Assembly (NCBI GenBank): GCA_018303115.1
Contig: JAGVYT010000028.1
Coordinates: 1 to 33,233, forward strand
Source: Candidatus Woesearchaeota archaeon
Lineage (GTDB): Archaea; Nanobdellota; Nanobdellia; Woesearchaeales; UBA10216
Length of the DNA: 33,233 nt
Direction: 5' to 3'
The notes under the pieces were generated by a model, which worked only from the letters and a program-made list of their open reading frames with translations, was not told where the DNA came from and did not search any database. Numbering within the stretch: the stretch's first letter is position 1; the number at the start of each line of letters is the position of its first letter. Positions 1 through 33,233 of this stretch are shown piece after piece. Made by a program: the position numbers and the translations under genes.

Positions 1-1
1 T

Positions 2-175
2 ACAGAAAGCCTCACAACCCGTTATATTGACGAGCTCGTGCAGGAAATACAGCGTGTTATGAATCCTTTTGCCATCATTTTTGGGCAGGATGCTGGGAAA
101 TATATGGGCACTCCGGCTATGCCTATAATCTCTGATGAATCTGGAGGACTTTATTTTCCGAAGGAATCGAAATAA
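2..175 (+). CDS. C-terminal part of an unrecognised protein (5'-truncated by window)
   Basis: An open frame enters from the left edge and runs 57 codons to a TAA at 173-175, ending in the residues GGLYFPKESK. I do not recognise the family. The stretch has a plausible mix of hydrophobic and charged residues (EIQRVMNPFAIIFGQDAGKYMG), and a hairpin followed by T residues lies 24 bp beyond the stop, which would suit the 3' end of a real gene. The start and most of the protein lie outside the window, so no function is assigned. Confidence 0.5.
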   Translation, partial: TESLTTRYIDELVQEIQRVMNPFAIIFGQDAGKYMGTPAMPIISDESGGLYFPKESK

Positions 176-198
176 CTAAATTTGAGAGAATACTTGGG

Positions 199-218
199 CG
201 CTGCGTAAGCAGCGTTTT
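199..218 (+). terminator. Hairpin plus T-tract between convergent genes
   Basis: A 6-bp stem CGCTGC/GCAGCG with loop GTAA is followed at once by TTTT. It lies just after the truncated gene ending at 175 and before the 3' end of the convergent minus-strand gene at 233. This looks like a simple intrinsic-type terminator for plus-strand transcription; in archaea the T-tract would matter more than the stem. Confidence 0.4.
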
Positions 219-232
219 ACTAAAACTTAATG

Positions 233-613
233 TTAAACCGCTATTTCCAGAGTCATTCTGTCATAACTGACTTCCGGAACTGACTTCTCCCTGACATCTT
301 TTATCTTGGTTACTTCAACAAAGCCCAATCGTTCCAAAAACTTTATGTAGGTATTTACGTTTTCTGGAGTCCTTTTGACCATTTTGGCAAGCTCATAAAT
401 TAATTTGGGCTTTTTATACCTTATGACCCTTAATAATTCCAGCCTTTTTGAAGTTAAGAATTTCCTTAACTGGTCTATGGATTGAAAGCTAATGCTGTTT
501 TCAGGCATTTTTTTCGCCCTGCCTTTGTCTATCGCCCTTATCTCTTTGCCAATTTTTTTCTTAAAATCTGCTGTGCTTTCCAGGTATAACTTCAATGTTT
601 CTGCTTTAATCAT
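233..613 (-). CDS. Winged-helix putative DNA-binding protein (HVO_A0114-like)
   Basis: A basic protein of about 126 aa. An N-terminal helical part (KLYLESTADFKKKIGKEI) is followed by SIDQLRKFLTSKRLELLRVI, then a winged helix with a recognition-helix-like stretch KRTPENVNTYIKFLERLGFV. This order resembles the archaeal HVO_A0114-type group of MarR/ArsR-like putative DNA-binding proteins, which are often small regulators or antitoxin-like. The frame stays open to a TTG at 634, but I chose the ATG at 613 because GAGGCGAT, close to a Shine-Dalgarno sequence, sits a few bases before it. A 7-bp palindrome lies about 60 bp upstream (671-687) and could be its own operator. No partner toxin is visible in the window. 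Target and function are unknown. Confidence 0.75.
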   Translation of the reverse strand: MIKAETLKLYLESTADFKKKIGKEIRAIDKGRAKKMPENSISFQSIDQLRKFLTSKRLELLRVIRYKKPKLIYELAKMVKRTPENVNTYIKFLERLGFVEVTKIKDVREKSVPEVSYDRMTLEIAV

Positions 614-670
614 TTTTATCGCCTCTCGTTTCAAATTGTTTGACTAATTTGAAAAATTGATTTGAAGTTT

Positions 671-687
671 CTTCAAGACTCTTGAAG
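671..687. promoter_or_regulatory. Palindrome upstream of winged-helix gene
   Basis: CTTCAAG-ACT-CTTGAAG is a perfect 7-bp inverted repeat with a 3-nt centre, about 60 bp before the start of the regulator at 613. The flanks also repeat the half-site loosely (TTTGAAG at 661-667). It could be an operator; nothing in the sequence proves binding. Confidence 0.35.
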
Positions 688-776
688 TGGTAAGCTTCTC
701 TTTTGTTCAAATGATGCTTGTTATGGCCTTCATTGTTATAATTGTCAAACGCGATTATTCTTTTGTTTTAATCTTA

Positions 777-860
777 TCACTCATAGCGCAGGGCGTCCAC
801 CGGCTTTAGCTTTGCAGCCTGTATTGCCGGAAGAAGGCCTGATACTGCTCCTGCATGCAT
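777..860 (-). pseudogene. Remnant 3' end of an FtsX/MacB-type permease gene
   Basis: Read on the minus strand, these 84 bp encode 27 residues, including SGLLPAIQAAKLKPVDALRYE, followed by TGA. This matches the last residues of the intact permease ending at 1625 (SGVLPAIQAAKLKPVDALRYE). There is no membrane domain upstream, because the frame runs directly into an unrelated small gene at 860. I read it as the tail left by a decayed or rearranged extra permease copy; 41 bp of it are identical to the intact gene. Confidence 0.8.
793..833. repeat. 41-bp direct repeat, copy 1 (in permease remnant)
   Basis: Positions 793-833 are identical to 1641-1681, beginning GCGTCCACCGG and ending TTGCCGGAAG. 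Both copies encode the same piece of a permease C-terminus. The two copies are 848 bp apart and bracket the two small winged-helix-like genes. Confidence 0.9.
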
Positions 861-1150
861 TAAGTGTTTTCAATTTCATCTATTTCCTTCAACCTTTTTG
901 GATTCAGGCTGCAGTGTTCTTCGCCAGCAGACATCTTATTCATTAAGATCCCCCTATTAAACAAATCTTTTATTGCTTCGCCAACTACTTTCTCCCCTCT
1001 TATGTGCTTTGGAACACAATTTTTAAGGTTGAGTGTTTGAGTATGCGCGCCTCCAAATTTTCTCTTATTCTTTAGCATTCTAACCATCTTTCTTTGTATT
1101 GCATGCATTTCATTTAGGTCTACTTTTGTCATAGATTTACTGCGTAGCAT
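860..1150 (-). CDS. Small winged-helix-like protein
   Basis: A 96-aa basic protein. Residues about 12-90 read like a small archaeal winged helix: a first helix (MHAIQRKMVRMLKNKRKF), a middle with VPKHIRGEKVVGEAIKDLFN, a turn GILM, and a C-terminal CSLNPKRLKEIDEI, reminiscent of archaeal proteins ending in SLNPKRLKEIEEI. That resemblance is from memory and is weak evidence. The start is ambiguous: ATG at 1150 or ATG at 1132 (MTKVDL) each lie about 26 bp from an AT-rich TATA-like stretch. It is divergent from the regulator at 1237, with a palindrome between them, and its 3' end runs into the permease remnant. It may form a two-gene regulatory module with its neighbour. Confidence 0.65.
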   Translation of the reverse strand: MLRSKSMTKVDLNEMHAIQRKMVRMLKNKRKFGGAHTQTLNLKNCVPKHIRGEKVVGEAIKDLFNRGILMNKMSAGEEHCSLNPKRLKEIDEIENT

Positions 1151-1159
1151 AATGTTAAT

Positions 1160-1176
1160 AAAAGTATGTTACTTTT
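1160..1176. promoter_or_regulatory. Palindrome between divergent small regulators
   Basis: AAAAGTA-TGT-TACTTTT is a perfect 7-bp inverted repeat. It lies 10-26 bp before the minus-strand start at 1150, where the TATA box of that gene would be, and about 60 bp before the plus-strand start at 1237. A protein bound here would be expected to block transcription factor binding, so it is a good operator candidate for one of the two flanking winged-helix proteins. Confidence 0.45.
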
Positions 1177-1236
1177 AAGCAATACATCTGTTGCATAATA
1201 GAAACATTTAAATACAGGTGTGCTTTAGTGTTGCCT

Positions 1237-1581
1237 ATGAAATTCCGAGAAGAAACAACATCATTCAGAGACTTACTTGGCGATACTCCAAAAATAAGGG
1301 TGTTAGAATACCTGCTCGAAGGCAGGGAGTTAGACCATTCACTGAGCGACATAGCAGAAGGTGCCGGAATAAACAGGATTACTTTGTTTAGAATGTGGAA
1401 TGGTTTGGAAAAGGTGAAAGCAGTAATACATACCAGAGATATAGGAAATGCTAAACTTTTCAAACTAAATTTGCAAAATTCTTCAATTAAAAAGCTGACA
1501 GAAATGTTTGACAAAATAATAAATGAAGATTTTAAGAAACTAGCAGACGGAAACTTATTGACGGTTAATAGGCAAACATAG
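1237..1581 (+). CDS. Winged-helix transcriptional regulator
   Basis: A 114-aa protein. The N-terminal part TSFRDLLGDTPKIRVLEYL followed by LSDIAEGAGINRITLFRMWNGLEKVKAV is a standard archaeal winged-helix DNA-binding fold, with recognition helix INRITLFRMWNGL at about residues 46-58. A wing-like strand (DIGNAKLFKLN) and a C-terminal helix that could dimerise follow. The frame is open from 1228, but ATG 1237 is the likely start because a TATA-like TTTAAATA at 1208-1215 sits about 26 bp before it, which implies a leaderless mRNA. It is divergent from the small gene at 860-1150 and lies between the two copies of a 41-bp direct repeat. The regulated target is unknown; the adjacent palindrome suggests autoregulation. 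Confidence 0.8.
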   Translation: MKFREETTSFRDLLGDTPKIRVLEYLLEGRELDHSLSDIAEGAGINRITLFRMWNGLEKVKAVIHTRDIGNAKLFKLNLQNSSIKKLTEMFDKIINEDFKKLADGNLLTVNRQT

Positions 1582-1624
1582 CTTAATGCATACTCGCTAT
1601 CTTCTTAGCTTTAAGATACTCATT

Positions 1625-2809
1625 TCATTCATACCTTAAAGCGTCCACCGGCTTTAGCTTTGCAGCCTGTATTGCCGGAAGGACTCCTGACAGCGCCCCT
1701 ATGACGAAGCTGAAAATGATTGCAGCTATTACTATAATGTATTCTACTCTTATGCTTAAAAATGGAAATCCAAACGCTTCTGCAGCAAAGCCGACACTAA
1801 AGGCAAGTATTGTGCCGATGATTATTCCTATGGCCCCTCCGATTGCCCCTGTTATGCCTGCCTCTGCAAGGAAGATAATTGCTATGTCTGAGTTTCTCGC
1901 CCCTACGGCTTTCATAACCCCTATGTCCCTTGTGCGCTCCAATACTGAAGTGAACATTGAATTCATTATCCCGATTGCCCCGACAAGAAGCGAGATTGTT
2001 GCAATGCCGGCAACCACGCCCTGAACAGCGCCGAGGATGCTCTTTATAGTCTCCAAAATCTGCTGCGGAGTCAAAATATCAAAGTCTTCGTCATCAAAGC
2101 TCCTTAGCAGCTCGCCCTCAATTATTTCCTGCGCATTCTCTATGTCAATTCCATCCTTGACGTGCACTACCAAGGCGTTTATGTCATTTAGCCTGTTAAA
2201 CAATTCACGCGCATCGCTGAGCGGAATGTAAATCCTATTGTCAATTTCAGTGCCTGTTTCGGAAAAAATCCCGACAACCTTAAATTTCTTACTTTCAAAA
2301 AGTATACTGTTCTTCACGCTTACCTTCTTATCAAAAAAGTCGCTGGCTACATTATTGCCGACAATCATCACCCCGCTGTCCCCCGGTATAAATAAGCGGC
2401 CTTCACCAGCCTTTACGTCAATATCCGCAAATCCGCGCTCAGCAAGCTCTACGTCATAGCCGATTGCATTCACAAACTTTTCCTCATTGTTGAATTCAAG
2501 GATTCCTGATTCTGTTATCAGCTTGTCAACGTAATCAACAACCCTTATCGATTCTGTCTTGTCGATAAAGTCATTCGAAAGCGTAAACATGGCTGAAGGC
2601 GGCCCCTGCAAGTTTGGAGGGACAATCCTTATATTCCTGATTCCCAGTTTTTCAAACTGCTCCTCAATGGCGTTCTGCATGCCCTGTCCAACTGTTACAA
2701 GGGAAATGATGGCCGCAACCCCTATCACTACCCCTATTATAGTCAGCCACGACCTCAAACCCCTGTGCCGTATGCTTTCCCATGAAAATTTCGCGTAGTC
2801 CCTTATCAT
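1625..2809 (-). CDS. ABC transporter permease, FtsX/MacB-like (second permease of operon)
   Basis: A 394-aa membrane protein of the MacB/FtsX type. An N-terminal segment with RSWLTIIGVVIGVAAIISLV (about 20-39) anchors it; an extracellular MacB-PCD-like domain follows (about 45-245). Three C-terminal membrane helices (about 265-385) carry the FtsX-typical phrases TSVLERTRDIGVMKAVGA and GVLPAIQAAKLKPVDALRYE. It is the fourth gene of a minus-strand operon, and its ATG overlaps the TGA of the preceding permease (ATGA at 2806-2809). With the ATPase at 5285-5974 it should form a mechanotransmission-type complex that acts on a substrate at the cell surface rather than a classical importer. The two permeases are similar but clearly diverged, so a heterodimer is plausible. 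Substrate unknown. Confidence 0.92.
   Translation of the reverse strand: MIRDYAKFSWESIRHRGLRSWLTIIGVVIGVAAIISLVTVGQGMQNAIEEQFEKLGIRNIRIVPPNLQGPPSAMFTLSNDFIDKTESIRVVDYVDKLITESGILEFNNEEKFVNAIGYDVELAERGFADIDVKAGEGRLFIPGDSGVMIVGNNVASDFFDKKVSVKNSILFESKKFKVVGIFSETGTEIDNRIYIPLSDARELFNRLNDINALVVHVKDGIDIENAQEIIEGELLRSFDDEDFDILTPQQILETIKSILGAVQGVVAGIATISLLVGAIGIMNSMFTSVLERTRDIGVMKAVGARNSDIAIIFLAEAGITGAIGGAIGIIIGTILAFSVGFAAEAFGFPFLSIRVEYIIVIAAIIFSFVIGALSGVLPAIQAAKLKPVDALRYE
1641..1681. repeat. 41-bp direct repeat, copy 2 (in intact permease gene)
   Basis: Identical to 793-833. It lies in the C-terminal coding end of the permease at 1625-2809. Identity over 41 bp with sharply lower similarity on both sides suggests a fairly recent duplication or a gene-conversion tract. 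Confidence 0.9.
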
Positions 2810-3987
2810 TTTCTAAGCGCCTCCACAGGCTTTAATCTTGCTGCCTGCCTTGCAGGGAAAAATCCTGAAAGCATTCCCACTATAAGCGCGAACGCCAGTC
2901 CAAACAAAACCAGCCATGGCTCAACTGTAATCTCCAAAAATGTGAAGCCTGCCTGTGCTATTGCAAAGCCGATCATGCTTGCTATCAAAAAGCCAAACAT
3001 TACGCCTATAATTCCGCCAACCAGCCCCATAAGACCAGCCTCGATTAGGAACATAGCTGTAATCTCATTGTTAGTGGCGCCTACTGCCTTCATAATCCCA
3101 ACATCCCTTGTTCTTTCAATTACCGAAGTGTACATTGAGCCTGCTATGCCTACAGAGCCGACAATAAGGGATATTCCGGCTATGCCTACAAGGACCCCTT
3201 CTATGATTCCCAGAACTGTGCCAACCTGCTCAATAAGCTGTTCAGGAGTGATTACATTAAAGCTTTCCTCACTGCGTTCTTTCTTAAGTTCTGCTGTTAT
3301 TTTATCAGCAATTTCATCTATGTCGCTTCCCGGCTTAACCTTTGCAAACATAAACGAAACATCGTCTTCCTTGTCAAACAGCTCGCGAGCAACCCCCATA
3401 GGCATGTAAATGAGCGAGTCGTCATCAGGATTTCCCACCGGCTCAAGTATGCCAGCAACCTCAAACTTTTCATCCTCAATTTCCAGCTTGCTTCCCAATG
3501 ATAATTTCTTTTCAAACAAGTCAGCGGCAACCCTTGAGCCTATGACAATCTTGTTTGAGTCTGTTTCAAAAGGCGCTCCTGCACTAAAATCAGCTCCAAA
3601 ATCATCAAACAATACTTTAGAATTATCTGACTCCCAAGCGAAGAAAAATACGTTTATGCTTTCTTCCTTATGGGTTGCCTTGCCGCTTTCGTAAAGCATT
3701 CCCTCAACGTATTCAAGGCCCTTGACGTTTTTCACAGCGTCAACATCTTTCGTGGTAAGCCCTGTTCCAAAGCCGGGCAGGTTGCCCCCTGCCGCAACAA
3801 TGGTTATCTTATCGCTGCCAAAATCCTCAAACTCCTTCTCAATGGAGCTCTCAAGGCTCCTGCCGACTGCAACCAAGGCAATTATTGCAGCCACTCCTAT
3901 AACAACACCCAAGACTGTAAGCCAAGAACGCAGCTTCCTGTGAGAAATATTCTTAATCACTATAAAAAAGTCGTCTTTCAGGCTCAT
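2806..3987 (-). CDS. ABC transporter permease, FtsX/MacB-like (first permease of operon)
   Basis: A 393-aa permease with the same plan as its downstream neighbour: SWLTVLGVVIGVAAIIALVAVG near the N-terminus, an extracellular domain, and three C-terminal helices with SVIERTRDVGIMKAVGA and GFFPARQAARLKPVEALRK. The frame is open to 4053, but those extra residues overlap the preceding gene. I chose the ATG at 3987 because it overlaps the upstream TGA as ATGA (3984-3987), like the other junctions of the operon, and gives MSLKDDFF. Its own TGA overlaps the ATG of the next permease. It is expected to work with the ATPase and the S-layer-like protein of the operon. Substrate unknown. Confidence 0.92.
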   Translation of the reverse strand: MSLKDDFFIVIKNISHRKLRSWLTVLGVVIGVAAIIALVAVGRSLESSIEKEFEDFGSDKITIVAAGGNLPGFGTGLTTKDVDAVKNVKGLEYVEGMLYESGKATHKEESINVFFFAWESDNSKVLFDDFGADFSAGAPFETDSNKIVIGSRVAADLFEKKLSLGSKLEIEDEKFEVAGILEPVGNPDDDSLIYMPMGVARELFDKEDDVSFMFAKVKPGSDIDEIADKITAELKKERSEESFNVITPEQLIEQVGTVLGIIEGVLVGIAGISLIVGSVGIAGSMYTSVIERTRDVGIMKAVGATNNEITAMFLIEAGLMGLVGGIIGVMFGFLIASMIGFAIAQAGFTFLEITVEPWLVLFGLAFALIVGMLSGFFPARQAARLKPVEALRK

Positions 3988-5288
3988 TTTTTTCTTCTTG
4001 CCAGGAAATAGTAAAGAACAGCACCAATACCCGTAACTACCACCGCCATCCACAGGACTTTCTTGTATCTCGGAAGCTTGTTTTTCCAGCAGTCAATGAG
4101 CATGAAGATAACAAATGCAGCAACCACTATCTGAATCCCGAGTTTCACAAAAACAAAAAGCATGTTCTGCTGGCTGCTAACCAAACCGAACCTTTTAGCA
4201 TCTGATTTAGAGTAAAGGCGCAGCCCAACCACCTCCTCTTTTACCGTTTCCATATTAAGAGCGTCCTTGTAAGTAAAGCGAACCCTGAGGTTCACGTCTT
4301 TTGGCCTTGTTTTTGCTGTCCTGATATCAAATTCAACAGTTTCAAGGTCATCAGCCTCAAGATTGCCAACATAAACCCTTGGCGAAGAAAGCACCTTGTA
4401 ATCACCAGTTTCAATGAGCTCTACATTCACGAATCTTATATCGCTAGGTCCTGTGTTTGAAATGCTTAACACAACCTCCCCGTTTGAGCCAGAGGTGGAC
4501 ACCTTTGTTTCCTTAAGGGCGAGAGTGAACTCAGGCTTGTCATAAACAAGCAGACCAATTGTAGAATTCTTTACATACGAGTTCCCTGAATCGTCAAGGT
4601 ATTTAAGCACAACATCGGTTTTGTAATAGCCCGAGTCTGCATCAGCGTCTGCAACCAGCTGAAATTCTGCTTTGGCAAGCTCACCCGGCAAAATGCCGCT
4701 TATAACCTTCTCATTTGAAGTTCCTGCAGGGGAGAAGGGAATGCTGTTTAAATTAACGCTTACCCTCACCTCTTTAACCAGAGACTTGCCGAAATTCCTG
4801 ACCAAAAGCATAACGCCTGCAGTATTGCCTGCGCTGAAACCCCCCGACTCCACAGACTCAATTCCGAGTATTGCCTCAGCAGCTTCAACATTCACCTCAA
4901 AAGATTGCCTCACCCAGCTGCCTTTGCCAACCCTGTAGCGAAGATAAATCGGATAAGCGCCTTCATCAGCGTCTTTGTCAACGCTTACCTTATACTTGAC
5001 AACAACAGCATCCGCCCCTTTTTGGCTTGCATCAAGGCTGCCTATATTCTTTATAGCAGGCTCTGAAAAGATGAAAGGGTATTTTGGAAGCAGCTCAACC
5101 TCAACAGTGTCAATAGTTCCTGATATGTTGTTGTCAATCCTGAAGCGAAGCTCAACATCATCACCAGGCTCAACAGGGTCAGGGTTCTGGTTTATCAGTT
5201 TCGGGCTTATCTGCACGCCCTTGACCTCAGCAGACGCACTGGCTGCCAGCAAACACAGCACAACTAAAAAAATCAGCGCAGCCCTCAT
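3984..5288 (-). CDS. Secreted S-layer/CARDB-like protein with C-terminal membrane anchor
   Basis: A 434-aa protein. Residues 1-20 (ALIFLVVLCLLAASASA) form a clear signal peptide. The body consists of beta-rich repeats typical of the archaeal COG1361 'S-layer domain' proteins and CARDB/NEW3-like folds: EPGDDVELRFRIDN near the N-terminus, GNTAGVMLLVRNFGKS in the middle, GSNGEVVLSISNTGPSDI further on. The C-terminus carries two membrane segments (about 375-397 and 409-428) and a basic tail ARRKK. It lies between the ATPase and the permeases of one operon with ATGA overlaps on both sides, so it is probably the extracellular partner or substrate receptor of that transporter. COG1361 proteins beside MacB-like ABC genes are a recurring archaeal arrangement; the substrate is not known. 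Confidence 0.85.
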   Translation of the reverse strand: MRAALIFLVVLCLLAASASAEVKGVQISPKLINQNPDPVEPGDDVELRFRIDNNISGTIDTVEVELLPKYPFIFSEPAIKNIGSLDASQKGADAVVVKYKVSVDKDADEGAYPIYLRYRVGKGSWVRQSFEVNVEAAEAILGIESVESGGFSAGNTAGVMLLVRNFGKSLVKEVRVSVNLNSIPFSPAGTSNEKVISGILPGELAKAEFQLVADADADSGYYKTDVVLKYLDDSGNSYVKNSTIGLLVYDKPEFTLALKETKVSTSGSNGEVVLSISNTGPSDIRFVNVELIETGDYKVLSSPRVYVGNLEADDLETVEFDIRTAKTRPKDVNLRVRFTYKDALNMETVKEEVVGLRLYSKSDAKRFGLVSSQQNMLFVFVKLGIQIVVAAFVIFMLIDCWKNKLPRYKKVLWMAVVVTGIGAVLYYFLARRKK

Positions 5289-5974
5289 TTTTTACTGCCC
5301 CCTACAATCACGCCGTCCTTAAGCAGCTCGATTCTGTCGGCAAACTTGGCTAACTTATGATCGTGAGTAATCATAATGATTGTCTTGCCTTCCCTGTGCA
5401 TGCCGCGCAAAAGAGCGATTATTGCCTGTCCGGTCTTTGAGTCAATGTTGCCTGTAGGCTCATCAGCCAGTATAACCTCAGGGTTATTTGACAAAGCTCG
5501 TGCGATTGCAACCCTCTGCTGCTGACCACCAGAAAGCTCGGAAGGCCTGTGGTTCAGGCGATCGCCCAAGCCGACACTCTCAAGAAGATTCCTTGCACGC
5601 TCACGCCTCTTGCTTGGAGAAACCCCCTGGAACATCATGGGGAGCGCAACATTTTCCATTGCAGACAAGTTAGCCAAAAGGTTGAACTGCTGGAACACAA
5701 AGCCAATTTTCCTCCCGCGTATAACCGCAAGCTGGCTTTCGGAAAGCTTTGTTATATCATGATTGCCAAGGTAAACGCTGCCCTTACTCGGATAGTCAAG
5801 CGCGCCAATCATGTTCATAGCAGTGCTTTTGCCAGAGCCGGAAGGCCCTTCTATTGCAACAAACTCGCCATCATTCACTTCAAGACTAAGCCCTCTCAAG
5901 GCCTGAACGTCCACCTCCCCCATTTTGTAAGTCTTCCATACGTTGTCAAGCCTTATTACGCTGTTTTTAGCCAT
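5285..5974 (-). CDS. ABC transporter ATP-binding protein, MacB/LolD type
   Basis: A 229-aa complete ABC ATPase: Walker A GPSGSGKST at 43-51, Q-loop FVFQQFNL at about 92-99, signature LSGGQQQR at 147-154, Walker B VILADEP at 167-173, and switch histidine in ITHDH (about 204). Length and motifs fit the LolD/MacB/FtsE branch that pairs with FtsX-type permeases, which are the genes downstream. It is the first gene of a four-gene operon running to 1625. A TATA-like stretch at 5991-6003 lies about 25 bp before the ATG, so the mRNA is probably leaderless. Its TGA overlaps the start of the S-layer-like gene. Expected role: ATP hydrolysis that drives movement in the two permeases at the membrane. Confidence 0.95.
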   Translation of the reverse strand: MAKNSVIRLDNVWKTYKMGEVDVQALRGLSLEVNDGEFVAIEGPSGSGKSTAMNMIGALDYPSKGSVYLGNHDITKLSESQLAVIRGRKIGFVFQQFNLLANLSAMENVALPMMFQGVSPSKRRERARNLLESVGLGDRLNHRPSELSGGQQQRVAIARALSNNPEVILADEPTGNIDSKTGQAIIALLRGMHREGKTIIMITHDHKLAKFADRIELLKDGVIVGGSKK

Positions 5975-5990
5975 TAACGTATATTTGGAT

Positions 5991-6040
5991 ACATTTATTT
6001 AAGAATTTTACTGATTCAAACAGGCAAACTTATAAAAATA
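5991..6040. promoter_or_regulatory. Two back-to-back TATA boxes between ABC operon and phosphoribosyltransferase
   Basis: Minus-strand TTAAATAAATG at 5992-6002 lies about 25 bp before the ATPase start at 5974. Plus-strand TTATAAAAATA at 6030-6040 lies about 27 bp before the start at 6061. Both spacings put the transcription start on or near the start codon, so both mRNAs are probably leaderless. Confidence 0.6.
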
Positions 6041-6060
6041 ATAATAACTTAGCAGGAAGC

Positions 6061-6702
6061 ATGCTATTCAATGACAGGTTTGAGGCAGGCAGGCAACTCG
6101 CAGAGAAACTTTCAAAGTATAAGAATAGGAAAGACGTTATGGTGATTGCCATCCCAAGGGGCGGTGTGGAAGTTGGTTATGCCATTGCCAGGCAGCTGTG
6201 CTGCCCGCTTGATATCGTCATTTCAAAAAAGGTCCCTTACCCTGGCCAGCCTGAGCTTGCAATCGGGGCAATATGTAATGATGTCGTTAGCCTGGATGAG
6301 CAGCTTATTGCCGCGCACAGCATAAGCAGCAACTACGTCAATGAAGAAATCACTAAGCTGAAAGCGGCTGTAAAAACCCGCTACACCCAGCTAACAGGCA
6401 GAACCGAGCCTGCTGAAATTAAGGGCAAAGCGGTCATAATAACTGATGACGGCATAGCCACAGGCCACACTTTCTTTGCCGCAGTTGATTTTGTAAATGG
6501 AAAAAAGCCTCTTTTAGTCGTAGCCGCTGTTCCTGTTGGCCCTCCTGAAAACCTTGAGATTCTAAGAAAGATGGTCGACGAGCTTGTTGCGATTGAAAAA
6601 CCCGCTTTTTTCATGGCGGTTGGCGAGTTTTACAGGGACTTTGAACAGCTTAGCGATGAAGATGTAGCAAGTTACCTAAAGAAGGCAAATCAAGGAAACT
6701 AA
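6061..6702 (+). CDS. Predicted phosphoribosyltransferase (COG1926-like)
   Basis: A 213-aa protein of the type I phosphoribosyltransferase fold. The start FNDRFEAGRQLAEKL and the segment VMVIAIPRGGVEVGYAIA are characteristic of the COG1926 group. The PRPP-binding loop is the acidic-pair motif VIITDDGIATG (about 122-132). The C-terminal part has PVGPPENLEIL and FYRDFEQLSDEDV, also family-typical. The exact nucleobase substrate of this group is not established, so I name only the fold. A TATA box at 6030-6040 supports the ATG at 6061. The gene is divergent from the ABC operon and convergent with the zinc-ribbon gene at 6898. Confidence 0.88.
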   Translation: MLFNDRFEAGRQLAEKLSKYKNRKDVMVIAIPRGGVEVGYAIARQLCCPLDIVISKKVPYPGQPELAIGAICNDVVSLDEQLIAAHSISSNYVNEEITKLKAAVKTRYTQLTGRTEPAEIKGKAVIITDDGIATGHTFFAAVDFVNGKKPLLVVAAVPVGPPENLEILRKMVDELVAIEKPAFFMAVGEFYRDFEQLSDEDVASYLKKANQGN

Positions 6703-6703
6703 A

Positions 6704-6781
6704 ATGAAGCTCTTGACAAAAAAAGAGATGGCTGCTTTGGATAATGCAATGGCCAAGCTGGGAATAGCGTTCCTGAAATAG
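6704..6781 (+). pseudogene. 25-codon ORF, possibly a truncated remnant
   Basis: One base after the phosphoribosyltransferase stop, an ATG opens 25 codons (MKLLTKKEMAALDNAMAKLG, then IAFLK and stop). The peptide faintly recalls the N-terminus of NAD(P)H-hydrate epimerase / YjeF-N proteins, which begin with an 'LT..EM..LD..A...GI' pattern, but nothing resembling the rest of that family follows in any frame. It could be a broken gene, a small real peptide coupled to the upstream gene, or chance. Confidence 0.25.
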
Positions 6782-6826
6782 TAAGCTGGAAGTCGGGCTT
6801 CCAAAGGCGTTTTCGGAGAAGAACCT

Positions 6827-6928
6827 GTCAAGAACCACCAGTCAGAGACTGGTGGAATGTTGCAGTTAGTTACTGAAGTAGGTGGTTCTTGAGCACCTCA
6901 GAAACGTAGAAATTCCAAAGGAATTTCT
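6827..6928. repeat. Paired-hairpin repeat, copy A
   Basis: Read on plus: GTCAAGAACC at 6827-6836; AAGAACCACC (6830-6839) pairs with GGTGGTTCTT (6881-6890). TTGAGCACCTCAGAAACG then leads to the stem AGAAATTCC (6908-6916), loop AAA, GGAATTTCT (6920-6928). An inner 9-bp hairpin CCACCAGTC-AGA-GACTGGTGG (6835-6855) competes with the outer arm. The conserved framework (GTC, RAACC..GGTT, TGAGCA..CAGAAA, ..TTTCT) is shared with copies at 18973 and 28528. The second hairpin overlaps the last codons of the gene at 6898-7245. Confidence 0.6.
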
Positions 6929-7245
6929 TGTTCCAGAAATTCTCTATGGCCTTTTTTTACCGGCTTTTCGTGCTTTATTTCCTGTGCCACTTTTTTAAAC
7001 ATCTCTACTTGTTTCTCGGAGAGGTTGCCAAAACGAAGGTAGCTTGACTTTATGTTCCTCAAAAACCCTGATTTTTCATACAATGTTTTATCAATGTCAA
7101 ACAGCTTCTTGAATTTCCCGTCCTTAATAGGCCTGGCAATCTCCTTCATCTTGCACTTAACGCACACAGGATTTCGGTCCTTCCAAGTAACAATGGCATA
7201 ATCCTTCCTGCACACTATGCACTTCTGCTTGTAGGAATATCTCAT
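6898..7245 (-). CDS. Small zinc-ribbon protein of unknown function
   Basis: A 115-aa protein. Two CxxC pairs, CIVC at about 9-12 and CVKC at about 28-31, form a probable zinc ribbon at the N-terminus. The rest is a lysine-rich helical region (KKLFDIDKTLYEKSGFLRNI and later FGNLSEKQVEMFKKVAQEI). I do not recognise the family. The ATG overlaps the TGA of the SDR gene (ATGA at 7242-7245), so the two are translationally coupled and likely co-transcribed. The last codons are built from a perfect 9-bp hairpin that belongs to the paired-hairpin repeat, so the repeat appears to have supplied or replaced the C-terminal end. Confidence 0.75.
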   Translation of the reverse strand: MRYSYKQKCIVCRKDYAIVTWKDRNPVCVKCKMKEIARPIKDGKFKKLFDIDKTLYEKSGFLRNIKSSYLRFGNLSEKQVEMFKKVAQEIKHEKPVKKGHREFLEQEIPLEFLRF

Positions 7246-8075
7246 TTTAGCATGTCAACGTAAAACTTTACTAATTGGTCTCCTGTAAGCTCCTTGAGCT
7301 TTTCTCCAGCCGCGTTTCTCACCCAGTCGCTTGTCTGGTATCGCAAATGCGGCTTCTCGGCAGTTACTGCTTCGTTAATCAGGGCTGCAATCTCTTCAGG
7401 CTTCTGCGCATCCCTAAAGCGCTTGTTTCTGTTGGCTATCATTTTTTCAGTGACTTTTTTGTAAAGCTCAACGCCTTTCATCCGCTCCCCGACTTTCATT
7501 GACCCCTTGTTAAACTGGGTTGCCACAGGACCCGGCTCTATAAGGCTCATCCTTATGCCTGCCAATGCCATTGTTGGAGCCATTGCCTCTGTAAGCCCCT
7601 CAACAGCAAATTTTGACGCATTATATAGGTCAGAAGTAGGCATTGCCTTTATGCCTGCTATGCTGCTGACGTTTATTATGTGGCCTGATTTTTGCTTTCT
7701 CATGCAGGGCAGCACAGCCTGCGTCACCCTCAATAAGCCAAAGAAGTTAACTTCAAACTCATCCTTCGCCTGCTCAATTGTAACAGTCTCCGCTGGCCCC
7801 ATAAGGCCGTAGCCGGCATTGTTTATTAGAACGTCTATCCTGCCCTCCTTGGCTATTACCTGCTCAACAGCATTAGTAACAGATTCGTCATCAGTAACAT
7901 CCAACTGGAGAATTTCAACAGAAGCGTTTTCCTTTTCAGCTGCTGCAACCAAATTGTCCTTCTTGCCAAAATCCCTCACTGAAGCATAAACCCTACTGCC
8001 TTTCTTAGAAAGAAAAACGGCTGTAGCAAGGCCTATTCCAGAAGAGCATCCTGTAATCAGCACAACTTTTGACAT
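7242..8075 (-). CDS. Short-chain dehydrogenase/reductase (SDR)
   Basis: A 277-aa classical SDR. The cofactor motif TGCSSGIG is at residues 8-15, the structural NNAG is near 88-91, and the active-site pattern is a Ser in NVSSIAGI followed by YNASK near 155-159; PGPVAT follows the active site as usual. The protein would reduce or oxidise a carbonyl/hydroxyl group using NAD(P)H; the substrate cannot be read from the sequence. A TATA-like TTATAAAAGG at about 8109-8118 and a weak Shine-Dalgarno (GTGGT) before the ATG suggest a short 5' UTR. It is co-transcribed with the zinc-ribbon gene downstream through a 4-bp overlap. Confidence 0.92.
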   Translation of the reverse strand: MSKVVLITGCSSGIGLATAVFLSKKGSRVYASVRDFGKKDNLVAAAEKENASVEILQLDVTDDESVTNAVEQVIAKEGRIDVLINNAGYGLMGPAETVTIEQAKDEFEVNFFGLLRVTQAVLPCMRKQKSGHIINVSSIAGIKAMPTSDLYNASKFAVEGLTEAMAPTMALAGIRMSLIEPGPVATQFNKGSMKVGERMKGVELYKKVTEKMIANRNKRFRDAQKPEEIAALINEAVTAEKPHLRYQTSDWVRNAAGEKLKELTGDQLVKFYVDMLK

Positions 8076-8126
8076 CTTACCACTCTAAAATAAAAAGAAT
8101 CGGCCTTTTATAAGTGTTTTCAAAAT

Positions 8127-8192
8127 ATAGCCCCGGGCATATCCTCACTTGCGTTCGGGACGCCCAGGTCTATTCGCTTTGCTCATAGCCCC
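8127..8192. repeat. 66-bp direct repeat, left copy
   Basis: Identical base for base to 8950-9015. It starts with ATAGCCCCGGGC, which equals the 3' end of the tRNA-Gln gene read on the plus strand (9008-9019), and ends with a second partial copy, ATAGCCCC. Similarity stops sharply on both sides (T versus A before it, A versus G after it). Confidence 0.95.
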
Positions 8193-8230
8193 ACCATGAC
8201 AGGCCATGTTTTTGTCAACAGCCAGGGCTT

Positions 8231-8563
8231 TCAAGCCACTCTGACTTCAAAACTGGACTCGTCCTCTCCTTTCAATATAAGACCACCACCCTTTTGAATG
8301 CTATAGAACTGGGCAAATTCCTTAGGTATCCTCACCATTAAGGCTTCTCCAAGCTTTCCGACCTTTACAGGAATTCCATGCCTTAGCTTGTTAAATATGA
8401 GCATTTTCTGGGCATCTTCAGAGTGCAGCACGGTCTCATTACATTTCGGGCATGCCCAAGCCCTGACAACCATTCCTTCAACTACCACTTTTGCCTTACC
8501 CATCTTGCAGTTATCATTCTGGCAAAAATGTTCTGCTTCCCAAATGTTACGCTTCATTTTCAT
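8231..8563 (-). CDS. Antitoxin-like protein: zinc finger plus AbrB-like domain
   Basis: A protein of about 110 aa. The N-terminal half has four cysteines in two pairs (CQNDNC and CPKC) like the zinc-binding domain of MqsA/YgiT-type antitoxins. The C-terminal half (VGKLGEALMVRIPKEFAQF, then GGGLILKGEDESSFEVRV) looks like a SpoVT/AbrB swapped-hairpin DNA-binding domain. I chose the ATG at 8563 because GGAGG lies about 6 bases before it and it overlaps the upstream stop (TGATG); a GTG three bases upstream is the alternative. It follows the DUF4258-like gene, the gene order of MqsR/MqsA-type and DUF4258/YgiT pairs. It probably neutralises its neighbour and represses the shared promoter; that role is inference from domain and context. 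Confidence 0.75.
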   Translation of the reverse strand: MKMKRNIWEAEHFCQNDNCKMGKAKVVVEGMVVRAWACPKCNETVLHSEDAQKMLIFNKLRHGIPVKVGKLGEALMVRIPKEFAQFYSIQKGGGLILKGEDESSFEVRVA

Positions 8564-8865
8564 CACTCCCTCCGCTTATGCTTCCTCGAATAAGTAAACT
8601 TGCCAACATGAATCAGCCTCCACACGTCCTCCTGAAAACCATCAAGGTACCTTACACTTGTTTGAGCAACAACAGTCTTAAAAACCTTATTTCCTTTCCT
8701 CAAGCACCGCTCAACTATTCCTTTCTTTCTTTTACCAGTGCCACAATCATAACCATCCTCAAGTATCTCCACAACATCGTTCAAATCTATGTTCTCAGAC
8801 ATTGATTCCCTGCAAGCTGCCAAAGTGATTTCAATTCTAAGGCCCTTATACCTGACGTCAAACAT
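8563..8865 (-). CDS. DUF4258-like putative toxin
   Basis: A compact 100-aa basic protein: MFDVRYKGLRIEITLAACRE, then DLNDVVEILEDGYDCGTGKRKKGIVERCL, then VFKTVVAQTSVRYLDGFQEDVWRLIHVGKF. An N-terminal helix, a 'VVEILEDGYD' turn and a final strand with a 'vWrlIHVG' pattern recall DUF4258/RelE-type small proteins, many of which are mRNA interferase toxins. The assignment is by overall pattern only. A good Shine-Dalgarno (GAGGGTG) lies about 8 bases before the ATG. It is the first gene of a two-gene operon with the zinc-finger/AbrB gene and sits behind a palindromic operator candidate. Confidence 0.65.
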   Translation of the reverse strand: MFDVRYKGLRIEITLAACRESMSENIDLNDVVEILEDGYDCGTGKRKKGIVERCLRKGNKVFKTVVAQTSVRYLDGFQEDVWRLIHVGKFTYSRKHKRRE

Positions 8866-8881
8866 AAAGCACCCTCAAATA

Positions 8882-8925
8882 GTATCATAAATGATATCAT
8901 AATAGGTATCCTTATATTAATATTT
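8882..8925 (-). promoter_or_regulatory. Promoter and operator candidate of the toxin-antitoxin-like pair
   Basis: ATGATATCAT at 8891-8900 is a 10-bp perfect palindrome, with another TATCAT at 8883-8888 and GGTATCC nearby at 8904-8910. On the minus strand the AT-rich ATATTAATATAAG at about 8911-8923 is a plausible TATA box. The palindromes then fall between promoter and start codon (8865), a natural place for autorepression. Confidence 0.5.
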
Positions 8926-8949
8926 TTCGGTTTTTGTGCGGAATCAAGA

Positions 8950-9015
8950 ATAGCCCCGGGCATATCCTCACTTGCGTTCGGGACGCCCAGGTCTATTCGC
9001 TTTGCTCATAGCCCC
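8950..9015. repeat. 66-bp direct repeat, right copy
   Basis: Identical to 8127-8192. Its last 6 bases are inside the tRNA-Gln acceptor stem (tRNA minus strand, 9010-9110). Its first 12 bases repeat that same tRNA end 58 bp further away, so the tRNA 3' end is present as a full copy and as partial copies at 8950, 8185 and 8127. Confidence 0.95.
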
Positions 9016-9110
9016 GGGCGGATTCGAACCGCCGTCAACGGCTCCAAAGGCCGCTATGAGTCGGCTCTAAGTTAATTAATAGCTTAAATTTGCCACTACA
9101 CCACGGGGCT
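9009..9110 (-). tRNA. tRNA-Gln(UUG) with an insert/intron in the D-loop
   Basis: The minus strand gives a 7-bp acceptor stem AGCCCCG/CGGGGCT with discriminator A and no encoded CCA. The anticodon arm is GCGGC-CTTTGGA-GCCGT, anticodon TTG (Gln). The variable loop is TGAC, and the T-arm GGCGG-TTCGAAT-CCGCC. The 5' sequence GTGGTGTAGTGGC is typical of archaeal tRNA-Gln. Between AGTGGC and the D-stem 3' side (TCAT) there are about 28 extra nucleotides, AT-rich, containing TTTAAG...CTTAGA as a 6-bp stem. They are best explained as an intron in the D-loop at a non-canonical position; exact splice sites are not resolved. Removing about 28 nt leaves a normal 74-nt tRNA. Confidence 0.88.
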
Positions 9111-9125
9111 ATAACTATTAAGGAC

Positions 9126-10523
9126 TCATAACTGTCTTTTAAAGGTTGCTACTTTCGCTGGTTTGGGTTTTTTGCTGCGTTTCTTGCCTTTTCTTTTTTT
9201 ATTTTTAGCAGGAACAGCGGTTTTTTTAACTGCTGCACTTATGTTTGCCTTTGCAGCCTGTTTTTGAAAATTTTTAAGGAGTGCCTTGTCTGTTTTTGCT
9301 GATGCCTTTTTCCCGAATAATTTCGACAGGAACTCGTTTGCACCTTTATACTTGCCATTCTTAACAAGGAAAACCATCAAAGTGGTTATCGCAATTGTGA
9401 AGAAGATTGCTGAAAAAACTGGTGTTAAAAGCTGCTCTGTAAATTGAATCCCCTCCTGCATAGGGACTTGGGCCAGCACAGCTGCTGCCAGGCCTTTTGG
9501 CACTATCACTTCCATGAGTGGTTTGTCTTTTGGGCTTTCCTGCGGTTTAAAGACAAGCTTCACAGGGATGGGCCTTATAAGGAACACAGCCACTGCAATA
9601 ACCAGCCCAATCAAAATCGGCTGCAATTGTGCCAGGCTTGTAAGGATGCCTATGTAAACAAAGAAAAAGGTCTTGACGAAAAAGGATATCTGGGAGAAGA
9701 AAGCCCTTGCTGATGAGGATAGTGGGTCTACGTCTTCCCCTTCAGCCAGGGAAAGTATTTTTCGTGAGTTTCCAATCACTATTCCGAAAGTAAGCCCTGC
9801 TATTGCCCCGCTTGACTGTGCAAATTCTGTCAGCCCAAAGACTATAAGCAGCACGCCTATGGTGGAAATATAAGATTTACTTAGAAGCTCAAATCTTTCC
9901 AGAAGGAGTATCCATAAAAAGCCCGTTACGCCTCCGACAAATATGGCTATGGCAAAGCTGCCGAATAGTGAATTCAGAACACCTCCCAGGTTAATGCTTT
10001 GAAGCTTGACTATCTGAATTATAGTGAGGGTTGCAACAATGCATAAAACGTCTGTAAAAGCGGATTCCAGTATGAGGACGAGCGAGTTGTCCTTGCCCAT
10101 GTGAAGCCTTTTCACTATAGGAACAACTACTGCCGAGCTTGTTCCGCCTAGTATTGTTCCCAAAAGAAGCGAGTTTGCAAGGCTCCAGCCGAAGTATTTT
10201 GCTATAATGGTTATCACAAGGACAGTGAGAACGAAATTAACAACGGTTATTGTAGTTGCGCCGTACATGCTCCTCATTAAATCCTTTATTCTGATGTGCA
10301 GCCCGCCTTCAAAAAGTATGAATAACAATGCAAACGCCGTAAATATGGAAGCAGCGTATCCAAGCGAGTCGGGCCTTACAAACTGAAGTATTGGGCCGAG
10401 AAGCAATCCTATCAGTATCAGCCATAAAACATCAGGTATGTTTGTTTTGGAAAATATCCAGTCGCTGAGAAAACCGAGTATTATGATTATGCCTGCCGCT
10501 GCAAAAATGGCGTCAACACTCAT
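9126..10523 (-). CDS. Cation/proton antiporter (CPA family) with basic C-terminal tail
   Basis: A 465-aa integral membrane protein with about 12 hydrophobic segments. It opens with IFAAAGIIIILGFLSDWIF and contains TNIPDVLWLILIGLLLGPIL, typical of the Na+(K+)/H+ exchanger superfamily. The segment GTILGGTSSAVVVPIVKRL and the later ESAFTDVLCIVATLTI correspond to the two core helices. The ion-site pair reads Thr-Asp where CPA1 proteins usually have Asn-Asp and CPA2 Asp-Asp. After the last membrane helix, about 75 residues are very rich in Lys and Ala, ending KKPKPAKVATFKRQL, and should be cytoplasmic. A TATA-like stretch shared with nreA (10555-10571) lies upstream. The ion specificity is not readable. 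Confidence 0.88.
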   Translation of the reverse strand: MSVDAIFAAAGIIIILGFLSDWIFSKTNIPDVLWLILIGLLLGPILQFVRPDSLGYAASIFTAFALLFILFEGGLHIRIKDLMRSMYGATTITVVNFVLTVLVITIIAKYFGWSLANSLLLGTILGGTSSAVVVPIVKRLHMGKDNSLVLILESAFTDVLCIVATLTIIQIVKLQSINLGGVLNSLFGSFAIAIFVGGVTGFLWILLLERFELLSKSYISTIGVLLIVFGLTEFAQSSGAIAGLTFGIVIGNSRKILSLAEGEDVDPLSSSARAFFSQISFFVKTFFFVYIGILTSLAQLQPILIGLVIAVAVFLIRPIPVKLVFKPQESPKDKPLMEVIVPKGLAAAVLAQVPMQEGIQFTEQLLTPVFSAIFFTIAITTLMVFLVKNGKYKGANEFLSKLFGKKASAKTDKALLKNFQKQAAKANISAAVKKTAVPAKNKKRKGKKRSKKPKPAKVATFKRQL

Positions 10524-10554
10524 GCTTGCCTCTTTTTACGCAGATATTCGGTTA

Positions 10555-10571
10555 TTCTGTTTTTAAATATT
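10555..10571. promoter_or_regulatory. Shared AT-rich promoter core between antiporter and NreA genes
   Basis: TTTTTAAATATTT reads as a TATA-like box on both strands. It is about 40 bp from the minus-strand start at 10523, which has GAGG before it, and about 48 bp from the plus-strand start at 10613. Both mRNAs would carry short 5' UTRs. Confidence 0.45.
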
Positions 10572-10612
10572 TGCACAAACTTTTTTTAGTCGCACTTCCT
10601 GGTCATTGCAAT

Positions 10613-11830
10613 ATGATGCTTCGTCAAAAGGGATTTGTAAGAACTGAACACCATCCGTTCAGGACATGCGACAATTTCAACTGCCCTGTCTGCGTTAAGT
10701 CAATTGCAAAGTTCAAAGTAAAGCCGAAGCTAAACCGCGAGCAGTTCTTTGGGAGCAGCCCTGCCCCTTTTGTCGGCAGGTTCGGCTACCCTTTTGTCAA
10801 TGTAGGTGTTTTAAGCCCGCCGGAAGTAACAGAGGACGCGTGGCTCTATGACGCCCCGAGATTTTGGTCTGCCAACCGGTTTCAGATACCGCAGATAGTT
10901 GATTACCGCTCATCACTCATAAATTCCCACTTGAAATCGCACGTTAAAAGCAGCTGCAAACTTCAGGAGATAAGCCGGGAAGTCGGAATGGCTGCCATGC
11001 CGGTAGAGCTTGAGATTTTTCTTAAGTCAAAACCGGTATTGCGCATGAGTAGCGACTCTTCTGCCGCTCCAATCGGGCCTTCTGCTGAGGTTAAAAACGC
11101 GAGAATAACTTCAAATCCCAAAATTCCGCAAAAAGTTGAAAAGGTTTATTCTGATACAGACTTGAAAGCTGCCGAAGCAATCAATTACCTCTACAGCTCT
11201 GGCTTTGATGAGAATTTCCTTACTAGAATTTTGTCAGTGGGTGCAGTCGGGTTAAAAGCGAGCAGAAAACTTGTTCCCACTCGCTGGAGTATTACGGCGT
11301 CAGATGATATTCTGGGAAAGCAGATTATAACAACAATAAAAGACTATAATATCAGTAGCGATTATGAATTGCATTTTGGCGGCTATCTTGGGAATTACTA
11401 TGCTGTGATGCTTTTCCCTGACGTATGGGGTTACGAGCTTTTTGAAACCCTGGCCGGCTATGGCGGTTACAGCACCGATTACGAGTCTTACGGGGGCCGC
11501 AAATATTACGCAGATGAAACTGCAGGCGGTTATTATGCTGCAAGGCTCCCTGTCCTGGAAAAGCTAAGGCAGCTCAAAAGGCAGGCTTCAGTGTTAGTGA
11601 TAAGGCTCATAACCGGCGAATATACTGTGCCATTGGGCGTTTGGGTTTGCCGCCAGGCCATTAGGAAAGCCCTTGAATCAAAGCCGATAAAATTCCCGTC
11701 AAGGGAATTAATGCTTGGTTACGTCTCTGATTTTGTTAAGAACAGATTCAACCATGACATCAGCAACATAATTAAGAACAGCAGGCTGTTAAAAAACATA
11801 AAAACGCAGAAAAAACTGACAAGCTTCTAG
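10613..11830 (+). CDS. nreA: Nre-family archaeal DNA repair protein
   Basis: A 405-aa protein matching the archaeal NreA/NreB family. It has a cysteine cluster CDNFNCPVC near residue 20 (putative zinc site); FVGRFGYPFVNVGVLSPP and WLYDAPRFW, the hallmark N-terminal domain; SREVGMAAMPVELEI; and a long C-terminal domain with LGNYYAVMLFPDVWGYE and VPLGVWVCRQAIRKAL. The last seven residues are QKKLTSF, a QxxLxxF PCNA-interacting (PIP) motif, as reported for this family, which acts in DNA damage repair with PCNA. The frame is open upstream to 10526, but family similarity begins at MLRQKGFVRTEHHPF, so the start is ATG 10613 or 10616. It converges with the THUMP gene and their ends overlap by 4 bp. 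Confidence 0.93.
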   Translation: MMLRQKGFVRTEHHPFRTCDNFNCPVCVKSIAKFKVKPKLNREQFFGSSPAPFVGRFGYPFVNVGVLSPPEVTEDAWLYDAPRFWSANRFQIPQIVDYRSSLINSHLKSHVKSSCKLQEISREVGMAAMPVELEIFLKSKPVLRMSSDSSAAPIGPSAEVKNARITSNPKIPQKVEKVYSDTDLKAAEAINYLYSSGFDENFLTRILSVGAVGLKASRKLVPTRWSITASDDILGKQIITTIKDYNISSDYELHFGGYLGNYYAVMLFPDVWGYELFETLAGYGGYSTDYESYGGRKYYADETAGGYYAARLPVLEKLRQLKRQASVLVIRLITGEYTVPLGVWVCRQAIRKALESKPIKFPSRELMLGYVSDFVKNRFNHDISNIIKNSRLLKNIKTQKKLTSF

Positions 11831-12525
11831 GTCTCTTCCTTTACACCTACAATGTCCAGGAGGTCTTTTGGCTCCAGCAGGGAAATGCCTGCTTCGTTCC
11901 CTATGATTTCAACCTGGACTATTTTCTGCGGGTTGTTCAAATCAACGTTTTCGCGGTCAATAACGTCTGTGAGCTTTATGATAAGCTCCTTTCCGCCAAG
12001 TTTGTCCCAATGCCTTTTGCTGATGTTCATTTTCCAGCGCTCTTTCTCTTCGATGCTGGAAGCAAGCGGTTTTATGTTCTTCTGCATTTCCGGAACGCCT
12101 GACTTGCACCACAAATCCACAGGAATGTAATGATGCGTTACAACGAAAAGGTTGGGGTCTGCCCTGCACAAATCGCGAAGCCTTCCTACAACCTTTCTTG
12201 CGTCGCTGACAGCAGCCTTGAACAGGCCTTCAATTCCTGAAGATGCCACTTTGGGCTTTTCGCCTATCTTCCTGAGAACAGCGTTAAGCTCGTTTTCAGC
12301 AGTGCCGGCATGGTTTTGGTCAAAGGTTACTATTAGGTTGAACTTGCCAGTCGCTTTTGCCTGCTCAGCAGCTTTTGCTGGTTTCTTCTTTGCAGTCTTC
12401 CTTGCAGCAGACTTTTTCTTAGCAGATTTCTTAACGCCTTTCTTGGCTTTAGCTTTCTTAGAAACACTCCTCTTGGCCTTAGCAGCCGCTTTTTTCCTTC
12501 TACCCACCTTCTTCTTTTTAGCCAT
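11827..12525 (-). CDS. THUMP-domain protein (Tan1-like) with histone-H1-like tail
   Basis: A 232-aa protein. Residues 1 to about 60 are an extreme Lys/Ala tail (MAKKKKVGRRKKAAAKAKRS and onward) resembling histone H1 or other nucleic-acid-coating tails. From about residue 62 (KFNLIVTFDQNHAGTAENEL) a THUMP domain follows: FKAAVSDARKVVGRLRDLC, then KRHWDKLGGKELIIKLTDVID and NNPQKIVQVEIIGNEAGISL. THUMP-only proteins of the Tan1 type assist tRNA modification (N4-acetylcytidine in eukaryotes); that role here is inference. I chose the ATG at 12525 rather than 12546 because GGGGTGATG, a near-perfect Shine-Dalgarno sequence, ends about 5 bases before it. A TATA-like AAATAAATAC near 12570 suggests a 5' UTR of about 20 nt. 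Confidence 0.85.
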   Translation of the reverse strand: MAKKKKVGRRKKAAAKAKRSVSKKAKAKKGVKKSAKKKSAARKTAKKKPAKAAEQAKATGKFNLIVTFDQNHAGTAENELNAVLRKIGEKPKVASSGIEGLFKAAVSDARKVVGRLRDLCRADPNLFVVTHHYIPVDLWCKSGVPEMQKNIKPLASSIEEKERWKMNISKRHWDKLGGKELIIKLTDVIDRENVDLNNPQKIVQVEIIGNEAGISLLEPKDLLDIVGVKEET

Positions 12526-12656
12526 AAAAGCATCACCCCACTGCAAAAACCGCTAATCCGGACGTATTTATTTGTTTCGGTTCAGCACAGGTCTTATCAG
12601 CCCCTGCTTAAAACATGGGAAAAATTTTAAATATATGAGCGTTATTTTAATCTCCA

Positions 12657-12977
12657 ATGAACTTGTTCAGTCATCAGGAGAAACTCAGAGAGATTATGAA
12701 AGATATAGAAGTTAAACAAAATTTTGGAAAGGCTATGAATGCCCTGAAAGCTCACAGAGGGGTTGCTTTTCATGAAAAAGCTGAATTGAGAATTCTTTAT
12801 AAGCTTATTACGAATTATGCAAAGAACATAGATGCTGCATTAGCGCTTTTGGAACAGGCAGAAGACACAGAGCATAAAAAACAAGCTGCGAGTTTTGTAA
12901 ATAAGGCCTTCCAAATAGTTGCTGAGATGAGGGATGTATTAAGGGGAATAGAAATAGACGAAAAGAAAGAGGAATAG
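12657..12977 (+). CDS. Small helical protein of unknown function
   Basis: A 106-aa, charged, almost wholly helical protein (QEKLREIMKDIEVKQNFGKA, later AALALLEQAEDTEHKKQAA) ending in EIDEKKEE. I do not recognise a family. The helices have heptad-like spacing of Leu/Ile/Ala and could form a helical bundle. A strong TATA box, TTTTAAATATA at 12625-12635, lies about 27 bp before the ATG, so the mRNA is leaderless and the start well supported. It converges with alaS with only 2 bp between the stops. Confidence 0.75.
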   Translation: MNLFSHQEKLREIMKDIEVKQNFGKAMNALKAHRGVAFHEKAELRILYKLITNYAKNIDAALALLEQAEDTEHKKQAASFVNKAFQIVAEMRDVLRGIEIDEKKEE

Positions 12978-12979
12978 GC

Positions 12980-15493
12980 TTATTCTAAAGAACCAAGCTC
13001 ATCCAGGAATCGCTTTGCAGTCCTTACCAGGTGCTCTGGCTGTGTCCTGAATATTTCTGAAGCGCGTTTGATTACATCTCCTCTATAGGCGCCAGTTGAA
13101 ACTAAACTGGGATTGACAACCCCCCTTCCTTTTTTGACTTTCTGCTTCCACTTGTCGAAAAGCTCCTCGCAACGTGAAGGAATCCATTCAGGATTAACAG
13201 TGCATCCAAGGATTCCGGCAAGTTCATTGACTATTTTGCTGCTGCCTGAAGTTATACTGTTAAAGGCTTTTCCGGCAGAATATTCTATCCTTACAACGCC
13301 GTCCTGCACCTTGCCGCTCTTTATAATCTTGACCGCTTCAATTTCACCGGTGTGGTGCACATGCGTTCCCCCGCATGCCTCAACATCAAATCCTTCAATT
13401 TCCACGATTCTTAGCTCTTTTCCTGGAACTACCGGACCCTGGTAAATGCCGAAGCCATACTTTTGCTCTGCTTTTGTTCTTGGAATAAAGCTGCTTACAA
13501 CTTTGAGGTCTTTCTTTATCACTTCATTTGCTTCCTTCTCAAGCTTTTGCAGCTGCTGTTGCGTTAAAGACTCGTAATGCGTCATGTCAAGCCTCGCCTT
13601 TTCAACGAACTTGGCTGTCCCTGCCTGCCATGCATGCTTTCCAAGGTTTCTCCTCATAAGCTGGTTAAAGATGTGGGTGACGGTATGGTGCTGCGAAAGC
13701 TGCTTTCTTCTTTCAAAGTCTATTACGCAGTCAACTGTTGCATTGAGCTTAAAATCAGGGGTTTCAGAAAGCACATGCCCAATGTGCTTGCCTTGTCTGA
13801 ACACATCCTCCACTTTAGGCCCTTTAACGATTTCACCTTTGTCGTTTATCTGGCCCCCGGATGTCGGAAAAAAATAGGTTTTGTCCAGGAATATCACTTT
13901 TCCAATGATTTTCACAACCCTTGCGCTAAATCTGGTTTTCGCGTAATCGCTGTAGTAAAGGGCTTCTGTTGCAGGAACCCCTTCCAGATTGAGTGTTGTC
14001 TTACGCTTCGAGGCGCTTTTTTGCTCTTTTTGCCCGTGCCTTGCTGCAACAAGCGCATAGAAATTTTCAGGCACCGCTATCTTCTTGTTTTCTTTAGCAG
14101 CTTCTTCAGCTATTTGACTCGGATTTATTCCTTGGCTGTCATACAATTCTATAAGTTTTTCATCAGCAATCTTTTCATTTTTTTGCAGCAGTCTTGAAAC
14201 AATTTGTTTTGCGCGGTGCTTTGTTTCATTGTATTTTCTTTTTTCAGCCTCCAGGACTTCAGCCACCTCGCTTAAGTTTTCACTCAGCTCGGGAAACTGC
14301 GGCTTCAGATAGCGAGCGTGCAGCTCGCATAGCTTTGCCAGGTCTATTTTCCAGCCGTAAGCGTCTATAAAGCTTAAAGCCCTCCTGAGAATGACCCTTA
14401 AGTTGTAGCCGCCGCCGACATTGCTTGGAAGTATCCCATCTGTTAACGCGACCAGCAAGCTTCTTGAATGTTCTGCTATTGAGTAAAGCTCTGACAACGG
14501 AATTATCTGTTTTCTCAGCTCACTGCTGCTTGTTCCTATTTTCTTGCTGACAAAGCCCCATGTTTTGTCAATATCCTCGACTTCATCAACATTAAGGTAA
14601 GAGCTGTATGGCAAAAATTTTTGCAGCAACTTGCCGTCAACCTTTATGCCGGTTATCCCGTTTAGCTTCTTGACAACAGTCGGAAAAGTCGTCTCATAAC
14701 TTGTTGGAGCTGCCCCTGTAAACCATGCGTTCCTTTCCTGCCCCATTCCCATGTCAAGGACTTTAAGGGGCAGTTCCTTATATGAATTGCCAGTGACTTC
14801 GTAAAGCATGTAAACCTGGTTGCCAATCTCAAGGCCCCTGCTGAAGTATTCCATGCAGGGCCCGAAGTTTCCTCCGCCAGCCCACGCGTCCTCATGATAG
14901 GTTATTTCCTCGTTCGGCAGCCCCAAACCGCCCCTCAGCCAGGAATGTATGTCTCTAAAATATCTGGGCTGGTCAAATTTGTCTTTTGGGACAAAAGCGT
15001 GCTGTCCAATCATTACAAATCCGGTGTAATGCGCTCCGGTTATGCCAACATTATCTATGTCATTGAATCTAAGGCAGAATTGAGGCACAACCAGAGGGTT
15101 TGCAGGCGGTTCTACTTCTCCAGAAACGACATATGGCTGGAAATCGTAAATGCTTGCCTGCACAAAATCGGTGTCATCCCTCCACCTTGCTGCAACAGGA
15201 TACCTCTTAATGGGTTCATATCCCAAGTTCTTAAAATGAGATGCGAATTTTTTCCAGCTCTGAATATAATCCAGTTTTTCTTTTGCAGGACTTTTGTCAA
15301 TAAACCTAAAGCCTCCGCTGCATGCAGGGTCTCCACAGACATTGCCTTCAGTCACGCTCCAAAAGAATCTTTTGCAGTTGCTGCAGTTTTTTCTGGAAAA
15401 TCCTTCCTCTTTGAGCACAGAAGTGGCATAATACTTGTCAGGGGTCTTGCTCGCTTTAGCCCTGAACTCTTCTTTTATCTGCTTGTCGCCCAT
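12980..15493 (-). CDS. alaS: Alanyl-tRNA synthetase, archaeal type
   Basis: A protein of about 837 aa that charges tRNA-Ala. The N-terminus has the archaeal zinc-containing start (CSNCKRFFWS...CGDPACSGG). The class II catalytic core follows, with WLRGGLGLPNEEITYHEDAW and FGPCMEYFSRGLEIGNQVYM, and further on GGGYNLRVILRRALSF. The editing domain has the zinc/active-site pair HHTVTHIFN and CGGTHVHHTG. The C-terminal part is short, as in archaea. The frame is open to 15541, but a TATA box (TATATATAAG on plus, 15516-15525) lies about 27 bp before the ATG at 15493 (MGDKQIKEEF), which fits a leaderless start. The upstream membrane genes are transcribed in the same direction. Confidence 0.96.
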   Translation of the reverse strand: MGDKQIKEEFRAKASKTPDKYYATSVLKEEGFSRKNCSNCKRFFWSVTEGNVCGDPACSGGFRFIDKSPAKEKLDYIQSWKKFASHFKNLGYEPIKRYPVAARWRDDTDFVQASIYDFQPYVVSGEVEPPANPLVVPQFCLRFNDIDNVGITGAHYTGFVMIGQHAFVPKDKFDQPRYFRDIHSWLRGGLGLPNEEITYHEDAWAGGGNFGPCMEYFSRGLEIGNQVYMLYEVTGNSYKELPLKVLDMGMGQERNAWFTGAAPTSYETTFPTVVKKLNGITGIKVDGKLLQKFLPYSSYLNVDEVEDIDKTWGFVSKKIGTSSSELRKQIIPLSELYSIAEHSRSLLVALTDGILPSNVGGGYNLRVILRRALSFIDAYGWKIDLAKLCELHARYLKPQFPELSENLSEVAEVLEAEKRKYNETKHRAKQIVSRLLQKNEKIADEKLIELYDSQGINPSQIAEEAAKENKKIAVPENFYALVAARHGQKEQKSASKRKTTLNLEGVPATEALYYSDYAKTRFSARVVKIIGKVIFLDKTYFFPTSGGQINDKGEIVKGPKVEDVFRQGKHIGHVLSETPDFKLNATVDCVIDFERRKQLSQHHTVTHIFNQLMRRNLGKHAWQAGTAKFVEKARLDMTHYESLTQQQLQKLEKEANEVIKKDLKVVSSFIPRTKAEQKYGFGIYQGPVVPGKELRIVEIEGFDVEACGGTHVHHTGEIEAVKIIKSGKVQDGVVRIEYSAGKAFNSITSGSSKIVNELAGILGCTVNPEWIPSRCEELFDKWKQKVKKGRGVVNPSLVSTGAYRGDVIKRASEIFRTQPEHLVRTAKRFLDELGSLE

Positions 15494-15537
15494 GCTTTTC
15501 TGGCGTTTGGTTTGGTATATATAAGTTTTGATGAACG

Positions 15538-16131
15538 TCAAATTACCCTTATAACAGAAATAACCAGCCCTGCAACCAATGGAATGAGCAAATTATCGTC
15601 TACAGCCATGCCTCTGAATTTGAGTTCAAAACTTTCAACTATCATCGCTATTGCCGCTGCAGGAACTGCTTCCTGCCACTGCACAAAAAAGGCTGCGCCA
15701 ATTGCGGCTGCAGCAGACCCCAATATGCTGCCTTCGACAAGCTTATACTTGTTCAGGGGATGCCTTATTTTTCCAAAAAGCTTTCCGGAGACGTGCGATA
15801 TGGAATCACCAAAAGTGACTATCATGATTGATGCCAGCGCTATGCTTCTCTCAAACAACAAAACTGCAAGAAGCATTCCTGCAACCAGGAAAAGCGCTCC
15901 CTTTCCCGGAAAGGAATCCCTTCTTTCAAAGTGCTCCAAAAACCACGACACAACAGGCAATCGTTTCTTAACGCTGACGAAAGAAAGGGCTGTGCCTGCC
16001 AACAGCACCGGAAGAAAGAATTTCCAGTCAACAACGCCTTTTGCCACCAGGAAGGCTGCAGCTATGCCGACCGCGATATGAACTGCCTGCCTTTTAATCT
16101 CTAGCGAAACGGATTTTTCCATGCCAACCAT
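15538..16131 (-). CDS. Dolichol/phytol-kinase-like membrane CTP transferase
   Basis: A 197-aa integral membrane protein with about six hydrophobic segments. The signature region IVTFGDSISHVSGKLFGK, then HPLNKYKLVEGSILG, and the C-terminal AVDDNLLIPLVAG are characteristic of the COG0170 (SEC59/dolichol kinase, phytol kinase) family, which uses CTP to phosphorylate polyprenols, and is related to CdsA enzymes. It overlaps the end of the PAP2 gene by about 30 bp; the start may be ATG 16131 or ATG 16122 (MEKSVSLEIKRQ, the usual family start). With the PAP2 enzyme upstream it could make and recycle polyprenyl phosphate for glycan carriers. An alternative is a role in archaeal phospholipid CDP-activation. 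Confidence 0.82.
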   Translation of the reverse strand: MVGMEKSVSLEIKRQAVHIAVGIAAAFLVAKGVVDWKFFLPVLLAGTALSFVSVKKRLPVVSWFLEHFERRDSFPGKGALFLVAGMLLAVLLFERSIALASIMIVTFGDSISHVSGKLFGKIRHPLNKYKLVEGSILGSAAAAIGAAFFVQWQEAVPAAAIAMIVESFELKFRGMAVDDNLLIPLVAGLVISVIRVI

Positions 16132-16670
16132 TCCAGTTTTTTAGCTTCCTGGAGCATGACAACGCCTTTCCCAATTAAGTATCCTATAATCGCGCCCCAC
16201 ACAACATCGCTAAAATAATGCGCACCTAGATAGAGCCTGCTAAATGCCACAAGTAAAGCTGGCAGGAGCCAGAAACGCTTAAGCGCTGGGAACTCGCGCT
16301 CAAGAACAGGCAATAATGAAAAGGCAACAGCCGCGTGCATGCTTGGGAAAGAATATTGCGTGAAAACAAACGCTGCATGCTCAGGCCTGGGCCTGGCAAC
16401 GACAAACTTCAGCAGGATGCTTACAGCAGACGATGCAGCAGAACTCAGCAACAACGCTTTAATCCACTTTTTCTTTCTCTCCTGCCGCATAAACAGGGAA
16501 GCCGTAATCAGCAAAACAACTACAATCGAGATTACGTTGCTAAATAATTGCATAATGTAAGAGAGGACGGGATGTTTTATTGAAGAGGCAACAGCAAAAA
16601 TTCTTGTATCCAAAGTAAAGCTAAGTAATCCTAAGAGAGCAACAAGCAGTAAAAGAACTTTAGTTTTCAT
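16101..16670 (-). CDS. PAP2-superfamily membrane phosphatase
   Basis: A 189-aa membrane protein with all three catalytic motifs of the PAP2 superfamily: KFVVARPRP (KxxxxxxRP, about 88-96), FPSMHAA (PSxH, about 108-114) and SRLYLGAHYFSDV (SRxxxxxHxxxD, about 144-156). There are about five membrane helices, and residues 5-20 may be a first membrane segment. Such enzymes remove phosphate from polyprenyl pyrophosphate or phosphatidate. Overlap with the dolichol-kinase-like gene suggests work on the same polyprenyl carrier, since both reactions yield polyprenyl monophosphate. A TATA-like TTTATAAAAA at 16695-16704 lies about 28 bp before the ATG. Confidence 0.9.
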   Translation of the reverse strand: MKTKVLLLLVALLGLLSFTLDTRIFAVASSIKHPVLSYIMQLFSNVISIVVVLLITASLFMRQERKKKWIKALLLSSAASSAVSILLKFVVARPRPEHAAFVFTQYSFPSMHAAVAFSLLPVLEREFPALKRFWLLPALLVAFSRLYLGAHYFSDVVWGAIIGYLIGKGVVMLQEAKKLEWLAWKNPFR

Positions 16671-16767
16671 AATAAACCATTATTTAATTGGTTATTTATA
16701 AAAATCTTTGCAGTAATACTCGAAAAATGCGAAAACTTTTTATAAGATTAAGCTCTGTCGCAGGTTT

Positions 16768-16803
16768 ATGCTTGCTAGAACAGGAAGGAGGTGGGCAATA
16801 TGA
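16768..16803 (+). CDS. 11-codon upstream ORF before the acidic microprotein
   Basis: ATG at 16768 opens MLARTGRRWAI and ends in a TGA whose first bases overlap the next ATG (ATGA at 16800-16803). A TATA-like TTTTTATAAG centred near 16741 lies about 27 bp before this ATG, so the transcript would begin right at it. The Shine-Dalgarno of the following gene lies inside its coding sequence, making it a candidate leader peptide coupled to translation of the 16800 gene. Confidence 0.35.
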   Translation: MLARTGRRWAI

Positions 16804-16889
16804 GATACCAAGAAGACGGAGATGAAGAAGGCGGAGACGGCTCCGGAGGAGGGGATAAGCCTGATCCAGAAGGCGGAGACGATGTTTAA
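16800..16889 (+). CDS. 29-residue acidic glycine-rich microprotein
   Basis: A 29-codon ORF: after MRYQ every residue but a few is Asp, Glu or Gly (EDGDEEGGDGSGGGDKPD, then PEGGDDV). The Shine-Dalgarno AGGAGGTG lies about 6 bases before the ATG and is the strongest in the window; a TATA-like box is about 60 bp upstream. Together these make it a real gene candidate despite its size. The peptide is expected to be disordered and strongly negative; it might bind cations or a basic partner, but no function can be read. A long structured intergenic region follows. Confidence 0.55.
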   Translation: MRYQEDGDEEGGDGSGGGDKPDPEGGDDV

Positions 16890-16962
16890 GCACAGGCGTA
16901 TTGCTTGCTAAACCTTTATTTTTCTTTTTCATTGTTGTTTCTGTGTAAAGCGAACTTTCCAA

Positions 16963-17022
16963 GCGCCCATTTGCTGGCTGCGGTTCTCCCAACCAAGCAA
17001 ACAGTTTGGGCGCAGCCAGCAA
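16963..17022. ncRNA. Candidate structured RNA: long hairpin with competing stem
   Basis: TTGCTGGCTGCG at 16971-16982 is perfectly complementary to CGCAGCCAGCAA at 17011-17022. Inside it CCCAA (16988-16992) pairs with TTGGG (17006-17010), giving about 17 bp with a 5-nt one-sided bulge. GCGCCCA at 16963-16969 can pair instead with TGGGCGC at 17007-17013, which would break the base of the larger hairpin. It matches no RNA family that I recognise. Confidence 0.4.
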
Positions 17023-17099
17023 CAGCAAGGTGGCGTACTTAACAACCTGACTTTACATTCTGCGGTAATGTCAACTTCAGTGGCATGCCGCTTAATTTC

Positions 17100-17131
17100 T
17101 TCTCCTCCCTAACTTTGTAAGGGGGAGAGAA
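17100..17131. terminator. Hairpin in polX upstream region
   Basis: Pyrimidine-rich TTCTCCTCCCT (17100-17110) pairs imperfectly with AGGGGGAGAGAA (17120-17131) around the loop AACTTTGTA. It could end transcripts coming from the structured region, or cap a leader. There is no long T-tract on the plus strand, so terminator status is weak. Confidence 0.25.
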
Positions 17132-17217
17132 ATGAAGTAAAAAGAAAACGAAACACGCGATAGTTGACTTCACCCATTCTGCGAAAATTTAAATACCTGA
17201 TAGGTTAAGTTATAACT

Positions 17218-18951
17218 ATGAGGAATTCAGAGGTAGCTGATGTTTTGTATGGCGTTGCAGACATACTTGAGATGCAAAATGTTCAGTTCAAGCCTAACGC
17301 CTACAGAAAAGCTGCCCGCTCTGTTGAGGAATCGCCAAAGGACATTAATGAAGTTTTAAGAAGCAGCGGCAAAGAAGGCCTGAAAAAAAATTTCCCGGGA
17401 GTAGGGGAAAGCATTGCTGAAAAGATAGAGGAAATAGTGACAACCGGAAAGCTTCGCTATTATGACGAGCTTAAGAAAAAATTCCCAAAGCACCTTTTCG
17501 GGCTTATGGAAATCCGGGGCCTTGGCCCGAAGCGCATTAAGCTTCTTTACGACAAGCTTAAGATTTCCAACGTAAAGCAGCTTGAGGCTGCTGTAAGGAA
17601 ACACAGGATAAGCAAGCTGGAAACTTTCGGGGAAAAAAGCGAAGAGGATATCTCCAAAGGCATAGAGCTTTTCAAGATGGGCAGGGAGCGTATGCTTCTC
17701 GGTTATGCGCTGCCGACAGCGCTTGAAATTGAAAACAGGCTCAGAAGGTTAAAGTTTGTAAAAAGCGTAAGCGCTGCTGGCTCTCTTAGGAGGCGTAAGG
17801 AAACAATCGGGGATGTTGACATTTTAGCAGCGTCCTCAAGCGCGGATAAAGTCATGAGCTTCTTCACTGAGATGGGCGATGTTTCCAGGGTTTTGGCAAA
17901 AGGGGCGACAAAGTCAAGCGTTATTCTGAAAAGCGGATTGCAGATTGACTTAAGGGTTGTTGACTCCTCCAGCTACGGGGCTGCCTTGCAGTACTTTACA
18001 GGAAGCAAGGAGCATAACATCAAAGTCAGGGAGCTTGCAATGAAAAAAGGGCTGAAGATAAACGAGTACGGCGTTTTCAAGCTCAAGGGAAATAAAAAAA
18101 TTGCAGGCAGGACAGAGCAGGAAGTATACAAAGCGCTGGGCATGGGTTGCCCTGAGCCTGAAATGAGGGAAAACAGGGGGGAGGTGGAGGCCGCATTAAT
18201 GCACAGGCTGCCAGAGATAATCAGCTATGGCAGCATAAAGGGCGATTTTCATACCCATACCAGGCACAGCGATGGCTCTGACTCAATAGAGGAGATGGCT
18301 GCTGCCGCAAAAAAACTTGGATATGAGTATATTGCAATAACAGACCACTCAAAGAGCATGAGGATAGCCCGAGGCTTAAGCGAGCAGGAAATGCTTGAGC
18401 ACGTAAAAAGAATAAAGGCTGTTGACCGGAAAGTCGGGGGAATAAAGGTTTTGGCAGGCTCTGAAGTGGATATACTTCCAAACGGCGAGCTTGACTACAG
18501 CGATGACTTGCTGAAGAAATTCGACGTTGTAGTTGCTTCAGTGCATTCGCGCTTCAAGTCTTCAAGGGAGGAGATGACCAAACGCATAGTAAAAGCGCTG
18601 CAAAATCCTTATATTGACATCCTAAGCCATCCGACAGGAAGGCTGATAGGAAAGCGCGAGCCTTACGAAGTTGACCTGAAGGAGGTTTTTGAGGCTGCTG
18701 CAAAAAACAGGGTGTATCTTGAAATAAATTCGCACCCTGAACGCTCTGATTTAAGCGACACTAATGCAATGGAAGCAAAAAAGCACGGATGCAAATTTGT
18801 AATAAACACGGATGCGCACAGCACAACCGGGTTAGGGTATATGCAGCTTGGCGTTTCCATATCCAGGAGGGCATGGCTGACTTCTAAAGACGTTATTAAC
18901 GCCTCTCCTGCCAGACAGCTGATGAAGCTTTTCAAGAGAATTAAGAATTAA
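17218..18951 (+). CDS. polX: Family X DNA polymerase with PHP domain
   Basis: A 577-aa PolX. The N-terminal 8-kDa part with helix-hairpin-helix NFPGVGESIAEKIEEI (about 58-73) is followed by a second hairpin LMEIRGLGPKRIKLLYDKL. The nucleotidyltransferase core has GSLRRRKETIGDVDILAAS (catalytic Asp pair) and a third Asp in QIDLRVVD, then GAALQYFTGSKEHN. From about residue 343 a PHP domain carries metal ligands KGDFHTHTRHSDG, ITDHS, AGSEVDIL, SVHSRF, LSHPTG and NTDAHS, giving 3'-5' exonuclease activity in related enzymes. All motifs look intact. The role is gap filling and base-excision repair. TATA ATTTAAATAC at 17187-17196, 27 bp upstream, supports a leaderless start. The nearby nreA gene is another repair factor but not in the same operon. 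Confidence 0.95.
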   Translation: MRNSEVADVLYGVADILEMQNVQFKPNAYRKAARSVEESPKDINEVLRSSGKEGLKKNFPGVGESIAEKIEEIVTTGKLRYYDELKKKFPKHLFGLMEIRGLGPKRIKLLYDKLKISNVKQLEAAVRKHRISKLETFGEKSEEDISKGIELFKMGRERMLLGYALPTALEIENRLRRLKFVKSVSAAGSLRRRKETIGDVDILAASSSADKVMSFFTEMGDVSRVLAKGATKSSVILKSGLQIDLRVVDSSSYGAALQYFTGSKEHNIKVRELAMKKGLKINEYGVFKLKGNKKIAGRTEQEVYKALGMGCPEPEMRENRGEVEAALMHRLPEIISYGSIKGDFHTHTRHSDGSDSIEEMAAAAKKLGYEYIAITDHSKSMRIARGLSEQEMLEHVKRIKAVDRKVGGIKVLAGSEVDILPNGELDYSDDLLKKFDVVVASVHSRFKSSREEMTKRIVKALQNPYIDILSHPTGRLIGKREPYEVDLKEVFEAAAKNRVYLEINSHPERSDLSDTNAMEAKKHGCKFVINTDAHSTTGLGYMQLGVSISRRAWLTSKDVINASPARQLMKLFKRIKN

Positions 18952-18956
18952 ATAAG

Positions 18957-19078
18957 TGGGCCTGCCCGGATTGTCGCAGAACCGGAGGTTCTGGGACACC
19001 AGAAATCTCCGATTTCTCGTTCGAACCGGGGACATCAACCCTGTGAAGGTTGCGTCATAACCGCTAGACCACAGGCCC
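18957..19078 (-). tRNA. tRNA-Val(CAC) with a 49-nt insert/intron in the T-loop
   Basis: The minus strand gives acceptor GGGCCTG/CAGGCCC with discriminator A and no CCA. The D-arm is GTC..GAC with AGCGGTTA. The anticodon arm CAACC-TTCACAG-GGTTG has anticodon CAC (Val), and the variable loop is ATGTC. The T-stem CCCGG/CCGGG is intact, but its loop is 56 nt instead of 7: it starts TTCGAAC and ends AAT, so about 49 nt are extra. Removing them leaves a 73-nt tRNA. The insert consists almost entirely of two perfect 7-bp hairpins with 3-nt loops, a member of the paired-hairpin repeat family. A bulge-helix-bulge junction is not obvious, so whether it is spliced by the usual endonuclease is open. Confidence 0.88.
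18973..19018. repeat. Paired-hairpin repeat, copy B (inside tRNA-Val T-loop)
   Basis: Read on plus: GTCG, then stem CAGAACC-GGA-GGTTCTG (18977-18993), spacer GGACACC, then stem AGAAATC-TCC-GATTTCT (19001-19017). The order GTC, AACC..GGTT, spacer, CAGAAA..TTTCT is the same as in copies A and C, with the variable bases inside the stems changed in a compensating way. It fills the insert of the tRNA-Val gene. Confidence 0.6.
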
Positions 19079-19121
19079 GTAAATCAAAACAATGCGTAAC
19101 CCTTTAAAAATATTTTTAGCG

Positions 19122-20450
19122 TTAATCCTGGAGCAGTCTCTTTCCTATGTTAGATTCGTCAGGCAACTGCATCAAAGCGTTATAGTAGATTTTTTCCAGC
19201 CGGTCAACAACTGCGTTAACAGAGAAGTTATCCACTATGGTTTTTCTTCTTGTGGCGCTTAGTTGGTGCCTGAATTCTGGATGGTCGGCAACCCATTTAA
19301 TCCCTGTTGCCAGCTGGACGGCATTACGCGCCTCAAATAGTATGGCCCCGTTGCATTGCAGAAGTCCTGTATTTTCAAATGGCGTAAAATAGCCATTTTT
19401 ATTCGCCTCCTGACAAGTCAAACTCGCATTCCCGGTTGCAACATTGACATAGCCGTCTATGTTTGACATTATAACTGGAGTGCCGGATGACATTGCCTCG
19501 GCAGGAACGTATCCAAAGCTTTCATTGGACTGTGACGGAGCAACAACCATGCTTACGCTTCGATAATACTGCGGCAGCTCGTCCGGGGCGATTGCCCCAA
19601 GGATTGTATAGCAATCGGCAGGTATTCCCCTAAGCGATTTTTTGTCAACCCTTCCCACCCCTCCGATAAGAAGATGAACAGTGTCAAGGTAAGATTTATC
19701 GCTTACAACCTGCTTAAATGCATGCGCCAGATACCTGAAACCCTTTCTTTTTTCGTTCTTCCCGTGCCTGCCGACAAATAGGATTGTTGTTTTTTCATTT
19801 GGAAACACCAGCCGCTTGCCTTCAGGGGAGAACAGTTCTGTATCTACAGGATTTGGCACAATGGATTCAGTCAGGCCTGTAACAGGCAGGAGCCGCTCAA
19901 ACAGCTCTGCTGCAGGCCTTGATACGGGAATAATTTGATGAACGTTTCCTGCTATTTGCCCTTTGTATTTTTTTATATCAAAATAAATACTGTAACCACG
20001 TGCTTTTAAGCCAATTTTTCCAGAAGCATGGACGGTAGTTATTATGGCTACTTTGCTTCTGTCAAGTTCCCTGATTGCACGGGAAGGCAGCCCAAGGGCT
20101 TCCGGAGCCTGTGCGTTAACTACATCGAAATTGTTAGCAAGGTATTTTATAATTCCCCCCCAGCGTCTTGAATAAAGCACTACTTTAGTAACCGAACCTC
20201 CATTCCTCATTGGGATAGACCATCCCCCTGTATCAACCATGTCCTCAAGGTCTAAAACAGCAGAAGAAAAATTTCTCGGAAAACGCCCGAATATTTTAAC
20301 AGTATGCCCCCGCCTTATGAGTTCTTTGTAAAGCGTTTCTATGTGGCGGTTAACCCCTCCCCTGTCCCTGGTCCAGAGGTAAGGCGATATTATCGCAATG
20401 TTAAGAGGCAAATCTGTTCTTTCATTGAGAAGTCGCTCTAGCTCTCCCAT
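19122..20450 (-). CDS. Glycosyltransferase, GT4 / GT-B fold
   Basis: A protein of about 442 aa. The N-terminal IAIISPYLWTRDRGGVNRHI is the donor-independent opening of GT4 enzymes (SPY....GGV..HI), followed by LYKELIRRGHTVKIF. The C-terminal Rossmann half has TTILFVGRHGKNEKRKGFRY, later HLLIGGVGRV and then VVAPSQSNESFGYVPAEAMS with the conserved E-x7-E-type motif (ESFGYVPAE) that binds the nucleotide sugar. It transfers a sugar in the cytoplasm to a lipid or protein glycan; acceptor unknown. The frame is open to 20498, but a TATA-like ATTTTTAAAAT at 20476-20486 lies about 29 bp before ATG 20450, so MGELERLLNERTDL is the likely start. Confidence 0.9.
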   Translation of the reverse strand: MGELERLLNERTDLPLNIAIISPYLWTRDRGGVNRHIETLYKELIRRGHTVKIFGRFPRNFSSAVLDLEDMVDTGGWSIPMRNGGSVTKVVLYSRRWGGIIKYLANNFDVVNAQAPEALGLPSRAIRELDRSKVAIITTVHASGKIGLKARGYSIYFDIKKYKGQIAGNVHQIIPVSRPAAELFERLLPVTGLTESIVPNPVDTELFSPEGKRLVFPNEKTTILFVGRHGKNEKRKGFRYLAHAFKQVVSDKSYLDTVHLLIGGVGRVDKKSLRGIPADCYTILGAIAPDELPQYYRSVSMVVAPSQSNESFGYVPAEAMSSGTPVIMSNIDGYVNVATGNASLTCQEANKNGYFTPFENTGLLQCNGAILFEARNAVQLATGIKWVADHPEFRHQLSATRRKTIVDNFSVNAVVDRLEKIYYNALMQLPDESNIGKRLLQD

Positions 20451-20494
20451 ATAGGTGATTTGGGGATACGCAGCTATTTTTAAAATTATTACAA

Positions 20495-20578
20495 ACAAAA
20501 AAATAAAGGCTCCCTTGCGTAAGTTGGGGTTTGGGGAATGAGAAACAGGTTGTTCTCAGGGAGCCGCAATCACGAATA
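20495..20578 (-). ncRNA. Candidate small RNA upstream of the glycosyltransferase
   Basis: On the minus strand a TATA-like ATTTATATACT (20597-20607) is followed about 26 bp later by a sequence with an 8-bp perfect stem GGCTCCCT/AGGGAGCC (20558-20565 with 20508-20515). Inside it lies a smaller GAGAA/TTCTC hairpin, and right after it TTTATTTTTTTG. Promoter-like box, closed hairpin and T-tract together look like a free-standing RNA of about 70-80 nt that ends just before the TATA box of the glycosyltransferase. I recognise no family. The same TATA-like box could also act on the plus strand. Confidence 0.4.
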
Positions 20579-20697
20579 CAACTATGAATAAGACTAGTAT
20601 ATAAATATTACGTTTTTGTATACTGGTTTAGCTATTGCCTTTCAGCGGGTGCATTACGTAAATGTTTTTAAATAAGTAGCCAAAATCACAACGGATT

Positions 20698-23088
20698 ATG
20701 GACGCCAAGCTCAAGGAAAAGCGATGGACAAAAGAGGCAGAAAAGGCTGTTTATTCTGAGTGGAAAGAAAAAGAGGTTTACTGTTTTCAGGAAAAGAGCA
20801 AAAAGCCAGTCTATTCAATAGACACCCCTCCCCCTTATGTTAACACACCCGTCCATATCGGACACGCCACTACTTACACTCTGATGGACATGTTTGCCAG
20901 GTTTAAAAGGATGCAGGGCTTTAACGTGCTTTTTCCCCTTGGCCTTGACCGAAACGGCCTTCCAATAGAAATGGCTGCTGAGAAGAAATTCGGGATAAGC
21001 ACTTTAGAAATGCCCAGGGAAGAGTTTATTAAAAAATGCGAAAAGATGCTTGAAGAGTCAACTGCAGTCTCTACCGATAGCTTTGCAAGGCTTGGCATAA
21101 GCTTCAACTCATGGAAAACGGGAGAAAAGATAGGGGATGTTTACATGACCGATTCTAAGGAATACCGAACACTCACTCAAAACACCTTCATTGACTTATA
21201 TAACAAAGGCCTAATCTACGAAGGGACGCATCTAACAAGCTATTGCCCTGGATGCAGGACTACCATAGCAGATTCTGAAATTGAGTATGAGGACAAACCC
21301 GCAATGCTTAATGATGTTGATTTTACTGTTAAAGGCACTGGGGAAAAAGTAACTATTGCAACCACAAGGCCTGAGCTTTTGTGCACCTCTGCTTTAGTTA
21401 TATTCCATCCTGATGATGGGCGTTATAAGAAGTTGGAAGGCAAAAGGGTTGTGGTGCCTATCTATAACATTGAAGTTCCTGTCAAGGCGCACCCACAGGC
21501 AGACCCTGAATTCGGGACAGGGCTTTTGTTTATGTCAAAGTCAGCAGGCGACCAGAATGCTGTGCGCTTTCTGAGAGAAATGAACATTGCCCCTGAAATG
21601 GCTGTTGACAAGAATGGCAGGATAAAGAGGGTTGGAGGCTTCCTCCAGGGGTTAAAAACTGAAGAAGCCAGAATGAGGATTGTTGAAGAGCTTAAGAAGA
21701 TAGGTATGCTAAGAGGGCAAAAGCAAATTATGCACCGCACTCCAATCTGTGAAAGAAGCAAGCACGTAATCGATTACATAATGCTCCCTGAACTCTACTT
21801 AAAACAAATTGAGTTTAAGAAAGACCTGATTGGGCTTGCAAAAAAACTGAGATTTTTTGCTGATTCAAGCAGGCAGATTCTTATTGACTGGATAAACTCG
21901 CTAACCATTGACTGGCCAATTTCAAGAAACAGGTATTATGCTACTGAGATTCCATTGTGGCATTGCAGGAAATGCAGGGCTGTTATTGTTCCTGAAAAAG
22001 GTCGCTACTACCAACCATGGCGCCAGCCTTGCCCTGTAAAAAAATGCAAGAAATGCGGAAGCAGTGATTTTGAGGGGGATAAACGTGTTTTAGATACCTG
22101 GTTTGACAGCTCAAACAGTCCGCTCTACATACTGAAGTACGGCATTAACGGCAAGTTTTTCTTAAAAAATGTGCCTTGCACTCTGCGACCTCAGGGCCGC
22201 GAGATAATAAGAACGTGGCTTTACTACACCCTGCTTAAGGATTACCTATTAACGGGTAAGCTTATCTTCAGGGACGTGTGGATTAACTATTACGTTGTTG
22301 ATGAGAAAGGCAAGAAGATGAGCAAGAGCAAGGGTAATGTTGTAGAGCCTCAGGAAATCCTTGACAAACACGGTGCAGAGCCTTTCAGGCTGTGGTGCGC
22401 TGTTGAGGGCGACATAACCACGGGCGACTTCAGGTGCTCGTTTGAGCGCATTGAAGGCGCTGGAAAGACGATAATCAAGCTGTGGAACATTGCCAGGTTT
22501 ATCTCGATGTTTGAACGCAGCAAGAGAAAAGCCAAACCGACCCCACTTGATGACTGGATACGGCATGAGGTTAACATGGTGGTAAAAACAGCCTCTGAAA
22601 AGTACGAGCAGTATGATTTCCACTATCCGATACAGAACATAAAACACTTCATGTGGCAAACTTTTGCCTCGCACTACCTTGAGCTTGTAAAGAGCAGGGC
22701 ATATAACAAGGACAATGCCTTTACCAAAGAAGAACAAAATGCTGCTGTAGAAACATTATATTACTGCCTTGAGAAGCTGCTCTTGGTGATGGCGCCTGTT
22801 GTGCCCATGATAACTTATTCAATCTACAAGAAACTATACGGGAAAGACATCCACTTTGAGAAGTTTGCGTCAGTTGAAAAAATCAAGACTCCGTGTTTTA
22901 GTGGGGATGAACTCGAGGAACTTAACAAAGCAATTTGGAAGAAGCATACAGAGCAGGGGCTTTCTTTAAAGACAGAGATAAAAGAAGCTGTCCTGCCTGA
23001 AAAGTTTAAGCCGATAGAAAGCGACCTTAAGGCAGCGCACAGCATTGAAAAGGTCAGCTACGGCAAGGAGCTAAGACTGACATTTTAA
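20698..23088 (+). CDS. valS: Valyl-tRNA synthetase, archaeal type
   Basis: A 796-aa class I synthetase, shorter than most ValRS. The HIGH motif is in TPVHIGHATTYTLMDMFARF (about 51-70), the KMSKS motif in KGKKMSKSKGN (about 539-549). DWPISRNRYYATEIPLWHC, DTWFDSSNSP and RPQGREIIRTWLYYTLL are ValRS-type signatures that separate it from IleRS and LeuRS. The CP1 editing region (TIATTRPELLCTSALVIFHP) is present, and two cysteine pairs (CRKC, CKKC) suggest zinc. The C-terminal anticodon-binding domain is present; the coiled-coil tail of bacterial enzymes is missing, as usual in archaea. TATA TTTTTAAATAAG at 20665-20676, about 27 bp upstream, supports the start. A tRNA-Val gene lies 1.6 kb away. Confidence 0.94.
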   Translation: MDAKLKEKRWTKEAEKAVYSEWKEKEVYCFQEKSKKPVYSIDTPPPYVNTPVHIGHATTYTLMDMFARFKRMQGFNVLFPLGLDRNGLPIEMAAEKKFGISTLEMPREEFIKKCEKMLEESTAVSTDSFARLGISFNSWKTGEKIGDVYMTDSKEYRTLTQNTFIDLYNKGLIYEGTHLTSYCPGCRTTIADSEIEYEDKPAMLNDVDFTVKGTGEKVTIATTRPELLCTSALVIFHPDDGRYKKLEGKRVVVPIYNIEVPVKAHPQADPEFGTGLLFMSKSAGDQNAVRFLREMNIAPEMAVDKNGRIKRVGGFLQGLKTEEARMRIVEELKKIGMLRGQKQIMHRTPICERSKHVIDYIMLPELYLKQIEFKKDLIGLAKKLRFFADSSRQILIDWINSLTIDWPISRNRYYATEIPLWHCRKCRAVIVPEKGRYYQPWRQPCPVKKCKKCGSSDFEGDKRVLDTWFDSSNSPLYILKYGINGKFFLKNVPCTLRPQGREIIRTWLYYTLLKDYLLTGKLIFRDVWINYYVVDEKGKKMSKSKGNVVEPQEILDKHGAEPFRLWCAVEGDITTGDFRCSFERIEGAGKTIIKLWNIARFISMFERSKRKAKPTPLDDWIRHEVNMVVKTASEKYEQYDFHYPIQNIKHFMWQTFASHYLELVKSRAYNKDNAFTKEEQNAAVETLYYCLEKLLLVMAPVVPMITYSIYKKLYGKDIHFEKFASVEKIKTPCFSGDELEELNKAIWKKHTEQGLSLKTEIKEAVLPEKFKPIESDLKAAHSIEKVSYGKELRLTF

Positions 23089-23149
23089 TCTATTTAAGAA
23101 CCAAAAGTATTTTATATGGTTGAAGCACCACCCGAATAAGAACAGTAAA

Positions 23150-23521
23150 ATGGTTGGTGGTAAAAAAATATTGGTTGTAGATGATGAGCTAAACGTTAGA
23201 AAGCTCGTATCATTCATTCTCACTAGTAACGGCTATAGCGCCATAGAAGCTTCAGATGCAGAAGAAGGAATTGAAAAGGCAAAGCAGGAAAAACCAGACC
23301 TGATAGTTCTTGATGTCATGATGCCTAACATGGACGGTTTTGAAGCTGCGCAGAAGCTGAGGTCAGGCAAAAAAACAAAGGACATCCCGATTCTTATGCT
23401 TAGTTCTAGGGCGCAATTTGAGGATAAGATGAAAGGCATAGACGCTGGAGCAATGGATTACATCACTAAACCCTTTGACAGAAATGAATTTCTAGAAAAA
23501 ATAAAAGAGTGCCTTGAATAA
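23150..23521 (+). CDS. Single-domain response regulator (CheY-like receiver)
   Basis: A receiver-only protein of about 123 aa. Acidic pocket VVDDE at residues 10-14, phospho-acceptor Asp55 in LIVLDVMMP, switch Ser85 in MLSSR, and Lys107 in ITKPFD are all present. No output domain follows. The frame is open from a TTG at 23120, but the ATG at 23150 (MVGGKKILVVDDE) is the usual family start. It is 14 bp upstream of the histidine kinase gene, so the two form a two-component pair in one operon. Without a DNA-binding domain it probably acts by protein-protein contact or as a phosphorelay intermediate. Confidence 0.9.
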   Translation: MVGGKKILVVDDELNVRKLVSFILTSNGYSAIEASDAEEGIEKAKQEKPDLIVLDVMMPNMDGFEAAQKLRSGKKTKDIPILMLSSRAQFEDKMKGIDAGAMDYITKPFDRNEFLEKIKECLE

Positions 23522-23535
23522 TATCATTCATATTT

Positions 23536-25302
23536 ATGAAAAAGTCAAATTCGCAAAAAGGCCAGGACAGTATTTTTGGCACCCTATACGAAACAGGTAA
23601 AGTGATAAATTCCAGTCTTGACATAGACGTTATAATAAACAACATTCTGATGCTTGTCACAGAACACTTCAAAGGTTCTGAATTTTCTTTTCTTTCTGTT
23701 GAAGGCAACAAGCTAATCCTTAAAGGCTCTATCAACCATCCAAGATGGGGGGATAAGGACTACCACATACCTGTAGGAAAGGGAATAACCGGAAATGTTG
23801 CCAAAACTGGAGAGCCTATTCTTTCTAACGATGTTAGGAAAGACAAAAGGTACATAGGGGTAAGGCCCAAAATGCTTTCAGAATTGTGTGTGCCGATAAA
23901 GGTGGATAATAAAGTCATTGGCGTACTCAACCTTGAGAGTAAGGATGCCAATGCTTTTAATGAAGAGCACTTAAAGTTCATAAGCGCTATAGCCGACCAG
24001 ACTGCAGTTGCCATTAAAAACGCCAACCTCTACAAATCCTATGCTGATACTGTAAAGAGGCTGTCAAACATTCTTGAATCCAGCAAAACTATTAACTCAA
24101 GTCTTAAGCTAGACAAGGTTCTTAACACGCTCATTGAGATAAGTGCAAAGGAATTGAAATATGATTCTATTGCCATTCTTCTTACTAGCGAAGGAAGGCT
24201 TTACGCAAAGGCGGGACTGGGATTCAGTAAGAAAGAGCTGTTGACTTATAATGCGGATATCGGAAAGGGTGTATGCGGCAAAGTTGCTGAGACCGGAAAG
24301 CCTATGATTGAAAACGACGTTTCAAAGTGCGAATTCTACATAGAGCAGTCTTCAAGAACGAAATCAGAGATGGCAATCCCAATTAAATACGGGGACAAGG
24401 TGTTGGGGGTATATAATGTTGAGAGTGACCAGCTTAATTCGTTTGATAAAAATGATTTGCTTTTTGTATCAGCACTGGCGGAGCAGGCGGCTATTGCTAT
24501 AAAAAACGCTGAACTTTTCGAAGAAGTGGAGAAGTTCAATGAAAGGCTGAGGCAGCGAGTTGAAGAGGCAACTAAAGAGCTTAAAAATGCGAATGAAGAG
24601 CTTTTACGCCTTAACAGGGTTAAGACTGACTTCGTCTCAATAGTCTCTCACGAGCTTAGAACTCCAATGACAAGCGTAATGGGCTACCTTTCTTTAGTGC
24701 ATGATGGGGAAGTAGGCCCGGTGAACCCACAGCAAAAAGAATTCCTTGGTATTGCTCACGACGAAAGCAAGCGCCTTTACAGGCTGATAAATGATTTGCT
24801 TGATATTCAGAAGATAGAAGCAAAGAAAATGATTTACCTTTTCAAAGAATTCGATATTGTTAAGTTCCTGAATGACTATTCAAGGGAAGTTGAGCGCCAG
24901 TGCAGAACTAAAGGCTTGCAATTCAAACTAGAGATGCCTGAAAATGTTCCGAAGATAAAAGCTGATGAAGACAAGATAAGGCAGGTGATGACAAATCTTG
25001 TAAGCAATTCTGTCAAATTTACTTCAGCGGGCAGCATAAAAATCGGGTTGACGGCGTTAGAGGACTGTTTGCAGGTTTCTGTTGCTGATACGGGAATAGG
25101 AGTTTCAAAAGAAAACCAGAAGCTACTGTTCGAGAAATTCCGCCAGGTTAACATGGAAGCCAGCAGACAGGCAGGCGGCACTGGCCTCGGGCTGGCAATT
25201 GTCAAAGGGCTTGTTGAAGCGCATGGCGGAAAAATCTGGATTGAATCTGAGCCGGGAAAAGGCAGCAAATTCACGTTCACAATAAGCCGCTCTTTACATT
25301 AA
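23536..25302 (+). CDS. Sensor histidine kinase with two GAF domains
   Basis: A 588-aa soluble kinase with no membrane segment. Two tandem GAF domains, about residues 18-165 and 185-335, each have the FGxP-like middle and an IADQTAVAIKNA / LAEQAAIAIKNA end, which are near duplicates. A coiled-coil linker (EEATKELKNANEELLRLNRV) leads to HisKA with the phospho-acceptor His372 in FVSIVSHELRTPMTS. The HATPase domain has N-box NLVSNSVKF, G1 VADTGIGVS and G2 GGTGLGLAIVKGLVEAHGG. All catalytic motifs are intact. It should sense an intracellular small molecule or redox/light state through GAF and phosphorylate the receiver encoded 14 bp upstream. The ligand is not readable. Confidence 0.95.
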   Translation: MKKSNSQKGQDSIFGTLYETGKVINSSLDIDVIINNILMLVTEHFKGSEFSFLSVEGNKLILKGSINHPRWGDKDYHIPVGKGITGNVAKTGEPILSNDVRKDKRYIGVRPKMLSELCVPIKVDNKVIGVLNLESKDANAFNEEHLKFISAIADQTAVAIKNANLYKSYADTVKRLSNILESSKTINSSLKLDKVLNTLIEISAKELKYDSIAILLTSEGRLYAKAGLGFSKKELLTYNADIGKGVCGKVAETGKPMIENDVSKCEFYIEQSSRTKSEMAIPIKYGDKVLGVYNVESDQLNSFDKNDLLFVSALAEQAAIAIKNAELFEEVEKFNERLRQRVEEATKELKNANEELLRLNRVKTDFVSIVSHELRTPMTSVMGYLSLVHDGEVGPVNPQQKEFLGIAHDESKRLYRLINDLLDIQKIEAKKMIYLFKEFDIVKFLNDYSREVERQCRTKGLQFKLEMPENVPKIKADEDKIRQVMTNLVSNSVKFTSAGSIKIGLTALEDCLQVSVADTGIGVSKENQKLLFEKFRQVNMEASRQAGGTGLGLAIVKGLVEAHGGKIWIESEPGKGSKFTFTISRSLH

Positions 25303-25308
25303 AGGAAT

Positions 25309-26853
25309 TTATTCTAAAATAGGCATCGTGAAAGTGTAAGTTTGCATCCCCTTATCCCAAGGTCCTAATTCAATTCCCACATTGGTAGCTTGTGCAGCTC
25401 TTAATGTTCTCCTGTCAAAAATCTCTTCTGGTTTCCTTTCCTCTATGGTTTTCAGTTGCATCTGTAATAGAAGCAGTCCAGCATCCTGCTGAAGTTCATA
25501 GCTTAACATAATGCGCGGCTGCTCATCTGCCTTATCCCAATCGCGAGCAGCTTGTTTTACCACATCAATCAAAATCCGTTCCAAAGGAGCCTGGGTTGTG
25601 ATGTCATCTATGTTTTCAAGACCTTTCTTCAGCTGTATTTCTATTGCCCGCCCTTCTTTTCTTGCCAAGCTTCCAAGACCGAGACTCAAATAGACAGGGT
25701 TCAGGTAAGAGGTTATAAGATTCCCTGAAGGCTCTAAAGGTTTTCTTAAAGGCCCTTCGCTAGGCCTTGCGACTCTCTTAGTTGCGACAAAATAAAGATT
25801 GTTCTGCCGATACTCATAATGGGGACCTTCCGGGTTCCACGCTCTTGAAATTTTTAATACTTCCATAAATCTTTCTCCAATATCAGTCCAGATTCTCTCT
25901 TGCTCTTCAGGTAAAAGATGGGCAACAGAACGCATAAAGATGTCATAGCCGTATTGACGTACAGCCTCAGCATAATTTAAAGGGTGCAGGTATCTTACTG
26001 TTTCCCGGCGTGCAACGCCAGACGCTATGTCAAATCCCATCTCTTCAATCATAGTTGCCATCTTGTCAAAACCTTGACTTCCTATTGGATCATACTCAAA
26101 CAATGCGCTCTTGTAGCCTTGCGTATGATCAGGCAACCTGAACATACCTAAAGCTTGGATTGTGTCTATGTATGCCTGTAGAAAATGCTTTGCTGTTCCA
26201 GAAGAGGACATGCTTAAAGCCAGCACCCCTCCTGGCTTCATAGAGGAATATAATCTTTCGAGGGTAGCATACTTATCCTCGTCGCTTTTAATCCAGTGAA
26301 ATACCTGATTGCTCCAAACCACCGCAAGAGGGGGTAAAGCGCCTACCCCGGGCTTTAAATGCCTGTATTCCTGTAATTTCTGGGGATTTAATACGTCTAT
26401 TGCTACATTAAATCCTTCTGGTCGTTGTGGAGAAGTGGTTTGCATACGATAAGAGAGTTTCACATGCCCTGCTACGGCTCTTGAAATTGTTGTATTTTCC
26501 CGCCCCATATCAACGCCAATGATTTGTGGACGGCCTATCCCTTGGTTTGAATACAATAGATGAGGCGCCAAAGAAAAGAACAACCCCTTTCCGCAGCCTG
26601 CATCCAGCCAAGGACCTCGGGGAATTCTAACGTCCGAATCTTTTAAAGTTTTCCATAGGGAAAGCTGGTTTTGGAATTGCAAACCATTTTCCTGAGCAGA
26701 AAAAAACGGTTTGCCAGCGCTATCTAGAGCTGGTTCACCATTTTCATCCAGTACTAGAGTTTCCAAAGAAGGTTGGCCAGTTTTACCCATTAAAGATTCC
26801 AGTTCGGGAAGGTCTGGCAAACCTTCAATAAATATCGTGCTTTGTCCTGCCAT
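25309..26853 (-). CDS. SAM-dependent methyltransferase with unusual C-terminal domain
   Basis: A protein of about 514 aa. Residues about 80-260 are a class I methyltransferase: motif I WLDAGCGKGLFF, an acidic residue in IIGVDMGREN, VVWSNQVFHWI (motif IV-like), and MKPGGVLALSMSSS (motif V/VI). A helical middle follows. The last 140 residues have an end GIELGPWDKGMQTYTFTMPI that recalls the final strands of HATPase/GHKL domains, but N, G1 and G2 boxes are absent, so this is at most a degenerate relative. The start at 26853 (MAGQSTIF) is chosen over a TTG at 26868 because AAGGAG lies about 8 bases before it. The substrate is unknown; the gene may be horizontally acquired, judged only from its bacterial-style start. 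Confidence 0.8.
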   Translation of the reverse strand: MAGQSTIFIEGLPDLPELESLMGKTGQPSLETLVLDENGEPALDSAGKPFFSAQENGLQFQNQLSLWKTLKDSDVRIPRGPWLDAGCGKGLFFSLAPHLLYSNQGIGRPQIIGVDMGRENTTISRAVAGHVKLSYRMQTTSPQRPEGFNVAIDVLNPQKLQEYRHLKPGVGALPPLAVVWSNQVFHWIKSDEDKYATLERLYSSMKPGGVLALSMSSSGTAKHFLQAYIDTIQALGMFRLPDHTQGYKSALFEYDPIGSQGFDKMATMIEEMGFDIASGVARRETVRYLHPLNYAEAVRQYGYDIFMRSVAHLLPEEQERIWTDIGERFMEVLKISRAWNPEGPHYEYRQNNLYFVATKRVARPSEGPLRKPLEPSGNLITSYLNPVYLSLGLGSLARKEGRAIEIQLKKGLENIDDITTQAPLERILIDVVKQAARDWDKADEQPRIMLSYELQQDAGLLLLQMQLKTIEERKPEEIFDRRTLRAAQATNVGIELGPWDKGMQTYTFTMPILE

Positions 26854-26917
26854 AAAATTCTCCTTCAAATAGGCTATTGGTCATCCAAAAAGCCTTATAA
26901 ATCTTTCGGTTGATTCA

Positions 26918-27103
26918 CTACTTCAAAGTTAAGACCAAAATCGCCCTATTGTAAGTTCCGCCGCAAATCTCTTCAATCATATCGCACAGTTTTTGAAGGG
27001 CTTTTAGCAAAGAATCATATTCCAGATTCTTATTTCCCTGAACATAAACCATAAACTCTTTTGTTTCTTTTATTATTTTCGTTTCGTCACGTTCTAACGT
27101 CAT
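26918..27103 (-). CDS. Small acidic protein of unknown function
   Basis: A 61-aa protein, MTLERDETKIIKETKEFMVY, then helical LEYDSLLKALQKLCDMIEEICGG, ending in AILVLTLK. I do not recognise it. Support for being real comes from a TATA-like ACATATATAGC (27125-27135 on plus) about 26 bp before the ATG at 27103, and AAGGGG just before the ATG. It is close to the methyltransferase gene in the same direction, with the promoter of the latter between them, so they need not be co-transcribed. Confidence 0.55.
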   Translation of the reverse strand: MTLERDETKIIKETKEFMVYVQGNKNLEYDSLLKALQKLCDMIEEICGGTYNRAILVLTLK

Positions 27104-27177
27104 GCCCCTTTGATTATGCTAAAGCTATATATGTAGCTTTTCTCACACGAAACCGGCAACCGGCATAAATCCGAAAA

Positions 27178-27221
27178 ATTTATATATTGATTCATACTTT
27201 TTCATACCCATAAGTATGAAT
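27178..27221 (+). promoter_or_regulatory. VapBC promoter and operator
   Basis: TATA-like ATTTATATATTG at 27178-27189 is followed by three copies of one half-site: TTCATAC at 27191-27197, TTCATAC at 27201-27207 and, inverted, GTATGAA at 27214-27220. The outer pair forms a 9-bp inverted repeat ATTCATACT/AGTATGAAT. Position around the expected transcription start is what an AbrB-type antitoxin operator should look like. Confidence 0.6.
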
Positions 27222-27234
27222 TTTGGTGTTTGGA

Positions 27235-27501
27235 ATGCTGATTAAAAGGAAGGTCGGGGAGCGAGGCCAGGTTGTGCTGCCGAAGGACATAAGGGTGCAG
27301 CTCGGCATATTGACCGGCAGTGAAATAACTTTTGAAGCCAAAGAGGGCGAAGTTGTAGTGAAACCTGCAATGTCACCGGAAGAATTTGTTGAGGAGTTCT
27401 GCAGAACCAGCAAAAAAATAAAAATGAAAGACGGCGTCAAATGGCTAAAAAAGGTTCTTGATGAACAGTATGAGGAAGAATATGGTTTACATAGACGCTA
27501 A
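27235..27501 (+). CDS. vapB: AbrB-type antitoxin (VapB-like)
   Basis: An 88-aa protein. The N-terminal MLIKRKVGERGQVVLPKDIR, then LGILTGSEITFEAKEGEVVV, is a SpoVT/AbrB swapped-hairpin DNA-binding domain. The C-terminal tail (MSPEEFVEEFCRTSKKIKM, then a helix ending EEEYGLHRR) is the toxin-binding part. I chose ATG 27235; the frame is open to a TTG at 27223 but the domain begins at MLIKRK. It lies directly downstream of a triple half-site operator and overlaps the PIN-domain toxin gene by 20 bp. Expected role: neutralise the toxin and repress the operon. Confidence 0.88.
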   Translation: MLIKRKVGERGQVVLPKDIRVQLGILTGSEITFEAKEGEVVVKPAMSPEEFVEEFCRTSKKIKMKDGVKWLKKVLDEQYEEEYGLHRR

Positions 27502-27901
27502 TGTTTTTGTGCAAGCTGTATTGAGGGACGAGTCTGAGATAGCTGCCTCTTATGCCAAGTCAGTTCTAAGAAAAATTGCTGAAAGGGACTTAACGGCTTC
27601 TACAACTGTTCTAACATGGGATGAGCTGGTTTGGGCGTGCAGGAAAGCTATGACCTTTGAAGATGCTTTGGAAAAAGGAAAAATGTTGCTCAAAACCGGA
27701 AACCTTACATTAGAGGACGCGACAAAAAGTGTGATTAATAAGGCTTCAGAACTGGCAGAAAAGTATGGAATAAAACCCCGTGATGCCATTCATGCAGCAA
27801 CAGCAATACTCGGCAATGAAAAAGAAATAATAAGCGATGACGCTGATTTTGACAGGGTGAAGGAGTTAAAGCGTATAACGCTTGCTAAAGCCTCCAGATA
27901 G
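27482..27901 (+). CDS. vapC: PIN-domain toxin (VapC-like ribonuclease)
   Basis: A PIN-domain protein of about 139 aa. The acidic metal-binding residues are Asp in MVYIDANVF (residue 5), Glu in TWDELVWA, Asp in IKPRDAIHAATA, and Asp in EIISDDADFDRV, giving a complete active site for a Mg-dependent RNase. I chose the ATG at 27482 over 27458 because the domain starts at MVYIDANVF and GAGGAAG precedes it. It overlaps the VapB gene by 20 bp, as expected for coupled translation. VapC enzymes usually cleave tRNA or rRNA. Its stop abuts the 3' end of the convergent channel-like gene at 27902. Confidence 0.92.
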   Translation: MVYIDANVFVQAVLRDESEIAASYAKSVLRKIAERDLTASTTVLTWDELVWACRKAMTFEDALEKGKMLLKTGNLTLEDATKSVINKASELAEKYGIKPRDAIHAATAILGNEKEIISDDADFDRVKELKRITLAKASR

Positions 27902-28426
27902 TTATTTCTTTGCTTCCTTCTCGACTTCCTTAATCTGGGGGAGGGTTCCCATAACAAGAACCTTGGAGTTTGCCGCTAACTTGGCATCAAATGGCACATT
28001 TAACTGGAATGCGTTTCCCTTCTTGACAGCCATGACTACCGTGCCTGTTTTCTGGAGAACTTCCAGCTTTTTCATTCCTGAAAGGCGGCTTTTCGCTGCT
28101 ATCTTAATTTCTTTCAAAACCAAACCTTCATCTTTCGGAAGGAACTTGAAGTATTCTGTTGCGTGATGCGAGACATCATCCCCCCTAAAGTGGAAGTTCG
28201 CGAAAGCCCATACAATCACGGCAACAGAGGCAAGCGCCAGCGCGCTGTTGAGGAGTTTTCCCTGCTCCGAGAATCCTGAGCTGTTGCTTGAGAAGGTCAG
28301 TGCAGCAACAGTTGAATGGAACGCGTCTTTTGTCGTCATGCTTTCAAAGTTGCTGAAGCCGATTATTCCTGACGCGAAAAGTGCTATAATCATAAATACG
28401 AAAAGAGAATACTTTACATGCCTCAT
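27902..28426 (-). CDS. Small membrane protein resembling a 2-TM potassium channel with RCK-C-like domain
   Basis: A 174-aa protein. There is a hydrophobic segment at about 6-24 (SLFVFMIIALFASGIIGF) and a second at about 60-78 (LLNSALALASVAVIVWAF). The part between, TTKDAFHSTVAALTFSSNSS, has the layout of a potassium-channel pore helix and filter, but the filter TVGYG is replaced by TFSSNSSGF. Residues about 95-170 (KEIKIAAKSRLSGMKKLEVL and FQLNVPFDAKLAANSKVLVM) resemble a TrkA/RCK C-terminal domain. The RCK-N domain of normal channels is missing. It may be a degenerate channel or a sensor. The ATG at 28426 lies in an inverted-repeat leader with an 18-codon upstream ORF, and the gene is convergent with vapC. 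Confidence 0.65.
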   Translation of the reverse strand: MRHVKYSLFVFMIIALFASGIIGFSNFESMTTKDAFHSTVAALTFSSNSSGFSEQGKLLNSALALASVAVIVWAFANFHFRGDDVSHHATEYFKFLPKDEGLVLKEIKIAAKSRLSGMKKLEVLQKTGTVVMAVKKGNAFQLNVPFDAKLAANSKVLVMGTLPQIKEVEKEAKK

Positions 28427-28482
28427 TTTGTATCGTTTCTTCGCAAAATGAGGCTACGAACATAGTGAGCCTGCCTCATTTT
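28419..28482 (-). promoter_or_regulatory. Three-arm leader with mutually exclusive hairpins over the start codon
   Basis: TGCCTCATTTT occurs at 28419-28429 and 28472-28482; its complement AAAATGAGGC is at 28445-28454 between them. In the mRNA the middle arm can pair with either the upstream or the downstream arm (10 bp each), and the downstream arm contains the ATG of the gene at 28426. Pairing with it would hide the start codon. TATA-like stretches lie upstream near 28519-28529. Confidence 0.55.
28423..28479 (-). CDS. 18-codon upstream ORF in the channel-like gene leader
   Basis: ATG at 28479 opens MRQAHYVRSLILRRNDTK and its TGA (28425-28423) overlaps the main ATG (28426-28424) as ATGA. Its first bases (ATGAGGCA) duplicate the start of the main gene. 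It spans the hairpin-forming arms, so ribosomes translating it would change the folding of the leader. It could be a leader peptide or a by-product of a local duplication. Confidence 0.35.
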   Translation of the reverse strand: MRQAHYVRSLILRRNDTK

Positions 28483-28527
28483 TGCCTCTTTTTTAAACTT
28501 AAATCCGTTTTCCACTATTTAAATTTT

Positions 28528-28580
28528 GTCAAAACCGTTGCGGTTTTGAGCATGCTCAGAAACGCATTAGCGTTTCTGAC
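28528..28580. repeat. Paired-hairpin repeat, copy C (at cysS 3' end)
   Basis: Read on plus: GTC, stem AAAACCG-TTG-CGGTTTT (28531-28547), 10-bp palindrome GAGCATGCTC (28548-28557), then stem CAGAAACGC-ATTA-GCGTTTCTG (28557-28578), AC. TTTTGAGCATGCTCAGAAACG is nearly the same as the spacer of copy A. The cysS stop codon lies in the loop of the last stem, so the repeat forms the end of that gene and its 3' UTR. Confidence 0.65.
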
Positions 28581-29976
28581 ATTTCCATTTGACTCCCCCA
28601 CTGGTGTCGTCAAGCTGTATTCCCTGCTTCTTTAATTCAGCCCTTATTTTGTCTGCTCCTGCAAAATTGCCTTCTTTCCTAAGTGCTTCACGTTTTTGTA
28701 TCAGCTGCAGCTGTTCCTGTGTTACGGTTTCTTTCGCTTCAAAATCAATTACTGCCAGCACTTCATTAAAATCTTCCAGCAGTTCCAGCACGTTATCTGC
28801 GTCAAACCTGCTTATGCCGTTTTCCATGCTTTTGTTTATGTCGCGTGCAAAGTCAAACACCACTGCAAGCGCCTCGCTCACGTTCAAATCGTCATCCATG
28901 GCACCCTCAAAATCCCTCTTGGCTTTTGATATGAGCAGCGTAACCTCTTCGTCTGTCTTCCCTGCTTTCTCACCCTTCAGGTTTCTTACAAGCTCCTGCA
29001 GCCGCTCAACTGACTTGGCAGCAGCGTCCAGCCCCTTGAATGTGAAGTTCAGCTGCTGCCTGTAATGGGTTGCAAGCAGCAGGTAGCGTATCGCTTCGCT
29101 ACTGTAGCCTTTTTTCAAAATGCCTCTCAAAGTATAAAAGTTGCCCAGAGATTTAGACATCTTTTGCCCTTCCACAAGCAGCCACTCGTTATGCAGCCAG
29201 TGCTTCACAAACCTTTTTCCTGTGCTGGCTTCGCTTTGAGCAATCTCGTTCTGATGATGGGGGAATATTAAATCGACGCCTCCGCAGTGTATGTCAAAAG
29301 TCTCGCCAAGATATTTCATCGACATAGCGCTGCACTCAAGGTGCCATCCAGGCCTGCCCCTGCCAAACTCTGTCTCCCAGAACACACTGCCGTCTTCCGG
29401 GCGGTATGCTTTCCATAATGCAAAGTCGTGAACATTCTCCTTTGAATACTCGTCAGCCGTTATTCTTCCGGAAGCTCCAGTCTTAAGCTTTTTTAAGTTC
29501 AGTTTTGCAAGTTTCCCGTAATCACCAAATTTGGTGATATTAAAGTAAACACTGCCGTCTGCTGCCTTATACGCAATGCCTTTCTTAAGCAGCTTCTTCA
29601 CAAGCCTTACCATGTCATCAATATGCTCCGTGGCCCTGCAGAATTTGTCTGCAGGCAGTATGCCAAGCGCTTCCAGGTCCTCAAAAAAGGCAGTTTCATA
29701 CTTTTTCGTAAACTGCCTGAGTGAGGTTTTCTGCTTCCTCGCCCCTTTGATGGTTTTGTCGTCAACGTCTGTTATGTTCATAACATGCCTTACTGCATAG
29801 CCCCTCAGTCTAAGATATCTCTTGAGAATATCGCTTACCATGTAAGCCCTGTAATTGCCTATGTGGGGATAGTCGTAAACGGTTGGCCCGCAGGTGTACA
29901 TCCTGATTACGTTACCTCTCAAAGGCTTTAGAACCTCTTTCTTTCTGATTAAGGTGTTATAAAACCTTATCGCCAT
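28567..29976 (-). CDS. cysS: Cysteinyl-tRNA synthetase
   Basis: A 469-aa class I synthetase that charges tRNA-Cys. CGPTVYDYPHIGNYRAYMVS holds the zinc Cys and the HIGN motif (38-41). GRPGWHLECSAMSMKYLGE, then DIHCGGVDLIFPHHQNEIAQ, carry the other zinc ligands; GQKMSKSLGNFYTL (about 265-278) is the KMSKS loop. The C-terminal helical domain ends in GIQLDDTSGGVKWKCQKR. The length is normal. TATA TTTTAAAAG at 30001-30008, about 28 bp before the ATG, supports the start and a leaderless mRNA. The stop codon lies inside a paired-hairpin repeat. Confidence 0.96.
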   Translation of the reverse strand: MAIRFYNTLIRKKEVLKPLRGNVIRMYTCGPTVYDYPHIGNYRAYMVSDILKRYLRLRGYAVRHVMNITDVDDKTIKGARKQKTSLRQFTKKYETAFFEDLEALGILPADKFCRATEHIDDMVRLVKKLLKKGIAYKAADGSVYFNITKFGDYGKLAKLNLKKLKTGASGRITADEYSKENVHDFALWKAYRPEDGSVFWETEFGRGRPGWHLECSAMSMKYLGETFDIHCGGVDLIFPHHQNEIAQSEASTGKRFVKHWLHNEWLLVEGQKMSKSLGNFYTLRGILKKGYSSEAIRYLLLATHYRQQLNFTFKGLDAAAKSVERLQELVRNLKGEKAGKTDEEVTLLISKAKRDFEGAMDDDLNVSEALAVVFDFARDINKSMENGISRFDADNVLELLEDFNEVLAVIDFEAKETVTQEQLQLIQKREALRKEGNFAGADKIRAELKKQGIQLDDTSGGVKWKCQKR

Positions 29977-30089
29977 AACGCTTAAAGAGAAGAATTAGGT
30001 TTTAAAAGTTATTGGTTTGCAGGATTCAGTGATGGGATAGGCAGGTTCGGGGGATAAACTTTTAAAATCTTGCCAGCTTCCTTATTGGC

Positions 30090-30875
30090 ATGGGCCTTGA
30101 AGCGGTTATTGAGGAGCGTAAGAACTGTGTTGGCCTTGCTGAAATCACAGAACAGGTGCGTAGCAGGCTTGCTTCCTTGGTTGAAGGGCATAAAGGGGAA
30201 AGGTTTGTTCCCTGGGAGCTTGCTAAGCAAGAAATTGAAACCTTATTCTCGTATGGGATTACTCATAAGGAGCTCAACAGGTTTGGCGCCAGCTGGAAAG
30301 CAACCAGAAATTGGCGTGATGGTAAGCGCCCGGAAAAGGTATCGGCAAAGGTTCTGGGAAGGCTAAGCAGGGAATTTGTCGCAAAAAAGGTTTACGCAAG
30401 GGTTTCTTACGCTGAGCTGAGGTTGTGGCAGGAAATCTACAACGGCTTGATAGGCAGCCCGAAAACCAAAAAAGAGATTGCAAAAGAACTTGCTGAAAGG
30501 CATGGAATACGTGAAAGCGTTCTTTTAGCACAGCTAAATAGAAAGTGGGTTAGAACGGTTTATGGATTTTTGCCGATTTACTTCCAAGGGATGGTTGTTG
30601 AGCATTTGAACAGGCTTGGAAATCCTGAGTTGGAAAATGCGTCAAATGATGCTGGAGGTCTAATTGGAAAAATTGGGAGAGAACGTCTGGCAGAAATGCT
30701 GCGCTATAACCCAAAAGAGCGTCATTACATAGGACAGGTAGCATACCTTCCCTGGCTTGACCAGTTTGGAGCTGTTAAAACGAAAGCAAGGCCAATGGCT
30801 AACTCGACTGCTAAAGGGCTTACCGTCACAATAGACCGGGAGAGGGAGGTAATGGTTACAGAAGTTGAAACTTGA
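30090..30875 (+). CDS. Unrecognised protein with HTH-like segments
   Basis: A 261-aa basic protein with no clear family. Two stretches could be helix-turn-helix units: ITHKELNRFGASWKATRNWR (about 57-76), with the look of an XRE-type helix pair followed by KVSAKVLGRLSREF, and KTKKEIAKELAERHGIRESV (about 130-149). A central part with WVRTVYGFLPIYFQGMVVEH is more hydrophobic. A nucleic-acid-binding role is possible but not shown. TATA CTTTTAAAAT at 30059-30068, about 26 bp upstream, supports ATG 30090 and a leaderless mRNA. It is convergent with the fibrillarin gene. Confidence 0.7.
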   Translation: MGLEAVIEERKNCVGLAEITEQVRSRLASLVEGHKGERFVPWELAKQEIETLFSYGITHKELNRFGASWKATRNWRDGKRPEKVSAKVLGRLSREFVAKKVYARVSYAELRLWQEIYNGLIGSPKTKKEIAKELAERHGIRESVLLAQLNRKWVRTVYGFLPIYFQGMVVEHLNRLGNPELENASNDAGGLIGKIGRERLAEMLRYNPKERHYIGQVAYLPWLDQFGAVKTKARPMANSTAKGLTVTIDREREVMVTEVET

Positions 30876-30893
30876 AACTGCCTTTGGGGGTGG

Positions 30894-31532
30894 TTAGGGC
30901 TTTCTGCAGACGAAGAAGGCGTGGTCTTTCTGCATGGGCTCAAGGTTGCGGTAGTCCAGTATCCTGAAATTCTCTTCCAGCTGCCTTTTCACGTCAGCGA
31001 ATATTTTAGTGGGCTTTTCAGTCACGTCAATGCTTCTTGCCTTTACTGCAATCATTGCAATCCCTCCCTTTTTCAGGAACAGATTGCAGTTTTTAACAAA
31101 TATTTCGACCTGATTTCTTTGGGCGATGTCCTGGTAAACTATGTCTGCTGCCTGCAGCATGTGGTAATATGTGTTAGGCTGGTTCGCGTCAGCAACTATT
31201 GGCAGGATGTTTTTTCTTTTCCCAGCGAGCATTACAAGCTCCCTGGCTACGCGAGGCGCAAACTCTACTGAAAAGATTTTCCCGGCATCGCATATCTGCG
31301 ATAGAAATGAAACAGTATAGCCGTGCGCAGCGCCTAAATAAAGTATTTTGCCGTTTTTGCTGATTTCAATGCTTTTAGCCCCTTTTGCAATGGCTGCTGA
31401 GAGCTTGCTCCTTCTCACATCCCACTCCCTGTAGGGTTTATCGTCTATCCTTACTGTTTCCTCGGTAAACCCCGCATCTGTATCCGGCGAGTATAACTTC
31501 CCATTTTTCTCAAGTATGTTGTTAAATCTCAT
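30894..31532 (-). CDS. flpA: Fibrillarin-like rRNA/tRNA 2'-O-methyltransferase
   Basis: A 212-aa archaeal fibrillarin. The SAM-binding core is ILYLGAAHGYTVSFLSQI (about 63-80) with Glu in IFSVEFAPRVARELV. Then ILPIVADANQP, the catalytic Asp in ADIVYQDIAQRNQVEIFVKN, GGIAMIAVKARSIDVT with the catalytic Lys, and the C-terminal EPMQKDHAFFVCRKP. It is the methyltransferase of the C/D-box RNP, guided by small RNAs. The ATG overlaps the stop of the Nop5 gene (ATGA at 31529-31532), so the two partners are made together. No L7Ae gene or guide RNA was found in the window. Confidence 0.96.
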   Translation of the reverse strand: MRFNNILEKNGKLYSPDTDAGFTEETVRIDDKPYREWDVRRSKLSAAIAKGAKSIEISKNGKILYLGAAHGYTVSFLSQICDAGKIFSVEFAPRVARELVMLAGKRKNILPIVADANQPNTYYHMLQAADIVYQDIAQRNQVEIFVKNCNLFLKKGGIAMIAVKARSIDVTEKPTKIFADVKRQLEENFRILDYRNLEPMQKDHAFFVCRKP

Positions 31533-32494
31533 TTGGACCTGTCTTCTATCTGCTTAAGCAGCTTATCTCCGATAAATTTGCCTTTGAAGTAGTCAACCCT
31601 TGCCGCTATTGAAATCTTGTCAGCCAATAGTCTTGCCATTTTTCCCTTTTCTTTCTCGATTGCCGAAGCAATCAATTTATGCTCGTGGAGTATGCCGAAC
31701 CTTGGCATTTTCTTTGATTTCTTCCTCAAAAAATTGAACATGGACCTTTCTGCTCCGAGCAACTGCACAGTTGAGGCAGGAAGAACCGCCAGTCTCTTGA
31801 GCGAGCCTGCTGATGCAAGGAGCTTTGCGCCAATGGACGCCCCTGCCACTGCAAGTAGGTTGGGGCAAACTGTTTTCATTCTATTTTCCAGATATTTTTC
31901 ATTTTTTGCCCTCAGCTGCAGTAGCTGCACAATTGTTTTTGCCAGTTCCCTTATTTCAGCCCTGTCCTCAGCTTTTAGCTCAGCTCCCATGCCGCTTTTA
32001 TCGTTGCCTTCAAGAACCTCTTTTACAAACCTTGCATTGTCACCTATATTTGCGGCAAGCTCGGGGTTCTGCAGGCCATGCCATTCCCTCAACCGTTTTG
32101 AAAGCATGCTTACTGACTTGTCCAGCTCCTGCACCGAGCCAGCAGCCTGTATTATCAGCTCGTCATCCTCAACAGACTCCTTTATTTTCTTTTTAGCAAT
32201 TTTAAGCATGGCCTCGCTTACTTTATCCTCATACTGCTGCAGCTTTTTTTCAGCAGCTTCAAGCTTTTTCAAGTCGTTGGTAAAAGCTACATTGGCCAGT
32301 TTTTCTTTTTTGAAGCCCAAAAACAGGGCTTTATCATTGCCAATCAGTTTCTTTTCTTCGTCTGTCCACTCGTTTTTTTCCAGTTTTTCATTTACATCTA
32401 TTACGTCAGAAAAAAGCAGTTTATCTACCACTTCGTTGTTATCGCTAAATAAAAACGTTCCAATGCAATTGCTGTAAACAAATTTGCCTGCCAT
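31529..32494 (-). CDS. Nop5/Nop56-like C/D RNP core protein
   Basis: A 321-aa protein. The N-terminal domain (MAGKFVYSNCIGTFLFSDNN) binds fibrillarin. A long coiled coil lies in the middle (about 100-200), and the NOP domain follows, with CPNLLAVAGASIGAKLLASA, SLKRLAVLPASTVQLLGAER and PRFGILHEHKLIASAI, which binds the C/D-box RNA and L7Ae. The end RVDYFKGKFIGDKLLKQIED lacks the Lys-rich tail of eukaryotic homologues. The start at ATG 32494 fits a promoter about 26 bp upstream in the shared 32515-32527 region. It forms an operon with fibrillarin. Confidence 0.95.
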   Translation of the reverse strand: MAGKFVYSNCIGTFLFSDNNEVVDKLLFSDVIDVNEKLEKNEWTDEEKKLIGNDKALFLGFKKEKLANVAFTNDLKKLEAAEKKLQQYEDKVSEAMLKIAKKKIKESVEDDELIIQAAGSVQELDKSVSMLSKRLREWHGLQNPELAANIGDNARFVKEVLEGNDKSGMGAELKAEDRAEIRELAKTIVQLLQLRAKNEKYLENRMKTVCPNLLAVAGASIGAKLLASAGSLKRLAVLPASTVQLLGAERSMFNFLRKKSKKMPRFGILHEHKLIASAIEKEKGKMARLLADKISIAARVDYFKGKFIGDKLLKQIEDRSK

Positions 32495-32514
32495 ATGAGG
32501 GAAGAAACAGCAAA

Positions 32515-32527
32515 CAATTAATAAAGC
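32515..32527. promoter_or_regulatory. Bidirectional promoter core between nop5 and thiF-like gene
   Basis: AATTAATAAAGC reads as a TATA-like core on both strands. It is about 27 bp from the minus-strand start at 32494 and about 28 bp from the plus-strand start at 32548, with only 53 bp between the two genes. Confidence 0.5.
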
Positions 32528-32547
32528 TTCCTGAATTTCCGCTAAGT

Positions 32548-33233
32548 ATGGGTTTGGGAAACAGAAAAGTTGTGGTAGTTGGCGTAGGCGCTATTGGAAC
32601 CAATACTGCTAAGCTTCTTGCAAAAGCGGGCATAGGCAGCATCACGCTGATAGACAGGGATTTCGTAGAACTCAAAAACCTTCAGAGACAAAGATTATTC
32701 ACGAAAAAAGATGTTGGCATGCCGAAAGCGGCGGTAGCTAAGAAAAAGCTAAAAAAAATCAATAGCAAAACAAAAATGAAGGCAGTAGTTGCAGACTTGG
32801 ACTATAAAAATGCTGACTTGCTTGCTTCTGACCTTGTCCTGGACTGCACAGACAACTTTGAGACAAGGTTTTTGATAAACGATTACTGCAGGAAGCACAG
32901 GATTCCGTGGATATACGCTGCTGTCATAAGAGGCATTGGAACGGTTTACAGCATTATGCCCGAAGGCGCATGTTTTAGCTGCATATTCAGCAATCATGCG
33001 AGTTTTGAAACCTGCGATACTGCAGGAGTTCTGAATGCTGTTGTTGCGGCAACCGCCTCAATACAGGCTTCTGAAGCTGTTAAGATTCTTTTAAACAAGG
33101 ATTACGAAAGGGATATGGTTAGAATTATCGCACAGCAACCGCGATTACTAAAATTGAAGGTTAAGAAAAATAAAAACTGCAGCTGCTGCAGAGGAAATTA
33201 CGATTATTTGACCGGTAAAAAAGGTTCTAAAAC
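32548..33233 (+). CDS. ThiF/MoeB/HesA-family E1-like adenylyltransferase (3'-truncated by window)
   Basis: From ATG 32548 the frame is open for 228 codons to the right edge without a stop. VVVVGVGAIGTNTAKLLAKA (about 8-27) is the nucleotide-binding Rossmann start, and ITLIDRDFVELKNLQRQRLF the typical acidic continuation. LVLDCTDNFETRFLINDYC is the central signature with the catalytic Asp. CFSC and the later CSCC are the two halves of a zinc site, and ETCDTAGVLNAVVAATASIQ matches the crossover region. Such enzymes adenylate ubiquitin-like proteins (MoaD, ThiS, SAMP) for sulfur transfer or protein modification. The conserved N-terminal helix before the Rossmann fold is short. Confidence 0.9.
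   Translation, partial: MGLGNRKVVVVGVGAIGTNTAKLLAKAGIGSITLIDRDFVELKNLQRQRLFTKKDVGMPKAAVAKKKLKKINSKTKMKAVVADLDYKNADLLASDLVLDCTDNFETRFLINDYCRKHRIPWIYAAVIRGIGTVYSIMPEGACFSCIFSNHASFETCDTAGVLNAVVAATASIQASEAVKILLNKDYERDMVRIIAQQPRLLKLKVKKNKNCSCCRGNYDYLTGKKGSK

Follow-up and report, generated by a model that had tools for sequence, protein, structure and literature searches.

A mobile T-loop intron in the tRNA-Val(CAC) gene of a Woesearchaeales archaeon and its possible kinship to a dispersed hairpin repeat

The stretch of Woesearchaeales DNA studied here, called the window (33,233 nucleotides), carries on its minus strand at 18957..19078 an interrupted tRNA-Val(CAC) gene of 122 nt, with a predicted mature product of 73 nt by sequence reading and by ARAGORN on the spliced form. 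The window is contig 20 of an assembly whose alanyl-tRNA synthetase has its nearest matches in Candidatus Woesearchaeota genomes (best match 68%). Read from 19078 to 18957, the minus strand runs GGGCCTG..(TTCACAG, anticodon CAC)..CCCGG-TTCGAA-[49 nt]-T-CCGGG-CAGGCCC-A. The 5' exon (19020..19078, minus strand), where the 5' half matches tRNA-Val of relatives, holds the acceptor 5' strand, the D arm, the anticodon arm (CAC), the T-stem 5' strand, and T-loop bases 54-59 (TTCGAA). The 3' exon (18957..18970, minus strand) supplies base 60 (T), the T-stem 3' strand CCGGG, the acceptor 3' strand CAGGCCC, and the discriminator A. Between the two, at position 59/60, lies an intron of 49 nt (18971..19019, minus strand), CGAGAAATCGGAGATTTCTGGTGTCCCAGAACCTCCGGTTCTGCGACAA, and the same 49 nt are found in a tRNA-Gln of the sister species G018. 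The acceptor stem is paired at 7/7 positions and the T-stem at 5/5, which bears out the description of the stems as intact in the first-pass annotation of this DNA. Its coordinates for the gene, its 49-nt T-loop insert, and its assignment to tRNA-Val(CAC) likewise hold when the minus strand is read and the spliced form is given to ARAGORN.

In its interrupted form the gene escapes common search tools. Neither ARAGORN nor the Rfam tRNA model at its gathering score finds it in the window, and a loose Rfam threshold yields only a truncated 57-nt match at 21 bits. Once the 49 nt (19019-18971) are taken out, ARAGORN calls a tRNA-Val(CAC) of 73 nt. The earlier assignment of the insert to T-loop introns named the right class. 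The spliced tRNA is identical to the intronless tRNA-Val(CAC) of two relatives at 65/73 and 63/73 positions, and the 122-nt precursor RNA has a better fold than shuffled versions of it (z = -3.3; 1/200 shuffles as good).

The first-pass annotation could draw no clear bulge-helix-bulge (BHB) motif at the junction. One can in fact be drawn, with a single central-helix mismatch (T54.C), and its geometry is common to every readable 59/60 intron of this genome. The T-stem forms an outer helix of 5 bp, and two 3-nt bulges flank a central helix in which T-loop bases 54-57 (TTCG; 19022..19025, minus strand) lie opposite intron positions -6 to -3 (CGAC; 18973..18976, minus strand), giving three Watson-Crick pairs in addition to the mismatch opposite T54. 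By this geometry the predicted 5' splice site lies in the bulge AA^C (19019..19021) and the predicted 3' splice site in the bulge AA^T (18970..18972), both on the minus strand. Cuts within both bulges would join TTCGAA to T60 and so restore the T-loop TTCGAAT and the 73-nt tRNA.

The pairing of exon with intron is a shared property of these introns. In the first 15 introns at 59/60 read in this genome, exon bases 54-57 make on average 3.73 of 4 Watson-Crick pairs with intron positions -6..-3, against 1.73 or fewer at other offsets, and in 100,000 random reorderings of the intron letters the observed pairing total was never reached. A G at base 57 is matched by C in the intron, with two exceptions (T and A), and an A at base 57 by T. 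The same column covaries across 27 relatives of the Val intron, in which the base-57 pair is AU in 14, GC in 8, and other or unpaired in 5. This exon-intron covariation at base 57 is direct. At the central-helix position of T54.C, 11/27 family members are mismatched.

Within the insert, two short hairpins can be drawn, AGAAATC-GGA-GATTTCT (19001..19017, minus strand) and CAGAACC-TCC-GGTTCTG (18977..18993, minus strand), each with a perfect 7-bp stem and a 3-nt loop, separated by 7 nt. Perfect hairpins of this form are few in the whole 33-kb window. The pair had been noted before, and we confirm it at plus-strand positions 18977-18993 and 19001-19017. Alternatively, the insert folds as a single long imperfect hairpin, at -16.5 kcal/mol versus -13.4 kcal/mol for the two hairpins when the insert's own helices are counted, and the pairs specific to the long hairpin change in compensated fashion among relatives. 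Overall covariation scores (0.378 for the one-hairpin fold, 0.373 for the two-hairpin fold) cannot choose between them because the four strands covary together; in the loop columns only, covariation favors the long hairpin. The insert is therefore one long hairpin or two short ones, with the energies and the compensated loop columns favoring the former.

Introns of the same geometry at 59/60 occur in at least 16 of the about 36 tRNA genes that could be read in this genome, at lengths from 12 to 91 nt, in an inventory built from covariance matches and incomplete. Their hosts include Val CAC, Tyr, Gln CTG, Arg TCG/CCT/TCT/GCG, Gly TCC, Asp, Lys TTT, Ile TAT, Trp, and Pro CGG, among others; the sixteenth is that of tRNA-Arg(GCG), which joins the 15 covered by the pairing statistics above. 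The site itself is a known intron position in archaea (PMC4090602). The earlier view that T-loop introns are rare outside Thermoproteales is not supported, as they are common in this genome and its family and are found in other orders of the class as well, where short 59/60 introns also interrupt tRNAs (30 pattern loci were read, and 25 were real interrupted tRNAs). Phylum-wide, the 59/60 pattern gave about 115 matches among those listed versus about 92 for a reversed-pattern control; the pattern finds true cases but is unusable as a census. A separate observation concerns the anticodon loop: the introns there of the adjoining tRNA-Pro(CGG) and tRNA-Leu(CAG) genes (L029, G000:C42, where G000 is this genome) both hold GGCGnCGAGCAGCGAGCTGCTGAGGTTTC, which was apparently exchanged between the two.

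The candidate splicing enzyme is encoded by one PF01974 gene in the genome (EndA; 96.6 bits, 175 aa), which matches solved EndA chains. Aligned to the M. jannaschii enzyme, it has no counterpart of the loop insertion of broad-specificity enzymes, and from its sequence it looks like the single-subunit type. Among PDB chains, the nearest to it comes from the N. equitans enzyme, which acts as a heteromer, and a diverged second subunit is conceivable. The class of the M. jannaschii enzyme has been described as narrow, and narrow enzymes as inefficient in removing relaxed motifs (PMC6379350). An EndA lacking the loop insertion agrees with the almost strict geometry seen in nearly every intron of the genome, and makes the T54.C mismatch of the Val intron family the one point where splicing could be inefficient.

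This imperfect central helix might be taken to mean that a repeat insertion has destroyed the tRNA gene and that no splicing takes place, particularly as the same genome has a tRNA-Val(TAC) that might read the same codon by wobble. We consider such an outcome improbable. All stems are intact, and the BHB is placed exactly so as to restore TTCGAAT. Moreover, the check for another tRNA-Val(CAC) proposed in the first-pass annotation found no second gene in the 0.99-Mb assembly (96% complete), leaving this as the only one found, and the same intron type occurs in essential tRNAs such as Tyr. The pseudogene reading is thus disfavored. A still more remote idea is that the insert is what remains of a self-splicing group I or II intron. 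Group I introns do occur in archaeal rRNA genes, including those of Woesearchaeota, but the archaeal examples of that report all lie in rRNA (PMC6125680). A group I/II remnant is ruled out here by the insert's length of only 49 nt, its lack of a catalytic core, the lack of an Rfam match in the window, and the presence of the BHB.

The Val intron is mobile, in that the same intron occupies different tRNAs while orthologous sites are empty. It is identical at 49/49 positions to the intron of tRNA-Gln(TTG) in the sister species G018 (GGCGG-TTCGAA-[49 nt]-T-CCGCC), and the identical stretch shared by the Val gene of this genome and that Gln gene spans 62 nt, includes the whole intron, and ends in the inner T-stem. 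The counterpart tRNA-Gln(TTG) in the window (9009..9110, minus strand) has an empty T-loop, GGCGG TTCGAAT CCGCC. Homologues of the intron at 88% identity lie in tRNA-Tyr and tRNA-Ile(TAT) of another sister species, G017, and a further homologue lies in tRNA-Tyr of this genome; the tRNA-Val(CAC) of G017 is an empty site. Across the family, several genomes have an empty tRNA-Val(CAC), and in G005 and G001 this gene carries unrelated 59/60 introns of 11 nt and 27 nt, respectively; the same site of tRNA-Ile(TAT) holds a 13-nt intron in this genome versus a double-hairpin intron in G017. A covariance model of the Val intron finds relatives in 46/353 genomes of the order. After splicing, the hosts of this intron family include Val, Tyr, Asn, Ile, Ser, Cys, Gly, and Gln tRNAs; among matches of the same kind, some sit in tRNA D-loops or anticodon loops and others lie outside any tRNA.

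Some of these genes have features of their own. The tRNA-Gln(TTG) at window positions 9009-9110 (minus strand) appears to carry an interruption in its D-loop region, and ARAGORN does not find it when run without intron options. Exact direct repeats of 66 nt (window 8127-8192 and 8950-9015) include its 3' end and flank two small ORFs (8231-8566 and 8563-8865) for which Pfam gives no clear family; the unit looks like a small element integrated at the end of tRNA-Gln(TTG). In G005, the 11-nt T-loop intron of tRNA-Val(CAC) (L039), ACCTGCGAAAG, has a full central helix and no inner helix.

The explanation we hold to be very probable is that this tRNA-Val(CAC) gene is functional and contains a mobile, non-canonical archaeal 59/60 intron that is spliced by EndA; its cleavage, its ligation, and its route of movement are what we infer. 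The 122-nt precursor would be transcribed and would fold with the T-stem as outer helix and bases 54-57 paired to intron positions -6 to -3 as central helix, so that the two 3-nt bulges could offer splice sites to EndA. The enzyme would cut after A59 and after intron base 49, and ligation of the exons would give a 73-nt tRNA with the T-loop TTCGAAT and release the 49-nt intron. Given that the family moves between T-loops of different tRNA genes in Woesearchaeales, the Val intron is probably a recent and dispensable passenger.

How such an intron moves allows for more than one account. It may spread by recombination or gene conversion between near-identical T-arms, with no inserting element at all. 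Most tRNAs have much the same T-loop and inner T-stem, the 62 nt common to the Val and G018 Gln genes end in the inner T-stem, and many different introns sit exactly at 59/60, all of which speaks for exchange between T-arms. Nevertheless, the flanking homology is very short, and exchange of this kind leaves unexplained why the same double-hairpin type is found in D-loops, in anticodon loops, and outside tRNAs. We regard it as a rather unlikely route.

The sequences outside tRNAs lead to a second account. At 28526..28582 the window holds a dispersed double-hairpin repeat, TGTCAAAACCGTTGCGGTTTTGAGCATGCTCAGAAACGCATTAGCGTTTCTGACA, with no strand assigned, which is a possible relative of the Val insert and probably the other hairpin copy to which the first-pass annotation had compared it. 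A pattern drawn from this repeat has 37 matches in the genome versus 0 for a reversed control, and a model of the repeat has 98 genome matches at E<=1, both strands and overlaps counted, which amounts to dozens of sites. The consensus reads TGTCAGAAnnn..nnnTTCTGAGCATGCTCAGAAnnn..nnnTTCTGACA, with compensated changes in the arms and a palindromic spacer, GAGCATGCTC. Among the sites listed, 5/23 lie within an ORF of >=110 aa, whereas 79% of positions drawn at random from these loci do so. The repeat is present in 146/353 genomes of the order (E<=1e-5) and has no match in Rfam. A longer hairpin repeat lies at window 6826-6946 (AAGAACCACCAGTC...GGTGGTTCTTGAGCACCTCAGAAACG); a 60-nt part of it is found again at G000:C13:9620, fused to half of a standard double hairpin, and the repeats are therefore composite. 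An ordinary toxin-antitoxin pair also lies in the window, at 27223-27901, where a gene for a MazE-like antitoxin precedes one for a PIN-domain protein.

The clearest meeting of repeat and intron is in the tRNA-Arg(GCG) gene of the same genome (L192 1343-1570, minus strand; G000:C2 about 4850-5080), which has two repeat-type introns, a double hairpin at 37/38 and a multi-hairpin at 59/60. Removal of both introns leaves a clean 74-nt tRNA, and the 37/38 junction forms a complete BHB (TTGC/GCAG, GG^A, AA^A). We compared introns with repeats by means of models R1, built from T-loop introns; R2, whose training set included the Arg(GCG) intron copy, so that an R2 match there is circular; and R3, built from nine repeat copies outside tRNAs (no tRNA overlaps them), with the Arg(GCG) intron copy left out. 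R3 scores the 37/38 intron of tRNA-Arg(GCG) at 56.6 bits (E 2.9e-13). The 91-nt T-loop intron of this tRNA shares 88% identity across 57 nt with an intergenic repeat next to tRNA-Leu(TAA) (E 2.4e-12 genome-wide) and 83% identity with the T-loop intron of tRNA-Trp. Because the 37/38 intron is a clear copy of the repeat and the T-loop intron matches an intergenic repeat, dispersed hairpin repeats and tRNA introns are, judged by sequence, the same material in at least two cases in this genome. The multi-hairpin repeat, which makes up the T-loop introns of tRNA-Arg(GCG) and tRNA-Trp, has two intergenic copies downstream of tRNA-Leu(TAA) (L013 1650-1815, G000:C27).

For the Val intron, the corresponding matches are suggestive of kinship to the dispersed repeat. 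R3 scores it at 21.0 bits (E 0.002 in 109 kb), R2 matches it at E 0.02 genome-wide, and R1 finds a dispersed copy in this genome at E 8.7e-5, all with E-values calibrated on random sequence and not on hairpins; BLAST aligns intron and repeat at 79% over 43 nt. R3 does not find the related Tyr intron of the same genome. The link to a hairpin repeat drawn in the first-pass annotation is accordingly clear for the 37/38 intron of Arg(GCG) and suggestive for the Val intron itself. Its further claim, that the insert is a repeat copy rather than a plain intron, sets up a false opposition: the insert can be both.

It is tempting to view the Val intron as a domesticated copy of the double-hairpin repeat, on the premise that short palindromes insert into tRNA genes and persist only where their ends permit BHB splicing. 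This reading extends our preferred explanation and does not oppose it. An intact copy in the Arg(GCG) 37/38 intron, the Arg(GCG) T-loop intron that resembles an intergenic repeat, and the results of R1, R2, R3, and BLAST for the Val intron all speak for it. The Val scores are modest, however, with E-values uncalibrated for hairpin-rich sequence; the spacer and ends of the Val intron are unlike the dispersed consensus; the miss of the Tyr intron by R3 also counts against it; and no transposase or target-site duplication was identified for the repeat. The direction could also be the reverse, with introns giving rise to intergenic copies. On balance, we give domestication of a repeat at the Val locus an even chance.

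A broader proposal, to which we give somewhat less than an even chance, is that Woesearchaeales introns at 59/60 and 37/38, and probably those in D-loops as well, arise from small non-autonomous palindromic repeats whose ends complete a BHB, so that the inserted copies are spliced out and tolerated. If this is true, archaea would gain tRNA introns by domesticating transposable elements, and present-day genomes would show the source copies alongside filled and empty sites. All this is relevant to the still open origin of archaeal tRNA introns. Within a single genus, one intron can be seen in several tRNAs, together with the corresponding empty sites and fast turnover at a single site, and the high-copy repeat itself makes up the intron in one tRNA gene of the same genome.

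The site 59/60, the BHB motif, and the transposition of introns in Thermoproteales are already known, the last from a 2010 study as relayed in later papers (PMC4090602, PMC4033280). As far as the literature was searched, what appears undescribed is the lineage, the density of T-loop introns, the filled and empty pairs in sister species, and above all a dispersed repeat as a tRNA intron; the search, which covered openly readable papers, found none on tRNA introns of Woesearchaeota. There is also a practical side. Finders of tRNAs miss such genes, as ARAGORN and Rfam did with this one, and the non-canonical intron models of tRNAscan-SE 2.0 were trained on introns of Crenarchaeota/Euryarchaeota and Thaumarchaeota (PMC8450103), so that tRNAs present in DPANN genomes may be recorded as missing.

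In its form, the Woesearchaeales repeat resembles by analogy the double-hairpin elements of mitochondria and the REP/BIME elements of bacteria, which are likewise short, high-copy, and mostly intergenic, with two adjacent hairpins and compensatory changes in the arms. No sequence link to either was seen, and we know of no report of mitochondrial double-hairpin or REP/BIME elements acting as spliced tRNA introns.

The Val intron shares with known archaeal non-canonical BHB introns (PMC4090602, PMC6379350) the site 59/60, the 3-nt bulges around a short central helix, and the exact restoration of the T-loop, and in both settings some tRNA genes have multiple introns. It differs in that one central-helix mismatch is common in its family, unlike in the known archaeal BHB introns at 59/60, and in that the known hot spots are Crenarchaeota, Thaumarchaeota, and Nanoarchaeum, whereas the host here is a member of Woesearchaeales with an apparently single-subunit EndA. 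The transposed introns of Thermoproteales, to the extent that they are described in the later papers, offer the closest parallel for mobility, with nearly the same introns in tRNAs of different identity and orthologous tRNAs with or without introns; here the lineage is another one, most family members sit in the T-loop, and related sequences are also found outside tRNA genes. Finally, intron gain has been tied to mobile DNA in Caldiarchaeum subterraneum as well (PMC3293823). There, a 1.8-kb element with a recombinase adjoins the tRNA, whereas in the tRNA-Arg(GCG) described here a palindromic repeat of ~50 bp itself forms the body of the intron.
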